Assembly (NCBI GenBank): GCA_018970085.1
Contig: JAGWXD010000005.1
Coordinates: 62,001 to 126,000 of the forward strand
Direction: 5' to 3'
Length of the DNA stretch: 64,000 bases
From: Cyanobacteria bacterium REEB459
GTDB taxonomy: Bacteria > Cyanobacteriota > Cyanobacteriia > Phormidesmidales > Phormidesmidaceae
A model generated the notes under the pieces. The model was not told the origin of the DNA. It saw only the letters and a program-made list of their open reading frames with translations, and made no database searches. Of the stretch, positions 1 through 64,000 are shown in pieces (the first letter of the stretch is position 1; each line of letters starts with the position of its first letter). A program made the position numbers and the translations under genes.

Positions 1-129
1 TAACCCGCCTGGCAGTCAACATCAGGTCACCAGTGCAGAGGGATGTGTGGTATTTATTTACTGGCAAAAACCAGTGGTATTCTGCCCTCTATAGGCCATT
101 TATCGATTCCATCCTGGACCTTCATTCCC
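1..129. other. window edge, non-coding or gene tail
   Basis: The first 129 bases hold no reading frame I can support. The window opens with TAA, which could be the stop codon of a gene to the left, but this cannot be decided. The open frame of the next gene extends back to about position 43, but those residues look unlike a protein start. Confidence 0.3.
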
Positions 130-561
130 ATGACCCATTCATCCAAACATCCGGGTTTCTATGGTTTTACTGGTGGTTTAGGGCGCAGAGTGGCCTTGCA
201 AGGCATGGGGGCTTTTCTGGTGGTAGGGCTGGTCAATACCTGTAGCCCCGATCAACCCCAGGCTAGTTCTACCCTTAGTTATGAAGCCCAATTAGCCCAA
301 CACCTGACGGCAACCGGTAGCCTCATGTACGGGGCTTACTGGTGCCCCCATTGCGCCGATCAAAAGGCCCTTTTTGGCGATGCCGCTAATCAGATACCCT
401 ACGTCGAGTGTGCCGTTGATGGCGAAAATGCCCAATCCCAGCGGTGTCGACAACGGGGTATTAAGGGCTACCCTACCTGGGACATTGGCGGCCAGCTTTA
501 CCCTGGGGTGGCCTCTCTGGATCAGCTGGCAACCCTGTCAGGCTACCAACTGCCCCGCTAA
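130..561 (+). CDS. thioredoxin-like protein with CPHC motif
   Basis: This 143-residue protein has an N-terminal hydrophobic segment (about residues 25-37, GMGAFLVVGLV) followed by a thioredoxin-like domain with the redox motif W-C-P-H-C. It resembles the thioredoxin-like domain that cyanobacteria fuse to vitamin K epoxide reductase (VKOR/LTO1), but here it stands alone. Known relatives oxidise or shuffle disulfides on the lumenal or periplasmic side of a membrane. The hydrophobic segment could be an anchor or a signal peptide; a Cys follows it, but the preceding V-N-T is a poor lipobox. ATG at 130 is preferred over the longer frame because it gives a compact positively charged N-terminus. The exact role is inferred. 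Confidence 0.75.
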   Translation: MTHSSKHPGFYGFTGGLGRRVALQGMGAFLVVGLVNTCSPDQPQASSTLSYEAQLAQHLTATGSLMYGAYWCPHCADQKALFGDAANQIPYVECAVDGENAQSQRCRQRGIKGYPTWDIGGQLYPGVASLDQLATLSGYQLPR

Positions 562-670
562 GCGCTATGATCACACTGAAACTACCGGTCCGGTTGCGAT
601 TTTGGGCCGGTGGAGTGGAAGCCACCGCCGATCACGTTGAAGTATTGCCCTTTTCCTTGCCATTTTTCCA

Positions 671-1003
671 TTGCACAACTCCGACGCCCACTGCCAAGCC
701 CACGACCACACCGCCAGGGATGACCATGGCCATATCCATGACCCTGAGTCCCTGCAACAGATCATCAATCGCCTGGCCCGGATTGAGGGGCATATTCGGG
801 GCATCAAAACCATGGTGCAGGAAAGTCGCTCCTGTCCGGATGTCCTGGTACAGATTGCCGCTGTGCGGGGAGCCCTGGACCGGGTAGCTCGGATTATTCT
901 AGATGATCATTTGACCCAATGTATTAGTCGGGCCGCCCTAGCGGGCAATATTGATCGAGAAATGGCCGAACTCAAGGCAGCCCTGGACCGGTTTTTAAGC
1001 TGA
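671..1003 (+). CDS. inrS: CsoR/RcnR-family metal repressor, InrS-like
   Basis: This 110-residue all-helical DUF156 protein belongs to the CsoR/RcnR family of metal-sensing repressors. Its N-terminus is His-rich (His2, 7, 11, 13, 19, 21, 23). Cys55, His80 and Cys84 occupy the metal-site positions, and with His23 they sit exactly two residues after the His21/Cys53/His78/Cys82 ligand set reported for Synechocystis InrS, a nickel sensor that represses the exporter NrsD. The open frame has no ATG before residue 48, so the TTG at 671 is taken as the start. No exporter gene is adjacent, so the target lies elsewhere. A copper-sensing CsoR is less likely given the extra N-terminal His. Confidence 0.8.
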   Translation: MHNSDAHCQAHDHTARDDHGHIHDPESLQQIINRLARIEGHIRGIKTMVQESRSCPDVLVQIAAVRGALDRVARIILDDHLTQCISRAALAGNIDREMAELKAALDRFLS

Positions 1004-1031
1004 GTATTGTTTACGTGGGTAGTTGGACGTG

Positions 1032-2168
1032 ATGACTGAAACGGTTAACCCTGGCACCACCTCCAGCCCTGGATTGGCGGCAATCGACGTAGAACTAAAA
1101 CAGGTGGTTAAGATCTTTAACCAGGAGCCAGCGGTCTCCGACTTGAACTTGCAGGTGCGCCAGGGAGAGTTTTTCAGTATTTTGGGTCCCTCTGGTTGCG
1201 GCAAAACCACCACTCTCAGGCTAATCGCAGGTTTTGAGCGGCCCAGCTCTGGTCAGATCCTGATTCAGGGCATTAATATGGTCTCTCGACCAGCCTATCG
1301 CCGGCCTGTCAATACCGTATTTCAAAGCTATGCTCTGTTTGATCACCTGACGGTGGCCGATAATATTGCCTTTGGGTTGAACATTCAACGATTGCCCCGT
1401 AGCCAGGTGCGTGATCGGGTGTCTGAGGCGCTGCGCCTGGTCAGAATGGAAGGCTTGAGCGATCGCCGTCCAGCCCAACTGTCGGGGGGGCAGCAGCAGC
1501 GGGTAGCTCTGGCCAGGGCGCTAGTCAACCGGCCAGCGGTGATGTTGCTAGATGAGCCCTTGGGAGCCCTTGATTTAAAGCTACGGAAACAAATGCAGCT
1601 AGAGCTGGCTAACCTGCACAGGCAACTGGGCATAACCTTTATTATGGTTACCCACGATCAAGAAGAGGCTCTCTGCCTGTCCGATCGCATTGCCGTCATG
1701 AACCGGGGACACCTGGAACAGGTAGGCACCCCCCAGCAGATCTATGACCATCCTGCCAGCGCCTTTGTAGCCGATTTTATCGGCGACACCAACTTGCTCT
1801 CAGGATCCATTGACAGTCGGCAGGGTGCCTATGTGCAGGTGGTTACGGCGGCCGGTTTGAAGATTTGGGTAGCGGCTAACGACGGGGCCGGTCTGGTTGG
1901 ACCAACGGCGATCGCCGTCAGCATTCGACCGGAGAAAATCCACCTGAGCCTGGTTCCCTTTGACCAGAGCGATAACCTTTGCAGCGGCCATATCCGTCGG
2001 GGGATCTATCTGGGTAGCCATGTCCATTGGGAAGTAAGCTTATTATCGGGGGAAACCTTGAGGGTGCTAGAACCAAACCGCGGTAATTCTGAGCTGGCGG
2101 TGAATACGCCGGTATACCTGGGTTGGCAGGCTGATGACTGCCGTCTACTGCAGGGGCCTGTCCTTTAG
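1032..2168 (+). CDS. potA: polyamine ABC transporter ATPase (PotA-like)
   Basis: This is the 378-residue ATPase of a spermidine/putrescine-type importer. Visible motifs are Walker A (GPSGCGKTT, about residues 52-60), the ABC signature LSGGQQQR (150-157), Walker B (VMLLDEP, about 170-176) and the H-loop His208. The C-terminal third fits the TOBE domain that senses transporter state in this subfamily. The length is normal for PotA. ATG at 1032 is preferred to the in-frame TTG three codons upstream. It is followed by the binding protein and one permease gene in the same direction, so an operon is likely. The substrate could also be another cationic amine or organic iron; the family assignment is firm, the substrate inferred. 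Confidence 0.88.
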   Translation: MTETVNPGTTSSPGLAAIDVELKQVVKIFNQEPAVSDLNLQVRQGEFFSILGPSGCGKTTTLRLIAGFERPSSGQILIQGINMVSRPAYRRPVNTVFQSYALFDHLTVADNIAFGLNIQRLPRSQVRDRVSEALRLVRMEGLSDRRPAQLSGGQQQRVALARALVNRPAVMLLDEPLGALDLKLRKQMQLELANLHRQLGITFIMVTHDQEEALCLSDRIAVMNRGHLEQVGTPQQIYDHPASAFVADFIGDTNLLSGSIDSRQGAYVQVVTAAGLKIWVAANDGAGLVGPTAIAVSIRPEKIHLSLVPFDQSDNLCSGHIRRGIYLGSHVHWEVSLLSGETLRVLEPNRGNSELAVNTPVYLGWQADDCRLLQGPVL

Positions 2169-2192
2169 AGACTGTTCTCTTAAATAATCGAT

Positions 2193-2207
2193 AAGGAGAA
2201 ACCTTTG
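2193..2207 (+). promoter_or_regulatory. Shine-Dalgarno deciding a TTG start
   Basis: AAGGAG at 2193-2198 lies six bases before the TTG at 2205. No ATG near the Tat signal offers equal spacing, so the binding-protein gene appears to start with TTG. Confidence 0.7.
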
Positions 2208-3323
2208 CCGCTTCAGTACCCGCGTCATTCCCATCCCTGGTCTAGCCTTTCCTATGGTCGGCGGCGCTTCTTAAGAGCCTCAACCGCTGCCCTCACGGGC
2301 CTGGCCTTGACCAATTGCCACAGCAACCTGACCCCCGGCAGTTCTGACCAGAAGCGGTTGTATATTTACACCTGGGCCAACTACACCGATCCGCAAATCA
2401 CCAAGCTCTTTACCCAACGGACTGGCATTCAGGTGATTTTCGACGTTTTTGACTCTAATGAGGTGATGTTGACAAAATTGCAGTCGGGGGGCGGCAATGC
2501 CTACAGCATTCTTTACCCTAGCGACTATATGGTGGCCCAAATGGTGAAACTGGGCATGCTCACCCCGATCGATCCTGATCGGGTCAAGGGGTTGCAAAAT
2601 TTGCGATCGCGGTGGATTAATCCTCCCTACGATCGCCACAATGGCCATAGTATTCCCTTCAGTACCGGTACCACTGGCCTGCTTTACCATGCTGACAGCG
2701 CCATCGGTCAGCCCCAGGACTGGGACTTTCTTTGGGATCACCGCCAAGCCCTCTCCCGCCGCATAACCCTGATTGATGACATGCGAGAAGTGGTGGGGGC
2801 AACCCTTAAGTCCCTGGGGTATTCCTACAACACCAACGACGCTACCCAAATCAAGGCGGCCTATAGTAAGTTGCAGGAACTTAAGCCCCATATTGCCGCC
2901 TTCAAAACCAATGGCTTTGAAGATGAGATTTTATCGGGGGACCTGACCATTGCTATGGCCTATTCCATGGACGCAATGCCCCTGATACGGGCTAACCCCC
3001 GTTTGCAGTACCTGATTCCCCGTAGTGGCACCTCGATCTGGACCGACACCCTGGCCATTCCCGCCTCGGCCCCCAATCTTGAGGCCGCCTACCAGTGGAT
3101 TAACTTTATGTTAGAGCCGGAGGTGGCCGCCGGGATGACCGAGCGGCTTTCCCTTGGTACCGTCAATCAGGCTGCCCTGGACCGCCTATCGGGGGAGATC
3201 AGGAACAACCAAAGTCTCTATCCCAAGGCCGAGATTTTGGCTAATAGTGAAACCATTCAACCCCTGACCCCCGCCACCAACGACTTGTTTGATCGACTCT
3301 GGACCGCAATGACCACTTCCTAA
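2205..3323 (+). CDS. potD: polyamine-binding periplasmic protein (PotD-like)
   Basis: This 372-residue solute-binding protein carries a twin-arginine signal: G-R-R-R-F-L at about residues 18-23, then a hydrophobic stretch ending at Cys38, so it may be exported by Tat and perhaps lipidated (the residues L-T-N before Cys are a non-standard lipobox). The mature part begins LYIYTWANYTDP and continues with the Venus-flytrap fold of PotD/PotF proteins (FDVFDSNEVMLTKLQSGG, PSDYMVAQM). It would capture polyamine for the neighbouring PotA/PotB. Thirty-six bases separate it from potA, and the next gene begins at its stop codon, supporting cotranscription. Confidence 0.87.
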   Translation: MPLQYPRHSHPWSSLSYGRRRFLRASTAALTGLALTNCHSNLTPGSSDQKRLYIYTWANYTDPQITKLFTQRTGIQVIFDVFDSNEVMLTKLQSGGGNAYSILYPSDYMVAQMVKLGMLTPIDPDRVKGLQNLRSRWINPPYDRHNGHSIPFSTGTTGLLYHADSAIGQPQDWDFLWDHRQALSRRITLIDDMREVVGATLKSLGYSYNTNDATQIKAAYSKLQELKPHIAAFKTNGFEDEILSGDLTIAMAYSMDAMPLIRANPRLQYLIPRSGTSIWTDTLAIPASAPNLEAAYQWINFMLEPEVAAGMTERLSLGTVNQAALDRLSGEIRNNQSLYPKAEILANSETIQPLTPATNDLFDRLWTAMTTS

Positions 3324-3326
3324 GTG

Positions 3327-4220
3327 ATGGCCATCATAGATACCTTAAGGGATAGACTCCGCCCGGCTGGCTGGCTGTGGCCCCTGACCTTGCTGGGGCC
3401 GGCGGGGCTATGGCTGCTGTTGTTGCTGATTATCCCTAGCATTTTAATTCTAGATATTAGCCTCATTCCTGGCCTGCGACTGGGGCAGCCCCAGACAGGC
3501 TACGGACCAGGCAACTATATCCAAATCCTGGAGCCGGTTTACCTGGCGGTGATGGTGCGATCGCTGGGGTTTGCCCTGGAGACAACCCTACTGTGTCTAG
3601 CCTTGGGATTCCCCGTGGCTTACTGGCTGGCCCTCAGGGCCCCCCGACGCTGGCGCAATCTTCTCCTGGTTGCCTTTATTCTCCCCCTTTGGACGTCCTC
3701 ACTGCTACGGGCCTACGCCTGGGTTACGATTCTGCGCCCCAGTGGTCTTTTAAATGAGTTGCTAACCTCTCTGAGATTACCGCCCCAGGCCTGGCTGAAC
3801 ACCCCCATGGCGGTGTTAATTGGCCTCACCTATAGTTTTTTGCCCTATATGGTGTTGATTCTCTATGCCTCTTTAGAAAAACTTGATCTGCGGCTGTTAG
3901 AGGCGGCCGCTGACCTGGGGGCTACCCCCCGACAGCAGTTTTGGCGGGTAACAGTACCAAAAACCTCACCGGGGATTGCGGCTAGCTGTCTGCTAGTATT
4001 TATTGCTTGCCTGGGAGACTTTGCGGTGCCTACCCTACTGGGGGGAGCCTCTTCTATGAATATTAGTCGATTAATCTATAACCAATTTCTGGGACCAACC
4101 CGGGCCTGGGGATTTGGCTCGGCCCTGAGCATGGTGCTGATCCTATCGGTCAGCCTAGCCATTGTACTGCTGTTGAAGTACGGGAATTTTACTTTGCGCA
4201 AAGCCTCCCACACCCAGTAG
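3327..4220 (+). CDS. potB: polyamine ABC transporter permease (PotB-like)
   Basis: This 297-residue inner-membrane permease has about six hydrophobic helices and the cytoplasmic coupling motif EAAADLGATPRQQFWRVTVP near residue 195, which docks onto the ATPase. It begins four bases after the potD stop; GTG at 3324 is an alternative start. The typical Pot system has two different permeases, PotB and PotC. Here no PotC follows: the next gene is dusA on the opposite strand, one base away. PotC may be encoded elsewhere, or PotB may act as a homodimer. Confidence 0.87.
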   Translation: MAIIDTLRDRLRPAGWLWPLTLLGPAGLWLLLLLIIPSILILDISLIPGLRLGQPQTGYGPGNYIQILEPVYLAVMVRSLGFALETTLLCLALGFPVAYWLALRAPRRWRNLLLVAFILPLWTSSLLRAYAWVTILRPSGLLNELLTSLRLPPQAWLNTPMAVLIGLTYSFLPYMVLILYASLEKLDLRLLEAAADLGATPRQQFWRVTVPKTSPGIAASCLLVFIACLGDFAVPTLLGGASSMNISRLIYNQFLGPTRAWGFGSALSMVLILSVSLAIVLLLKYGNFTLRKASHTQ

Positions 4221-4221
4221 G

Positions 4222-5271
4222 TCAGGGTTTGGCCTGCTCATCATCAGCCCTGGCGGTTACCCCCTGCACCGCTGCCAGGGCCTGGGTCATCACCTCAACG
4301 CCAGCTCCGGCTTGACCAGACTGCTCGGTTAAAAGTTGCTTCCAAAGGCGGCTACCAGGCTGCCCGGCAAAGAGCATGAGCATATGACGGCTAATTTTAT
4401 TCAGCTTTAGTCCCTGGGCGGTCCAGGTGGCGATGTAGGGTAACATGGCTTCAACCACCTGCTCTCGGGTGTTGGCTGGGGAATCTGAACCGAAAAACCC
4501 TTGGTCGACCCCAGCCAACAGGTAGGGATGGTCGTAGGCGGCCCGACCAATCATGACGCCATTCACTCGGGTCAACTGGTCTTCTATCTGCTCTAGTTCC
4601 CTAATACCGCCATTAATTTCAATCCACAGCTCGGGAAAGTCTTGCTTGAGCCGATGCACATCGCCGTAGCGTAGAGGCGGTATGGTGCGGTTATCTTTGG
4701 GGCTGAGGCCCTGGAGCCAGGCCTTGCGAGCGTGGACTGTAAAATGACGACAGCCAGTTTGGGCAACGGTTTGGACAAAATTAGCCATGTCTTCGTAGCG
4801 ATCGTAGGTATCTACGCCAATGCGGTGCTTCACACTGACTGGCAGGGGGCTGGCTGCCATCATGGCGGCGACAGCCTCTGCTACCCGACACGGCTGGGTC
4901 ATTAAACAGGCGCCAAAGTTGCCACTACGCACCCGGTCACTTGGGCAACCCACATTCAGGTTAATGCCATCGTAGCCAAGGTCCATGGCCAGGCGGGCAC
5001 ACTCTGCCAGGTGGTCAGGATGATCTCCCCCCAGTTGCAAGACCAGGGGTTTTTCGGCGGGGCTAAAGCCCAACAGTCGGTCTCTATCACCATGAATAAT
5101 CGCCTGGGTGGTCACCATTTCGGTATAGAGCAGGGTATGGCGGGTAATCTGCCGCATAAAGAAGCGATAGTGGCGATCGGTGCGATCCATCATAGGAGCC
5201 AGGCTAACTGGCACCTCCACAGCGATTGTCCCCGGCCTGGTAACCACGGCCACAGCTGGGTTGAACTCCAT
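4222..5271 (-). CDS. dusA: tRNA-dihydrouridine synthase A
   Basis: This 349-residue FMN enzyme reduces uridine to dihydrouridine in the tRNA D-loop. It shows the family opening SLAPMMDRTDRHYRFFMR, the substrate-channel segment NLNVGCPSDRV with its catalytic Cys, and later KHRIGVD and INGGI, which bind flavin phosphate. The DRTDRHYR form and the length point to DusA rather than DusB. It converges on potB with one base between the stop codons, so transcription from both sides must meet or terminate inside the genes. Confidence 0.93.
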   Translation of the reverse strand: MEFNPAVAVVTRPGTIAVEVPVSLAPMMDRTDRHYRFFMRQITRHTLLYTEMVTTQAIIHGDRDRLLGFSPAEKPLVLQLGGDHPDHLAECARLAMDLGYDGINLNVGCPSDRVRSGNFGACLMTQPCRVAEAVAAMMAASPLPVSVKHRIGVDTYDRYEDMANFVQTVAQTGCRHFTVHARKAWLQGLSPKDNRTIPPLRYGDVHRLKQDFPELWIEINGGIRELEQIEDQLTRVNGVMIGRAAYDHPYLLAGVDQGFFGSDSPANTREQVVEAMLPYIATWTAQGLKLNKISRHMLMLFAGQPGSRLWKQLLTEQSGQAGAGVEVMTQALAAVQGVTARADDEQAKP

Positions 5272-5474
5272 GATCGCCGCCCTAAGCTCTAACTAAGCCC
5301 ATGCAGTCTAGCATTTCTAGACCAAGTCATTCGCCTCACCTAAGACAGTAATTTATGGCAGGGGCTATGTCTTATTCATGTTGGCACACAGGGCTGACTC
5401 TTTAGAATAAAAATTGCTGGGCTCTGCGACGGTCTATGGTCCTGGGCAAAGGGGTGACCAATTGTCAGGTGTGT
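5272..5474. other. intergenic region with short hairpin
   Basis: The gap between dusA and aat contains the inverted repeat GTCTAG-CATTT-CTAGAC at 5306-5322, in the promoter side of dusA. I see no gene here. Confidence 0.4.
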
Positions 5475-6077
5475 TTAGAGAAAGCTGCAATTTTGTGCCA
5501 GGGCTACCGCTAGCTGACTTTTGTAGTCTTGGTTATCAATAATATAGGCGCCAAACCGGGCCAGATGGGGATTCATCATTTGAGCATCGAACAGCACAAA
5601 GTGATGCTGTCTGAGGTGATCAACTAGCCTTACCATGGCCACCTTAGACCCTTCAGAGATTCTAAAAAACATAGATTCTCCAATAAAGGCCCCACCGATC
5701 GCCAGACCTAAAATCCCCCCTGCCAGTTCCTCCCCTTGCCAGGCTTCAAAGCTGTGGGCCCAACCCGACTGGTATAGTTCTTTGTAAACCTGCTTGAGCG
5801 GGGGGGAGATCCAGGTGGTTTCCCGATCGGCGCAGCCATCTACCACCGCTTCAAAGGCCTGGTCAATAGCTATCTGGAAACGGTTTTGGTTGATCACCCG
5901 CCGCAGCGATCGGGGATAGTGAAAACGATGATCGAGGGGAATTAAGGTCCGCTGACGACTGGAATACCACCCCAAGTCAGGGGTCTGGTCATCGGCCATC
6001 AAGAAGTAACCCTGGGAATAACCCTGAATAATCGCCTCGATGTCATAGTTGTAGAAACCTAGGGTGCCAGAGACCAT
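5475..6077 (-). CDS. aat: leucyl/phenylalanyl-tRNA-protein transferase
   Basis: This 200-residue enzyme moves Leu or Phe from tRNA to proteins with N-terminal Lys or Arg, creating N-degrons for ClpS/ClpAP-type proteolysis. The family motifs are clear: [44 protein letters not shown] and a C-terminal region around [15 protein letters not shown]. The N-terminus is short compared with the E. coli protein, as is usual in cyanobacteria. It stands between dusA and the sigma-factor gene on the same strand. Confidence 0.93.
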
Positions 6078-6145
6078 CTCTCCTCAGGGGCTCGGTGGAC
6101 TGGAGACTACCTTAATTATCACCTGGTTAGTCGGGTTCCCGGCCC

Positions 6146-7417
6146 TTAGCTGAGAATTTCTAAATAGTCATACATCAGATGGCGATGGCTAGGTTGGCGT
6201 AGTTTTTGCATGGCCTTGGCTTCGATTTGTCGCACCCGTTCTCGAGAGAGTTCCATCCTTCGGCCAATTTCAGCCAGGGAATAGGCGGTCCCATCGGCCA
6301 ATCCAAAACGCATGGCAATTACCTCTTGCTCTCGCCCAGTCAAGCCCTGCAGCAGTTGGTGTAGGTCCTGCTTGAGAGCATCTCGAACCAGCCGTTCTTC
6401 CGGAGACATGCTGTTCGATTCCAACACCTCTCCCAGGGCTGTATCTCGGTCTTGCCCAATTCTGGTTTCCAAAGAAACCGCCCGGGGAATGCTCAACAGG
6501 GTTTCTCGAACTTCTTCAGCGGTCATTCCCAAGGCCTGGCCAATATCCTCTGGCGAGGCGCTACGCCCCCTAGTTTGAATAAACTGACGCTGGACTTTTT
6601 TGATTTTGTGAAGTCTTTCGGTGATGTGGACCGGCAATCGAATGGTGCGGCTTTGGGTAGCCAGGGCGCGGTTAATGCCCTGGCGAATCCACCAGTAGGC
6701 ATAGGTGCTGAACCGATAACCCTTGGCAGGATCAAATTTCTCCACAGCTCGCTCTAGCCCCAGGGTGCCTTCCTGAATTAAATCCAGTAGATCTAAACCC
6801 CGGTTTTGATACTTTTTAGCAACGGAAACCACCAGCCGTAAATTGGCCTTAATCATCTGTTCCTTGGCACGACTGCCTTCGGCGATCGCGCTTTGTAATT
6901 GCTCCAGGCTGAGATCGCTCAGCTCTGCCCAGGCTTGTTTGCCCTCTACCAGTAGAGTTTTAAGCTCAGCCACCGATAGCTGAGCCGCTACTGCCCAGCG
7001 TTTTAGGGAGGGACGGTAGCCCAACTGGGAACAGAGGCGATCTCGCTGGTGTAGCAGCCTCTGATAAGCCTGAAGCAGTCCCCCCTGGGCTTCTGCCCCC
7101 TGCCGCAGGGCCTCTAGCAGCTGCATATAGTGGTACACATAGCGGGCTTCTGCTACCTCTTCGTGATGCGCCAGCAGCTTAATCCGACCTATATCTTGCA
7201 GGTAAAGACGCACCAGATCGGTGGTAGAATGATTTAAAGATAAAGATAGATCTAATCGGCTGTTCTCCCTCGCCTCTAGAGCCAAATTTGGTAACCCTTG
7301 AGAGTTGTGCTCGAGCTGGTGCCGATTAACTATACTCCTATTAGCAGGTAGAGAAATATAGGAAGAGTGCTCTGGTCGGGAGGGGTCTTCCCGGTCAGAG
7401 GGAGGTGTCAATAGCAT
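6146..7417 (-). CDS. sigC: group 2 sigma-70 factor, SigC-like
   Basis: This 423-residue RNA polymerase sigma factor has a divergent N-terminus of about 60 residues, region 1.2 (STTDLVRLYLQDIGRIKLL, about 65-82), region 2 with the promoter-melting YAYWWIRQGI (about 239-248), region 3 and region 4 with the helix-turn-helix LAEIGRRMELSRERVRQIE. It lacks the long acidic region 1.1 of a primary sigma. The insertion between regions 1.2 and 2 and the overall length fit SigC, a non-essential group 2 factor linked in Synechocystis to heat, carbon and nitrogen acclimation. Other group 2 members (SigB, SigD, SigE) are shorter; SigC is the best but not certain name. Confidence 0.85.
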   Translation of the reverse strand: MLLTPPSDREDPSRPEHSSYISLPANRSIVNRHQLEHNSQGLPNLALEARENSRLDLSLSLNHSTTDLVRLYLQDIGRIKLLAHHEEVAEARYVYHYMQLLEALRQGAEAQGGLLQAYQRLLHQRDRLCSQLGYRPSLKRWAVAAQLSVAELKTLLVEGKQAWAELSDLSLEQLQSAIAEGSRAKEQMIKANLRLVVSVAKKYQNRGLDLLDLIQEGTLGLERAVEKFDPAKGYRFSTYAYWWIRQGINRALATQSRTIRLPVHITERLHKIKKVQRQFIQTRGRSASPEDIGQALGMTAEEVRETLLSIPRAVSLETRIGQDRDTALGEVLESNSMSPEERLVRDALKQDLHQLLQGLTGREQEVIAMRFGLADGTAYSLAEIGRRMELSRERVRQIEAKAMQKLRQPSHRHLMYDYLEILS

Positions 7418-7731
7418 AGGACGCTTGCCTGGTTTCTAAAGATCAGTCATTGAGTGACGATAATTTTTCACAATCAGTTTAGTTTTCCCTGGATCGCGAC
7501 AAAATCATCAAGTTCCCCTAGGCGGCTCAAAGTCACCCCGGTTCCATGGGCTTGGAGCGGCAGCGTTGCACCTCAGCAGCAGAGAATGAGCCCATCACTA
7601 GGGCCTGCACCCGGCCCACCCCACTCCCTGCTTCACTGTAGGGCAAGGCCGGCATCAACGGATTGCCTATCTCTGAGTTTTTGCGAAAACCTTGTATTTA
7701 AGCCCCTTTTGTTTAGAGGAGGTAAGGTGGT
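7418..7731. other. intergenic region, no gene seen
   Basis: This 314-base gap separates the sigC-like start from the chorismate mutase stop. A plus-strand open frame here has no protein-like composition. I recognise no tRNA, SRP RNA or riboswitch. It should contain the sigma-factor promoter, but no convincing -10/-35 pair stands out. Confidence 0.4.
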
Positions 7732-8109
7732 TTAACTGAAATATTCCAAGTCAGGCCTGAGCGCTTCAGCCTCCCGTAGATAGGCGTGATGGATGACCGG
7801 TGCCAGAAGGTCTAGTTGAACATGGATCAGCACTCGGATGCAGCGGGGTAGGCTACCCACCACATGCATGTGTTGTAGGTCCAGTAGGGCCACCCGGTCC
7901 CATCCAGGTCGTTGCCGGGCGATCGCCGCAGGAAACAGGGCATCCAGATCGCGGGTGACGGAGAAGGTGGCGCTAATAATACAGGTAGGGTCAAGCTGAT
8001 TACGGCTTTCCAGGGCATCCAGGAGTTCTAAGACGGCCTCCGTCATTGCTGCGGTAGAATTTTCTGGGACGGTTACCGCCCCCCGAATTGCCCACACTCG
8101 CCAATTCAC
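7732..8109 (-). CDS. aroH: chorismate mutase, AroH type
   Basis: This 125-residue protein belongs to the trimeric AroH chorismate mutases, which convert chorismate to prephenate for Phe and Tyr synthesis. Family landmarks are WAIRGAVTV with the active-site Arg9, GWDRVALLDLQ, the CIRVLIHVQ strand with Arg92 (Arg90 in the Bacillus enzyme), and the ending LREAEALRPDL. The GTG at 8109 has GGAGGA at 8121-8116 six bases upstream, so it is preferred over the TTG codons at 8124 and 8115. The position of Bacillus Cys75 is Asp and that of Glu78 is His. tyrA, the next enzyme toward Tyr, lies about 10 kb away in this window. Confidence 0.9.
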   Translation of the reverse strand: MNWRVWAIRGAVTVPENSTAAMTEAVLELLDALESRNQLDPTCIISATFSVTRDLDALFPAAIARQRPGWDRVALLDLQHMHVVGSLPRCIRVLIHVQLDLLAPVIHHAYLREAEALRPDLEYFS

Positions 8110-8252
8110 ACGCAATCCTCCCAAGATCTAGCGATCAGCCGGTTTTACCCTGCCCCTGTGGCCACCAAGCCCAGCGGCAAACCATGGCAGTCATAGATTC
8201 CATCCTACCAGCGAAGGTTAGGCTGAGAGGGAATAGACCATGCTGACCCTGG

Positions 8253-9086
8253 TTAGGGACGATAGAGCCAGAGCGGTAGACCACTGGTGGATTGCTCAAA
8301 TTCTAGCCACTCAAAGGCTGCCGTCAAGGGGGTGAGGTAGGGCCGGCTGGAGACCTGACTACCGGGTAAAAAACGACGAAAGCCAGGTTTTTTCTCCCCA
8401 ATGGTCAGGTAGGGGGCTTGCTCAGGGTTTAGCCCAGCCAGTTCGGCAACCCAGCGGCGAGCGTCGGCTTCACTGCCCAGGCGATCAACGACTCCCAGGG
8501 CCAGAGCTTGCTCTCCAGTAAAGATGCGTCCATCGGCAAAGCTGCGGACCGCTTCTTCTGTTAGAGATCGCGCGGTAGCAACGGTTTTCACAAACTGCCC
8601 GTAACTAATATCAATTAACTCTTGTAGGATGCCTTTTTCGGGATCCGTTAGTTCTCGATCAAAGGCCAGAATATCTTTGTAGGGGCCTGATTTAATTACC
8701 TTAAAAGACACCCCCAGTCGCTCCAGCAGACGCTCTAGATTATTGCCCCGTAAAATTACCCCAATACTGCCGGTGATAGTGCCGGGGTTAGCCATAATAT
8801 GACCAGCCCCCATACCGATGTAGACGCCGCCTGAGGCCGAAATATTGCCAAAGCTAGCGACGATTTTGATTTTTTCTTGCAAGCGCTGTAAAGCAGTGTA
8901 GATTTCCTGGGAGTCGCCTACCGTACCACCGGGACTATCGATCCGCAGGAGTAAGGCTGGAAACTTCCTCTGCTCAATTTCTTGAAGGGCTTCTAGCACT
9001 CGCTTACGGGTTGCTGGTCCAATCACGCCGGTCACCTCTAGGCGGGCAATGGACTTACGAGAACGGGGGGGAAGGGGCCAGACCAT
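8253..9086 (-). CDS. sppA: signal peptide peptidase SppA, S49 family
   Basis: This 277-residue single-domain S49 protease matches bacterial SppA. Ser85 in NISASGG is the likely nucleophile and Lys137 in KSGPYKDI the general base; their 52-residue spacing matches the Ser/Lys dyad of the short Bacillus SppA. LLLRIDSPGG and GSIGV are further family motifs. Known members degrade signal peptides left in the membrane. The N-terminus is basic and has no obvious transmembrane helix, so this copy may be peripheral or cytoplasmic. It is transcribed divergently from the ferritin-like gene at 9251. Confidence 0.9.
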   Translation of the reverse strand: MVWPLPPRSRKSIARLEVTGVIGPATRKRVLEALQEIEQRKFPALLLRIDSPGGTVGDSQEIYTALQRLQEKIKIVASFGNISASGGVYIGMGAGHIMANPGTITGSIGVILRGNNLERLLERLGVSFKVIKSGPYKDILAFDRELTDPEKGILQELIDISYGQFVKTVATARSLTEEAVRSFADGRIFTGEQALALGVVDRLGSEADARRWVAELAGLNPEQAPYLTIGEKKPGFRRFLPGSQVSSRPYLTPLTAAFEWLEFEQSTSGLPLWLYRP

Positions 9087-9250
9087 AGGGGAAAATCACC
9101 AATCACAATCACTCCAGGGGTTTAAACCCCTGACAGCAGGCCTAAATTATAGCCTGAGCTGATAGTTTCCATGGCCTCTGATTTACCTACCAGGAACAAA
9201 AAAGGTACGCTAAAATCCAAATCAATAGAGTTATAAAACTTAAAAATTCC

Positions 9251-10156
9251 ATGGCTGTTACCTACCCCCGCCCTTTTCTCAATGTCTTGAGTGCCCGTGA
9301 TGTGATGAAACAGGTAGTACAGGACCAGGAAGTTCACTACCTTACCCTGAATCGCTATCGCTATAACGAACAACGCAGTTGTAAAGACCTCACCGCTCTC
9401 ATTGAATCTCTCAATGGTCATCCCCAGGATCTAGTCAGGGACCTGTCTCACCACGTGGCGGATGAAGCTCGTCACGCTGTCTGGCTGACCGATCTGCTGA
9501 TGGATTTAGGGGTTCCCATTAATACCCCTCCCGGTCTCTCCTACATTGATGAGTTTGAGCGCTTGCTGGACCAAGAAAGCTTTACCAGCCAGGATCAACT
9601 GGAGGATGCGGTGATTGCTGCCCTGGTTTCTATTAACGTTACCGAGAAGCGAGGCTGTGAGTACTTTGCCGCCCACATCCATGCCCTTAAAGGGGCTGCC
9701 CCCACCCCAGAGAATTTGAAGATTCGTGAAACCATCGAGAAGATTTTGCCTGAGGAAACCGCCCATGTGCGCTGGGGAACTCGCCGCTTGGCAGAAATTG
9801 CTCGCCGCAGCCCCGCCAGTCGAGAAAAGGTAGAGACGGCCAAACGCAAGTATGCCGCAATTGAGCAAACGGCCTTTGAAGCTGGTATGGATATAACCCT
9901 GGGAGCAGAGTTAAGGCGTTTGCAGCAGCTGTTGGACATTGCCAACACCATGCCCCTGTGGGAACGGCCCCGCTACCTGTTAGAGCGCCTGCCCGGTTCC
10001 CTGTTTGCCCCTGAATTGCAAAAGACTCGTCTGACCGCTGCCCAACGGGCCTGGCAACGGGACCCTAAGGTGTTTATGGAACGGTTTGTGCCGATGTTTT
10101 TTCAAGGAATTTCAGCTCAGACAGCGGCCACACCGGTAGAAGAACCGGTGGCTTAA
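9251..10156 (+). CDS. ferritin-like diiron protein, unknown substrate
   Basis: This 301-residue protein carries a full diiron ligand set in ferritin-like spacing: Glu40, Glu72-x-x-His75 (DEARH), Glu132 (TEKRG) and Glu169-x-x-His172 (EETAH). After about residue 180 comes a helical, Arg-rich extension containing WERPRYLLERLPG. It has no signal peptide, so it is cytoplasmic. It is not AcsF (present separately here), ferritin, or ribonucleotide reductase, and the length does not fit aldehyde-deformylating oxygenase (about 230 residues). An oxidase or oxygenase role is possible; the substrate cannot be read from the sequence. It is a single-gene unit, closed by a strong terminator at 10203-10241. 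Confidence 0.8.
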   Translation: MAVTYPRPFLNVLSARDVMKQVVQDQEVHYLTLNRYRYNEQRSCKDLTALIESLNGHPQDLVRDLSHHVADEARHAVWLTDLLMDLGVPINTPPGLSYIDEFERLLDQESFTSQDQLEDAVIAALVSINVTEKRGCEYFAAHIHALKGAAPTPENLKIRETIEKILPEETAHVRWGTRRLAEIARRSPASREKVETAKRKYAAIEQTAFEAGMDITLGAELRRLQQLLDIANTMPLWERPRYLLERLPGSLFAPELQKTRLTAAQRAWQRDPKVFMERFVPMFFQGISAQTAATPVEEPVA

Positions 10157-10201
10157 GGGGGGAGGGCCCGCTCTGCCTTAGTCTCTGGCCCCTGGGCTGT
10201 G

Positions 10202-10247
10202 AGGCTGTAGGGTCAGGTAATTAACAATTAACCCTACAGCCTTATTG
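10202..10247 (+). terminator. strong hairpin terminator between convergent genes
   Basis: A perfect inverted repeat, AGGCTGTAGGGT at 10202-10213 and ACCCTACAGCCT at 10231-10242, forms a 12-bp stem with a 17-base loop and is followed on the plus strand by TATTGTTTT. It can end the ferritin-like transcript and perhaps slow the opposing transketolase-like transcript. Confidence 0.8.
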
Positions 10248-10249
10248 TT

Positions 10250-12151
10250 TTAGCCCAGCAGAGTTTTTACCTTAGCCATAATGCCTGTGGGGTCGATGCC
10301 CTGGTAAGGGTACTGTTCCCAGAGACCGCCGCAGCCCTCTTCGTGGGTACCCAGGTAGGCGAACTTGGGGGTGTAGCCCCGCTCCAGTAGCCAGGAACCA
10401 AAACGGCTACCCAGACCGGTGCGGCGGTTGAAGGCTTCGGTAACCAGCACGAAGGGTGCCTTACCCACCTTAGCTAGCATCTCTTCATCCACGACATTCA
10501 GGGTGGCTTTGTTGATTAGTCCCACCTCGATACCCTCCTGTTTGAGGCGCTCCACCGCGTCCAGGGCCCGGTAGACGGAGTCACCGAAGCTGACAATATA
10601 GCCAGCGTTGCCTTCCCTTACCACCTCGTCTTTTCCCGGGGTGAACTGGTAGTTACCCCCAAACAACTCCTTGCCGTTGCTATCCAGCAGAATCGGGGTC
10701 TTAGACCGGGTGGAGAAAATGAATCGCAGCCCGGGGTTGTGGAACACCGCCTTGACACAGGCCTTCATCTGGTTGGCGTCCGCCGGGAAGTAAAGCCGGG
10801 TCTCGTAGCCATCATCCAGGCCATTGTCGGCAAACATATTGTTGATGCCGAAGTGGCAGGTGTTATCCGCCATGTCATCGATGCCGGCGTGGGAGAAGTG
10901 GCATAACAGGTTGGAGTAATTCAGCCGGGCCATGGTGATTTCGGAAATACACATTTCCAGGAAGGCACTGAAGGTAGCAAAGATGCCCTGCTTGCCGGCC
11001 TCCATGCCGAACCCGGCGGCGGCGGAGAGGTTGCCCCGCTCCATAATGCCACCACTAATAAAGATTTCAGGGTAAGCCTTACGGATCTGGGCCAGGCCGC
11101 AGGAACCCTCCAGATCGCTATCCACTACCAACACCCTGGCCTTGCGATCGGCCTCATCCATGGTACTGAGCACCTCCACTACCGCGTCACCAAAGACATT
11201 ACGGTTAGATCCCGACTTGTCTGAAATGCCCAGGTAGGTGTAGGTGTCCTTAGGCTTGGGCACCGCCTTCAGCGCCGTCACCGCTTCACTGTGACCCCGG
11301 GATTCCAGGTACTTGAGGGCGGCATCAACGGAAATCACATCGTGACCATGGGTGCTGCCCTCGATGCCCTCGATGCCCACCGCCATGGCCCGCTTGTTGA
11401 TTACAGCGATGGGACCCGGGGTATTAATCGCCTGGCAGATATTGGCATACAAACTATCGAGATCTTCCCCATCTCCCTCCAGCACCGTGAGGCCGTGGCC
11501 CTCCAGAGTTTTTCTGACGCTGTAGCCCCCCATGTACTGGGAGGGGTGACCGGCAATGGTGACATCGTTATCGTCGATTAGAAGTTTGACATTGATGTGG
11601 TGGGCAACGGCGAAGCGGGCGGCCTCCGCATCGTCTCCTTCCTGCTGAGACCCGTCAGAGCCCAGGCAAAATAGGGTTTTGCCGGGGTTAGCCAGGGCCA
11701 CCCCGTTGACGTAGGGCCACATGTGACCCAGGCGACCGGAACTGAATTTCACCCCCGGAGTCAGCCCTAGCTCGGGGTGGCCCGGCAGTTTCTGGTGAGC
11801 TTCCCGGTAGCGCATCAGTTGTTCAGCGGGTAGGTCACCGTTTAGAACCGCCATCAGGTATTGGGTGGCCACCCGGTGACCGGCTTCATCGAAGAAGATG
11901 GGCACGTATTTTTCCCCCTGGCCCCGAAACAGAGCGTCCAGGATCATCACCTCAGGAACGGTATCGTAGGGACCGCCGGTGTGGCCTCCCACTCCCCGGG
12001 CTGCACCGGTGGCGGTGAAGAAGACAATGGCATCGCGACAAAGTTGAATATTGGCTTTGAGGGCGTTACGCTGGTCCTCCGTGAGAACGGGGTTGGCGGC
12101 ATCCAGGGAAATGCGCTGGTAGGCATCCAGGTCAATGGGAAAGCGGGTCAT
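10250..12151 (-). CDS. transketolase-like thiamine-diphosphate enzyme
   Basis: This 633-residue protein has transketolase architecture: an N-terminal TPP domain with GSDGSQQEGD at about residues 164-173 and DDN at 193-195, a central pyrimidine-binding domain (SGGIMERGNLSAAAGFGMEAG) and a C-terminal domain. The sequence differs from the canonical Calvin-cycle TktA, for example SDGSQQEGD in place of the usual GDGCxxEG, so it is a separate branch of the family. The start at MTRFPIDLDAYQ (ATG 12151) is preferred to the frame extending to 12253, whose extra residues are not family-like. It may act on a sugar phosphate other than the usual pair; the substrate is unknown. Confidence 0.8.
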   Translation of the reverse strand: MTRFPIDLDAYQRISLDAANPVLTEDQRNALKANIQLCRDAIVFFTATGAARGVGGHTGGPYDTVPEVMILDALFRGQGEKYVPIFFDEAGHRVATQYLMAVLNGDLPAEQLMRYREAHQKLPGHPELGLTPGVKFSSGRLGHMWPYVNGVALANPGKTLFCLGSDGSQQEGDDAEAARFAVAHHINVKLLIDDNDVTIAGHPSQYMGGYSVRKTLEGHGLTVLEGDGEDLDSLYANICQAINTPGPIAVINKRAMAVGIEGIEGSTHGHDVISVDAALKYLESRGHSEAVTALKAVPKPKDTYTYLGISDKSGSNRNVFGDAVVEVLSTMDEADRKARVLVVDSDLEGSCGLAQIRKAYPEIFISGGIMERGNLSAAAGFGMEAGKQGIFATFSAFLEMCISEITMARLNYSNLLCHFSHAGIDDMADNTCHFGINNMFADNGLDDGYETRLYFPADANQMKACVKAVFHNPGLRFIFSTRSKTPILLDSNGKELFGGNYQFTPGKDEVVREGNAGYIVSFGDSVYRALDAVERLKQEGIEVGLINKATLNVVDEEMLAKVGKAPFVLVTEAFNRRTGLGSRFGSWLLERGYTPKFAYLGTHEEGCGGLWEQYPYQGIDPTGIMAKVKTLLG

Positions 12152-12377
12152 GGTTTTTCCTATAGGCTTACAGGTCAGGGTGGGAGCAGCCAGAATCAGC
12201 CGCAGCACCTTCACCGCAGAGTTGCGGTGATCTAGATCTATACCTTCTATCATTCAATACTGTGGGAACGGTGTGAAGGTGTTCCGTCAGAGTTAATCGG
12301 GGCCGTGGTGATTGCTCTGGTCACGGGCAGGGACAGGCGGTCAGCTAGAATGGTTGCCCGATGCCGGTTTTTAGCGG

Positions 12378-14567
12378 TTAGGGGGGTGGGGAGACGAGAT
12401 AGGGACTGGCCAGGGTTGGTAGCTGCTTTTGCCAGACTAGGGCCTGGTAAATGGCAGCGGCAGCGTCGGCTCTGGTGGCAATTCGGTTAGGGTTGAGCTG
12501 GCTAAGTTGGGGGGCGTTGACGATGAATCTGAGGCGGGTAGCCCTGGCTACCGCCTCCAGGGCATAGCTGGGCAGGCTAGCGCGATCGCTAAACTGTTCT
12601 AGCAGCGACAGGGGTGGGGGTTGATTGGCTAGCCCAGCTAATCCATTTACCAGAGCCACCCAGAGTTGCACCCTAACCATAGAACTGTCGGGGCCGAAGC
12701 ACTGGTCCGGAAATCCAGATAGAAAATTGCCCTGGTAGGCGCTCTGAATGGCACGGGCTCCCCAGTAGGTAGAGGGTACATCTCTAAAGTTTACGGGGGG
12801 GCGGCGCACTGGCGGTCTGAAGGCGCTATTGATCAAAGCTGCAAACTGACTGCGACTGATCGCCTGGTCAGGATAGAAACAGCCATCTCTCTGGCCCTGG
12901 ACCAGATTGGCATTGAGTAAACCCTGGATAAAATCCTCAGCCCAATGCCCCCGAATATCGGCGAAAGTCCCCTGAACCAGCGAATGCAGAGGAGATGGGG
13001 TGAGTGCTAAGCGGGGAGCCAGATTCCAGGCAACCAGGCCCTGGTAAATCAGGGCAGCCACCTCTGCCCGGGTGATGGGCTCCTGGGGCCGGAGGTGGGC
13101 AGGGTCGGGATAGTTCACCACCAGGCCAGCCTGGGTAGCGGCGGCCAGGGCATTGATAGCATAGCTGGGAATCTGGGCTCGATCGCTATAGAGGCCCAAG
13201 ACACTAGCTCCTGCCCCGGGTAACAGCAAACCGGTTGCTACCGCCACCATCGCCTGTGCCCGGGTGATGGGTTGCTCAGGGCGATAGCTCTGATCGGGAT
13301 AGCCCCCCACAAACCCCTGCTGCTGGGCTCGGTCAATCGCCCCGTAGGCCCAAAAGTCGGGAGGGACGTCGGTAAATGCGACCTTGGCTCGCACCAGGGG
13401 GACAGTTTTGTAGCTATTGGCTACCAGGGCAGCAAACTGGGCCCGATTGATTGGCTGATCGGGGCGATAGGTACCATCGGCAAAGCCTTTGACTAGATTG
13501 CGATCAACCAGGGCGGCGATGTAGGGGGCTGCCCAGTGTTCCTTTAAATCGATAAAGTAGCTGGGTCCACCAGGGGTGACAACTGGGGCGGGTACCCTAA
13601 CCGCCGTTGTCTCAGGCACATCGGCAGGCTCTCCGTCGCCCGCCCCAGTTACATCCAGGAGGGGCTCAGGCACCGCAGCTGGGTCTGGTTGTTGACTGGG
13701 GGCTAGGGTGACTGCTCCGGAAGTTGTTTGAGGTAGCAGGTCATTTCCCACCGCTAGCAGCTCTGTGGAACTTTGATTGCGTAAGTCAATCTGACCATTG
13801 GCGCGTAGAGTATTGCCGCCGGGGTCGGTGGGTTGCCCCAGATCAGGCTGGGCCTGGTTGAGCACATCGAGTCCTATGTGTCGATTTTGATAGAGGCGAT
13901 TTTGCCGCAGTACCGGATTAGCTTGACCACTAATTTGCACACCGATCTGGTTGCCAGTTAGTTGATTAGCCAGCAGTAGAGGCGCCGCAGCTTCCCCCAC
14001 CTGCAACCCCAGCCCGCAGTCTTGGATGAAACAGTTTTTCACCTCTCCCTTAGCCTGCCCGGTAAAGCTAAGACCTGTCCCGGAAATGGACTCAAGGTGG
14101 TTATTCAAGATTAGGGGTTGGGCCTGGGCGGTCACTAGCAGCCCTATTTGACCAATCTGGCAGAGATGGCAGGCGCGGATCATCGGTTCTGCCGATCGCA
14201 CCAGGATTCCGCTTCCCTGAGGATTTTGCACTGTCACTCCCCGCAATTGGGCCTGGCCCTCCAGCACCAGAGTGAGGCTGGTGATACCCCCATCGGGCAG
14301 CGGGCCGCCCCCCGTAATCACAACCCCCTGACCTTGATTAGACTCCTGCCCCAGCACAATCACCCCTGCCCCCAGTACCAGTGGAAAGCGCTCACCCGTG
14401 GCCTGGCTATAGGTGCCAGCGGCCAGCCGAATCAGGACCTTACCCTGGCAAGCCAGGAGGGCGGCGGTCAGAGTTTTATAGGGTAACTGGGCAGAGCGAC
14501 CGCCGACTGGCTGGTCAATGCCCTGCCGAGGATCAACCTGGAGGGTTGTGGACACACCATATACCAT
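12378..14567 (-). CDS. beta-helix (DUF1565) protein with six SLH domains
   Basis: This 729-residue protein has two parts. Residues 1 to about 280 form a right-handed beta-helix of the DUF1565 type, with repeating N-x-G-I-x-V turns. From about residue 335 there are six SLH repeats in two sets of three, each with W-A or F-W near the start and the xGYPDxxYRPxxPITRAQ-like half. SLH domains usually bind secondary cell-wall polymers or peptidoglycan; in cyanobacteria they tie surface proteins or porins to the wall. No signal peptide is visible: the frame begins MVYGVSTTLQVDP and a stop lies ten codons upstream. It lies beside a DUF4168 protein on the same strand. Confidence 0.85.
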   Translation of the reverse strand: MVYGVSTTLQVDPRQGIDQPVGGRSAQLPYKTLTAALLACQGKVLIRLAAGTYSQATGERFPLVLGAGVIVLGQESNQGQGVVITGGGPLPDGGITSLTLVLEGQAQLRGVTVQNPQGSGILVRSAEPMIRACHLCQIGQIGLLVTAQAQPLILNNHLESISGTGLSFTGQAKGEVKNCFIQDCGLGLQVGEAAAPLLLANQLTGNQIGVQISGQANPVLRQNRLYQNRHIGLDVLNQAQPDLGQPTDPGGNTLRANGQIDLRNQSSTELLAVGNDLLPQTTSGAVTLAPSQQPDPAAVPEPLLDVTGAGDGEPADVPETTAVRVPAPVVTPGGPSYFIDLKEHWAAPYIAALVDRNLVKGFADGTYRPDQPINRAQFAALVANSYKTVPLVRAKVAFTDVPPDFWAYGAIDRAQQQGFVGGYPDQSYRPEQPITRAQAMVAVATGLLLPGAGASVLGLYSDRAQIPSYAINALAAATQAGLVVNYPDPAHLRPQEPITRAEVAALIYQGLVAWNLAPRLALTPSPLHSLVQGTFADIRGHWAEDFIQGLLNANLVQGQRDGCFYPDQAISRSQFAALINSAFRPPVRRPPVNFRDVPSTYWGARAIQSAYQGNFLSGFPDQCFGPDSSMVRVQLWVALVNGLAGLANQPPPLSLLEQFSDRASLPSYALEAVARATRLRFIVNAPQLSQLNPNRIATRADAAAAIYQALVWQKQLPTLASPYLVSPPP

Positions 14568-14611
14568 GGCCTTGGTTCAGCCTCAGGATAAGTTTTTAAA
14601 AGCCAGAAGCA

Positions 14612-15079
14612 TCAAGATTTTTCTAGCAGGGTACTAATACGATGCTGTAGGCCTGGATCCTGGGCTGACTGTTGAAGAATTTGAGCGAACCGGTCCAGCC
14701 CCAGTCCGGCAGATTGAATCGCTTCTTCCATGGCAGTTTCGGCCTTTTGTCGCAGGGCCAGAATCGCTTCTAGGGTGGGGGCAAACTGGGGGGTGGCGGC
14801 GGAGCGATCGGACTCGATCTCTTGGGCGATGGTATTAAATTCCTCTACTGTTAGTCCAGCCGCCTCTATTGCCTTGACCATGTCAGCCTCTGCCTCCACC
14901 CGCAGATCCCGGGCGGCCTGGTAGGCCTGCACAAACTCTCCTAGCTCTGCCCCTGACAGCTCCGTCGCCATTACCATCGGCGCTGCGTCATCGCTGGCCC
15001 TGGCGGCCTGGGCTGGGACTGGCAGTAGCCAACCCCAAACCAGCACCAGTAGCAGTAATCCTTTCACCAACATTGCCAT
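14612..15079 (-). CDS. DUF4168 domain secreted protein
   Basis: This 155-residue protein begins with a clear Sec signal peptide (hydrophobic core VKGLLLLVLVWGWLLPV, cut after AQA at about residue 25). The rest is helical, with two related segments of the form AEADMVKAIEAAGLTVEEFNTIAQ and AETAMEEAIQSAGLGLDRFAQILQ, the mark of DUF4168. Its function is unknown; it should act in the periplasm or the outer layers. It lies just upstream of the SLH protein on the same strand (44 bases apart), so the two may be cotranscribed. Confidence 0.8.
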   Translation of the reverse strand: MAMLVKGLLLLVLVWGWLLPVPAQAARASDDAAPMVMATELSGAELGEFVQAYQAARDLRVEAEADMVKAIEAAGLTVEEFNTIAQEIESDRSAATPQFAPTLEAILALRQKAETAMEEAIQSAGLGLDRFAQILQQSAQDPGLQHRISTLLEKS

Positions 15080-15244
15080 GGTTTACCTCATCATCCCACT
15101 ACGTCGGTTTATTACTGAAATCGTGTTTCCGGATACTAAAGACTTAGGTAATAAGCTAGGCACAATGGCGCAATCTTGATTCCGTTAGGCAAGAGGGTTT
15201 TAGGTACGGGCACCTTGGGCTCAGAGTTGACTTACCCTAGACCC

Positions 15245-15802
15245 ATGACCTCTTCTAAATCAACCCCTCCAGTGTATCTGGGAACAACGGCAGGATTTAC
15301 CCTGCTGGAGAACTTTATTATAATAACCATTCTCTCTGCCATGGCCAGTATGCTCAGTGTGGCCATCGCAGGCTGGCTTGATCAACGTCAGGTAAACCAA
15401 ACCCAGACTCTGATTTACCAGGCCTTACGAGTTACCCAGCAAGCGGCCACCAAGGGGCAGCAGCGCCAGCAATTTAGCCTGCGGCAAAGAAACGATCGCT
15501 TAGAATGGGCCAGTCACCCTGAGGCGGTGACTCCAGCCCGGGTGACAGAATGGCAATATTTGCCAATGGGGGTTAAGCTCGCCAGCGAAGATAACACCCT
15601 GCCCCTGCTGAAAACCGATAACGTCTACTATGTTCGGTTTGATTTTCACGGCGATGTGAGATCGAGCCTGGGCACCCTCACCCTGGTGGGTGGTGGTAGC
15701 CGCCTTAGTTACCGCTGCGTAGTGGTTTCTACTCTGATTGGGGCGCTACGCCAGGGCGAAGGCCATAGCAAAGCTAACAGTAATCAACGCTACTGCTATT
15801 AG
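15245..15802 (+). CDS. type IV pilin-like protein (pseudopilin)
   Basis: This 185-residue protein has a prepilin peptidase site, AG|FTLLEN, followed by a hydrophobic helix (IIITILSAMASMLSVAIAGWL) as in type IV pilins and type II secretion pseudopilins such as GspH/FimT. ATG 15245 leaves a leader of about 17 residues before the site, a normal length; the frame is open back to 15176. Residue +6 is Asn rather than the common Val/Leu, and Glu+5 is conserved. No other pilus gene is adjacent, so it is an orphan minor pilin candidate for motility or DNA uptake. Confidence 0.8.
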   Translation: MTSSKSTPPVYLGTTAGFTLLENFIIITILSAMASMLSVAIAGWLDQRQVNQTQTLIYQALRVTQQAATKGQQRQQFSLRQRNDRLEWASHPEAVTPARVTEWQYLPMGVKLASEDNTLPLLKTDNVYYVRFDFHGDVRSSLGTLTLVGGGSRLSYRCVVVSTLIGALRQGEGHSKANSNQRYCY

Positions 15803-15825
15803 GGGCTAGTTGGGCGGTCAGAGGG

Positions 15826-16041
15826 TTATTCCGCTAGGTCCCACCAGCCCAGCCCTGGGCCGATAAACCGCAGGGTAATCCAAAAGGATAGTAAAACCAC
15901 GATCGCCGCCCAGGTACCTCGACTAGTCCAGCGCATAAATTGCTGAGACTGGGCTCGGGTAATGGGTAGCCAGGAAACAATCGGTTCCTCCTGACCGTAC
16001 TGGTCTCCCAGGATCTGCTGTCGCCGTTTTGATTCGCCCAT
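15826..16041 (-). CDS. DUF2839 small membrane protein
   Basis: This 71-residue protein begins MGESKRRQQILGDQYG, the hallmark of cyanobacterial DUF2839 proteins, followed by one hydrophobic helix (TWAAIVVLLSFWITLRFI, about residues 43-60). Its function is unknown; a small membrane-anchored protein is expected. It sits downstream of the helicase-like gene on the same strand with about 93 bases between them. Confidence 0.8.
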   Translation of the reverse strand: MGESKRRQQILGDQYGQEEPIVSWLPITRAQSQQFMRWTSRGTWAAIVVLLSFWITLRFIGPGLGWWDLAE

Positions 16042-16134
16042 GGCTGCGCCTCCAACCTTTGTGAATTAATCATAGATGCCCTTATCAACCCCTAGGCCTA
16101 AGGGGACAGACAAAGCTGATGCCCCCAATGGCAT

Positions 16135-17739
16135 TTAACCAGACCATAGCAAGGTGTCGGGGTCGTTATCGGCGACCTCTCTAGTCAGGTCCCAATCCTG
16201 GTCGAGGTTGAGGCTGCGGCTGCAGGCAGAGGGACTGAGGGCGGCCAGAATCTGAGGGCCATAGCTGCGGTAATGCACCCGGGTATCCAGTAGGGCTACC
16301 ATGCCCTGGCCAAGGCGTAGAGGGGCGATAGCTCGCTCTAGTTCTGCCATCGCTGTAGGCAGCAGATACAGTCGAAACCAGTCCTGTCGGTGCCGCTTAT
16401 GGAAGGCTACCCGCCCTGCCACCAGGGGATGCTCCAGGGATGGCAGGGGCAGGGTGACAATAATCAGTAACTCGGGAACCGGTAGGGTTAGCTGATGCTG
16501 ATGCCAGAAGCTCCAGCCACTGACTAGAATCGGGCGGGGATGGGGACGGGGCTGCTCTACCTGAACTCGCGAGCCGAATTCGGCGGCTAAGGCGGCAGCC
16601 AGCTGCCCTTTCAGGGGCAGATCATTCACCAAAATCAAACAACTTCCCCGCCGGCAGGGGTTTACGCCGATTAACAGACGACGTATTTCAGCATACACCC
16701 GCTCCTGAAACTCAGGGGTATTGGGGAGAGGAAGATGATCGGGTAGATAGAGATCAATCAGGTCCTGCTGACGGTGGCAGGTAAATTTCAGGCAGGTGAG
16801 GTCCTCCAGGCCAAAGCGTTGGCGAAAGATCTCAGCCTTAATATCTTGATCCAGGGCCGCTCCAATCAGCACCACCGGTTGCCTTTGCCACACCTGACCC
16901 AGGTAGGCTGTCAGATCCACCGGCGCACAGTGGAGGGTGATGTGGGGCGACTGGTGATCGGTGCCAACCCACAGCAGGTGGTCGGGGGGCTGGAAGTAAC
17001 GCCAGAACTGTTGCCAGGTGGGGGGCATGGACTGAACGGGTAGGGGCTGACTGGGGTCAGGGTGCAGGTGTCTGAATAAATCCTGCAATAATTGGCATTC
17101 CCTATCCCCCAGCAGGTGGCATTGGTAGGGATTGGCCGGATGTTGAAAGGCTGCATAGGTGAGGGCTACCTGGGTATCCCGAATCCAGGCTTGTTGAGCC
17201 GGGTAGGCTAGGGCTAGCTGGGTCCAATCTTCACTGGTAATTGTAGTGGTGAGGGTGTGCCCCAACCAGGTTTCTAGATCATCCACCTCGTCTATCAGGG
17301 TGGGAATCCCTTCGGGAAACCGATCTCCCTGGCTGAGGCGGTCTGCCAACCAGACCTCTGGGGTGGTCATCAGGACACCGACAAACTCTGGCCCTGGCCA
17401 GCGATCGGCCACCTGAATGGGCTTATTCAACCCCAATTTTTCTTGCAGGCGGGGTAGATCTCCCATTAGCAGTCGCTGCCGGGTCGCTGCGGTGGCGACT
17501 AAAATCGCTGGCCCTGGCCACAGCAGTAAGGCGGCCAGATAGCTGAGGCGGTAGTTACCCTGGTAGGCCGATAGCCCCCCCACCTGTAGCAGAGCACTGC
17601 GACCCAGGCGTAGGGCCCGAGCCACCAACCGGGCCAGGGTCAGGTGATGGGGCCAACTGGTGTCGCCGCAATCGCGGAGAAATTCCCGTAAATGTTGATG
17701 TACCTGGGCCTCAATCACAGTCGGTGAGGGCACTGCCAT
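16135..17739 (-). CDS. DinG/XPD-like helicase relative with degraded Walker A
   Basis: This 534-residue protein resembles cyanobacterial DinG-like superfamily 2 helicases: an N-terminal EAQVHQHLREFLR segment, an acidic box IDEVDD near the Walker B position, and a C-terminal segment with VNDLPLKGQLAAAL and FWHQHQL. At the expected Walker A site the sequence reads QVGGLSAYQGNYRLSY, without a G-K-T/S, so ATP hydrolysis is doubtful. ATG 17739 is used because longer starts would run into the divergent tyrA promoter. A structural or regulatory role in DNA metabolism is possible; the helicase name rests on overall similarity only. Confidence 0.65.
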   Translation of the reverse strand: MAVPSPTVIEAQVHQHLREFLRDCGDTSWPHHLTLARLVARALRLGRSALLQVGGLSAYQGNYRLSYLAALLLWPGPAILVATAATRQRLLMGDLPRLQEKLGLNKPIQVADRWPGPEFVGVLMTTPEVWLADRLSQGDRFPEGIPTLIDEVDDLETWLGHTLTTTITSEDWTQLALAYPAQQAWIRDTQVALTYAAFQHPANPYQCHLLGDRECQLLQDLFRHLHPDPSQPLPVQSMPPTWQQFWRYFQPPDHLLWVGTDHQSPHITLHCAPVDLTAYLGQVWQRQPVVLIGAALDQDIKAEIFRQRFGLEDLTCLKFTCHRQQDLIDLYLPDHLPLPNTPEFQERVYAEIRRLLIGVNPCRRGSCLILVNDLPLKGQLAAALAAEFGSRVQVEQPRPHPRPILVSGWSFWHQHQLTLPVPELLIIVTLPLPSLEHPLVAGRVAFHKRHRQDWFRLYLLPTAMAELERAIAPLRLGQGMVALLDTRVHYRSYGPQILAALSPSACSRSLNLDQDWDLTREVADNDPDTLLWSG

Positions 17740-17860
17740 AGAAATTAAGTCCTTATTGTCGCATAGATGCTCCGGCAACACAGTGGTGTCATCCCTGTGG
17801 GATATTGAATATCTAAATGAATCTTCATAGTAAACCGGCAGGAACCTTAGAACTACAGCC

Positions 17861-18703
17861 ATGTCAACCATTGCAATTGTCGGTTTAGGCTTGATAGGTG
17901 GTTCCCTGGGATTGGATTTCACTCGTCAGGGCCACCGGGTGCTGGGAATTAGTCGCCGATTAGAAACGGCTGAGGCGGCGATCGCCCTGGCGGCAGTCGC
18001 CCAGGCGGGTACAGAGCTAGCCCTGGTGGCAGAGGCGGATGTGGTGTTTTTATGTACCCCTATAGATCAGATGGTAGGGACGGCCCGCTTGATGCGGCCC
18101 TACCTGCGCCAGGGGACCGTGGTGACCGATGTGGGCTCGGTGAAGCAAATAATTGTGGAGGAGATCACCGCTCTCTGGCCTGATTTTGTCGGTGGCCATC
18201 CGATGGCGGGCAAGGCAGAGGCCGGCCTAGCCGCAGCCCAGGGGAATCTGTTCAGGCACCGGCCCTATGTGATCACCCCTACTGCCCAGACCCAAGCACG
18301 CCCCCTGGCAGTGCTGACTGATCTAGTCCAACAACTGGGGGCAGAGATTTGTCAGTGCCATCCCCATGCCCACGATCTCGCTGTCGCCTGGATTTCTCAT
18401 TTACCGGTGATGGTCAGCAGCAGTCTGATTCAGGCCTGTCAGCAGGAACCCGATGAGGCTATTCTGGCCCTGGCCCAAACCCTTGCCAGCTCTGGATTTC
18501 AAGACACGAGCCGGGTAGGGGGCGGAGTGCCAGAGTTGGGCACCCTGATGGCCCGTTATAATCGTCCGGCGTTGCTCTCTAGTCTGGAGAGTTATCAGCA
18601 GCAGCTGCAACAACTGATCCACTTAATTCAAGCCCAGGACTGGCAGGGCCTGGAACAGTACCTGGCGGCTGCCCAGCTAGCTCGCAGCGCCTACTTGCCC
18701 TAG
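17861..18703 (+). CDS. tyrA: prephenate/arogenate dehydrogenase
   Basis: This 280-residue NAD(P)-dependent enzyme makes the last oxidative step to tyrosine; in cyanobacteria it normally prefers arogenate and NADP. The Rossmann motif GLGLIGGSLG is at residues 8-17, followed by VVFLCTPID, VTDVGSVK and the catalytic-region GGHPMAGKAEAG with its His. The helical dimer domain follows. It lacks a fused chorismate mutase or ACT domain; a separate AroH-type mutase is at 7.7-8.1 kb. It is transcribed away from the helicase-like gene. Confidence 0.92.
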   Translation: MSTIAIVGLGLIGGSLGLDFTRQGHRVLGISRRLETAEAAIALAAVAQAGTELALVAEADVVFLCTPIDQMVGTARLMRPYLRQGTVVTDVGSVKQIIVEEITALWPDFVGGHPMAGKAEAGLAAAQGNLFRHRPYVITPTAQTQARPLAVLTDLVQQLGAEICQCHPHAHDLAVAWISHLPVMVSSSLIQACQQEPDEAILALAQTLASSGFQDTSRVGGGVPELGTLMARYNRPALLSSLESYQQQLQQLIHLIQAQDWQGLEQYLAAAQLARSAYLP

Positions 18704-18730
18704 GGCCGGTAGCCCCGCCATAGTCTTGAC

Positions 18731-19333
18731 CTAGAAAGGCCAGGTGGTGAGCAAAAACACCACCACCGCGACTAGAGCCAGAACCCCCTGCAGCAGGTTA
18801 CCCACCAGGGTGCCCACAACGATCGCCAGGCTGACCTTGCCAGATTGCTGCAAACGCTGAGTCAGATTTAAATCCCGACGATGTAAAAATTCCCCTAAAA
18901 AGGCCCCCAGTACCGTTCCCAGCAAGATTCCCAGCAGGGGAATACCAGTGGGCAAAAAGGGCAAAAGCCCCAGAAAGCCCAGCACCATACCAATCATGGC
19001 CCCTCCCTGGCCCCAGGCACTGCCCCCTACCCGTTGTGCCCCTAAAATCCCTGCCAGGTAGTCAACCGCCACACTCAAAAAAAAGGCGACGATCGCCACC
19101 GCCAGCGTCCACTTTAGCCCGCTAAACCCCACCACCAGCCCCCATAGCACGATGCCCCCAATCACCAGGGTAATGCCTGGCAGGGCCGGCACCACGGCCC
19201 CGATGACCCCTGCAACCATAATCACCACCACCAGCCCGTATAACAGCAGTGGCCAGCCCTGTCGCGCTGGAGGGGTGGCAAAAACCTGAAGCAGCATCCA
19301 ATTGGTAGATAGCAGCGGCAGAGAAAGGGCCAT
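18731..19333 (-). CDS. DUF456 membrane protein
   Basis: This 200-residue integral membrane protein has about five to six hydrophobic helices separated by glycine-rich turns (GAVVPALPGITLVIGG, LGFLGLLPFLPTGIPLLGILLGTVLGAFLGEFL), as in the DUF456 family. Its function is unknown. It faces the tyrA gene convergently with 27 bases between them and is transcribed away from the phosphoesterase gene. Confidence 0.8.
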   Translation of the reverse strand: MALSLPLLSTNWMLLQVFATPPARQGWPLLLYGLVVVIMVAGVIGAVVPALPGITLVIGGIVLWGLVVGFSGLKWTLAVAIVAFFLSVAVDYLAGILGAQRVGGSAWGQGGAMIGMVLGFLGLLPFLPTGIPLLGILLGTVLGAFLGEFLHRRDLNLTQRLQQSGKVSLAIVVGTLVGNLLQGVLALVAVVVFLLTTWPF

Positions 19334-19461
19334 TACAGATCAATAACGAGACGGTCTAGGCCCATGGTAGGCCAGAATCTGGCTATTCTGATCGGTGATC
19401 TATTCTCTAGCTCCCCAGAGACAGGTTAGGCTGATAAAAACCTCCTGTTTTTTATCCATCC

Positions 19462-20580
19462 ATGGGACAGCGCTTCCGTTTTGCTATTATCAGCGATCTC
19501 CATATCGCTCGGCCGGAAACCATTCCCAACCATCCCCACCGGTTTCATCTGGTGGAGGTGAGTATCCCCGGCTTTGAACAAATTCTGGCCTCCCTGGAGA
19601 CCCTGGGGCTAGATTTTCTGCTCCTACCCGGGGATTTAACCCAGCACGGGGAGTGGGTTAACCACGCCTGGTTGATCGATCGCCTGGGACGGTTACCCTT
19701 TCCCACCTACGTGGTGCCCGGTAACCACGATGTGATCGCCCGCGATCCCAGCGATCAAGCGATTGGCCTGGCAGATTTTCCCCGGCTTTACCGCAACTTT
19801 GGCTACAGTGATGGCCACACTCCTTACTACCAGCAGGAAATTCTCCCTGGGGTCCGGTTAATTGGTTTAAACTCCAATGGCTTTGACTGCGATGGCAAAC
19901 TGCTGCCGGCGGGTTACCTGGATGCTGACCAACTGGCCTGGCTAGATCACGTCCTAGCTGAGGTACACCAAGACCTGGTGCTGGTGATGCTCCATCACAA
20001 CGTTCTGGAACATTTGCCGGGCCAATCCCTCAGTGCCCTGGGTCAACGCTATATGGTGGCTAATCATCAGGCTTTGATCAAGCGCTTAGAGGCTGCCTGC
20101 GTTCCGCTGATGTTGACGGGTCACCTGCACATTCAAGACATTGCCCGGCAAGGTCACCTGTGTGAGATATTGACCGGATCCATAGTCAGCTATCCCCATC
20201 CCTACCGAATTATTCAGGTCACCCAGGAGCCAGAGGGTCTGTTACGGGTAGAGGTGCAGTCCCATCGTTTGCAGGCGGTCCATCCCTGGGAGGATCTACA
20301 AACCATGTCATACCAGTGGATGGGCGATCGGGCCAGTAGTTTTATTACTAAATTTCTGGTTAGCCCTCCCATTGGTCTGTCGGAGGCAGAGGCCGTGGCC
20401 TTTGGTCCTGGGCTCAAGCACCTGTGGGCCACCATTGCGGCTGGGGACCCTCAATTTGACTTTTCCCATTTACCCACCGCGATTCGTCAACGGCTGGAGC
20501 CCTTTAACGCCCTGGCTGCCGACGGTACTCCCCAAGTGCTTGATAATCAGGCTGATCTGCTCTGGCAGCGGCCTGTCTGA
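19462..20580 (+). CDS. calcineurin-like metallophosphoesterase
   Basis: This 372-residue protein has the complete dinuclear-metal motif set: ISDLH (Asp12, His14), LLPGDLTQHG, VPGNHD, MLHHN and GHLH. The class III cyclic-nucleotide-phosphodiesterase-like arrangement (CpdA/Icc type) fits best. A C-terminal extension of about 100 residues after the catalytic core has no recognisable domain. It likely hydrolyses a cyclic nucleotide or another phosphodiester in the cytoplasm; the substrate is not determined. The start at 19462 places the first motif at the normal position. Confidence 0.85.
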   Translation: MGQRFRFAIISDLHIARPETIPNHPHRFHLVEVSIPGFEQILASLETLGLDFLLLPGDLTQHGEWVNHAWLIDRLGRLPFPTYVVPGNHDVIARDPSDQAIGLADFPRLYRNFGYSDGHTPYYQQEILPGVRLIGLNSNGFDCDGKLLPAGYLDADQLAWLDHVLAEVHQDLVLVMLHHNVLEHLPGQSLSALGQRYMVANHQALIKRLEAACVPLMLTGHLHIQDIARQGHLCEILTGSIVSYPHPYRIIQVTQEPEGLLRVEVQSHRLQAVHPWEDLQTMSYQWMGDRASSFITKFLVSPPIGLSEAEAVAFGPGLKHLWATIAAGDPQFDFSHLPTAIRQRLEPFNALAADGTPQVLDNQADLLWQRPV

Positions 20581-20726
20581 GCTCGGTAGTTGGCCCTCAG
20601 TCTCGAGCCCATCCGTTGGGTTCCCTGGGGTGATATGGTAAATGAGTTTCTACAGTCAACTAGGGGTAGGCTCTGGTTGGGTCTGCTAGAATCGATAGAT
20701 TTTCCTGAGATGGTTTGGCAACTCCT

Positions 20727-22109
20727 ATGCTCGGTGCATTCTGGCAACAGTTTACCCTCTCTACCCTTAGCCTCGATCAATGGCGCCAGGCGAGCTTTTT
20801 ACACCGATGTTTAGCCCCTCTGCGCCAGTGGCGTCAGGGCAGTTCCCTGCTGCCCTGGGGAGATGGTCTAGGGTTGCTGTTGGTAGTTCTGCTCTACGCT
20901 CTGGCCCCTTACGTTTCTACTAGCCTGATTGGCCTGCTGTTAGCCGCGATCGCCGCTTTTTGGCTACTGCTTACCCTGACTGACGAAGCCAGTGACGGCC
21001 TTACCCCAATTCATCTGACAGTGGCCCTGTACTGGTCGGTGATGGCCCTGGCCACCCTGCTATCGCCAGTGCGGGCAGCGGCCCTGACCGGTTTAATCAA
21101 ACTCAGCTTAAATATGATGCTGTTTTTGCTGATTACCCGGGTAGCCCGCCGCCCCCGGCCCAGAAATCTGCTGGTTTTAGCCTACTTTCTCACTGTCTTA
21201 CCCGTATCTATCTACGGTTTGCGTCAGTACCTGTTTGGTGCCAGTGCCCTGGCCACCTGGGTGGATGTTAACTCTAGCCTGGCCAATACCACCCGGGTCT
21301 ACAGCTTTTTAGATAACCCCAACCTGCTGGCTGGCTATCTGATTCCTGCGGTCATGTTGAGTGCCGCCGCTATCTTTGCCTGGTCTGGCTGGCCACCCAA
21401 GTTGCTGGCATTGACCGCTACCGGGGTGAATCTGATCTGTCTGGTGCTGACCTTTAGCCGGGGCGGGTGGATCGGCCTGGTGCTGGGGGGCTTACTGCTA
21501 CTGGGGCTAATCTTGCATTATTGGAGTCTGAGATTCTCTGCGCTCTGGCGTCGTTGGGCCTTACCCCTGCTGTTGGGTGGCTCCACCGCAGTTGTCATGC
21601 TGGCGGTGCTGTCGGTAGGCTCCCTGCGGGACCGAGCCCTCAGCCTTTTTGTTGGGCGGGAAGATAGCAGTAACAACTTTCGGCTTAACGTTTGGCACGC
21701 GGTGCTACAAATGATTCACGATCGCCCCATTCTCGGTATTGGTCCCGGCAATGAAGCCTTTAACCATGTTTATCCTCTTTACCAGGAGGCCCGCTATACG
21801 GCCTTGAGTGCCTATTCAATTATTCTAGAGGTGATGGTAGAAGGGGGGATATTTGGCTTTTTAGCCTTTGCCTGGATGGTGTTTATGGTATTTCAGCAGG
21901 GCTGGCAGCACCTGCAACGGCTTCGCCAGCACCAGCACCCCCAGGGTTACTGGTTGATGGCAGCCCTGGCTGGGATGGTGGGCATTTTAGGCCAGGGCAT
22001 TGCTGACACGGTGATGTACCGCCCCCAAATCAGTACCCTCTGGTGGCTAATGATTGCTCTAGTCACCAGCTATTACCCCGGTTCGAGGGGGTTGACTGAG
22101 GAGAGCTAA
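20727..22109 (+). CDS. ictB: IctB, O-antigen-ligase-like membrane protein
   Basis: This 460-residue protein has about ten hydrophobic helices and the O-antigen ligase (Wzy/WaaL) signature in its periplasmic part: SRGGW near residue 243 and the loop NNFRLNVWHAVLQMIHDRPILGIGPGNEAFN. It matches IctB of Synechococcus, first linked to inorganic carbon accumulation although it is not a proven bicarbonate carrier. The N-terminal WRQASFLHR segment is characteristic. ATG 20727 is chosen over TTG 20715. It lies upstream of the rimP-nusA block but is separated from it by a leader with its own terminator-like hairpin. Confidence 0.85.
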   Translation: MLGAFWQQFTLSTLSLDQWRQASFLHRCLAPLRQWRQGSSLLPWGDGLGLLLVVLLYALAPYVSTSLIGLLLAAIAAFWLLLTLTDEASDGLTPIHLTVALYWSVMALATLLSPVRAAALTGLIKLSLNMMLFLLITRVARRPRPRNLLVLAYFLTVLPVSIYGLRQYLFGASALATWVDVNSSLANTTRVYSFLDNPNLLAGYLIPAVMLSAAAIFAWSGWPPKLLALTATGVNLICLVLTFSRGGWIGLVLGGLLLLGLILHYWSLRFSALWRRWALPLLLGGSTAVVMLAVLSVGSLRDRALSLFVGREDSSNNFRLNVWHAVLQMIHDRPILGIGPGNEAFNHVYPLYQEARYTALSAYSIILEVMVEGGIFGFLAFAWMVFMVFQQGWQHLQRLRQHQHPQGYWLMAALAGMVGILGQGIADTVMYRPQISTLWWLMIALVTSYYPGSRGLTEES

Positions 22110-22200
22110 AAGCTAATTGGTGGAATTCTGCCAGAATTCGCTAAAATAATGGGGCTTGGGCAGCCAGACCCGGGTTCCTTCAGCAGTAATGTTTTAGGAG

Positions 22201-22222
22201 GTGGGTTAAGGCCCACTTTTTT
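22201..22222 (+). terminator. stem-loop with T-run in the rimP leader
   Basis: GTGGG (22201-22205) and CCCAC (22212-22216) form a short stem followed by six T, directly after AGGAG and 36 bases before the rimP start. Such terminator-like hairpins are common before rimP-nusA operons and may act as an attenuator controlled by NusA; it may also end the ictB transcript. Confidence 0.7.
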
Positions 22223-22257
22223 ATTGGCCTTTGATTGGCTTTCCAGCCTCCGGTACC

Positions 22258-22734
22258 ATGGTTCATCCCCTGATTCCTAAACTCCTAGAGCTGGCTAAGC
22301 CGATCGCCCAGAGCCTGGGTTTAGAGGTGGTAGGTGCGGTATTCCAGACTAATCAGTCCCCTCCCGTACTGCGGGTAGATGTGCGTAGCCTGGAACAAGA
22401 AGACACCAGTGTAGAGGATTGCGAAAAGATGAGTCAGGCCCTCGAGGCTGCCCTGGAGCCTACCGATCTATTGACCGATGCCTACGTGCTGGAAATCTCT
22501 AGCCCGGGAGTCGGAACTGAACTACGCCGCGATCGCGATTTTGTCGTGTTTAAGGGCTTTATGGTCGAGGTGCAGTTAAGCGCCCCCCATCGGGGCAGGC
22601 AAACCTGGGTCGGGCAGTTGGTCCGCCGTGACACCACCGCCCTGGTCATCAGCCAACGGGGCAAGGTCATCACCCTGCCCCCAGATCTGGTCCTGAAGGT
22701 AGAACTCAGTCATCAGTCCGCCGATCAGATTTGA
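22258..22734 (+). CDS. rimP: ribosome maturation factor RimP
   Basis: This 158-residue protein assists 30S subunit maturation. Family features are the alpha-beta N-terminal domain, VEDCEKMSQALEAALE, YVLEISSPGVGTELRRDRDF and an Sm-like C-terminal barrel ending LPPDLVLKVELSH. ATG 22258 removes nine residues from the open frame and matches family starts. It is first in the rimP-nusA-ylxR-infB order found in most bacteria. Confidence 0.93.
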   Translation: MVHPLIPKLLELAKPIAQSLGLEVVGAVFQTNQSPPVLRVDVRSLEQEDTSVEDCEKMSQALEAALEPTDLLTDAYVLEISSPGVGTELRRDRDFVVFKGFMVEVQLSAPHRGRQTWVGQLVRRDTTALVISQRGKVITLPPDLVLKVELSHQSADQI

Positions 22735-22818
22735 ACTCGTCTTTGCCGTTCGTTGGGTTAGGCGATGTCCCCAAACATTGCCATCGGTTTAGCTTTAAGC
22801 GTGTTGAGAGATAAGTCT

Positions 22819-24213
22819 ATGTCCCTGGTTAATCTGCCAAACCTGCAGGAAATGATCGATACCATTAGTCGTGAACGTAACCTGCCTAAGCATGCCGTTG
22901 AAAATGCTCTACGGGAAGCTCTGCTCAAGGGCTACGAGCGTTATCGCCGTACCCAGCAAATTGGCCTTCACTTCGATGAAGAATACTTTGACAACTTTGA
23001 CATTGAGCTGGATGTAGACGACTACGGCGAACAGGGTTTTCGGGTGCTGGCCACCAAAACTATCGTCGAAGAAGTCACTAGTCAAGATCACCACATCGCC
23101 CTAGAGGAGGTCCGGGAAGTCGCCCCCGAGGCTCAGCTCGGGGATACGGTAGTGCTAGATGTCACCCCCGACCAACGAGACTTTGGTCGCATGGCAGCGA
23201 TTCAAACCAAGCAGGTGCTGGCCCAAAAACTCCGAGACCAGCAGCGTCGCCTGGTCCAGGAGGAGTTTCAGGATCTAGAGGGCACCATTTTAACCGCCCG
23301 GGTCCTGCGGTTTGAACGTCAATCAGTGATTATGGCGGTTAGCAGCGGTCTGGGTCAGCCAGAGGTAGAGGCAGAACTGCTAAAGCGAGACCAGTTGCCC
23401 AATGATAACTACCGGGCTAATGCCACCTTTCGAGTTGCCCTCAAGAAGGTTTCTGAGGGCTCCCATCGAGGTCCCCAGCTACTGGTGTCCCGCGCCGATG
23501 CAGCCCTGGTAGTAGAACTCTTTACCAACGAGGTGCCAGAAATTGAAGATGAAATCGTTCGCATCGTCGCCGTTGCCCGAGAAGCCAACCCCCCCTCCCG
23601 GTCCGTAGGGCCGCGTACCAAAATTGCCGTAGACACCCTCGAACGAGACGTGGATCCAGTAGGAGCCTGTATTGGTGCGCGGGGCTCCCGGATCCAGGTG
23701 GTGGTCAACGAACTGCGGGGAGAGAAAATTGATGTGATTCGCTGGTCTCCCGATCCTGCCACCTATATTTCTAATGCCCTCAGCCCTGCCCGGGTGGAGG
23801 AGGTCCGCCTGATTAATTCCGAAGAACGTCAGGCCCATGTGCTGGTGCCCGACGACCAACTCAGCCTGGCTATCGGCAAGGAAGGCCAAAATGTTCGGTT
23901 GGCGGCGCGCCTGACTGGATGGAAAATCGATATTAAGGACGCAGGCAAGTACGATCGCGCCGAAGAAGACCGCAAATTAGTAGAGTTGCAAGCCGAAAGG
24001 GAGGCCGCCCAGGCTCAAGAAGCGGCAGCTAGGTCCGCTGCCGAAGCTGCTCGTCAGGCCAAAATGGCCGCTTTGGCGGCCGCTTCAGAGGCCATTGACG
24101 CTGAGGAGCTAGAAGCCGAATTTAGAAATAGTGGTCATCCTCAGGCCGATGATGTCAATGGCGATGGCCAGACTTACCTCTCAGAGGAAAATCCAGACAA
24201 TGCTGAAGAATAA
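22819..24213 (+). CDS. nusA: transcription termination/antitermination factor NusA
   Basis: This 464-residue factor has the NusA N-terminal RNA-polymerase-binding domain ([18 protein letters not shown]), an S1 domain ([16 protein letters not shown]), and two KH domains ([23 protein letters not shown] and [23 protein letters not shown]). The tail is Ala/Glu-rich (residues about 395-464) and low complexity, in place of the acidic repeats of E. coli NusA. ATG 22819 starts [10 protein letters not shown], the usual form; the frame is open further upstream. It regulates pausing and termination and may control its own operon. Confidence 0.95.
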
Positions 24214-24299
24214 TTGCTAAAGTAGGGGCATCATCTTAGCTTAGTTGCTATAGGTGCAAACTCATCGTCGTTGTTGTTCCTCAGTTGGCCAGAGAGCCC

Positions 24300-24566
24300 A
24301 TGCTTTCAAACTATCGGCGGTGCATTAGTTGTCGACGACTAGCCCCCAGGTCTGAGTTCTTTAGGGTGGTGCGGTCCCATCCCTATTCAACTATTGAACT
24401 CAATCAGGGTATGGGCCGTTCAGCCTATATTTGCCGTCAGGCAGATTGTTTACGCTTGGCTCAGAGGAAAAATCGGCTAGGGCGAGCCCTCAAGGCGATC
24501 GCACCGGCTGGTGTATTTGACCGCCTCTGGCAGCAGTTAGCTACTGGCGGGTCTGTTGACCTCTAG
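24300..24566 (+). CDS. ylxR: YlxR (DUF448) RNA-binding protein
   Basis: This 88-residue basic protein has the YlxR signature NYRRCISCRR with paired Cys, then GRSAYICRQADCLRLAQRKNRLGRAL. It is almost always encoded between nusA and infB, as here, and is thought to bind RNA; in some bacteria it affects RNase P or transcription. ATG 24300 is used rather than the upstream TTG because homologues begin just before NYRRC. Confidence 0.9.
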   Translation: MLSNYRRCISCRRLAPRSEFFRVVRSHPYSTIELNQGMGRSAYICRQADCLRLAQRKNRLGRALKAIAPAGVFDRLWQQLATGGSVDL

Positions 24567-25110
24567 CCCCAGTCACCGCCGGTCTAAAACCCCAGCAATT
24601 AAGACCACCACAGTAGTCTCAGGCCAGGGGGAAAAGTATAGAGTCTTTAAAGTTCACAGGGTGATTACCGACAAACTAACCAGCTAAACTTAAAACCGCT
24701 AAACTTAAAATCAAAGTACACCGGGAAACTAGCATTGAGAAACCAGATTGTAGGGAGGCTGACGCCGTTGGCGCTGAAATTAATGTCCACCGGACCAGGG
24801 TTGGCACTGCAGGACCCGACCCCTCGGACCTTAAAGGAGCCCCCTACGGTTTCTCACTTGCCCATATTCCGCCTAAATGGCTCTGCTGCAGCAGCTACCC
24901 TGAGGTGATTTGAATTAGACAGAATTAAGGGTTGTGTTGCCCCTTAAACCCCAGAATCGGTAAACTGAATTAAAGCAGCCAGAAAGAGGTCGGTTCTGGT
25001 CTACAATGCCTTCCTAAACAACTCTAGGGGTCAGGCTGGTTTGCTGTAGTTTGGTTGGACAAAGCAGGTTGAATTTATGCCATAAGCTCGATTAGCGTAG
25101 GGAGAACTGG
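24567..25110. other. long infB leader with repeats
   Basis: This 544-base gap breaks the usual tight ylxR-infB spacing and holds no plausible gene. It contains a tandem duplication GCTAAACTTAAAA at 24683-24695 and 24698-24710, and an inverted repeat TTAAGGG/CCCTTAA at 24925-24931 and 24941-24947 with a nine-base loop. A separate infB promoter is likely in this interval, but no consensus -10/-35 pair can be fixed. Confidence 0.5.
24683..24710. repeat. 13-nt tandem duplication in infB leader
   Basis: GCTAAACTTAAAA occurs twice with a period of 15 bases. Function unknown. Confidence 0.7.
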
Positions 25111-28100
25111 ATGAATAACGGCAAGGTCAGGATTTACGAGTTGTCAAAGGAACTCAATTTGGATAATAAGGATATTTTGGCGATCTGCGATCGCCTTGAC
25201 ATTGCCGTGAAAAGCCACAGCAGTACCATCGCTGAATCAGAAGCTGAACAAATTCGCTCTGCCGCCCAATCAGCCCGCCAGCCCCAACCCTCAAGTCGGC
25301 CTGATCGTCCCCGACCCCATTTGGTAAAGAACGCTGATCGGCCTGAGAAAAAACAACAAATTCTAGAAATTCGTCGCCACCGCGTCATCCCCAAGTCTGA
25401 GCGCGGGGCCGAAGGCCAGGCTATAGTCAGTGATTCAGACCAGCGCCCCGACATCGATCGGGAATTCTCCTCGGCGGCACCCCAACGCCCCACCCTGGAG
25501 CCCCCCAAGCCTAAACCGACTATTGCTCCCCAGCGGTCTGTCAGACCAGAGTCTTTCCCCGGCCAGGGGCCCAACTCGGTTCCAGATCTGCCCAGAGACG
25601 CTGCTGGGGGGGCCGGCGTCCCTGGGGTACAGCGGCCCAAGCTGGCTGGTCAGCCTAGCCGGGCTACAGCTACCCAGTCCCCAGCCCAGCCTGCAACGCC
25701 AGAGTCGCCCAGGCCAGTTAGACCCCTAATCAAGCGATCGGAAGCGCGCAATCAACCAGAGGATGGGGCTGGAGCGGCTCGACCCACGATTCCGATTCGT
25801 GAAGTTGACAGTGATGAGGCCACTCCCTGGTTAAAGCCCCGCCTGAAGCTCCGTCGCCCTGATGCCGTACAAGTGGCACCAAAGGAAGAGTCTGCCAAGG
25901 TCGGGGTGGCAGTGGCAGATGACTCCATTTCAGTCATTGGCGTCGGTGACATTGACCTCGATGGCAATCGCCTGCGGCGCCCCTCTCCTCCTCGTCATAA
26001 GCGCAAGGAGCGGGAGGACGAAGATGACGAAATGGAAATACGGGAAAAAGCTGGCAAGGTGAAAAAGGCAAAACGCCGTGGCCAGAGTTCCCTGGATGAA
26101 GATGAGGATTTGGCCGCTCTGGTGGAAGACCAGGACGACGAAGATCTGCAAAATACCGAGGCTGCTAATCTTAGTATTTCCCTGGCCCGACCGGCTAAGC
26201 CAAAAAGCCTGGTGGGTAGCAAGGCGCCTGCTCCTGCCGTCAAAAGCCACCGGCCCCAGCATCGAGATAGTAGCAGTAGTGGCCGCTCTCGCCGTGATCG
26301 TCGCGAGGCAGCGGCCCAGCCAGATCGCCCAGAAATCATTGTGCTGACCGAAGGCTTAACGGTCCATGAACTGGCGGAAAAAATCGTGGTGCCCGAAACT
26401 GAACTGATTAAGTCTCTATTCTTTAAAGGTATTGCCGCTAATATCAACCAAACCCTTGATATCGCCACCGCCAGAATGGTGGCCGAAGAATTTGAGGTAC
26501 TGGTGGAAACCAGCCAAGCCGAGTCGGAGGCAAAGAAGGTTACCGAAATGCTAGACGCTGAAGATTTAGAAAATCTCCAACGTCGCCCTCCCGTGGTGAC
26601 TATCATGGGTCACGTAGACCACGGCAAAACTACCCTACTGGATGCTATTCGTAAAACCAAGGTAGCCCAGGGAGAAGCCGGAGGCATTACCCAACATATT
26701 GGTGCCTACCACGTAGATCTTGAGCATGCGGGCAAATCCCACCAAATTGTTTTTCTTGATACCCCTGGTCACGAGGCCTTTACCGCTATGCGGGCGCGTG
26801 GTACGCGGGTAACTGATATTGCCATTCTGGTGGTGGCTGCCGACGATGGGGTAAGACCCCAAACCATTGAGGCTATTAGCCATGCCAAGGCAGCTAAAGT
26901 GCCTTTAATTATTGCCATCAATAAAATCGACAAGGAAACAGCCCAGCCAGAGCGAGTAAAACAGGAACTAACCGAATACGGTCTGGTCGCTGAAGAATGG
27001 GGTGGTGATACCATTATGGTGCCTGTGAGCGCCGTTACTGGAGAAAATCTAGAAACCCTTCTGGAAATGATTGTGCTGGTGGCTGAAGTAGAAGATCTCC
27101 AGGCCAACCCTGATCGCCGCGCCCGCGGTACGGTGATTGAGGCTAATCTAGATAAGGCTCGGGGGCCAGTGGCTACTTTGTTGGTGCAAAATGGCACCCT
27201 CAAGGTGGGCGACTCCCTGGTTGCCGGCGCCGTGCTGGGCAAAGTTAGAGCCATGCTCGACGATCGCCTGAAGCGGGTTAAAGCCGCTACGCCCTCTTTT
27301 GCCGTTGAGGTGCTGGGGTTAAATGATGTACCGGCTGCTGGTGATGAGTTTGAGGTTTATGCCGACGAAAAAACAGCCCGGGCTGTGGCCGACAAACGGA
27401 TGACTGAGCAGCGTATGTCTCGCCTGCAGCAGGCAATGGCATCTCGTCGGGTTACCCTGAATACCATTTCCGCCCAGGCCCAGGAAGGAGACCTGAAGGA
27501 CCTCAACCTGTTACTTAAGGCTGATGTGCAGGGTTCTATCGAAGCTATTCTGGCGGCCCTTCAGCAACTACCCCAGGATGAGGTACAGATTCGCGTACTG
27601 CTAGCGGCCCCTGGTGAAATTAGCGAAACTGACGTCGATCTGGCGGCGGCTAGTGGCGCTGTCATTGTCGGATTTAATACCACCCTGGCGCCAGGGGCTA
27701 GGCAGTCTGCCGATCGCCTGGGGGTAGATGTGCGTGATTACGATGTTATTTATAACCTGTTAGATGATATTCAGGGAGCTATGGAAGGACTCCTAGAACC
27801 AGAAATGGTAGAAGAGTCCCTAGGACAGGTAGAAGTACGAGCCGTTTTCCCAGTCAAAAAAGGAGCGGTGGCCGGCTGCTATGTTCTCACTGGCAAGGTT
27901 ACGCGCAACTGCAACCTGCGGGTGGTGCGGGCGGGTGAGGTGGTTTACACAGGCAAGCTTGACTCCTTAAAACGGATGAAAGAAGACGCCAAGGATGTGG
28001 CTGCTGGTTTTGAGTGTGGTATTGGCATCGACAGTTTCAATGATTGGAAAGAGAGCGATATTATCGATGCCTTCCGTATGATTACCAAGCGCCGGACCTT

Positions 28101-28113
28101 GACCATGGCCTGA
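25111..28113 (+). CDS. infB: translation initiation factor IF-2
   Basis: This 1000-residue GTPase brings fMet-tRNA to the ribosome. Residues 1-50 form the IF-2N domain ([24 protein letters not shown]). A long Pro/Arg/Glu-rich disordered linker follows to about residue 400, then a second IF-2N domain ([14 protein letters not shown]). The GTPase core has GHVDHGKT at 500-507, DTPGH near 550 and NKID, and the C-terminal domains C1/C2 finish the protein. The long linker is normal in cyanobacteria. It closes the nusA block, but a 544-base leader separates it from ylxR. Confidence 0.97.
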
Positions 28114-28261
28114 TTTGTTTTGGGGGGAATGGGTTTTCTGCTAAAGTAATTAATCCCTACTGGAAAACCGCCTTGAGGGTGACCTGAAAGCCTAAATTGT
28201 TGCCCTTATCACAGTACCACCTGTAAATCTACGTTAAGGTAATAAGCAGCAACACATTAAC

Positions 28262-28290
28262 TGTCGCTCTGAGAAATTGTCGCTCTGAGA
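28262..28290. repeat. 13-nt direct repeat, period 16
   Basis: Two exact copies of TGTCGCTCTGAGA separated by AAT, about 100 bases before the small protein start. Confidence 0.75.
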
Positions 28291-28336
28291 TCGCTGTTTA
28301 AGTGATTGGGGTGTTGGCTGACCCGGTTTGTCAAGG

Positions 28337-28360
28337 TTGTAGTTAAGAACTTGTAGTTAA
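28337..28360. repeat. 10-nt direct repeat, period 14
   Basis: Two exact copies of TTGTAGTTAA separated by GAAC, ending 16 bases before the small protein start. It could be a regulator site or lie in the 5' UTR. Confidence 0.7.
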
Positions 28361-28376
28361 ACCTGTTGAGGCTTTT

Positions 28377-28577
28377 ATGGCGTTACACAATTCTGCAGAT
28401 TCCAAGCAACTTGCCGAACATGCCTCCATTTGGTATAGCCTTAAATCTGCTATTGCCAACAGTTCGGGCTTTGAAAGCTGGAAAGGGGAACTGGCGGCCG
28501 CCGAAGTGGAAGCTCTTTCCTCCGACCATTTAGTTCGACGCTATCTTCGAGAAACCCTTGAAACCCTTGCCTATTAG
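28377..28577 (+). CDS. small 66-residue protein, function unknown
   Basis: This 66-residue protein has no membrane segment or Cys and is predicted mostly helical. The ending VRRYLRETLETLAY and the central SGFESWKGELAAAEVEAL look protein-like and selected, and I believe similar short proteins occur in other cyanobacteria, though I cannot name a family. The GAGG six bases before the ATG could serve as ribosome-binding site. It stands alone between infB and pnp, with repeats upstream and a long non-coding stretch downstream. Confidence 0.65.
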   Translation: MALHNSADSKQLAEHASIWYSLKSAIANSSGFESWKGELAAAEVEALSSDHLVRRYLRETLETLAY

Positions 28578-29319
28578 GGCTTTTCCTAAAATTTAGGCAG
28601 ATTTTATCGAAGTTGCCCCGATCCTATCTGAGCCTGTGGAACCGGGACTATCCCGGTAAGTTCAGGGCCAGTTAATTAGAGTGTTAGCCAGTTGTTGTTG
28701 AGCTTCAACCTGAGTTAGGCGTCATCTATATTCAACGTTATCTAATTTCTCTAAATTTCAGTTGAAACAGCGACGACGGTTTGTATCAGAGCCCCTAAGT
28801 TAAGCTCTAGATTTTCTCCAACGGCTAGTGAGCCCGATGGTTATGGCTGGCTCGATAGCCATCAGTGATGAGCAAGTCAGCTGTTTTCTAGACTTTCCCT
28901 GGGGTAATTTGGTACGACAGTGAGGCGGTGCTGTGAGCTCTGACCGGCCAGACAGGCTGAACTGGTGAGCCGTAGCCAGGCAGAAGCCAATTCTTTAATC
29001 CACTACTGACCCGGTCTGACCTATTGTTTGACCTGTTACCGAGTCCTTGGCTGCGGAACCCGCATCTGTCTGAACCACTAGGTTAAGGCCAGGATTGACT
29101 GGCCCAAGCCAGAGGCTCTTGGGTATTTCAGCTTTTCTCCAAGGGCTAGGTTGCCCTGCGACCACAGCCTTTAGCTATTTCCCCAGGCGCCTACTTACCC
29201 TGATTGGAGTAATTGAGGCGATTGAAATTTCAAGAATGTAGCCATTGAAGCTATCGGTGTTAGGATCAGGCAATCATAAAGCTAAAGAGCGCTAGAAACG
29301 AAGAAGGACGAAACTGTCA
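28578..29319. other. 742-base non-coding region before pnp
   Basis: This is the longest gene-free stretch. It contains a hairpin GATGGTTAT/ATAGCCATC (28836-28844 and 28855-28863, one G-U pair) and an imperfect 27-base repeat (28809-28835 versus 29130-29156, 22 identities) sharing TTTTCTCCAA and GGCTAG. I do not recognise tmRNA, 6S RNA, RNase P RNA or tRNA. A long pnp 5' UTR or an unlinked small RNA is possible. Confidence 0.5.
28836..28863 (+). other. hairpin in the pnp upstream region
   Basis: A nine-base-pair stem with a ten-base loop lies inside the upstream copy region. It has no T-tract, so it is not a simple terminator; pnp leaders in other bacteria carry stem-loops used for autoregulation by RNase III and PNPase. 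Confidence 0.4.
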
Positions 29320-31470
29320 ATGCAAGAAATGGAAAAATCAATATCCTTTGACGGTCGGGATATTAAATTACGGGTGGGTTTGCTCGCTCCCCAGGCAGGC
29401 GGGGCAGTACTGGTGCAATCCGGTGAAACCGCTGTATTGGTGACGGCGACCCGGGCCAGTGGCCGGGAAGGGATCGACTTTCTACCCCTACTGGTGGATT
29501 ACGAAGAACGGCTCTACGCCGCTGGGCGGATTCCTGGGGGGTTCCTGCGACGGGAAGGACGCCCTCCAGAACGGGCTATCCTGATTAGCCGATTGATCGA
29601 TCGCCCACTGCGGCCCCTATTTCCCCAGTGGTTACGAGATGATATTCAGATTGTGGCCACAACCTTGGCTATGGATGAGCAGGTGCCTCCCGATGTACTG
29701 GCGGCTACCGGAGCGTCTGTGGCTGTGCTACTGGCTAAGATTCCCTTCAATGGCCCCATGGCTGCCGTGCGGGTGGGCCTGGTTGGTGACGACTTTGTGA
29801 TTAATCCTACCTATCGGGAAGTGGAAACCGGTGATCTAGATCTGGTGGTAGCCGGTTCTCCCGATGGGGTGATTATGGTAGAGGCGGGGGCCAATCAATT
29901 ACCCGAATCGGACATGATTGAGGCCATTGACTTTGGCTACGAAGCTGTGCAGGATTTGATTCAAGCTCAGCTGGATTTGATTAGGGACCTGGGCATTGAA
30001 CTGGTAAAGGAACCAGAACCCGAGACCGACCCTACCCTGGCTACTTTTATTGAGGCAAACACCGCAGAGGCGATTAGGGCTGTTCTCAAGCAGTTCGATC
30101 TGACTAAACCCGCCCGCGATGAAAAACTCGATGGCATTAAAGCAGAGCTGGTTAACACCATCGCAGAACTGCCAGAGGATGATGGGGTGAAGCTGGCAGT
30201 GGCGGCAAATAGTAAGGCCCTGGGTAATACCTATAAAGACGTGACCAAAAAGCTGATGCGACAGCAGATTTTGGAGCAGGGGGTGCGGGTTGATGGCCGC
30301 AAGCTGGATGAGGTTCGTCCCATCTATTGTCAGGTCGGCCTGCTGCCGCCCCGAGTTCACGGTACGGGTCTGTTTCAGCGGGGTTTGACTCAGGTTATGT
30401 CGGTGGTCACCCTGGGTACCCCCGGGGATGCCCAAATGATGGATGATCTGCACCCCGACGAGGAAAAACGCTATTTGCATCACTATAATTTTCCTCCCTA
30501 TTCGGTGGGAGAGACCCGACCTATGAGATCGCCGGGTCGACGGGAAATTGGCCATGGCGCCCTGGCGGAACGGGCCCTGGTGCCAGTGCTGCCTCCCCAA
30601 GAAGACTTTCCCTACGTGATTCGGGTGGTATCGGAGGTGCTTTCCTCCAACGGGTCAACCTCCATGGGTTCGGTGTGCGGCTCTACCCTATCCCTGATGG
30701 ACGCTGGTGTTCCCATCACCAAGGCGGTTAGCGGGGCCGCTATGGGCCTCATTAAGGAAGGGGATCAGGTCCGCATTCTGACGGATATTCAGGGCATAGA
30801 AGATTTTCTGGGTGATATGGACTTCAAGGTGGCGGGTACTGATAGTGGTATTACAGCCCTACAGATGGATATGAAGATTACTGGCTTGCCGGTACAGGTG
30901 ATTGCCGATGCCATTAATCAGGCTAAACCTGCCCGACTTCACATTCTAGAGAAAATGCTGGCCACCATCGCCCATCCCCGTCCCGATCTGTCTCCCTATG
31001 CTCCTCGCTTGCTTAGTTTTAAGATTGATCCCGAAATGATTGGCATGGTAATCGGCCCTGGTGGCAAGAAGATCAAGGCGATTACTGAGCAAACTGGGGC
31101 TAAGGTGGATATTGCTGACGATGGCACTGTCACCGTATCCTCCATTGAAGGTGAAAAGGCTAAGCAGGCTAAGGCCATGATTGAGTCTATTGTGTTTAAG
31201 CCGGAGGCCGGCAATGTCTTTGTTGGTACTGTTACCCGGGTGATTCCCATTGGTGCTTTTGTAGAATTTATGCCTGGCCAGGAGGGGATGATTCACATTT
31301 CCCAACTGGCTGATTACCGGGTTGGTAAGGTAGAAGACGAGGTGAATGTGGGAGACGAGGTGATTGTCAAGGTGCGGGAGATTGACGGTCGCGGCCGGAT
31401 TAACCTCACCCGGCTGAATATCCACCCTGATGAAGCCGCCGCCGCCCGCACCGCCGCTGCGCTGCGCTAG
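29320..31470 (+). CDS. pnp: polynucleotide phosphorylase
   Basis: This 716-residue 3'-5' exoribonuclease degrades RNA phosphorolytically and can add tails. It shows two RNase PH domains (first: [26 protein letters not shown]; second with the catalytic region [17 protein letters not shown] and SGAAMGLI), a KH domain ([19 protein letters not shown], about residues 573-591) and an S1 domain ([28 protein letters not shown]). AAGGA lies about 12 bases before ATG 29320; ATG 29329 is an alternative start. rpsO, its neighbour in many bacteria, is 21 kb away. Confidence 0.97.
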
Positions 31471-31524
31471 GCCGGATCCAACCAGGACTGGGGGGTGACT
31501 CTGAGCATTGACTCCGATCGCCCC

Positions 31525-31995
31525 CTAGGCCAGGTCCGACGGTAGGACTGGGGGGGATACAGATTGCAGTTGAGATTGAACTAGCAGTTCCAAGTCTTGA
31601 CGAGTAATCTCAAGCGCCTCGGCAGCCTGACCTGATTGCTCATAAAAGATCAAGCTGTCGACGGGTTTCATCGCTAATAATTGAAATAGCAGGTGGATGA
31701 TGGGTACCGGTAGGGCCATGACCTGAGGGTCCTTGCTGCTGGCCTGGCTGGCGGCTGCATCCTTGAGGGTCGGATAGGCATACACAACCGTTTTCTGGCT
31801 ATCGGGCTGGTTCGAGTTACTGAGGGTGGTCATCAACCATCCCTGTTCCAGGGTTTTAAGCACGTAGTACTGGTGGTGCTGGAGTTGCTCGGCGATCGCC
31901 TTCAACAGCGGGGCGATCGTGCCCATCGCCGAGACCGTCAGGCGATCATCTTGAGTATTACGAAGCAGAAGGTCAATCTGGCTATCAAGGTCCAT
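31525..31995 (-). CDS. conserved hypothetical protein, 156 residues
   Basis: I do not recognise a named family. The protein is cytoplasmic, without signal or membrane helix. It starts with helices (MDLDSQIDLLLRNTQDD), has a central beta-rich part (YYVLKTLEQGWLMTTLSN) with VVYAYPTLKDAAA, and ends in helices with VDSLIFYEQSGQAAEALEITRQDLELLVQSQL. Codon use and composition match the neighbours. It is convergent with pnp and divergent from hetZ. Confidence 0.65.
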   Translation of the reverse strand: MDLDSQIDLLLRNTQDDRLTVSAMGTIAPLLKAIAEQLQHHQYYVLKTLEQGWLMTTLSNSNQPDSQKTVVYAYPTLKDAAASQASSKDPQVMALPVPIIHLLFQLLAMKPVDSLIFYEQSGQAAEALEITRQDLELLVQSQLQSVSPPVLPSDLA

Positions 31996-32471
31996 AGGGG
32001 CGCTGGGGAAATCCTACTTAAAGGGGTAAAATCCACTTTACTATTGAACTGCTGACGGTGGGCCCCGACTGACCAGGGCGAGCCCTCCCAATCTGGCCGG
32101 AAAGGGTCTCCCTAGACCCCAAGATCAGTTCGTTAACCCCAATATCTGGCAACGGATGATTGCAGAGGTAAACGTTAAACTAAGTTAATATACTCTAAGG
32201 AGATCGGACAAGCCTCCGGATCGATCCAGACCAATCCCATTACCGGATTTATTATCGGATTATAGAAGACTGGAGCTTAGTCTGACTATTCAGTCTGTAG
32301 TGTTTCCTTTTTGCCCTTTCCCCTTATATTTAAGGCTTATATTTGAGGCTGCCGGGCCCAAGGCTAATCCTGAAAGTTTCACTATTGTTAAGCCGATCTC
32401 TATGACTATCTCCGGGCCTATGCCAATTGATCATTGTAGTTGGCCCGACCCTTTCTCCTCGCGTTAAGGAT
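31996..32471. other. hetZ upstream region
   Basis: This 476-base divergent region holds no gene. It contains a tandem duplication, CTTATATTTAAGG at 32323-32335 followed directly by CTTATATTTGAGG at 32336-32348, and a TATACT (32189-32194) that could be a -10 element without a well-placed -35. No GTA-N8-TAC NtcA site was found near hetZ. Confidence 0.5.
32323..32348. repeat. 13-nt tandem duplication upstream of hetZ
   Basis: CTTATATTT[A/G]AGG is present twice back to back with one mismatch, about 125 bases before the hetZ start. Confidence 0.75.
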
Positions 32472-33617
32472 ATGGACTTGGATCAGGGGATTGATTCTTT
32501 ATCGATAAGTACGCTAGTCCAGCTGTTTGCCGAAGAGTTAAAAAGCAAAACTGGCACCCCCTGGCGTGGTTGTTTAGCCGTGGCGGAAAGAATTGGTCGC
32601 GAAGTTTCTCGCATTTGTAGTGAAAGTCAGCGAATTCAATCGTCAGGCGACAGGACGGCGTGGGCCAAATCGATCGGACGTCATCGTATCGACCAGTGTT
32701 TGCGCTACTACCATCTGGGCTCAGAGCAGGGCCGAATCGAGTTGCACAGTAGCCTCAGTGCCGTTGTCTACCGTCATATTAGTGCGGGCCAGGGTCAGGC
32801 TAGCTATCAAGCTCGTCTGAGTTTGATAGAAGACTTTCTGCAAAGCTTTTATATGGAATCCCTCGCCGCTTTCCGTCGGGAGAACCAGCTAGATAGTCTC
32901 TATAAACCCCTGACCCTACTGGAGCTTGCCGAGTTTATGGCGTTTTCGGAACGCTACGGCAAACGGCGAATTAAGCTGCCAGGTCAGCGCCATCAGCAGT
33001 TAATTATTCTAAGGGCCCAAAACTTTTCCCGGCAGCAGCCTCCAGAGGTTGCCATTGATATTGAACAAGCCACTAACCCGACGGGGGATGGTGAAGATAA
33101 TCGACCAGGGGTGTCTACTGAGAAAGTGCTGGCAGAAATCATCGCCCAGACCCAGGAGTCTCCCGAGCCTTCTCTGCGGGGAGAAGTGATTGCCCAACTG
33201 CTGGCCTACTTGAGGGAAAGCAAGCAAGAGGACTGTGCCGATTACTTTATCCTGCGTTTGCTTGATCTGTCGACTCAGGAAATTGAAGGGTTACTCCAGA
33301 TCAATTCCCGCGAGCGAGATTATCTGCAACAGCGGTTCAGGTATCATCTGGCTCGTTTTGCCCTGTCTCACCATTGGGAACTGGTCCATGAGTGGCTGGG
33401 GGCTGGCTTGGTCCACAACCTGGGCCTGACTTCCCAGCAATGGCAGCAGCTGAACGACCAGCTAAGTCAAAAGCAAGTAGCCTTGCTAAGGCTTAAAAAG
33501 CAGGGTATTGAGGATGCCGAGGCGATCGCCCAACTGCGCCTAACGATCACGCAGTTTAAGAAATATTGGACTAATATTTTAGAGCGAGCTTGGGAAATTC
33601 GTAATTTTGATCTCTAG
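32472..33617 (+). CDS. hetZ: HetZ family regulator
   Basis: This 381-residue protein matches HetZ as I recall the family: AVAERIGREVSRICSESQRIQSSG, the HSSLSAVVYRHI segment, SYQARLSLIEDFLQSFYMESLAAFRRE and EFMAFSERYGKRRIKLPGQRHQQLIILRAQ. In Anabaena HetZ is a DNA-binding regulator that works with HetR in early heterocyst differentiation; homologues also occur in filamentous strains without heterocysts. ATG 32472 is chosen although AAGGA lies too close to it to be a normal Shine-Dalgarno; a TTG at 32427 is the alternative. A patU-like gene follows after 25 bases, the arrangement seen around hetZ in other filamentous cyanobacteria. Confidence 0.78.
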   Translation: MDLDQGIDSLSISTLVQLFAEELKSKTGTPWRGCLAVAERIGREVSRICSESQRIQSSGDRTAWAKSIGRHRIDQCLRYYHLGSEQGRIELHSSLSAVVYRHISAGQGQASYQARLSLIEDFLQSFYMESLAAFRRENQLDSLYKPLTLLELAEFMAFSERYGKRRIKLPGQRHQQLIILRAQNFSRQQPPEVAIDIEQATNPTGDGEDNRPGVSTEKVLAEIIAQTQESPEPSLRGEVIAQLLAYLRESKQEDCADYFILRLLDLSTQEIEGLLQINSRERDYLQQRFRYHLARFALSHHWELVHEWLGAGLVHNLGLTSQQWQQLNDQLSQKQVALLRLKKQGIEDAEAIAQLRLTITQFKKYWTNILERAWEIRNFDL

Positions 33618-33642
33618 TTGTCCGGATGAACAGACCGAAGCC

Positions 33643-34536
33643 ATGAATATAGATAGAGAAAAAGAGATGTTGCTCAAGCTCTTGTTGGAATCAGAGGCAG
33701 CTACCCAAGCCGACAGCTACCTTGCCTCAACCGGTGCAGACTCTACTGCTGTTGTTTTCAATCCTGGAGATCTTCCTGCCGTGCAAACCCATTACGAAAC
33801 CCTGCTCAAACGCCGTCTCAAACAAGACATTGCCCACCGTCCTCCCCTATTTCCCTGGGAAAAAGCCGTACAGGAGTACCCTGACGTTCTCAATACTGGA
33901 TCTTCCCAACCCTCCATCTGGTTAGACCACCTAAAAAATCTAGACATTCCTGCTAACTTGTCCGAGGACTTACTTATTGATCTGTTTAGCCGTTGCCAGC
34001 AAATTGGCCAGCAAGGCTTACAGGTGGGGCGGCGCTTGGTTAGGGCGGTAGAGCATCTCTTTCCCTCTCAGTCCCAAAGCCTGGACTACATTGCTGGGCT
34101 GGTGGCCAGTCCAGCCTATCGATCGCCCCAAGCATTAGCTCTAGAACCTCTGGATTATGCCAGGGCGACTCCCCAGCAACAGATTGCCCTATCGATGCTG
34201 ACGGCTAAAAATATCTTTGAGACGTTGACCCTCGAACTGTCAGCGGCCAAACCCACTGCTAACCGCCTTTGGCTAATAGACAGTGGGGCAGTGATGGTGG
34301 CCGCTACCTACCGCCCGACTCGCGATCAGACCCGACTCGAGATCCAAGTCACCCTGCCAGAAGCTGGTCAGGTCAGCCTTGAGCAAAATCTCCAGGTCGT
34401 CACCGCAGAGCGGTCTCATCCTGGGGAACTCTATCTCGCTATTGATCAGGTCGAGGGACAACTCCCCTGTCAGCTACACATTAAGCTGAGTCGCCAGGTC
34501 GAAGATGCCCTGGGGTTTCAAATTGTGCTGCAATAG
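33643..34536 (+). CDS. patU: PatU-like heterocyst pattern protein
   Basis: This 297-residue protein has the segment RPPLFPWEKAVQEYP near residue 70 that I associate with PatU/PatU3, then a helical middle and a beta-rich C-terminal half. In Anabaena PCC 7120 the gene is split into patU5 and patU3 next to hetZ; here it appears as one full-length gene, as in some other strains. PatU3 acts in heterocyst pattern control and is reported to interact with HetZ. ATG 33643 gives a normal start. It is very likely cotranscribed with hetZ. The name depends on context plus short motifs, so it is moderately sure. Confidence 0.7.
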   Translation: MNIDREKEMLLKLLLESEAATQADSYLASTGADSTAVVFNPGDLPAVQTHYETLLKRRLKQDIAHRPPLFPWEKAVQEYPDVLNTGSSQPSIWLDHLKNLDIPANLSEDLLIDLFSRCQQIGQQGLQVGRRLVRAVEHLFPSQSQSLDYIAGLVASPAYRSPQALALEPLDYARATPQQQIALSMLTAKNIFETLTLELSAAKPTANRLWLIDSGAVMVAATYRPTRDQTRLEIQVTLPEAGQVSLEQNLQVVTAERSHPGELYLAIDQVEGQLPCQLHIKLSRQVEDALGFQIVLQ

Positions 34537-34567
34537 CCTTGCCTAGGGGGGAGGGTTGCCCTTGCCC

Positions 34568-37222
34568 CTAGGCCCCAGATGGGGGGCATCCGCCGGTGGC
34601 CTGCCCCTGGCCTGACCAGCTCGGCCCTGGCGATCTGGCCTCCAGGTCTGCCAGGCGACTGTTTAGCCGCTGATTAGTCTGTTTCAGCTCCTCCAGTTGC
34701 TGCTGGAGTTTTTCCACCGCTTTGTCCTTACCGATCGCCGCCTGCACTTTCTGTATCGCCTCCTCAGCCTGACGCCGGACGCGACCATCACTGGTTTGAT
34801 CCGCCAGGGATTGGAGTAGGGTCATGGCCTGGGGAGTCACCATGGCCCCCAGGGCGGCGACGACGGCCACCTGGGTAAGGAAAAAGGACTCCCGGGCGAT
34901 CGCCCTCAGCCGATCTAACACCCGCTCCTGATCGGCCTGGCTTTGCCCGGTGGAGATCGGCCCCAGGGCTTTAATGGCTTCCAGCCTGAGGGGTTGGGGA
35001 GTACCGGCAACGGTGTAGGTCAACAGCAGATCGAGGGCCTGGGGGGAAGACTTAAAGCTCTTCAGGGCGGCGATCGCTCCACAGCGCACCACCTCGTTCC
35101 ACCCTGGTGGTCCTGCCAAAATCGCCTCCAGTCGCTGGAGGGTTTTACCGTGTCTGGCCTGACCAGCCCCCTCTGCTGCCCCCACCTGGCCCAGGGCGGT
35201 GATGGCGGCGGCCTCCACGTAGTAACTGGGATCTCCCTGCTTGACCAGGGCTTTCAGGGCTTTGTAACTGGCCCTGGTTTTCAGTTGTCCCAGGGATTTG
35301 GCAGCCGCCCTCCGTACCCGCGCCTCTGGATCCGCCAGCGCCTGGATCAGAACCGGTTCTACCTGATCCAGTTGGATGGTAGCAATCTGCTCCGCCACCT
35401 CTGCCCGTACCCCCCAGAAGGGGTCCTGCTGCAGGGCCGTGGCCAGGGCTTGAACCGCCTCCAGACCTCCCTTTTTGGCCAGAGCGATGGCGGCCTGAAT
35501 CCGCGACAGGGGGTCAGGATCGTAGCGTAACTGGGCCTTTAGCTCCGGTAGGGGATACTCCAGGACGACGGTTTTGAGGTAGTGGTTGCCCTGGTCAAAG
35601 CTGATAAAGTCAGGCTTTCTTTCCAGGGGGAAGAAGAGGGTCTGTTGGTATTCGTGGAGACGCAGGGTGAGGGATTGTAAGTGCACCTTGGGTTCCCCGT
35701 GGTCTACCGTTTCCAGGTAACCAAAGGCGATGGGTAGGCGCAGGTCGAACAAACTGGAGGGGTGATCGGGTTTAGCCTGGGTTTGGGTGACGGTGAGTTT
35801 CGCCAGGTGGTTCTCCCCATCCCAACTGTAGGCGACCCGATAGTCGGGGTGGCCGCCCCGTAGTACGTACTGGTCGAACAGGGGCCGCAGATTGTGGCCC
35901 GTAGCCTGGTCGATGGCCCGCACCAGGTCAATGGTCTCCACGGTTTGGTGGGCGTAGGTTTGGACAAAATGTTGCATAGCCCGCCAGAATAGCTCTTCCC
36001 CCAATATTGCCCGGATCATGTGGTAGACCCCGGCTCCCTTTTCGTAAATGTGGCGGTCGTAGAGCTCGATCGCTTCGCGGTATACATGGGTGACCATGGG
36101 CCGACGATAGCGGCTTTTATCCTCCTCCAGGTAGGAACGCAGGTCCCCTAAGCGGTAGTAGGCCGCCTCGTCGGCGCCGTACTCCGCCTCGGTCCAGAGG
36201 GTCTCTGAGTAGGTGGCCATGCCCTCCTTCACCCAGGCATGGCTCCAGTGGTTAATTACCACCAGGTCGCCAAACCACTGGTGGGCCAGTTCATGCACCA
36301 CCAGGGCCTCGGCTGCGCGATTATCGATCGCGGCCCGGTCATCCAGCAGGCAGCGATCGGTAAGAATGGTCATGGAGGTATTTTCCATGCCGCCAAAAAT
36401 AAAATCGGCAGCGCAGACCTGGGCGTACTTAGAGAAGGGGTAGGGGTAGCCGTAGCGATCGCTGAGCAACTCTACCATGCGCGGTGTTTTGCCCATGGTT
36501 AACTGGGCCTGATGGGTACGGCCCTTTTCCACGTAGTAGGTGAGGGCAACATCCCGCCAGCGATCCTCAAGGCATTCAAAGTCTCCTACCGCCAGGGCCA
36601 ACAGGTAGGGGGGATGGACCTGGCGCTGGTACCAGTGGTAGATCGTTCCATCCTCTACCGTTTCCTGGCTGACCAGATCGCCATTGGCAATGGCCTGGTA
36701 GGGCTGGGGCACCCGTACCCGAATTTCCGAGGTAATCAGTTGACCAGGAAAGTCTAAACCGGGGAACCAATAACGGGAGTCTTCGTCTTCTCCCTGGGTC
36801 CATACCTGTACCGGTTTTGTGGGGTAGTCTGGGTCGGGAGCAATGAAATAAATACCCCGTTGGGGTTGCTCCAGTCGGTAGTGAAGGGTGATCTGAAGGG
36901 GTTTCCCCGCTACCATCGGTTGGGCCAGACGCACCTGAATCTGCTCGCCGTCGTAGTCAAAGGACTGGGGCCGATCCGCCACCGTCACCGCTTCAATGTG
37001 CTGGCCCACGGCGTTCAGGCTGATCCGATCGATGCCATCCCGAATTGGCTTGAGGCTGAGGGTGCAGGTGCCCTGACAGGTGCGCCGTTCCAGATCCAGG
37101 GCTAAATCCAGGGCGATGTGTTGCAACTGGGCGGGGCGATCGGGGTTGTAGTGGGGTTTGGCCCCCGGCAGGTCAAAAGCTTTATAGCCATTGTCTGGGT
37201 CAAAACGATGGGCGTTGGCCAT
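34568..37222 (-). CDS. M1 family aminopeptidase with HEAT repeats
   Basis: This 884-residue zinc metallopeptidase removes N-terminal residues from peptides. It has the exopeptidase motif GGMEN (canonical GAMEN), HELAHQW with His310, Glu311 and His314, and the third zinc ligand Glu333 at the canonical spacing. After about residue 560 come HEAT-like helical repeats (for example DPEARVRRAAAKSLGQL, VRCGAIAALKSF) and a C-terminal coiled coil (KLQQQLEELKQTNQRLNSRLADLEAR). The HEAT extension replaces the usual M1 C-terminal domain. ATG 37222 gives the family-like start MANAHRFDPDNGYKAFDLPGA; longer frames run into the icd terminator. Confidence 0.9.
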   Translation of the reverse strand: MANAHRFDPDNGYKAFDLPGAKPHYNPDRPAQLQHIALDLALDLERRTCQGTCTLSLKPIRDGIDRISLNAVGQHIEAVTVADRPQSFDYDGEQIQVRLAQPMVAGKPLQITLHYRLEQPQRGIYFIAPDPDYPTKPVQVWTQGEDEDSRYWFPGLDFPGQLITSEIRVRVPQPYQAIANGDLVSQETVEDGTIYHWYQRQVHPPYLLALAVGDFECLEDRWRDVALTYYVEKGRTHQAQLTMGKTPRMVELLSDRYGYPYPFSKYAQVCAADFIFGGMENTSMTILTDRCLLDDRAAIDNRAAEALVVHELAHQWFGDLVVINHWSHAWVKEGMATYSETLWTEAEYGADEAAYYRLGDLRSYLEEDKSRYRRPMVTHVYREAIELYDRHIYEKGAGVYHMIRAILGEELFWRAMQHFVQTYAHQTVETIDLVRAIDQATGHNLRPLFDQYVLRGGHPDYRVAYSWDGENHLAKLTVTQTQAKPDHPSSLFDLRLPIAFGYLETVDHGEPKVHLQSLTLRLHEYQQTLFFPLERKPDFISFDQGNHYLKTVVLEYPLPELKAQLRYDPDPLSRIQAAIALAKKGGLEAVQALATALQQDPFWGVRAEVAEQIATIQLDQVEPVLIQALADPEARVRRAAAKSLGQLKTRASYKALKALVKQGDPSYYVEAAAITALGQVGAAEGAGQARHGKTLQRLEAILAGPPGWNEVVRCGAIAALKSFKSSPQALDLLLTYTVAGTPQPLRLEAIKALGPISTGQSQADQERVLDRLRAIARESFFLTQVAVVAALGAMVTPQAMTLLQSLADQTSDGRVRRQAEEAIQKVQAAIGKDKAVEKLQQQLEELKQTNQRLNSRLADLEARSPGPSWSGQGQATGGCPPSGA

Positions 37223-37262
37223 AGGATAAAACCATTCAGAAACAGTGCACAACTTAGCCAAT

Positions 37263-37301
37263 CCGCCTGGGGAAACCGCCCTCAGCGTTTCCCCCAGGCG
37301 G
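37263..37301 (-). terminator. icd terminator hairpin
   Basis: CCGCCTGGGGAAAC (37263-37276) pairs with GTTTCCCCCAGGCGG (37287-37301) with one bulged C, giving a strong 14-bp stem just past the icd stop. There is no T-tract on the minus strand, so termination may be incomplete and may feed the aminopeptidase gene. Confidence 0.65.
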
Positions 37302-37307
37302 ACTGCA

Positions 37308-38735
37308 TTAATCGCTAAAGTGGCGAATAATGGCCTCGGCAAACTCCGAACACTTCAGCGGCGGTTTAACCGGCGGTTCCATCAAACGCGCCAGGTCGTA
37401 GGTCACCTCCCGATTGGCGATCGCACCACTGATACCATTTTTAATTAAATCTGCCGCCTCCTGCCAGCCCATGTACTCCAGCATCATGACTCCAGATAAA
37501 ATCACCGATCCAGGATTAATGCGGTCCAGGCCAGCATGCTTGGGGGCGGTACCGTGGGTGGCCTCGAAGATGGCGCAGGTATCTCCTATGTTGGCCCCGG
37601 GGCCCATGCCTAGGCCGCCGACGATGGCAGCGGCGGCGTCGGAAAGATAGTCCCCATTCAGGTTCATGGTAGCCAGAATGGAGTACTCATCGGGACGGGT
37701 CTGAATTTGCTGAAAGATGCTGTCGGCGATGCGATCGTTCACCATCACCTTGGTTTTCCACTGGCCATTGCCGTGGCTGGCCCAGATAGTCTCTAAGATG
37801 GCCCCAACCTCGGCACAGATAGAGGCTTTTTTCTCTGCCGTCAGGGCATCGTAGCCCGGTTCAATCAGGCGGGCATTATCCTCCACCGACAGATCGGGGT
37901 TGGCCTCTTTGTTAGCCAGCACCCAAGATTCGCGCTCCGTTATACAGTCCTGGCGAAACTCGGTAGTAGCCAGTTCGTAGCCCCAGTCCCGAAAGGCCCC
38001 CTCGGTGTATTTCATGATATTGCCCTTATGCACCAGGGTCACCTGCTGCTTCTCAGGGGGGAGCCGCAGGGCATGCTTGATGGCCCGTCGCACCAGGCGT
38101 TGACTGCCCCGTTTACTAATGGGTTTAATGCCGATACCGGAGTCCAGGGGAATTTGTTTTTTGCCGTGCTCTGGTGTAGACGGAATCAACTCGGTATTGA
38201 GCAGGGTAATCAGGCGATCGCCGATGGGATCCCCCTGTTTCCACTCAATTCCCAGGTAGATATCTTCGGTGTTTTCTCGATAGATAATTACATCTAACTT
38301 TTCTGGACTGCGATGGGGGGAGGGCGTTCCCGCATAGTACTTACAAGGCCGCACGCAGGCGTAGAGGTCGTGAATCTGGCGTAGAGCCACATTCAGGGAA
38401 CGAATGCCACCCCCAATTGGAGTCGTGAGGGGGCCCTTAATGGCCACACCATACTCCTGAATCGCCTTCAGGGTGTCTTCTGGAAGATACTGATAGGTGC
38501 CGTACTGCTCGCAGGCTTCGTCACCGGCATAGACTTTAAACCAAACAATTTTCCGCTGACCGCCGTAGGCCGCTGCTACCGCTGCATCAAATACCCGTTG
38601 AGCCGCTGGCCAGATATCCACCCCCGTTCCATCCCCACGAATATAGGGAACTATAGGAATGTCTGGCACCACAGGTTCGCCATTCTTAAAGGTGATGCGT
38701 TCGCCCGCAGAGGGGGGAGTAATCCGTTGGTACAT
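37308..38735 (-). CDS. icd: NADP-dependent isocitrate dehydrogenase
   Basis: This 475-residue enzyme makes 2-oxoglutarate, the carbon skeleton for ammonium assimilation and the signal for NtcA and PII. Features: [10 protein letters not shown]-type nucleotide-binding opening ([15 protein letters not shown]), [20 protein letters not shown] with the substrate-binding Ser and Arg, [14 protein letters not shown], and a coenzyme-binding region near [11 protein letters not shown] 38735 ([16 protein letters not shown]) is preferred to the frame start at 38759. A perfect NtcA consensus lies upstream at 38842-38855. Confidence 0.97.
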
Positions 38736-38788
38736 CGCAAATTGCCCAGAATACGACAAAACAACCCACAGTCTAATCTGGTTTAGTT

Positions 38789-38819
38789 CCTAAATCCGCT
38801 TGTTTAACAACGATTTAGG
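38789..38819 (-). promoter_or_regulatory. inverted repeat at the icd promoter
   Basis: CCTAAATC (38789-38796) and GATTTAGG (38812-38819) form a perfect eight-base inverted repeat, with TTGTT-T-AACAA nested inside. It lies where the icd -10 element and transcription start would fall relative to the NtcA site, so it may be an operator or 5' UTR hairpin. Confidence 0.5.
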
Positions 38820-38841
38820 CAGGGTAGGAAATTTTTTTTTC

Positions 38842-38855
38842 GTACCCGGGTCTAC
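38842..38855. promoter_or_regulatory. NtcA binding site consensus GTA-N8-TAC
   Basis: GTA-CCCGGGTC-TAC matches the NtcA palindrome exactly. On the minus strand it sits about 24 bases before TAAATC, a poor but usable -10 for icd, which is a known NtcA target in cyanobacteria. It could also serve the divergent response regulator. Confidence 0.7.
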
Positions 38856-38913
38856 TCCCGTGCAGAGGGCTGGAGTCTTAATAGCTGAGGATACTAACTA
38901 AAGGGCTATACCT

Positions 38914-39564
38914 ATGAAAACCGTATTGATCGTTGATGATGATGAAATTCTACAACTGGCCTTGAGTCGCCGCCTTGAAGCCCAGGGATTTACGGTTATG
39001 CAAGCAACTTCGGGACAAGAAGCCCTTGATATGCTGACTACCCAGCCGGCAGATGCAGTAGTTTCTGACATTTTGATGCCCGGTATGGATGGCTTTGAGT
39101 TCTGCCGTCAACTGCGTTCCAGCCCGATTGGACAGATTGTGCCCTTTATCTTTCTCTCCAGTTTGGCAGAGGTGCGCGATCGGGTGCAGGGACATTTGAT
39201 TGGTGCCGATGATTACCTGGTCAAACCCTTTCACGCCCAGGAGTTAATCGCTAAGGTGAAGGGGGGCATCGCCCGGTCAGAACGGGTGAATGATACCCTT
39301 GAGCATCGCCTTCAACAGGCCAAGACTATCACCGCTCCGCCCCTGCCTGATTGCCTGTCAACGGCAGAGGCTAAGGTATTCTGGCAGGTGATTCAGGGAT
39401 GGACCAACAAAGAAATCGCCCAACACCTGTTTCTCAGTCCCCGTACGGTGCAGACCCATCTCAGCAATATTCTGGCCAAGTTGAAACTCAAAAATCGCTC
39501 CCAGCTGGTGCGCTATGCCTTTGAGCAGGGGTACAAATCAACCGAGGAAAGCCCCGGAGCTTAA
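38914..39564 (+). CDS. NarL-type response regulator
   Basis: This 216-residue regulator has a receiver domain (VLIVDDDE at 4-11, SDILMPGMDG with the phosphoryl-accepting Asp at about 50, and VKPF with Lys near 109) and a C-terminal LuxR/NarL helix-turn-helix (GWTNKEIAQHLFLSPRTVQTHLSNILAKLKLKNRSQLVRYA). No kinase gene is adjacent. It resembles Ycf29/TctD-like cyanobacterial regulators but I do not assign a name. It is divergent from icd and may share the NtcA-bound region. Confidence 0.88.
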   Translation: MKTVLIVDDDEILQLALSRRLEAQGFTVMQATSGQEALDMLTTQPADAVVSDILMPGMDGFEFCRQLRSSPIGQIVPFIFLSSLAEVRDRVQGHLIGADDYLVKPFHAQELIAKVKGGIARSERVNDTLEHRLQQAKTITAPPLPDCLSTAEAKVFWQVIQGWTNKEIAQHLFLSPRTVQTHLSNILAKLKLKNRSQLVRYAFEQGYKSTEESPGA

Positions 39565-39582
39565 TTTCCAGTGGTGCTCCCC

Positions 39583-39599
39583 AGCCCCCCTGGGGGGCT
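39583..39599. terminator. hairpin between convergent genes
   Basis: AGCCCCCC-T-GGGGGGCT forms a G/C-rich stem between the response regulator and yggT stops. It lacks a T-tract on either strand but lies exactly where a shared terminator is expected. Confidence 0.5.
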
Positions 39600-39883
39600 T
39601 AGCCTCCCATTTTCAATAAACCCTGCTGCCCGATCAGTAATTCTCGTAGTAGGGTAATCAGCCCTACCCAGATAATTGGTGCGATATCAACCCCACCAAT
39701 CGGGGGCACTACTTTACGTACCGGAGATAGCAGGGGTTCCGTAGGCCAGATCACCAATACCAGGGGGAAGCGGGTCAGGTCTACCTGGGGATACCAGGTG
39801 AGTACAATACGAAAGATAAAGAGTAGGGTCATGACTCCCAATCCGATACCCAACCCGACATTGATTACAGCGGTTGTCCCCAT
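39599..39883 (-). CDS. YggT family membrane protein
   Basis: This 94-residue protein has two hydrophobic helices (VGLGIGLGVMTLLFIFRIVLTW and VDIAPIIWVGLITLLRELLI) around the conserved YggT stretch PTEPLLSPVRKVVPPIGGVDIAP. In plants and cyanobacteria relatives take part in chloroplast/thylakoid protein maturation (CCB3-like) or cell-division and osmotic tolerance roles; its precise job here is unknown. ATG 39883 gives the usual short N-terminus. Confidence 0.85.
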   Translation of the reverse strand: MGTTAVINVGLGIGLGVMTLLFIFRIVLTWYPQVDLTRFPLVLVIWPTEPLLSPVRKVVPPIGGVDIAPIIWVGLITLLRELLIGQQGLLKMGG

Positions 39884-40073
39884 GGCTTTTCGTCGCAAAT
39901 ACTAACGGCAAATAATCGCAAACACCAAACCTATCCTGGCGGCGCTGGGCCTCTCTAAGGCTTGGTACTGTCTACCCTGATATCCCTGTAAAACCAGTTT
40001 AACCTGATTAGACAGCGGGGGGAGGGTCGGAGGGCAATAGTATAATGCCTACACTGGTTTTCCCCTATAATCT

Positions 40074-41543
40074 ATGACCGTTGTTTTATACAACACCCTG
40101 AGCCGCCGTAAGGAACCCCTGGAAACCCTGGAGCCGGGCAAAGTCAACATTTACTGCTGTGGCGTGACGGTCTATGACCACTGCCACCTGGGCCATGCTC
40201 GCTGTTACGTCGTCTGGGATACGGTGCGTCGTTATCTGCAGTGGCGGGGTTATGGGGTCTATTACGTACAAAACTTCACCGATATCGATGACAAAATTCT
40301 CAATCGGGCCCGGACCGAAAACACCTCTATGCAAACCGTGGCCGATCGCTACACAGCGGCCTACTTTGAGGACATGGCCCGGCTGAATATTCTGGAGGCC
40401 GATGCCTACACCTACGCCACCAAAACCCTGGATGGCATTCAGCGGTTGATTGGCGAACTGGAACACAAGGGTTACGCCTATCCGGCTGACGGTGATGTGT
40501 ACTACGCTGTTCGTAAGTTTGCGGGATACGGTAAGCTGTCGGGCCGTCGGTTAGAAGATCTACAGGCAGGGGCTAGTGGTCGGGTCAACCCCAGTGAAAC
40601 CCTGAAGCACGACCCCTTTGATTTTGCCCTTTGGAAGGCCGCCAAACCCGGCGAACCCTCCTGGTCTTCCCCCTGGGGACCGGGGCGACCTGGCTGGCAC
40701 ATTGAATGTTCGGCCATGATTCGAGAGCAGCTGGCCGATACCATCGATATCCATATGGGAGGCAGTGATCTGATCTTTCCCCACCACGAAAATGAAATTG
40801 CCCAGTCAGAGGCCGCTACCGGTAAACCCCTCGCTCGCTACTGGATGCACAACGGCATGGTGAATGTGGGAGGAGAGAAAATGTCCAAATCCCTGGGCAA
40901 CTTTACCACCATTCGCCAGTTGTTTGAGACCAACCCGGGCCTCAGTCCCATGGCTTTGCGGTTGTTTCTGTTACAGGGCCAGTACCGTAAACCAGTGGAT
41001 TTTACTGCGGTAGCCCTGGCCGCGGCTCAAAATAGCTGGCACACCCTGCGGGAAGGGTTGGAATTTGGCCCTCAATTTGGCCCCAACCTGGGTTGGCAAC
41101 CGCAGGACTTAGCCGCAGAGGCCGCTGTCCTGGATAGGGAGACAGCCTCTGTACAGACCTTCCAGGTCGCTATGGATGACGACTTTAATACCGCGGGTGG
41201 GCTGGCGGTGTTGTTTGATCTGGCCAAGGATCTGCGCCGGGCGGGCAATTTGATCACCCATACCGGCGGGGCGGACACCGACAGTGAGACCCTGAAAAAC
41301 CAATGGCAAACTCTAGTCACTCTGGCTCAGGTGCTGGGGTTGCAAGCAGGCCCTAAGCATCAACCGGAGTCTCCCCCTGGACTATCGGTGGCGGCGATAG
41401 AAGAGCTGCTGGACCAACGGCAGCAGGCCCGGGCCGCTAAGGATTTTGCTGCTAGCGATCGAATTCGCGATCAGCTCCAGGCTGGGGGCATTGCCCTGAT
41501 CGATAAACCTGGCGGGGTCACTGAATGGTATCGCCAGAGTTAA
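40074..41543 (+). CDS. cysS: cysteinyl-tRNA synthetase
   Basis: This 489-residue class I enzyme charges tRNA-Cys. It shows the HIGH-type motif HLGHA (residues 38-42), Cys29 and later Cys/His zinc ligands, the anticodon helix-bundle part, and KMSKS in GGEKMSKSLGNFTT. Length is normal. Its last 26 bases overlap the end of the convergent alpha/beta hydrolase gene. Confidence 0.97.
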   Translation: MTVVLYNTLSRRKEPLETLEPGKVNIYCCGVTVYDHCHLGHARCYVVWDTVRRYLQWRGYGVYYVQNFTDIDDKILNRARTENTSMQTVADRYTAAYFEDMARLNILEADAYTYATKTLDGIQRLIGELEHKGYAYPADGDVYYAVRKFAGYGKLSGRRLEDLQAGASGRVNPSETLKHDPFDFALWKAAKPGEPSWSSPWGPGRPGWHIECSAMIREQLADTIDIHMGGSDLIFPHHENEIAQSEAATGKPLARYWMHNGMVNVGGEKMSKSLGNFTTIRQLFETNPGLSPMALRLFLLQGQYRKPVDFTAVALAAAQNSWHTLREGLEFGPQFGPNLGWQPQDLAAEAAVLDRETASVQTFQVAMDDDFNTAGGLAVLFDLAKDLRRAGNLITHTGGADTDSETLKNQWQTLVTLAQVLGLQAGPKHQPESPPGLSVAAIEELLDQRQQARAAKDFAASDRIRDQLQAGGIALIDKPGGVTEWYRQS

Positions 41544-42438
41544 ACCTATCAAGTTCCTGGAGCCAACCTAATAGGAGGGGATTCACTACTTCGGGCCGTT
41601 CATCGTGGGGGCAGTGCCCTGTCTCGGCGATACTGTGGAAGGTAACTGGAGCAGAGCGATCTGGATCTTGGGATAGTTTACGGTAGATTTCAGCTCCCTG
41701 AATGGGTGTCCAGGGATCCTTTTCACCCCACAGAACCAGCAGGGGATGGGCGATCGCGGGTAAAAGTTCACCGGGTCGGGGACCGGCGGGGGCGGTGATG
41801 ATCGAGGCAAAAACCTTTTGAGCGGTTGATCTGGAGGCTGGGGTGTAGATCATATCCACCAGTTCTGGGGTAATGGCCGCCTGGTTGCAGTACACCTGAC
41901 GGAGGGAATTGCGAATATTGCCCTTGCGTCGGACCTGGTTAAACAGGATCGGACCGACCCAGTTGGAACTCACCAATTGGGTGAAGGCCGCCATTACCCA
42001 ACTCAGGGGGGCCTGCAGTTCATCGGGGCGGTGGTTCAAACCCCCGGCGCAATTGAGGACGGCTCCGGCCCGGGCGGTGCCAGGATGATCCGCTAACATC
42101 ATCAGGGTGAGGAGGCCACCAATGGAATTACCTATGTAGACCGTCGGCGCCTGAATAAACTGGCTCCAGAAGTCGTACAACAGGGTCTGCCAGAGTTCTA
42201 AGCTGTAGGCCATCGCCGGTTGATCGGAGTCTCCAAAGCCCAACAAATCAAGGGCATAAACTCGATATCCGGCTTGGGCTAGGGGAGTAATATTCTTGCG
42301 CCAGTGGCCCAGGGATGCGCCAAAACCGTGGATTAACAGAATCGGCTGGCCCGATCCCTCGACAGTATAGGTAATCCGATGCCCCTGCCAGGTCCAGAGC
42401 TGTTTATCAAGGGTGGTAGGGGGGAGTTGGACAACCAT
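41518..42438 (-). CDS. alpha/beta hydrolase
   Basis: This 306-residue alpha/beta hydrolase has the oxyanion segment HGFGASLGHWRKN, nucleophile elbow GNSIGG (Ser), an acid in LWGEKDPWTPIQG and the catalytic His in AETGHCPHDERPEVV. It resembles plant and cyanobacterial pheophytinase-like or haloperoxidase-like hydrolases; the substrate is unknown. It ends inside the cysS 3' end in antisense (26 bases). Confidence 0.85.
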   Translation of the reverse strand: MVVQLPPTTLDKQLWTWQGHRITYTVEGSGQPILLIHGFGASLGHWRKNITPLAQAGYRVYALDLLGFGDSDQPAMAYSLELWQTLLYDFWSQFIQAPTVYIGNSIGGLLTLMMLADHPGTARAGAVLNCAGGLNHRPDELQAPLSWVMAAFTQLVSSNWVGPILFNQVRRKGNIRNSLRQVYCNQAAITPELVDMIYTPASRSTAQKVFASIITAPAGPRPGELLPAIAHPLLVLWGEKDPWTPIQGAEIYRKLSQDPDRSAPVTFHSIAETGHCPHDERPEVVNPLLLGWLQELDRFNSGDTIQ

Positions 42439-42569
42439 GGGACAAGTGTAACCTTTTATGAACCTTCTCCTATCATAGCTAACTTCCCACCCGAGGGTCG
42501 AGTCAGTCCTCTATCAAGAGAGTGAGCATACCCGCCTTTGTCCAACTGCCCATCCTCATTGATTGGGAA

Positions 42570-42806
42570 TTACAGCCTGGCATGGGCACCATCACAGAAG
42601 GGTGGGTTTTGACTGTGCTTGCAGGCGCAGAGGGCAACCCGCTTTTCGGCCTCCAGGGTAAACTTCCTGGGGGTGAAGTCTGTTCCCTGGTGGCCGCCAT
42701 CACAGAAGGGTTGGTTGGCGGATCGACCACAGGTACACCAGTAGTAATCGCCTGCCCCTAGGGTGGTGACAACGGGCTTGGTATCGGCAATAAAGGGTTC
42801 AGCCAT
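42570..42806 (-). CDS. double CDGSH iron-sulfur protein
   Basis: This 78-residue protein contains two CDGSH-type [2Fe-2S] motifs, C-T-C-x10-C-D-G-G-H and C-A-C-x10-C-D-G-A-H, each with three Cys and one His (mitoNEET-like ligation). Tandem CDGSH proteins carry two redox-active, acid-labile clusters. It starts MAEPFIADTKPVVTTLGAGDYYWCTC, is soluble, and is divergent from a LysR regulator, suggesting that regulator controls it. Confidence 0.9.
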   Translation of the reverse strand: MAEPFIADTKPVVTTLGAGDYYWCTCGRSANQPFCDGGHQGTDFTPRKFTLEAEKRVALCACKHSQNPPFCDGAHARL

Positions 42807-42894
42807 GGGGGTTTTCCTCGACTAGGTAGGGGGACAACGGTCAAAAAGGTGACAGAAAGGATATGGATTCATCCTGTTTTTACCCTAGAGTGAA

Positions 42895-42955
42895 TCTTCT
42901 AAAAAGACAATAATTAATTTAAGAAACACATTGTCTCCTAAAAGAAGACAGTCTT
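42895..42955. promoter_or_regulatory. candidate LysR operator sites
   Basis: The 166-base region between the CDGSH and LysR genes holds TCTT-N5-AAGA (42895-42907), TGTCT-N9-AGACA (42932-42950) and the perfect palindrome AAGAC-A-GTCTT (42945-42955). LysR proteins bind interrupted palindromes of T-N11-A type in divergent promoters, so these are plausible sites, though no site is proven. Confidence 0.5.
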
Positions 42956-42972
42956 AGTCTGCCCTCCCTACC

Positions 42973-43884
42973 ATGGACAAATTCGAGAGCATTCGCGCCT
43001 TTACCCAAGTGGTGGAATCCGGTGGCTTTGCCGCTGCAGCCCGCAAAATAGGCCTATCCCGTTCGGCGGTGAACAAACTGGTGATCAACTTGGAAGACGA
43101 CCTGCAAACCCAACTGTTGCACCGCACCACCCGGCAGGTATCGACCACGGCGGCGGGTCGGGCCTTCTATCAACGGTGTATCAGTATCCTGGCGGATTTG
43201 GAGGAGGCCGAACTGGCCCTATCCCGATTACAGCAGGAACCGAGGGGAACCCTGCGGGTCAATGCACCGATGACCTTTGGTGTGCTGCACCTGGGTCCTT
43301 TATTGGTGGACTTTATGGCCCAATATCCCGATTTGCAGATCGAACTGAGCCTAAACGATCGCTTTATCGACCCCATCGACGAGGGCTTTGATGTCACGGT
43401 ACGCATCGCCCCAACCCCCGGTGCCACTGGCTTGATTGCCCATCCCTTAGCCCCTTGCCCGATGGTCATCTGTGCCGCCCCCAGCTACCTTGAACAACGG
43501 GGTACCCCCACCCAGCCCAGCCACCTTACGGATCATGCCTGTCTCCACTACGGCCACCATGCCCAGGACAATAGCTGGACCCTCACCGATGGTGGCCAGG
43601 GGCAAACGGTGGTACCGGTTCAGGGTCCGATCTGCTGCAACAACGGCGAGGTCCTAACCCAGGCGGCCCTGGCGGGGTTGGGTATTGTGCTGATGCCCCG
43701 GTTCATTGTGGAGGATGCCCTTCAGCGAGGGCAATTGCAGCCAATTTTGACGAACTTTTGCCCTCCCGGTAGCCAAATCTATGCCCTCTACCCGGTCAAC
43801 CGCCATCTCTCGGTGAAGGTGAAGGTACTGATTGAGTTTTTGCAGCAGCGGTTGGCTTTGGGCCGCCTCTCCAGCCCAGCCTGA
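42973..43884 (+). CDS. LysR family transcription regulator
   Basis: This 303-residue regulator has a winged helix-turn-helix at residues 1-60 (FESIRAFTQVVESGGFAAAARKIGLSRSAVNKLVINLED) and a two-lobed effector-binding domain. The DNA-binding part and LHRTTRQVSTTAAGR resemble the CrgA/PA0477-like subgroup. The effector is unknown. It is divergent from the double-CDGSH gene, the usual layout for a LysR and its target, and palindromes lie between them. Confidence 0.92.
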   Translation: MDKFESIRAFTQVVESGGFAAAARKIGLSRSAVNKLVINLEDDLQTQLLHRTTRQVSTTAAGRAFYQRCISILADLEEAELALSRLQQEPRGTLRVNAPMTFGVLHLGPLLVDFMAQYPDLQIELSLNDRFIDPIDEGFDVTVRIAPTPGATGLIAHPLAPCPMVICAAPSYLEQRGTPTQPSHLTDHACLHYGHHAQDNSWTLTDGGQGQTVVPVQGPICCNNGEVLTQAALAGLGIVLMPRFIVEDALQRGQLQPILTNFCPPGSQIYALYPVNRHLSVKVKVLIEFLQQRLALGRLSSPA

Positions 43885-44014
43885 GGCCCTTGACCAGCGG
43901 CAACGGAAACTGGTGAGCCAGCGTAGGGCACTCAGGAGCCTATAGCAGGGTAGACTCAGCTGCTTATTTGGCTTAAACCCCTAATGTCCTGATGATGGAT
44001 GTATTGGTCAAGCC

Positions 44015-45934
44015 CTAGCGTCCTCCTGGTAGTACTCGCGCCAAGAGTTCTCCTGGTAAGCGGGAGAGGGTGTCCTGTTGGGCGGCCATACCCAAGCGGT
44101 CAAAGGTGAGATGGATGTGGTGGGCTACCGCTTCCCCTAAAACATCCAGCTGTTCAGGGCGATCGCGCCAACCCTGGTAAGCCATCAGGTAATTGGCCAG
44201 GGCGGACTGCAGGTGTTCCTGGCGGTCTGTCCCTTGAGGGGAAGGCAAGATCTGGGCCAGTTGGTCATGCACTACCCCCAGGCTGTGGCAGGTGGCAAAT
44301 CGATCAAATCCCAGGGATGCGTCAGGGTCTTGCTGCAAAATCAACTGAGTTGTTTCTAGGGCGGCGGTGTAGGCAGCCAGGGCCTGTTGTAAGCTTTGTC
44401 GCCGTTGGTCGGGTTGCTGCAACTGGTACTGGGCCAGGTCCCAGTAGGCTGTGCCCAGGTTGTTTTGGGTGGCAGCATAGCCCAGGGGCGCCCTATCCAG
44501 GCTGCGGTATTGCAAAGCCGCCTGGTAGGCATTGATAGCAGCCAGCAGAGGCGCCGTAGACTGCTGATGCTGGGCCAAACTCCAGTGGGCAATGCCGAGA
44601 TTATTTTGCAGCATGGCGTAGTCCAGGGGGTCTACCGCCGCCGATCGCCAATCCAGGGCCTGGCTGTAGGCCTCAATAGCCAGGTTTAAGTAATATTCTG
44701 GCCGATCACCTTGGGCCAGCCGCCAGTAAATCGTGCCTAGGTTATTTTGAAGATTGCCATGGTCACTGCTGTCGCTGGTGGCGGCGGTGCACTCTAAGGC
44801 CCGACTGTAGGCCCGGGCTGCCTGTTCTAAATGGGTTGGTTGATCGTCTATGGCGGTAAGCAAACTATATACGGCTCCCAGGTTGGTCCAAATCCGCCGC
44901 AGGGTAGCTACTGGCAGATCGGCCGGGGCTCCGGCCAGGGCTTGTTGGTAGAGCTCAATACTGTGATTCAGGGCATCGATGCGGTGATCTGGGGATTGGT
45001 GCAGTTGCGATCGCAACCAGTAGAGGCCGGCCAGGTCGTTTAGGGCATCGCACCAGAGGCTCTGACCCGCTACCAGGTCTAGAATCGTCTGTTGATAAAT
45101 TGTCAGAGCAAAGTCAAGGGTTGACGGGGCTTGAGCCCCGGCTTCGATGCGATCGCGGCTGAGTTGGCCCAGGACCAGCCGTGATCGAGCCAGGGTGAGA
45201 GGACCTGCCTGTCGTTCCATCAGGTCTTGCAGATCAGCCCAATGGTCGACCATCACTGCATCAGCAGCTAACTCAGGCGGCAGGGTGAGCCCCGAGTGAG
45301 TCCCTAGCCCTGGGGTAGGGGATGGGTTTTGCTGCTCTGGGGTACTAGCCACCGAGTTGGCGGCACCCTCAGCCAAGTAGGAGCCAGGCTCGCCAACAAA
45401 TTCAAAAAGACCGCTACGGGATCGCCAAAATGCCGGCACAGACTGTCGAATTTTACCTAACCAGGGCCGGGGTATCCAGACCACCAGACGGCAGTCAGCC
45501 CGGGTAAGCAGGGTATCAACCTGGGCTAGAGACGCCAGAAAACGATTTTGGACCGTTGCCGACTGGCGAGTCAGACTCTCCACACCCAGAATTTGAAAGG
45601 CCGGAATCACCGGTAAACTGCCCTGCAGAAACCGTTGTCGCTTTAGCCATACCAGCACCTGTCGGACCAGATCGGGCTGTTGAAGATCAAGGCGCAGGGT
45701 AACCAGGGGCGATTGATTAGGCCGCCCTTGGAGCGCCGCTGCTGGTGCCAGGGTATCGGGTCTTAGATCTATCTCCAGGCGATGGGCAAGTTCTTCTTGT
45801 AGCTCGGTATTGTCACAAACGGCGATCAAAAGCTGACGCCGTAGACTCAACTGCAGAGTTTGGCGTAGATCTTGGTAACTTTCCTGGTTATGGCCCAGAA
45901 AAGTATGGCTAGGAAGGGGAATAGTGCTGGCCAA
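44015..45934 (-). CDS. TPR-repeat protein
   Basis: This 639-residue protein has an N-terminal alpha/beta domain (IAVCDNTELQEELAHRLE, CRLVVWIPRPWLGKI) that could be a degraded ATPase-like fold, and a C-terminal half made of TPR-like repeats with the recurring pattern YAMLQNNLGxAHWSLAQ and YAATQNNLGTAYWDLAQ, LAAYTAALETTQ. The repeats should bind partner proteins. No kinase or signal peptide is visible. Function unknown. Confidence 0.75.
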   Translation of the reverse strand: MASTIPLPSHTFLGHNQESYQDLRQTLQLSLRRQLLIAVCDNTELQEELAHRLEIDLRPDTLAPAAALQGRPNQSPLVTLRLDLQQPDLVRQVLVWLKRQRFLQGSLPVIPAFQILGVESLTRQSATVQNRFLASLAQVDTLLTRADCRLVVWIPRPWLGKIRQSVPAFWRSRSGLFEFVGEPGSYLAEGAANSVASTPEQQNPSPTPGLGTHSGLTLPPELAADAVMVDHWADLQDLMERQAGPLTLARSRLVLGQLSRDRIEAGAQAPSTLDFALTIYQQTILDLVAGQSLWCDALNDLAGLYWLRSQLHQSPDHRIDALNHSIELYQQALAGAPADLPVATLRRIWTNLGAVYSLLTAIDDQPTHLEQAARAYSRALECTAATSDSSDHGNLQNNLGTIYWRLAQGDRPEYYLNLAIEAYSQALDWRSAAVDPLDYAMLQNNLGIAHWSLAQHQQSTAPLLAAINAYQAALQYRSLDRAPLGYAATQNNLGTAYWDLAQYQLQQPDQRRQSLQQALAAYTAALETTQLILQQDPDASLGFDRFATCHSLGVVHDQLAQILPSPQGTDRQEHLQSALANYLMAYQGWRDRPEQLDVLGEAVAHHIHLTFDRLGMAAQQDTLSRLPGELLARVLPGGR

Positions 45935-46156
45935 GGGGGGTAAACTGAAGCTGTAATAGGCAAGGACTGGGAGTCAATGGGTTGACATGGGGGTCACCAG
46001 GGGAGGCCGGGGCAGTGACCCAGGGATCCATCCTCTAGAGCTGGAGGGATACCACCGCTCTCAGCATAGATCGAATAGCTCGCGTCTGGCCAGGTAAGGG
46101 GCTTGAAAGCAGGTATCGACATTTATCTACTATCTACCTTTAAATTTAAGCCTGGT

Positions 46157-47071
46157 TTAGTAGGTGATCTTTTCCGACTCGTAGGCGTAGGGCTCGACAT
46201 GAATGGTAATTCGAGCCGGGCCATAACTATGCTCCAATTGGGCTTCGACTAGCTCGGTAATGTGATGGGCGGTTTCAATATCGCTGGGTTCAACCACCAG
46301 ATGCATGTCAATAAAGACCTGCCGTCCCAACAGCCCCCGGGAGGCAATATTGTGGCAGTTGATCACGCCGGGAACCTGCATGACCTGCCCATGAATAGCC
46401 TCAGGGGCGATCGCCATTTCATCGACTAACCAGGGTAAATTTTCCCGCAGAACCGCCCATCCACTTTTAAACACCAACAGGGCTACCGGTAAGGCTAAAA
46501 CCACATCTAACCATTGCCAACCTCGCCATACCCCAATCAGGCCGGCAATGACAACCAGAGTGGCCCAGATATCACCCATGGTGTGGCGGGCATCGGCTAT
46601 CAGAATTCTACTGTTCAGCCGCTGGCCGACCCGGCCTTCGTAGAGCACCACAAAAACATTGATGGCAACTACAACCAATAGCAGTCCCAGGGCCTTAGGG
46701 CCTACGGTAACCGGCTGTCCCCCCAACACAACCCGATTGAGGGCAGCGGTTAAAATTTCAAAACAGGCGATGCCCAGAAAGGCAGCCACCCCCAGCGCCC
46801 CGATCGCTTCAAACTTGTGATGACCGTAGGGGTGATCCCGATCGGGGCTGGGATTAGCCAGGCGATTGGTAACCAGGCCTAAAACATTATTGGCACTGTC
46901 TGTCACACTATGGAGGGCATCAGCCATCAAACTCAGGGAGCCAGTCAACCAACCCACCGAAGCCTTTAAGATCACCACCGCTAGATTCAGCGCCAGGGTG
47001 GTTAACAGCACCCGTTGCACCGTACCCCGATAATCCAGGTCTTTAGACAACCTATGGTAGTGATGATCCAT
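46157..47071 (-). CDS. cation diffusion facilitator metal exporter
   Basis: This 304-residue CDF exporter has six membrane helices and the binding-site pairs HSVTD (in DALHSVTD, helix 2) and HTMGD (in DARHTMGD, helix 5), with the His-rich DRDHPYGHHKFE loop after helix 2. The DxxxD/HxxxD ligand set with His in both helices fits a zinc-type or broad divalent-cation exporter. ATG 47071 (MDHHYHRL) is chosen; ATG 47101 is nearly as good. The C-terminal domain forms the cytoplasmic dimer. Confidence 0.87.
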   Translation of the reverse strand: MDHHYHRLSKDLDYRGTVQRVLLTTLALNLAVVILKASVGWLTGSLSLMADALHSVTDSANNVLGLVTNRLANPSPDRDHPYGHHKFEAIGALGVAAFLGIACFEILTAALNRVVLGGQPVTVGPKALGLLLVVVAINVFVVLYEGRVGQRLNSRILIADARHTMGDIWATLVVIAGLIGVWRGWQWLDVVLALPVALLVFKSGWAVLRENLPWLVDEMAIAPEAIHGQVMQVPGVINCHNIASRGLLGRQVFIDMHLVVEPSDIETAHHITELVEAQLEHSYGPARITIHVEPYAYESEKITY

Positions 47072-47156
47072 AACCAGCCACCAGGATCGACTCTCCCCCA
47101 TGTATGCGCTTCGAATCAATTCAAGACCAGCCTCAGCCCGGTTTAGGGGAATCTCG

Positions 47157-47543
47157 CTAAGGAGCCAAAATCTCCATCTTAACCGGGGAAGTTGAGCTCA
47201 TACCAATGGCCTGGGCTGCACCCTTAGACAGATCGATGGCAATGGCTGGGTCCCCCAGGCGATCGTTAATGCGCACCACTACCGACCGGCCATTCTTTAA
47301 ATTAGTGACTCTCACCTGGGTCCCAAAGGGCAAGGTGCGGTGGGCCGCCGTCAGTGCGTTGGGGTTAAAAATCTCTCCACTAGCGGTGCGATTACCGCTA
47401 AAGCCAGGGCCGTACCAGGTAGCCAGGCCATGCACCACCTGGTCAGCCCGAGCAGGCAGGCCAGTCAAAACAGTGCTAGCGCCGACCAAGAGCAAGAGGC
47501 TACCCCAAACATAGTTTTGGGAATTTTTTTGAAAAAAAGTCAT
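47157..47543 (-). CDS. RlpA-like double-psi beta-barrel protein
   Basis: This 128-residue secreted protein has a signal peptide (VWGSLLLLVGASTVLTGLPARA) and then a single DPBB domain: GLATWYGPGFSGNRTASGEIFNPNALTAAHRTLPFGTQVRVTNLKNGRSVVVRIND. That is the RlpA fold; RlpA proteins are lytic transglycosylases that cleave naked glycan strands. The usual C-terminal SPOR domain is absent. After IND the text is RLGDPA in place of RGPF. It likely acts on peptidoglycan in the periplasm. Confidence 0.88.
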   Translation of the reverse strand: MTFFQKNSQNYVWGSLLLLVGASTVLTGLPARADQVVHGLATWYGPGFSGNRTASGEIFNPNALTAAHRTLPFGTQVRVTNLKNGRSVVVRINDRLGDPAIAIDLSKGAAQAIGMSSTSPVKMEILAP

Positions 47544-48037
47544 TGTCCCTTCAAAACTCCACAGTAAGGCCGCAGGGAAGCACTAGCGGGGATGAAATTT
47601 CCAAATAAGTATACATGCCTAGAGGGTGTTTGCAAAGTTTCGGCGAAGGACTCCCGCCAAACCCCCTTGGAGTCCCCAACTAGGGATATTTTCACAGGAG
47701 TTTTCAAAGCCTGTTCAACAAGGTAGAATTACTTATTAAGGAATGTAAATTTTATTCTCATGAATAATAATTTCTTTTCTTGTCTTCTGGTGCGGTTCTG
47801 GGTTCTGTTTGTCTGTCTTAACTGCGATCGCCGGTGGTTAACCCTACTGTAGCTCTACGGTTGTTCCCACCTGCGAGAGTTCTACAGGCTACGTAAAGTA
47901 TTATTAAGTCGTAGTTTGATTCCTAACTTAGGCTTCCAGGGTGTCCTGGGTGGGTTCTAGTTGTTAGGTCCCTAGCCGGCTTTGAGTTACAACCCTTCTG
48001 CCCTTGCCGTCATCCTTAGCAGTACGTCATAAAAGCC
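47544..48037. other. clpC upstream region
   Basis: This 494-base divergent region holds no gene. It has a perfect seven-base inverted repeat GGACTCC/GGAGTCC (47648-47654 and 47669-47675) and an AT-rich stretch (47730-47780) that should include promoter elements for clpC or rlpA. I see no CIRCE element. Confidence 0.5.
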
Positions 48038-50494
48038 ATGTTTGAACACTTCACCAATAACGCTATTGCTGTGATCATGAAGGCTCAGGAAGAGGCTCGG
48101 CGGTTGCGCCATAACTTTGTTGGTACCGAGCAGCTTTTGCTGGGGTTGATCAAGGAGAGTTCTACCCTTGCCGCTAAAATTCTCAATGAACTCGGCATCA
48201 CTCTCAACGACGCTCGAGCTGAGGTCGAGGCTATTATCGGTCGGGGGAGCGGCAGTGTGCCCCCAGAAATCCCCTTTACTCCTAAGGTTAAGCAGGTCTT
48301 TGAGCAGGCTTTTCAGGAAGCCCGCAAAATGGATGCCAGCTATATTGAGCCAGAGCATTTGTTGCTGAGCCTCACCCACAATACAGAGAGCGTGGCCTAT
48401 CGGGTGCTAACTAACTTGGGTATTGATCCAGCTAAGTTGCGCACTCGGGTGATTCAGGAATTGGGAGAAGCGGCGGCGGTGCCGGCTGGTAAACGAGAGG
48501 CTGGCCGAGATCGCGACGATGACGCCAAAGCTGGCAAAATGTTGAGTGAGTTTGGCACCGACCTTACGGCCATGGCGGCCTTAGGTAAGATTGATCCTGT
48601 GGTGGGGCGATCTCAGGAAATTGAACGAGTTGTGCAAATTTTGGGTCGTCGCCGCAAAAATAATCCCATTTTGGTCGGCGAGCCGGGGGTCGGCAAAACC
48701 GCTATTGCAGAAGGGTTGGCCCAGCGCATTGCTAACCAGGATGTACCCGATGCCCTACTCAATAAGCGGGTAATCAGTCTGGATATGGCATCGATGGTGG
48801 CCGGCACCCGGTTTCGAGGCGACTTTGAAGAGCGGCTTACCCAGTTGATCCAGGAGGTTAGTCGCGACCCTGACGTTATTCTGGTCATCGACGAAATTCA
48901 TACCTTGATCGGTGCTGGATCCCTAGAAGGGGGCATGGATGCGGCCAATTTGCTCAAGCCAGCCCTGGCCCGGGGAGAGATGCAGTGCATTGGAGCCACT
49001 ACCCTGGATGAGTTTCGTCAGCACATCGAGCGCGATGCCGCCCTTGAGCGCCGCTTCCAGCCGGTGATGGTGCATCCCCCGTCGGTTGAAGAAACCATAG
49101 AAATTTTGCAGGGAATCCGCAGTCGTTACGAGCAATTCCATCAGGTGGTGATTACCGATACCGCCTTGGCGGCGGCGGCTCAGCTGTCTGATCGCTATAT
49201 TAGCGATCGTCACCTGCCAGATAAAGCTATCGATTTAATCGATGAGGCCGGATCTCAGGTTAAGTTGCGGCGGCTACCTCGGCCTTTGGCCAGGGAGATC
49301 AATCAGCAGATGCGGCAGCTGAACCAGGGGTTAGACGAGGCAATTCAACGGCAGGATTTTGATCGAGCTAAAACCCTCATAGAAGAACAGCGGCGGTTGC
49401 GAGAAGAGGCTAATCTTACCGGCCTGCCTGGTGATGGACCCGAGGTTGACGAAGGTAGTATTGCCGATATTGTGACGGCCTGGACAGGTATTCCCGTGAA
49501 TCGCATGACTGAAACCGAAGCTGCCCGTTTGCTCCATCTCGAGCAGGTATTGCATGAGCGGGTGATCGGTCAACAGGAGGCAGTTGTGGCGATTGCCCGG
49601 GCCATTCGCCGGGCCCGTTCAGGGCTGGCCAGCGCCCATCGCCCCATTGCCAGTCTGGTATTTTCGGGCCCCACAGGAGTGGGTAAAACAGAACTCTCTA
49701 AGGCTTTAGCCGTGGCTCTGTTTGGGGCAGAAGAGGCGATGATTCGTTTAGATATGTCGGAATTTATGGAAGGCCACACGGTCTCTAAACTGATCGGGGC
49801 TCCTCCGGGGTTTATTGGCTACGACGAAGGCGGACAGTTGACAGAAGCGGTACGCCGCCGTCCCTACAGCGTTATCTTGCTAGACGAAGTTGAAAAAGCC
49901 CATCCCGATATCTTCAACATCCTGCTACAGGTGTTGGATGACGGTCGCCTCACTGATGCCAAGGGCAGATCGGTGAGTTTTCGAAATACCTTGATCATTA
50001 TGACCTCCAACATTGGCTCCCAGGTGATCGAGAAGGGCGGGCAGAGCTTGGGCTTTGACTCCGCTGGCGGGGGGGCAGATAGCCAGTACACCAACATTCG
50101 CAACCTGGTTAACGAAGAGATGAAACAATATTTTCGGCCGGAGTTGCTGAACCGGTTAGATGACATTATTGTCTTCCGGCAGCTGACTCGGGAGGAGGTT
50201 AATCAGGTGGCTGATTTAATGCTCAAGCAGGTGAATCAACAGTTGCTCCATCGCCAGATTACCGTCAGTTTTTCTGCCGCCTTTCGCGATCGCCTGGCCC
50301 AACAAGGGTACGACCAGCGCTATGGAGCCAGGCCGATGCGACGAGCCATTGCCCGTTTGGTAGAAGATTCTCTGGCCGAGGCCATTCTCGAGGGTCGTCT
50401 GGCGGATGGCGATAGGGCTCAGCTAGACTTAAATGAAGCCGGTGAGGTGGTGGTACAGTTGGTGCAAGTGCCAGCCCTGGCCGGTGCTTGTTAG
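48038..50494 (+). CDS. clpC: ATP-dependent Clp protease ATPase ClpC
   Basis: This 818-residue Hsp100 chaperone unfolds substrates for ClpP. It has an N-terminal double Clp-N domain, a first AAA+ domain (Walker [14 protein letters not shown]), the UVR-containing middle region ([15 protein letters not shown]), and a second AAA+ domain ([14 protein letters not shown], then a VIEK/ClpP-loop region). The length is typical. Cyanobacterial ClpC is essential and is often chloroplast-like. Confidence 0.97.
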
Positions 50495-50567
50495 TGCCCA
50501 ACCCGGTTAGAGCGTTGAGTGTCAGACCACAGCAGGGTTAGCAAGAGTTCTATCGCCTGACCAGGTT

Positions 50568-51773
50568 ATGCCCGAACCAACCGATTCGAGACAGCCCCCC
50601 CCATTGCCTGCGGACAATCCGATGCTTGATCTGGCCGTTCTCGACGGTCGGGTTAATCTTGACCAGATGTTGTCTTTAATTGATAGCATTTTGCCCTTCG
50701 AGGCTTGCCTGTTTTACCAGATTATTCCCCTTTCCATTGAATCTGGTCACCTCAACCTGGGTATGGTCAATCCTAAAGACCTGGAGGCTAATGATTATGC
50801 CCGCCGTCAAATTTCTTATATTCACTATGCCACGGTGGCCTGGCCTATCACCTCAGATTGGCACCGCCAGATGCTGTCTAAATATCTCAGTTATGCAGCC
50901 AAAATCAAGCAGCAGCGGTTACGGCAAAACCAACCGGGGACGGCCAATACCCTATTATCCCCGCCGCTGCCAGACTCGCCCGGGGTTAAGGTGGACGAAC
51001 GTCTCACCTATGTTGTAGATAGTCCTGAAACAATTACCCTTGATGATAGTCAGCCAGGGGAAGATCGATCAGATCTCGGGGATCCTCCGCCCCCGCCTGA
51101 GGCTGTGGCGACTAACCCACTAGCCTCAGGCTCTCCGCCTTTGAGCCCAGAGACATCGGCTCTAACCCCGCTGGTGTTAGAGACCGCAGTGGCTGACAAT
51201 ACCATCCATCGACTGGCGCCTAAAGCCTTGTTAGAGGTTCTACTGAAGCAGGTTCTCTCGGTAGGTATTGGTCGTCTTTATTTTGAACACCGTCCCCCCA
51301 GGGGCAGGGTAGTCTACAGCCAGGATGGTCAGGTGCGATCGGTGATAGACGACCTTGATGGCAAGCTGCTGCTCCAGTTGATTACTGAGTTAAAACACTT
51401 AACTGCGATGCCAGCCCTATCGGCTGGTGGCAATCGACACACTGAAATTGAGCGAATTTATAATCAGGAACCAGTGCTGTTACGGTTACGAGTGATGCCC
51501 AGCCCTGAGGGGGAAAATGCCACCCTGCAAATTCTGCGCGGAGCGGCTTTAAAGTTTTACCAGCAACAACAAATGAACCAACTGAGCCGGGAGGCGTTGA
51601 CCTTTGCTCACCAGTTACAGAACCGCCTGCAACTGATGTATGAGCGCAGGAGCCAAAGGTTAGTGTTGGAGTCTTTACCCCCGCAGACCCTGGCAACCCT
51701 TCAGAGCCTTTTAGATAAAATGGCATCCCAGGCTCACCAACTGGTTAATCGGCAACAGAACCAGCCAAAGTAG
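50568..51773 (+). CDS. PilB N-terminal-like (MshEN-type) protein without ATPase
   Basis: This 401-residue protein has an N-terminal region (LIDSILPFEACLFYQIIPLSIESGHLNLGMVNPKDLEANDYARRQISYIHY) like the MshEN domain of PilB/GspE secretion ATPases; MshEN domains are known c-di-GMP receptors in some PilB proteins. A Pro-rich linker follows, then a second alpha/beta domain (RLYFEHRPPRGRVVYSQDGQVRSVIDDLDGKLLLQLITELKHL) like the beta-rich N-terminal part of T2SE ATPases. No Walker A follows, so it is not a motor. It may sense c-di-GMP or assist pilus assembly. It lies 73 bases after clpC. Confidence 0.7.
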   Translation: MPEPTDSRQPPPLPADNPMLDLAVLDGRVNLDQMLSLIDSILPFEACLFYQIIPLSIESGHLNLGMVNPKDLEANDYARRQISYIHYATVAWPITSDWHRQMLSKYLSYAAKIKQQRLRQNQPGTANTLLSPPLPDSPGVKVDERLTYVVDSPETITLDDSQPGEDRSDLGDPPPPPEAVATNPLASGSPPLSPETSALTPLVLETAVADNTIHRLAPKALLEVLLKQVLSVGIGRLYFEHRPPRGRVVYSQDGQVRSVIDDLDGKLLLQLITELKHLTAMPALSAGGNRHTEIERIYNQEPVLLRLRVMPSPEGENATLQILRGAALKFYQQQQMNQLSREALTFAHQLQNRLQLMYERRSQRLVLESLPPQTLATLQSLLDKMASQAHQLVNRQQNQPK

Positions 51774-51783
51774 AGGCAAAGGC

Positions 51784-52242
51784 TTAGGGTTTGGCCTTGG
51801 AGCCCCAAGCACTGGTCATCCGCCCAAAGTTAACCTTAAATTCTTCCAGCCCTACCCAGTTTCCTGGGCGGTCCTCATCCCAGGAGGCTGAAAGCACTCC
51901 GTAGGTTAAGCCAGCTACCCCTAAGCCAAAACATCCCAGGGTGGTTAGTAGCACTGCGTAGGGGGGGAGTTCTATGGCCGCCTTAACGATGAGAAAATAA
52001 CTGGCAAAAAAAATCACTACTCCCAACCCGGTAGGGATACCAGAGAAAAACAGCATGCGACGCAGCATGCGGCGGCTTACTACCTCAGGAATACCCGCAC
52101 TGGTGCCAGTAGCCCCGGCAGAAGCGACTGGTCTGGAGGGGGAAGGGCTAGAGCTGGGAGATGGGTCGAGGGAACGACCGGGGGACTTACCCTTGCCGTT
52201 GGGTTCAAAGGGTAAAGGCTGGCGGGAAGAAGTAGGCGGCAT
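51784..52242 (-). CDS. PAM68-family photosystem II assembly protein
   Basis: This 152-residue protein has a Pro/Ser-rich N-terminus, then the PAM68/DUF3464 core: IPEVVSRRMLRRMLFFSGIPTGLGV, two membrane helices and the end SASWDEDRPGNWVGLEEFKVNFGRM. PAM68 helps photosystem II assembly, placing proteins at the CP47/D1 stage. ATG 52242 (MPPTSSRQPLPFEP) follows rpsO by 20 bases on the same strand; the rpsO-pam68 pairing recurs in cyanobacteria. Confidence 0.88.
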   Translation of the reverse strand: MPPTSSRQPLPFEPNGKGKSPGRSLDPSPSSSPSPSRPVASAGATGTSAGIPEVVSRRMLRRMLFFSGIPTGLGVVIFFASYFLIVKAAIELPPYAVLLTTLGCFGLGVAGLTYGVLSASWDEDRPGNWVGLEEFKVNFGRMTSAWGSKAKP

Positions 52243-52262
52243 AGGTGACAGGGCCAATAGGG

Positions 52263-52532
52263 TTATCCACGAATCCCCAATTTTTGAATCAGGGCCCGGT
52301 AGCGATCGCTATCGTGCTTTTGCAAATACCCCATCAACCGTTTGCGTTGACCAATCATTTTCAGCAGGCCCCGCCGGGAGGAATAATCTTTCTTGTTGTT
52401 CTGCAAGTGAGCGCTCAGTCGGTTAATGCGCTCGGTCAGCATCGCAATTTGCAAATCGGCAGAGCCAGTATCGGTTTCGTGGACTTGATAAGCAGAGATT
52501 AGCTCCTGTTTACGGGCTTGCAATAAAGTCAT
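52263..52532 (-). CDS. rpsO: 30S ribosomal protein S15
   Basis: This 89-residue protein is a standard S15 ([54 protein letters not shown]), which binds 16S rRNA. It is followed by the PAM68-family gene in the same direction. Confidence 0.97.
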
Positions 52533-52921
52533 GGGGTTAGGTCTTCCAGGGTTAGTTATGCCAGGTTTTCTATTTTACCACAGCCAACCTCTGGGAAGGA
52601 ATACCCCCGTGCCAGCACCGCCAGCCAGGGCCTTTCTGCAAATGGGGGTGATCAGGGCTGTGATCACTAGGGTCGACCGCAGTCAGGCTGATCCGGGCCC
52701 TCACTCAGGGGGCTAGGTTGGCAGCCAGCAACCGCCTTGACCTACCTTGGTGTGGCAGACGTTTTGGAGCAAACTCGTTGTTGCAAAACTTAAAACCCCT
52801 ACAGATCCAGGAATTGCCCTGATAAACTAACTCTTACCCGCTTAAGTTGGCTTTGGTTAATGGCTCAGGCCACGGGTTGGTAGAGTCAACCGATGTTTAT
52901 CACCGCACCTTGTATCGTTCC
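52533..52921. other. rpsO-acsF divergent region
   Basis: This 389-base region holds an inverted repeat GTGATCA-GGGCTG-TGATCAC at 52648-52667, made of two TGATCA palindromes, and a TTGCAA/TGATAAAC stretch near 52780-52825 that may belong to the acsF promoter. No gene. It is the divergent promoter of rpsO and acsF. Confidence 0.55.
52648..52667. promoter_or_regulatory. inverted repeat, candidate operator
   Basis: GTGATCA and TGATCAC, seven bases each with a six-base spacer, form a perfect dyad in the divergent rpsO/acsF promoter region. The spacing (CRP-like TGTGA-N6-TCACA) does not match exactly, so the binding protein is unknown. Confidence 0.45.
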
Positions 52922-53998
52922 ATGGTAAATACCCTTAAAAAGCCTGAATTTGAAGAAATCCGCCCCGGGGTTAAGGCTCCGGCCAAAGACACCATTCTCA
53001 CTCCCCGGTTCTACACCACCGACTTTGATGAGATGGCCGCCATGGACATCTCTATCAATGAAGCAGAATTACAGGCTATTCTCGAGGAGTTTAGGGCTGA
53101 TTACAACCGGCACCACTTTGTTCGTAACCAGGTTTTTGATCGGTCCTGGGATCATATCGATGGGGAAACCCGCAGGCTGTTTGTAGAATTTCTAGAGCGC
53201 TCCTGCACTGCTGAATTTTCAGGTTTCTTGCTCTATAAAGAGCTCGGTCGGCGATTGAAAGATAAAAGTCCCCTGCTGGCAGAATGCTTCACCCTTATGT
53301 CGCGGGATGAAGCTCGCCATGCTGGCTTCCTCAACAAAGCAATGGGAGATTTTAACCTGCAGCTGGATTTGGGCTTTCTGACCAAAAGCAAGCAGTACAC
53401 CTTCTTTAAGCCTAAGTTTATTTTCTACGCTACCTACCTGTCGGAGAAAATTGGCTACTGGCGTTACATCACGATTTTTCGGCACCTAGAGTCCCACCCT
53501 GAGAATGAGGTTTATCCCATCTTTCGGTTCTTTGAAAACTGGTGTCAGGATGAAAATCGCCATGGTGATTTCTTTTCCGCTCTGATGAAGGCCCAACCGG
53601 GCATTCTCAACGATTGGAAGGCTAGACTATGGTGTCGCTTCTTTCTGCTGTCCGTTTTTGCCACCATGTACCTCAACGATCTGCAGCGCCATGGTTTTTA
53701 CGCCTCTCTGGGGCTCAATGCCCGGGATTACGATATTGAGGTGATTGAGAAAACCAATGAAACCGCCGGTCGGGTCTTTCCTGTCATTTTAGATGTTAGC
53801 CATCCTAGCTTTTTCAAACGTCTAGATGCGGCTGCGGCAGCAAATGTTAAGCTCACCCAAATTTCCGCCTCTAATCAACCCTGGCCCCTGAAGTGGTTGG
53901 CTCAAGGGTCCCAAGTTGCGGCGATCGCCTGGCAAATCATTCAGCTTTACCTGCTCAAACCGATTGATATGATGCCCACCCGTGGTCAGGTACGGTAG
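52922..53998 (+). CDS. acsF: Mg-protoporphyrin IX monomethyl ester oxidative cyclase
   Basis: This 358-residue diiron enzyme forms the isocyclic ring of chlorophyll in aerobic cells. It starts [12 protein letters not shown], the family start, and has iron ligands in DEARHAG (ExxH) and DENRHGD (ExxH), with the earlier [22 protein letters not shown] Glu. ATG 52922 is preferred to the upstream frame at 52847. Many cyanobacteria have two copies (chlAI and a micro-oxic chlAII); only this one is here. A barrel-like gene follows after five bases. Confidence 0.97.
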
Positions 53999-54003
53999 GG
54001 TTA

Positions 54004-54888
54004 GTGGTTGGCGCACGCAAGACCCGGGTTCAAAGAGCCTTGCACGATTCAGATAGAGCCCCCGCAGGTAGACCTCTGGCCTGGTTTGGTGTAAGTGGAG
54101 ATCGCCCCCTGGTGGCAATCGTGGGTTTTTCCCTAGTCATCTCTATGGCTGGTCTACAGCCTCTACAGGCGATTCCCCAGCCCGCCCCAGGGTTGGCGTT
54201 CCGGCCCGATTTAGAGTTAGGGGCTCCCCGCTATGGCGTGGGGTACCGGGCTGATAGGCTAGATCGCTGCCTCAGTCAGCTGACTCCTGATGCTTTAGAT
54301 CTAGATCCAGTCATCCTCAACCAGAGTCCGGTATTGCAGCGCTGGCTCCAGGCCATTCCTGATGTTGACGCAGAGATCACCCGGCAGCCAGCCTTTCGCC
54401 CCCGGGTAAGGGCGGCCTACACAGGCTTTCCCGCCCGGGGAGAAACGGGGGGCGTTGAGGTGGGGGTGGAAGATATTTTTTTGCTTCCAGGAACCGGCCT
54501 CACCCTCAGTAGCCATTACAGCACGAACAGTAACGGTCAACGTCAGTCCTATGGAGTTGAGGCCCGGTACTATCTATTACCCTTAGGTAACTACCTTAAC
54601 CTGGCTCCCACCCTGGGCTATCGAGACCTGGCCAACCCCGACTACCGTACCGGTGGAGTGGAGTTAGGACTGCGACTCATGCTAGTTACCTCTCGCGGCG
54701 GCGGGGCCGATCTAGCTTTGAGTCAACAATGGGTCTCGCTGGGCCAGCCGGGAGAAACTAGCATCACCGGCTTTAATCTGGGCTATGCAGTGAGTTCCCA
54801 ACTGCGCCTGGCAACGGATTTAGAGTTCCAAAGCTCTCCCCTTGGCTACGACAGCCGTTGGGGCCTGGGCCTGGAGTGGTTACTTTAG
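54004..54888 (+). CDS. beta-barrel-like outer membrane protein, unknown
   Basis: This protein has a hydrophobic stretch (LVAIVGFSLVISMAGL) and then A-I-P, so a signal peptide is likely. The rest alternates polar and hydrophobic residues with aromatic ends (VEARYYLLPLGNYLNLAPTLGYRDL, GLRLMLVTSRGGGADLALSQQW), typical of an outer-membrane beta-barrel. Function unknown. The GTG at 54004 gives 294 residues, but a later start near residue 30 is possible. It lies five bases after acsF and converges on the next gene with a four-base overlap. Confidence 0.6.
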   Translation: MVGARKTRVQRALHDSDRAPAGRPLAWFGVSGDRPLVAIVGFSLVISMAGLQPLQAIPQPAPGLAFRPDLELGAPRYGVGYRADRLDRCLSQLTPDALDLDPVILNQSPVLQRWLQAIPDVDAEITRQPAFRPRVRAAYTGFPARGETGGVEVGVEDIFLLPGTGLTLSSHYSTNSNGQRQSYGVEARYYLLPLGNYLNLAPTLGYRDLANPDYRTGGVELGLRLMLVTSRGGGADLALSQQWVSLGQPGETSITGFNLGYAVSSQLRLATDLEFQSSPLGYDSRWGLGLEWLL

Positions 54889-56318
54889 AATCGCAGGTTT
54901 AGATCGGCTGGCGATCGCGGCTGCAGCCTCTGGGGCAGGCTCGGATGTTGACTGTCCTGGGGGGGCACTGGGGGTAAACTGGGCGCAGCTGGGGTAGCCC
55001 TAGGCGGGATCGGCCCAGGGGGAGCCTGGCCAGAGGCCGGTTTGGTTCCTGCCTGGGGGGTTGGATCAAAGGTTTCTACGGTGAGAGCCCGAATTAAAGG
55101 GGGATTGAGCCCATCACTGACCCGTAGGGTCAGGGTGGTACTACTGGCGGGACCAAAGGGCACAGCCAGACTGCCCTGCATCGGCACGGTGCCCGGGGAG
55201 GGCAATAGTTCTACCCGGGTGGTGGCACCACCCTCCACTCGCCAACTCAGCCGGAAACCGGGCAGGCGTTGCCCCTGATCGACTGGCACCAGGTATTTGG
55301 GCTGGGCGGCGCGACCATTCACTGTAAAGGCGACAATTCGTACGGGCCGGGGTTTAATTTCAACTACGTCGCTGACTCGGGTTGATGGGGCGGTACTGGC
55401 TACCAGTTTGACGGGTACGGGAGTCAGCTCAAATTGATAACGACCGACTGCTGTCATGCCCGTCGGTACCCCCCGGCATACCAGGTCTGGGCGAATCTGA
55501 CAAAAGGCCTTGAGGGCATCAGGAATAACCAGTTGACCGGGTTGCTTGGCCTGGCGAAAACTGAATCGTCGTCCCCCCAGGGTCGGCCCTGCTGGTTGCC
55601 GCACCACCAGCAATAGATCCTGAAGGGACTCTGGTGAGCGAATTAGCCAGCTCAATTGCACCCCGGCTGGCCCTACCGGTGCAGCCTGGTTGGGGCCTGG
55701 GACTGTCGGGCCAGCTTCGGAGTAGATCACCTGCTGGGGGGCCAGCCCTAACACCAGGGGGGCTGGGGTGTCGACAATGGTGACCAGGCTACTGGTTTTC
55801 TGCTCAGGGGCCTGGCGGCCAGACCGGGATACTAGGGTCAATTCGAAGCGGTATTGCCCGGGCTGTCGCACGGCCGTTGGCACCTTTTGGCAGGTCAAGC
55901 GCTGGGGAGTTTGGCTACAGTAAGGCTGTAGGTCCAGGGGTAAGGTTCCCGATAGATCATAGTGTTTTGGGTCTCCCACCAAGCTGCCATCGGCCGCCAG
56001 GGTTTTTAAGGTCAACTCCCCAACCTGTCTAGGGTTGCTAATCTGCCAGTTGAGCAGGGGGCTGTTTTGGTCCTTCGCGCTATATTGACTGGCCACTGGA
56101 GATAGATCGAGTAAATAGGCAGGGGCTGGCTGGTGCCACAGGAACCAGCCAATTGGGGTTACAGCTGCTGCACCTAGAGCTACCAGAGCCAGTCGTCCGG
56201 GCCAGCGCGATCGCCAATTTAGGGCGGGCTTGAGTGAACCATTCTCCGGCGGTAGGGGTTGGCTAGCCGCTTCTGGGATGGCTGGGGTCGCCGGCTCATG
56301 AAAGTTTTCCACAGGCAC
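54885..56318 (-). CDS. membrane-anchored hypothetical protein with Ig-like repeats
   Basis: This 477-residue protein has a cytoplasmic start, one transmembrane helix (RLALVALGAAAVTPIGWFLW, about residues 42-61) and an extracytoplasmic part of three to four related beta-sandwich repeats (for example LLNWQISNPRQVGELTLKTL, LSWLIRSPESLQDLLLVVRQ, FRLSWRVEGGATTRVELLP), with a Pro-rich end. No catalytic motif is visible. The GTG at 56318 gives a weak start; GTG 56312 is an alternative. The first DnaA-like box (56305-56313) lies inside this N-terminal coding region. Confidence 0.6.
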   Translation of the reverse strand: MPVENFHEPATPAIPEAASQPLPPENGSLKPALNWRSRWPGRLALVALGAAAVTPIGWFLWHQPAPAYLLDLSPVASQYSAKDQNSPLLNWQISNPRQVGELTLKTLAADGSLVGDPKHYDLSGTLPLDLQPYCSQTPQRLTCQKVPTAVRQPGQYRFELTLVSRSGRQAPEQKTSSLVTIVDTPAPLVLGLAPQQVIYSEAGPTVPGPNQAAPVGPAGVQLSWLIRSPESLQDLLLVVRQPAGPTLGGRRFSFRQAKQPGQLVIPDALKAFCQIRPDLVCRGVPTGMTAVGRYQFELTPVPVKLVASTAPSTRVSDVVEIKPRPVRIVAFTVNGRAAQPKYLVPVDQGQRLPGFRLSWRVEGGATTRVELLPSPGTVPMQGSLAVPFGPASSTTLTLRVSDGLNPPLIRALTVETFDPTPQAGTKPASGQAPPGPIPPRATPAAPSLPPVPPQDSQHPSLPQRLQPRSPADLNLRF

Positions 56319-56444
56319 CAGAAAATCAATATTTTTTTACGATTCAAGAAAACCGTTTGTTTTCAAGGGACTCAAGCATCAATAGATACATTTTTACCAA
56401 GAGTTTCGGAGTTTTCCACAGGTTTTGCCCTGAGGTGTGGATAA
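56305..56444. other. cluster of DnaA-box sequences with AT-rich stretch
   Basis: TTTTCCACA occurs at 56305-56313 and 56412-56420 (both inside AGTTTTCCACAGG), and TGTGGATAA (reverse of TTATCCACA) is at 56436-56444. Between the first two lies an AT-rich part (56321-56372). TTTTCCACA is the box sequence reported for the Synechococcus elongatus oriC. It could be a replication origin, a DnaA titration site or a DnaA-regulated promoter. Confidence 0.55.
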
Positions 56445-56675
56445 CCAGAAACCGAGATCACCTGGACTTCTAAAGATAGCGCACAACGGCTCGCCAGGTG
56501 CGCTCTGGGTCAATCATTTTCTCCAGATTAATCAGTGCCAAGGGTAGGGTACTTTCAGAGAAATGGCTGAAAAAAGTCCCCCCCAGTCCCTTGATCACAG
56601 GCATCACCCTGGTCTTGAGGCATGCTGAAGCTAGCCGGGTAGGCAGATACCTGGTTCCCGACAGCAGTTTGAACT
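56319..56675. other. divergent region before the diguanylate cyclase
   Basis: A 357-base region holding two of the three DnaA-like boxes and AT-rich sequence but no credible gene; a plus-strand frame at 56498-56698 has no protein-like features. Confidence 0.5.
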
Positions 56676-57764
56676 ATGACCGACAATTGGCAACCTGACT
56701 TTCCTCCGTCAGGTAAATTTCAGTCCTTAGAGGACATTCGACGGCAGTGGCTGAAGATTTTATCAGGCATTTTTCTGGTGGCCCTGACCAGCCTATGGCT
56801 AGGGGAGTTGGTGATGGGCTGTCTCAGCCCCATGGACAAGCTTGCCTATCCAGCCTTGTTGTCCCTGACCAGCCTCTCGCTAATCCTGCTCCAACTCAAT
56901 CCCAGGGCCTATAAAATCGCTGTAATGGTCATAGTGGGAGTACTAACGGCCTATCAATTGATTTTTCTGCAGGCAATTATCTGGGGATACCTGCCCACTA
57001 CCAATGGCTATAAACTAGCTACCTTTGTGCAGTGGTTTCCCCTGATTTACCTGTTGACGTTTGTCTTCGTCAGAAGAAAATATGCCCTGGGGTTCTCCCT
57101 GTTTGTGTATGGATGGGTAGCCCTATCTGCCCTGGGCTGTGGCTGGTTGGCTCAGGTCTTGCCGGTCCAGAAGCAGGCCTTTCCTTATTTGCTGAATATG
57201 GTGATTGCCCATCCCATTTATATTTCTATCTTCACTGCGGTAGCCAGTTTACAAAAGTCTTTTTCCCAGTTTCAAACCGATGCCGATATCGATTATTTAA
57301 CTAATTTGTCGAATCGACGGGCCGCCAGTCGAGCCCTTGAACGGGCCCTCAGCAGTCATGCCCAGGCCTCCATCGGAGTGATGTTAATTGATATTGATCG
57401 CTTTAAAACTATTAACGACGCCTTTGGCCATGGTATCGGCGATCAGGTGCTGGTACAGGTGGGCAAGCTGTTTCAGCAGGGTTTGCGGAAGACAGATATT
57501 GCTTCTCGCTGGGGAGGGGAGGAGTTTTTAGTGGTACTGGTAACCACTACCGCCTCAGAACTCTATCAAACGGCAGAACGATTACGCCTGCGCTTAGAGG
57601 CTTACCCCCACCCGGCGGTAGGCCAGGTAACTGCCAGTTTTGGAGTGGCTATAGCCCGGCCCGGAGATCGCCTGGAAACCTTGCTAAGACGGGCAGATCA
57701 AGCTCTGTTTAAAGCTAAGCGGGCAGGTCGTAATCGAGTCGTTGTTGCCGATCCCATCGACTAG
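56676..57764 (+). CDS. membrane diguanylate cyclase
   Basis: This 362-residue protein has about five to six membrane helices (residues 28-200), a short linker, and a GGDEF domain. The catalytic motif is intact as GGEEF (280-284), and RKTD (271-274) is a product-inhibition I-site. It should make c-di-GMP from two GTP; the membrane part (unlike MASE1/7TMR domains I know) may sense a signal. There is no EAL domain. The stand-alone MshEN-like protein at 50.6 kb is a possible c-di-GMP reader. Confidence 0.9.
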   Translation: MTDNWQPDFPPSGKFQSLEDIRRQWLKILSGIFLVALTSLWLGELVMGCLSPMDKLAYPALLSLTSLSLILLQLNPRAYKIAVMVIVGVLTAYQLIFLQAIIWGYLPTTNGYKLATFVQWFPLIYLLTFVFVRRKYALGFSLFVYGWVALSALGCGWLAQVLPVQKQAFPYLLNMVIAHPIYISIFTAVASLQKSFSQFQTDADIDYLTNLSNRRAASRALERALSSHAQASIGVMLIDIDRFKTINDAFGHGIGDQVLVQVGKLFQQGLRKTDIASRWGGEEFLVVLVTTTASELYQTAERLRLRLEAYPHPAVGQVTASFGVAIARPGDRLETLLRRADQALFKAKRAGRNRVVVADPID

Positions 57765-57887
57765 CAGCTATCCCCGGCCCCCTGACTAGGTTTATTCTGG
57801 GTCTGCCGTTTTGTTAAGACCGATGGGGATGGTACCATCAGGCCATAAAACCTGAGCTATTCTAATAACAGGTGGCACCTGCCGGTG

Positions 57888-57918
57888 CACCGGGTTAAAT
57901 CATTGATTGCACCCGGTG
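57888..57918 (+). other. hairpin in the infC leader
   Basis: CACCGGGT (57888-57895) and ACCCGGTG (57911-57918) form a perfect eight-base stem with a 15-base loop, followed by TCAGG/CCTGA (57920-57924 and 57932-57936). infC leaders in other bacteria carry regulatory hairpins. No T-tract. Confidence 0.5.
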
Positions 57919-57965
57919 ATCAGGTTAGTTGCCTGAACCAACGGCTTTAGTCTTGTCGAATTCTT

Positions 57966-57981
57966 GGAGGAAGGACTTATT
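57966..57981 (+). promoter_or_regulatory. strong Shine-Dalgarno and ATT start of infC
   Basis: GGAGGAAGGA (57966-57975) precedes an ATT at 57979-57981. GGAGG ends eight bases before ATT, a good spacing, whereas the in-frame TTG at 57964 would put the Shine-Dalgarno inside the gene. ATT is the classical start of infC, used for autoregulation by IF-3. Confidence 0.75.
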
Positions 57982-58464
57982 TCTAAGACTCAATTAGTAA
58001 ACCGGCAGATTCGTTCCCCCCAGGTTTTTTTGATTGATCATGAGAATCAAAATCGGGGCCTGATTGATACTCGAGATGCTCTAAAACTGGCGGAAGAGGA
58101 AGGCCTGGACCTGGTGGTCGTCTCCAACGGCAAAGAGGCTCCTGTGGCTAAAATTCTGGACTATGGAAAGCTTCAATACCAGCAAAGTAAGCGCCAGAAA
58201 CAAAGCTCTAAACCGTCCCTTAAGGAAGTTAAACTGCGGCCTAATGTGGGTGAGTCCGACTATCAGTTGCGCATCAAGCGCTCAATCGAATGGCTGGCAA
58301 AGGGCGATTCGGTAAAATTTATCATTCGGTTGCGGGGCCGCGAACACCAACATCGGGACCGGGCTGGAGAATTGCTGGATCGGATTGTGGAGGACCTGGG
58401 TGAGGCTGGTAAGGTACAGGCCCTCGATAAACGGGCCTTGGTTTTAATGATGACCCCGGCTTAG
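57979..58464 (+). CDS. infC: translation initiation factor IF-3
   Basis: This 161-residue factor discriminates start codons and splits ribosomes. Landmarks: NRQIRSPQVFLIDHENQNRGLIDTRDAL (N-domain), the linker GKLQYQQSKRQKQ, and the C-domain KEVKLRPNVGESDYQLRIKRSIEWLAKGDSVKFIIRLRGREHQH. The start is placed at ATT 57979 (see the ribosome-binding-site entry), as in E. coli, where it makes IF-3 control its own translation. It is the only translation gene in this part, with no rpmI or rplT next to it. Confidence 0.9.
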   Translation: MSKTQLVNRQIRSPQVFLIDHENQNRGLIDTRDALKLAEEEGLDLVVVSNGKEAPVAKILDYGKLQYQQSKRQKQSSKPSLKEVKLRPNVGESDYQLRIKRSIEWLAKGDSVKFIIRLRGREHQHRDRAGELLDRIVEDLGEAGKVQALDKRALVLMMTPA

Positions 58465-58486
58465 AACAGCCTCAGGGTTTTTAGTC

Positions 58487-58509
58487 TCAATCTCGGTAGC
58501 TTTCTCAAT
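58487..58509. repeat. 23-nt exact copy of a rimK internal segment
   Basis: This 23-base stretch, 40 bases past the rimK stop codon on its 3' side, is identical to 58628-58650 inside the rimK coding sequence (the segment encoding EKATEID). Flanks are unrelated. Direct orientation, 141 bases apart. Confidence 0.85.
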
Positions 58510-58548
58510 TGGGGCTGCTAACTAGGGCCAGGCTTATGATTCTGGTTC

Positions 58549-59457
58549 TCAATATTTGATGCGATCGCGATCGTCACTATCGGGGGTGGCGTGCTTCACA
58601 ACAAAATCAATAATCTTGCCGGCTACATCAATCTCGGTAGCTTTCTCAATGCCTTCTAGGCCGGGAGAAGAATTTACTTCCATGACCACGGGTCCGTGGT
58701 TAGACCGGAGTAAGTCAACCCCGGCTACCCGTAGGCCCATGGCCTTAGCAGCCCGGATGGCGGTACTGCGTTCTTCGGGGGTTAGCCGTACCCGAGCAGC
58801 TGACCCGCCCCGGTGCAGGTTAGATCGAAATTCCCCCGGTGCCCCCTGCCGCTTCATCGCCGCTACTACCTTATCTCCAATCACAAAGCAGCGAATATCC
58901 ATTCCCCCAGCTTCTTTGATAAATTCCTGCACCAAAATGTTGGCATCCATCCCCCGAAAGGCTTCAATCACAGATTTGGCTGCCTGTTGGGTTTCCGCCA
59001 ACACCACGCCGATGCCCTGGGTGCCCTCTAGCAGTTTAATCACCAGGGGGGCTCCGCCAACAATATCTACCAGCCCATCGATATCTTTCGTGGAGTGGGC
59101 AAAGCCTGTTACGGGTAAACCAATACCCCGACGCGCCATGATTTGTAGCGAGCGCAATTTATCTCGCGATCGGGAAATCGCCATAGAGGTATTAGCCGTA
59201 AACACTCCCATAATTTCAAACTGACGCACCACCGCTGTGCCATAGAAGGTACTGGAGGCTCCAATCCGGGGGATGATGGCATCTACCTCCACCAGGGGCT
59301 GTCCCTGGTACATCACTTTAGGATGGTGAGAGGTGATATTCATATAGCAGCGCATATGGTCAATGATTTGGATGGCGTGACCCCGTACCTCCCCAGCTTC
59401 CTTCAAACGGCGGGTGGAATAGAGAGTGGAATCCCTGGATAGAATGACAATCTTCAT
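58549..59457 (-). CDS. rimK: RimK-type ATP-grasp ligase
   Basis: This 302-residue ATP-grasp enzyme resembles E. coli RimK, which adds glutamates to the C-terminus of ribosomal protein S6. It shows [68 protein letters not shown] and the metal-binding [15 protein letters not shown]. Another ligase activity (such as poly-glutamate or cofactor synthesis) is possible. It is preceded by a RimB-like protease gene, eight bases apart. Confidence 0.92.
58628..58650. repeat. 23-nt repeat, copy inside rimK
   Basis: This is the second copy of the 23-base exact repeat at 58487-58509, inside rimK near its 3' end. Part of the coding sequence, so likely the original copy. Confidence 0.85.
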
Positions 59458-59465
59458 ACAATGGC

Positions 59466-59930
59466 TTAGGGGTGAGCAGAGACCAGGAAATCCTCGGGTA
59501 AGGGTTGCAGATAGGAGTGGCCCGGATCCACCAGATAACGGCGTCTGACCGCCTGACGCCCTAGTAACATGCGAAACCCCATCTCATCCCGGTTGGTTAG
59601 GGTCAGTTCAATGGGCCAGGTCACTCTTCCTACCTGCACAGTGGTTAGGATCACTGGTCGGAGTTCTGCCTGACCTCCAGAATTTCGTACCATACGATCC
59701 TCCAGCAGGGCTGCCTCGATCGTCACAATATGACTATCGTCCCGTTGGATAGGGTGGGCTTGAAATCGCACCATGGCCTGCCCATCTCGCTCAAACCGTT
59801 CCAGGTCAAAGGCGTGGAGGGCGGAGGACCGAGCCCCTGTGTCGATTTTCACTTTAATAGCATGCACCCCTAACTCTGGTAGCGCAATCCACTCTCGCCA
59901 GCCAATGGTGCCATAGGGTTTAGTCGCCAT
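59466..59930 (-). CDS. rimB: RimB-type retropepsin-like protein (DUF785)
   Basis: This 154-residue protein has [16 protein letters not shown] with the aspartyl-protease-like D-T-G-A and ends in a second half with [21 protein letters not shown]. That fits the DUF785/RimB family of retropepsin-like proteins, often paired with RimK; in Pseudomonas RimB modulates RimK function. ATG 59930 ([11 protein letters not shown]) is used. The rimB-rimK pair has an eight-base gap and is surely one transcript. Confidence 0.85.
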
Positions 59931-60112
59931 AATCACCCGGTCTTGCAACAGAGATGCCGGTTAGCCTTTGATGTTGACCTGTGGTCATTGTCCTATAGCT
60001 TTTGCAAATTACAGGAGCGCCCTGGAATCAGCTAAAATAATTAACTGTTTCCCATACACCCTTTGGAGTTGCCCGGCCCAAATTGATTAATGACGAGATG
60101 CAACCCCTCTAC

Positions 60113-60146
60113 CTTAATCGTCGACCGGTCTTAATCGTCGACCAGT
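60113..60146. repeat. 17-nt tandem repeat
   Basis: CTTAATCGTCGACC[G/A]GT occurs twice back to back with one mismatch; each unit contains the palindrome GTCGAC. It lies about 130 bases before the permease start. Confidence 0.75.
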
Positions 60147-60152
60147 CACTCC

Positions 60153-60165
60153 AGAGCTCAGCTCT
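60153..60165. promoter_or_regulatory. 13-bp palindrome, candidate operator
   Basis: AGAGCT-C-AGCTCT is a perfect odd palindrome just after the tandem repeat and before the permease gene. No known regulator consensus matches. Confidence 0.4.
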
Positions 60166-60275
60166 CGGGGCCTGAGGTCTGGTTAAGGGAGGTGAGTTTA
60201 GACTGGGCCGTATTGACCGCCCACCACTGTCCCGAGGATTCTAGCCGGAGCTATGCTGCGGAGTTATCCCCATCT

Positions 60276-61295
60276 ATGGTTCAACTTAATAACGGTATTA
60301 CCCTGTTCTTCAGCCTGCTGGTAGAAGCGATACCTTTTTTGCTGCTGGGGGTTCTTTTTTCTAGCCTGCTATTGCTTTTTGTCGATGAGCAGCGGCTCCT
60401 AACCTTGATTCCCAAAAACGTGGTATTAGCCGCCCTGATGGGAGGGCTGATCGGATTTTTGTTTCCCGTGTGTGAATGCGGCAATATTCCGGTGGCCCGC
60501 CGTCTACTCCTGAAGGGGGCTCCTACTGCCCTGGCGATTGGCTTCTTGCTGGCGGCTCCCACGGTTAACCCGATTGTCTTTTGGGCCACCTGGATAGCCT
60601 TTCGCGACCAGCCAGAAATTGTTTTTCTGCGGGTAGGGTTTACCCTGGTGATCGCCGTTCTGGTGGCGCTGATTTTTAGTGTTCAAACCGACAGTCGTCC
60701 CCTATTGCAGGATCATCTTAGCCGCCTCATGCCGGCTCCGGTCCAGCCTGGAGAAAAACCTCCTGGATCCGGTTTTCAGACCGCTGACCTGCTCAGGTCT
60801 GGCACCTTTTTAGTGCAATCGCCGGGGCAGGTGGTCTCCCTGGATGCCGCCTTAGTCCAAACCTGGGCCAGTTCTTCCCGGTCTTTGAGAATGCGCCTGG
60901 GCCTGATGCTCGATAACATGGTGCTGGAGGTCCGGGAACTGGGAGCAGTGCTGATTGTGGGCAGTGCGATCGCCGCCTTGGTGCAGGTGATAGTGCCGCG
61001 GGAAGTCGTTTTAAGTCTGGGCCAGGGACCCATCACCTCGATCCTGGCGATGATGACCTTGGCCTGGGTAGTGTCCATTTGTTCCACCGTCGACGCCTTT
61101 TTTGCCCTCTCCTTTGCGTCTATGTTTACCAGTGGGTCGCTGTTGGCCTTTCTGGTATTTGGGCCCATGGTAGACCTGAAAAATATCAGTCTGTTGCTAA
61201 CGGTGTTTAAGAGTCGTACCATCATTTACCTGTTTGCCCTGGTGGCCCAGTTGACCTTTCTTTTGACCCTGGCAATGAATCTCTATGGTAATTAA
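60276..61295 (+). CDS. DUF318 family permease (YcgR/YraQ-like)
   Basis: This 339-residue integral membrane protein has about eight helices and the DUF318 motif PVCECGNIPVARRLLLKGAPTALAIGFLLAAPTVNPIV, with Cys residues typical of the family, and a later repeat-like GTFLV/SICSTVDAFFALSFASMFTSGSLLAF. ATG 60276 (MVQLNNGITLFF) is used. Substrate unknown. Its partner TIGR03943 protein overlaps its end, the pairing known from Bacillus YcgR-YcgQ. Confidence 0.85.
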   Translation: MVQLNNGITLFFSLLVEAIPFLLLGVLFSSLLLLFVDEQRLLTLIPKNVVLAALMGGLIGFLFPVCECGNIPVARRLLLKGAPTALAIGFLLAAPTVNPIVFWATWIAFRDQPEIVFLRVGFTLVIAVLVALIFSVQTDSRPLLQDHLSRLMPAPVQPGEKPPGSGFQTADLLRSGTFLVQSPGQVVSLDAALVQTWASSSRSLRMRLGLMLDNMVLEVRELGAVLIVGSAIAALVQVIVPREVVLSLGQGPITSILAMMTLAWVVSICSTVDAFFALSFASMFTSGSLLAFLVFGPMVDLKNISLLLTVFKSRTIIYLFALVAQLTFLLTLAMNLYGN

Positions 61296-62070
61296 TTCTT
61301 ACCCCTTCCCTGGCAGAGCATCGGCCTGGCCTTGGCAAAGCCTTTTAGACGCCTTGATGTTGCTGCTTTGGGCCGCTGTTCTGCTGCGGTTTAGCTTGAC
61401 CGGTCAGCTTTACCTGCTGATCCATCCCGATTACGCTGGATTAGTCTACCTGGCCCTGGTCATTCTGCTGGGGCTGGGGTTAGGGCGCTTAAACCAGTTG
61501 AGGCGGAGCTGGCGGGGAGGCCAACCCAGACCCCGCAGTCAGGATCATAATCCCCTCTTACCCCGGCAGCTAACCACTAGCTTACTGCTGGCGGTGGCTG
61601 TTTTTGGTCTGATCTACAGTCCCCGTCCCTTTAATAGCCAAACTGCATTTCAGCGGGGCATTACCGATGTACTGGGACAAACCCGCTCTCGTCCTCAGCG
61701 CTTTAGTGTGAGCACCAACCCAGCCGATCGCACCATTGTCGATTGGGTCCATACCCTGCATGTCTACCCCGAACCCGATGCCTACACTAACCAGCCGGTG
61801 AAGGTGACAGGGTTTGTTACGATCATGCCAGGGTGGCCCGAGCATCAGTTTATGATTTCTCGCTTCGTCCTCACCTGTTGTGCCGCCGATGCCTATCCGG
61901 TAGGTCTGGCGGTGGATCTGCCGGCCGGTACGGCGGCCCCTAAGGCCGATAGCTGGCTGCAGGTCACCGGTCAAATGACCACCGTAATCCTGGATGGAAA
62001 ACGCCAGGTTGCCATCGGTTCAGCCCGTTTGACGGCGATTCCTGAACCTCGTACCCCCTACGCATACTAG
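61285..62070 (+). CDS. TIGR03943 family membrane protein (YcgQ-like)
   Basis: This 261-residue protein has three to four membrane helices (residues 20-50, 53-70, 95-112) and a C-terminal extracytoplasmic domain with FVTIMPGWPEHQFMISRFVLTCCAADAYPVGLAVD, the TIGR03943 core with the conserved Cys-Cys and metal-like segment. It starts 11 bases inside the end of the permease gene, so translation is likely coupled and the two form one complex. Confidence 0.88.
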   Translation: MVINSYPFPGRASAWPWQSLLDALMLLLWAAVLLRFSLTGQLYLLIHPDYAGLVYLALVILLGLGLGRLNQLRRSWRGGQPRPRSQDHNPLLPRQLTTSLLLAVAVFGLIYSPRPFNSQTAFQRGITDVLGQTRSRPQRFSVSTNPADRTIVDWVHTLHVYPEPDAYTNQPVKVTGFVTIMPGWPEHQFMISRFVLTCCAADAYPVGLAVDLPAGTAAPKADSWLQVTGQMTTVILDGKRQVAIGSARLTAIPEPRTPYAY

Positions 62071-62072
62071 CG

Positions 62073-63650
62073 ATGGCTTCTCCTTTCTGGCGCCGGGCTG
62101 TTGGCATTCGTCCCACTCCCACCCAACCCCTAGACTGCCTAGTGTGGTTGGTCATGGCGGTGTTGCTCGTGCTGTTGGCACTGCTGATGCTTGTCGGTGA
62201 TCACGCCAGGGTGCGGGTCAGAGACTTTACCTGGCAAGGGCGACAGGTTGGCGTCGAAGACCGGGCCTTTGTGATTACCTTTAGCCGGCCCATGGATACG
62301 GCCAGTGTAGAGACTAACCTGACTATTACCCCCCCGCTGCCCGGCAAGATTAGTTGGGCTGGCAGGCGTCTGGCCTACACCCTGCAACAGCCGATTCCCT
62401 ATGGTCAGACCTTTAGGGTTAACCTGCTCCAGGCCCGGGACCGATTTGCCCCCAACAAAACTGGGAAGGGCTCTCGGTTCCAACCTTTCCAGGCTGAGTT
62501 CAGCAGTCGAAAACGAGCCTTTCTCTACATCGGGGTTGAGGGCGAGGAAGCCAATCGACTGGTGCTGGCCGATCCAGCCCAACGCCAGCGGTTGATTTTA
62601 ACCCCTAAAAATTTAAGGGTGCTGGCCTTCAAAGCCTATCCTCTGGGAGATAGGGTGCTATTTTCGGCTGGGGATAGCAGCCAGGATCAAGGTGCTTTAA
62701 ACCAGCAACTCTACCGGGTGACGACGGGCATTCAACCCCGACCCCCAGTAGACCTGGACCTCAGGGGGAAGCCTTTCTGGCAGCCTGGCCGGCCCCAGCC
62801 CATATCGGGGAAATTGGAGCTGGTGCTGGATAATCGACAGTACCAAAATCTTAAATTTGATCTTTCCGCCGACGGCCAGGTGATTGTTGTGCAACGGGTG
62901 AACCGCAGTAATCCGGCTGATTTCGGGGCCTGGGTAGTGCCGGCCCAGGCCGCCCCTTACCGTCTCAACACCCAGCCGGGAGGAGATTTTCTGATTGCCC
63001 CCGATAGTCAGTCCCTGGTGCTGTTGCAGGGAACGGGAACAGCCATTATTGATTTGGCCAGGAACACCGGCAGCGTTGCCGCTAAACCCTTAGATTTTTT
63101 ACCGGAATATGGCCAGGTTTTGGATATTACCCCCGATGGTACTGCTGCGGCTATGGTTAACTTTAACCAGAATGATCCAGAGAAACAGTTTCAGCAGTCT
63201 CTGGTCCTGGTGACGAACCAGGGACAGAAAACCCAACTCCTTCAGGTCAGGGGTGGGATTTTAGGGGCCCACTTTGATCCCATGGGGCCTCTACTTTATG
63301 TTGTGATTAGTGAACTGGAAACTCGACCGGCTCAGGGAACCCTTGATACTGCCGCCTATGTGCAAAGACCTCTGCTGCTGACGGTTAATCTTAAGACCCT
63401 GGCCCAGACCCGATTGTTGCGTCTACCGCCCCAACCCGATGTGCACATGAGTCTGTCTCCAGATGGACGGTTTATGCTGTTGAATGTATCTGATCAGGGC
63501 GATGGGTTAAAGTCTGCCGACCCATCTGCAGGCTCCGGTTCTAGCATTTGGACCCTGGACTTGAGGCGAGATACTACCACCGATCAGGTTTTGGCCACGG
63601 ACCCCCAACCCTATCCCTTTAAGGGGCTAAGGGCAACCTGGCTACCCTAG
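62073..63650 (+). CDS. membrane-anchored Ig-like and beta-propeller-like protein
   Basis: This 525-residue protein begins with a membrane helix (LDCLVWLVMAVLLVLLALLMLVG, residues 20-42). Residues about 50-145 form a bacterial Ig-like domain (FVITFSRPMDTASVETNLTITPPLPGKISWAGRRLAYTLQQPIPYGQTF). The rest resembles WD40/TolB-like propeller repeats (FDLSADGQVIVVQRVN, DITPDGTAAAMVN, MSLSPDGRFMLLNVSDQG). It follows the TIGR03943 gene after two bases and likely belongs to the same operon. Function unknown; probably extracytoplasmic. Confidence 0.75.
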   Translation: MASPFWRRAVGIRPTPTQPLDCLVWLVMAVLLVLLALLMLVGDHARVRVRDFTWQGRQVGVEDRAFVITFSRPMDTASVETNLTITPPLPGKISWAGRRLAYTLQQPIPYGQTFRVNLLQARDRFAPNKTGKGSRFQPFQAEFSSRKRAFLYIGVEGEEANRLVLADPAQRQRLILTPKNLRVLAFKAYPLGDRVLFSAGDSSQDQGALNQQLYRVTTGIQPRPPVDLDLRGKPFWQPGRPQPISGKLELVLDNRQYQNLKFDLSADGQVIVVQRVNRSNPADFGAWVVPAQAAPYRLNTQPGGDFLIAPDSQSLVLLQGTGTAIIDLARNTGSVAAKPLDFLPEYGQVLDITPDGTAAAMVNFNQNDPEKQFQQSLVLVTNQGQKTQLLQVRGGILGAHFDPMGPLLYVVISELETRPAQGTLDTAAYVQRPLLLTVNLKTLAQTRLLRLPPQPDVHMSLSPDGRFMLLNVSDQGDGLKSADPSAGSGSSIWTLDLRRDTTTDQVLATDPQPYPFKGLRATWLP

Positions 63651-63756
63651 CCACCTTTTAACCGCCCTGGGCAACCGAATGCGGGTCAGATCGGGATACT
63701 CTTCAGATGGCTTGCCAATAAAGCTGTCAACCCTTTATTAAACCACCAAGGTTGTT

Positions 63757-63762
63757 TATAAT
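63757..63762 (+). promoter_or_regulatory. perfect -10 box before the cytochrome gene
   Basis: TATAAT at 63757-63762 lies about 40 bases before the TTG start of the cytochrome gene; a weak TTTATT lies 17 bases upstream as -35. Confidence 0.5.
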
Positions 63763-63801
63763 CTGTAACTTATGACTTAGCCCCCAGGCCAGGGTAGTGC
63801 C

Positions 63802-64000
63802 TTGACCTTTACCCCAGAGACAGTAGAGAAAAATCAACCGGACTTGGGCTTTTGGCCCCGGTCCTTGCTTGCAGTGATGATTCTAGTGGTCACGGTAATA
63901 GTGGCGATCGCTGGTTATCACTATTACGGTCAGCCAGCTAATCCCTACCCAAAGGCGGTGCTATCTCTGGCTGGTGACGCCTCTCGAGGTGCGGCTTTAT
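63802..64000 (+). CDS. cytM: partial membrane-anchored c-type cytochrome (CytM-like)
   Basis: Only the first 66 codons lie in the window. The frame from TTG 63802 reads L-T-F-T-P-E-T, then a membrane helix (SLLAVMILVVTVIVAIAGYHYY), then NPYPKAVLSLAGDASRGAAL. The last part is the typical approach to a C-x-x-C-H heme site in CytM-type cytochromes (GDxxxGxxIFQxNCAGCH), so a heme motif is expected just past 64000. CytM is a small thylakoid or plasma-membrane cytochrome. The stop codon TAG at 63778-63780 bounds the frame. Start codon choice is provisional. Confidence 0.6.
   Translation, partial: MTFTPETVEKNQPDLGFWPRSLLAVMILVVTVIVAIAGYHYYGQPANPYPKAVLSLAGDASRGAAL

Follow-up and report, generated by a model that had tools for sequence, protein, structure and literature searches.

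A compact cluster of DnaA boxes in a stretch of DNA that carries neither dnaA nor dnaN raises the question of what such a cluster is for. The window, which is the whole 64-kb stretch of DNA analysed, corresponds to C20:62001-126000 of a 3.24 Mb genome in 102 contigs (G000) and falls entirely within the higher-GC arm of contig C20. A first interpretation from the letters, here called the sequence-only reading, had proposed a possible origin or titration site and had suggested locating dnaN and counting the boxes genome-wide as checks. Its statement that the window holds no dnaA or dnaN is correct. The single DnaA gene is on C70, contains all three Pfam DnaA domains and scores above the NCBIfam DnaA cut-off. 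dnaN is found as a genus-type gene on C63 and as a foreign-type gene at C20:22-23 kb.

The cluster consists of three exact boxes in the order + + - within 140 bp, between two divergent genes in their intergenic/5' region. Boxes 1 and 2 are both TTTTCCACA, described as the cyanobacterial DnaA box in PMC4674748. They lie on the plus strand at 56305-56313 and 56412-56420, start 107 bp apart and are embedded in identical 13-mers, AGTTTTCCACAGG (56303-56315 and 56410-56422). Box 3, TTATCCACA, is on the minus strand at 56436-56444 and is inverted relative to box 2 across a 15-bp gap, giving spacings of 107 and 24 bp within the cluster. The two identical elements and the consensus box on the other strand are thus placed as the sequence-only reading had described them. 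These are the 3 TTWTCCACA sites of the 64-kb window, and no further site within one mismatch of TTTTCCACA occurs in 55800-57200. Allowing two mismatches in the 13-mer adds two matches in the window, a number near chance. The interval between boxes 1 and 2 (56314-56411), which had also been called AT-rich, is 65.3% AT, and only 0.33% of 98-bp windows are equally AT-rich; no two consecutive TA[CTA] occur in it. The intergenic region as a whole (56319-56675) is 53.5% AT. When a repeat element was sought, the 155-bp interval matched only itself among the own-genome loci searched and the relatives' loci compared.

The gene to the left, on the minus strand at 54885-56318, encodes a 477-aa protein with genus orthologues that are 51-61% identical. 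The NCBIfam search of this protein returned no family, and its one Pfam match, DUF7311, was below the cut-off; a hydrophobic stretch read by eye suggests that it probably has a membrane anchor. The organism is likely Nodosilinea-like, which denotes a relationship and not a name, because the named relatives of this protein are a Leptolyngbyaceae MAG, Phormidium FACHB-1136, Nodosilinea P-1105, and another cyanobacterial MAG. The predicted GTG start of the gene is at 56318. Provided that this start is correct, box 1 overlaps codons 2-5 of the open reading frame, in agreement with the earlier claim that the first box lies in a coding start, and boxes 2 and 3 lie 102-126 bp upstream of it. The gene to the right, on the plus strand at 56676-57764, encodes a diguanylate cyclase (GGDEF) and is followed by infC, a neighbor that it also has in G024. 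Among the genomes searched, near full-length relatives of the GGDEF gene occur only in G024, G032, and G039. At E <= 1e-60, the gene is found in 3 of 63 family genomes, its own included, and in G039, which belongs to another family.

One explanation of the three boxes is coincidence, in which two intergenic boxes happen to stand near a third that is made by Val-Glu-Asn codons, and the group has no function. The sequence-only reading had held that three nine-base sites in 140 bases are unlikely by chance. Shuffles of the window contain a mean of 0.94 TTWTCCACA sites, and three or more, at whatever spacing, occur in 5 of 100 shuffles. The genome-wide count is 48, against 33 for a reversed-pattern control, with six of the 48 in a foreign stretch discussed below. 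When the 42 non-foreign sites were placed randomly, a triple spanning at most 131 bp arose in 5e-5 of 200,000 simulations, and no triple arose in 60 windows under a Markov model of the native arm. For these reasons, a chance origin of the cluster is unlikely, at about 5e-5 per genome, and the earlier claim is upheld. The 13-mer common to boxes 1 and 2 also speaks against coincidence. On the other side, the site count without this cluster and the foreign one is near background (39 against 33 in the control), the cluster is absent from every relative examined, and the residues encoded by box 1 align with the N-termini of the orthologues. Box 1, being within coding sequence, could be coincidental, which leaves two boxes. 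Taken as a whole, a functionless coincidence is unlikely.

The cluster could instead be a replication origin, main or additional, where DnaA bound to the three boxes would melt the AT-rich interval. The box clusters of cyanobacterial oriC in Synechococcus elongatus and Cyanothece 51142 have a counterpart here in the three exact boxes in 140 bp, and the Cyanothece 51142 origins are described in PMC4674748 as three boxes plus an AT-rich stretch. Several origins are reportedly used by some cyanobacteria (PMC7198777). Cyanobacterial oriC adjoins dnaN in most species, whereas the window cluster does not. Cyanobacterial oriC also has a box-spacer-trio run, and the arrangement of a box, a short spacer, and a DnaA-trio run is described as the basal unwinding system (PMC8287927); in contrast, 56001-56800 lacks any run of at least two TA[CTA]. 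The permissive published pattern (.A.){3,} is matched by GAAAATCAATAT, an (.A.)x4 that begins 7 nt after box 1, but the same pattern also matches 14% of random native positions. Local cumulative GC skew has a peak near 57 kb and not a dip. Skew is of limited use in this group, however: in G009 and G012 it has no clear single minimum across the 400 kb surrounding dnaN/priA, and it was set aside as an origin locator.

On the same contig, 95 kb to the left of the window cluster, six copies of TTTTCCACA at C20:23251-23808 lie beside a dnaN and are accompanied by a proper trio. If this were the oriC of the chromosome, the window cluster would be its distal regulator. The region C20:13726-29078 is, however, 97-98% identical to a contig of G053, which belongs to a different family; the comparison covers this stretch of the left arm. 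GC content along C20 steps from ~44% to ~55% near 40 kb, and the C20 dnaN shares 98% identity with that of G053 against 58-63% with those of the genus. Because of the GC step, the G053-like dnaN, and the identity to G053, the left arm of C20 is most likely a chimeric join or a contaminant, and the GC step and the identity to G053 speak strongly against the six-box cluster as a native oriC. A distal-regulator role for the window cluster is accordingly far-fetched. The listed contamination of the genome is 3.16%. The low-GC arm (C20:1-40000; L035-L036) also carries apparent groES and groEL genes, read by eye. The region serves as a warning that a six-box oriC of textbook form can stem from another organism through a chimeric join, even when it lies on the same contig.

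The dnaN on C63 shares 70-73% identity with its counterparts in genus members. Five one-mismatch boxes lie upstream of it, from -366 to -190 relative to its start, spaced relative to one another as in other genus members, and TACTAATAC, a trio-like run, follows the last of them after 14 nt. C63 escaped a strict scan, which asked for a run of three TA[CTA] with a box of at most two mismatches in the preceding 20 nt, so its array is degenerate. The imperfect boxes at the native dnaN and this unflagged scan are in favor of an origin in the window. A pattern for the layout of the basal unwinding system, with a box-like 8-mer, a short spacer, and two or more TA[CTA], by contrast, matches 18 of the 21 dnaN loci of the genus and 9 of 9 from other families, so that a related box-spacer-trio layout at dnaN argues against it. 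The genus loci missed by the pattern are those of G001, G018, and G000 itself, the last of which has the TACTAATAC variant 14 nt after a box. In the stretch examined, a TA[CTA] run of at least three is present at 12 of 21 genus and 8 of 9 other-family dnaN loci. Upstream of dnaN in G050 (L157), which is outside the pattern count, there is neither box nor trio, and G003 and G014 have no dnaN match.

The boxes upstream of dnaN differ between the genus and other families. In the 1.5 kb upstream of dnaN at 21 loci, TTTTCCCCA occurs 45 times, GTTTCCACA 23 times, and TTTTCCACA 16 times, a tally that includes chance matches outside the array. Many of the genus boxes (L125, L126-L145) are TTTTCCCCA or GTTTCCACA, and the trio-like run is usually kept. 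In the other families examined, the dnaN-upstream boxes are mostly TTTTCCACA.

The chromosomal origin thus appears to be elsewhere, beside dnaN on C63. Because of the dnaN-linked array with its trio-like run there and the lack of such a run here, the window cluster probably does not serve as the main oriC, and an origin of either kind at this position is very unlikely. The origin half of the first proposal is consequently unlikely. Its titration half stands as a fit to the sequence and to parallels elsewhere in the genus.

Those parallels are found upstream of priA and behind dnaN. Loci upstream of priA in genus relatives (L170-L188) have recurrent exact DnaA boxes. Among 15 relatives with upstream DNA, at least three exact boxes lie within 600 bp upstream of priA in 8, at least two in 10, and at least one in 13. 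The count leaves out G001, G005, and G014, which have no useful upstream DNA, and G017, which has no match, and it did not include G020, G021, or G022. No exact box is found upstream of priA in G002, G015, or G000. Where at least three boxes are present, the exact + + - order of the window cluster recurs in 5 of 8 (G013, G009, G010, G016, and G007), with boxes ~20 bp apart; G004 and G019 have extra boxes, and G012 has another order. In G006, the two priA-upstream boxes are 210 bp apart. As in the window cluster, a TA[CTA] run of three is missing upstream of priA, at 0 of 16 loci tested, the own locus included. The divergent neighbor of priA is rpoD at 7 loci checked by tblastn and, by family search, in G012. 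In the six genomes with priA boxes and with both genes on one contig (G012, G009, G004, G019, G018, and G013), priA and dnaN are roughly 20-40 kb apart. In other families, the 1.5 kb upstream of priA has an exact box in 0 of 5 (G042, G039, G035, G041, and G044).

Three of 21 genus members (G002, G015, and G021) have three exact boxes directly behind dnaN. In these loci (L132, L134, and L138), exact boxes and the near-matches CTGTTGAAAAC occupy ~150 bp. The three carriers form one clade in the DnaN tree with support of 0.98, so their clusters may reflect a single event. The two of them tested at priA, G002 and G015, have boxes behind dnaN and none upstream of priA. Conversely, among the 12 relatives that have both a priA box and a dnaN locus, none carries an exact box behind dnaN, and a whole-locus scan of G006 found none there; the G006 row (13 aa) and its position in the tree are void, and its upstream DNA is short. 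G000 has neither a priA nor a dnaN-rear cluster and has the 477-aa/GGDEF cluster instead. With three sequences from other families as the root of the DnaN tree, G000 falls outside the remaining genus members. An exact box pair 20 bp apart is also present in the native genome at G000:C23:151338-151366 (L116), where it is apparently intergenic.

We therefore favor, with moderate confidence and as the simplest account, a lineage-specific extra-oriC DnaA-binding cluster that would act in titration or in local transcription control, where extra-oriC means several consensus boxes off the dnaN-linked array, which is on another contig. The exact, non-random boxes, the one DnaA gene, the C63 array, and the genus clusters outside oriC are all consistent with this reading. 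The priA and dnaN-rear clusters resemble the window cluster in that exact TTTTCCACA copies are grouped outside the dnaN-upstream array. They differ in having other neighbors and in recurring in several species, whereas the window cluster is found in one genome. The spacings within the priA clusters, about 20 and 19 bp, are unlike the 107 and 24 bp seen here, which counts against the reading.

Conservation at the locus itself also counts against it. A nucleotide search with the cluster region among 57 genomes returned only its own genome. Upstream of the 477-aa gene orthologues, an exact box or a common genus variant is present in 0 of 20 genus members, with about 1.5 kb of upstream DNA for 18 and 282 and 143 bp for two. 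The GGDEF orthologues have an exact box nearby in 0 of 3, and the one in G039 is preceded by two one-mismatch sites at 0.55 and 1.1 kb. As judged by these searches, the cluster is specific to its own genome (G000) among the genomes examined.

The same missing boxes weaken the idea of a DnaA-responsive promoter, which is a variant of the extra-oriC reading and shares in its odds. DnaA on boxes 2 and 3 and on box 1 would cover the 477-aa start or loop over it, or would act on the GGDEF gene; expression would be coupled to replication, and titration would be a by-product. The position of boxes 2 and 3 upstream of the predicted start, and the overlap of box 1 with it, fit this idea, and in other bacteria, DnaA is described as regulating transcription at extra-oriC boxes (PMC7198777). 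A scan of the intergenic region 56319-56675, in contrast, gave a single weak promoter-like match (shuffle mean 0.7), and the same scan gave no terminator match. Such a promoter is possible, but we would not expect it.

Within the extra-oriC reading, DnaA would bind boxes 2 and 3 as an inverted pair, and box 1 would serve as a third anchor. Bound DnaA would also be in a position to modulate the 477-aa gene on the left, where box 1 overlaps the start region. Because the neighbors differ among lineages (rpoD/priA, the dnaN end, and 477-aa/GGDEF), control of one conserved gene is less likely to be the job of the cluster than holding DnaA, either by titration or by a change of its nucleotide state. 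A broader conjecture is that genus lineages keep a compact perfect-box cluster outside oriC at differing addresses (upstream of priA, behind dnaN, or in the 477-aa/GGDEF gap), while many of the dnaN-linked oriC boxes became the probably weaker variants TTTTCCCCA and GTTTCCACA. On this view, the cluster would be a DnaA sink that can be relocated and works independently of its neighbors. This conjecture is speculative, and we regard it as doubtful.

The role of DnaA in cyanobacteria that replicate without need of it is called unclear in PMC7198777. A literature search found no paper on such clusters in cyanobacteria, which is no proof of their absence. The accessible part of PMC4447404 does not mention priA, rpoD, or the word stem cyanobacteri, and that of PMC6478999 treats DnaA at oriC and lacks the terms datA and titration. 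Extra-oriC boxes that are nearer consensus than many oriC boxes offer concrete places to test roles in titration or transcription.

In other bacteria, DnaA-box clusters outside oriC are reported to act on initiation. Escherichia coli datA has five high-affinity extra-oriC DnaA boxes that are reported to restrain initiation (PMC5295017). datA is about 1 kb long and needs IHF, and its five boxes compare with the three within one mismatch in 55800-57200 of the window. In Bacillus subtilis, the DBCs are groups of DnaA boxes away from oriC, and removal of six of them is reported in the same source to cause early initiation. The window cluster differs from the DBCs in being one native triple, known from sequence alone, in a different phylum and beside different genes, but it is like them in its grouping of DnaA boxes at what appears to be a distance from oriC.
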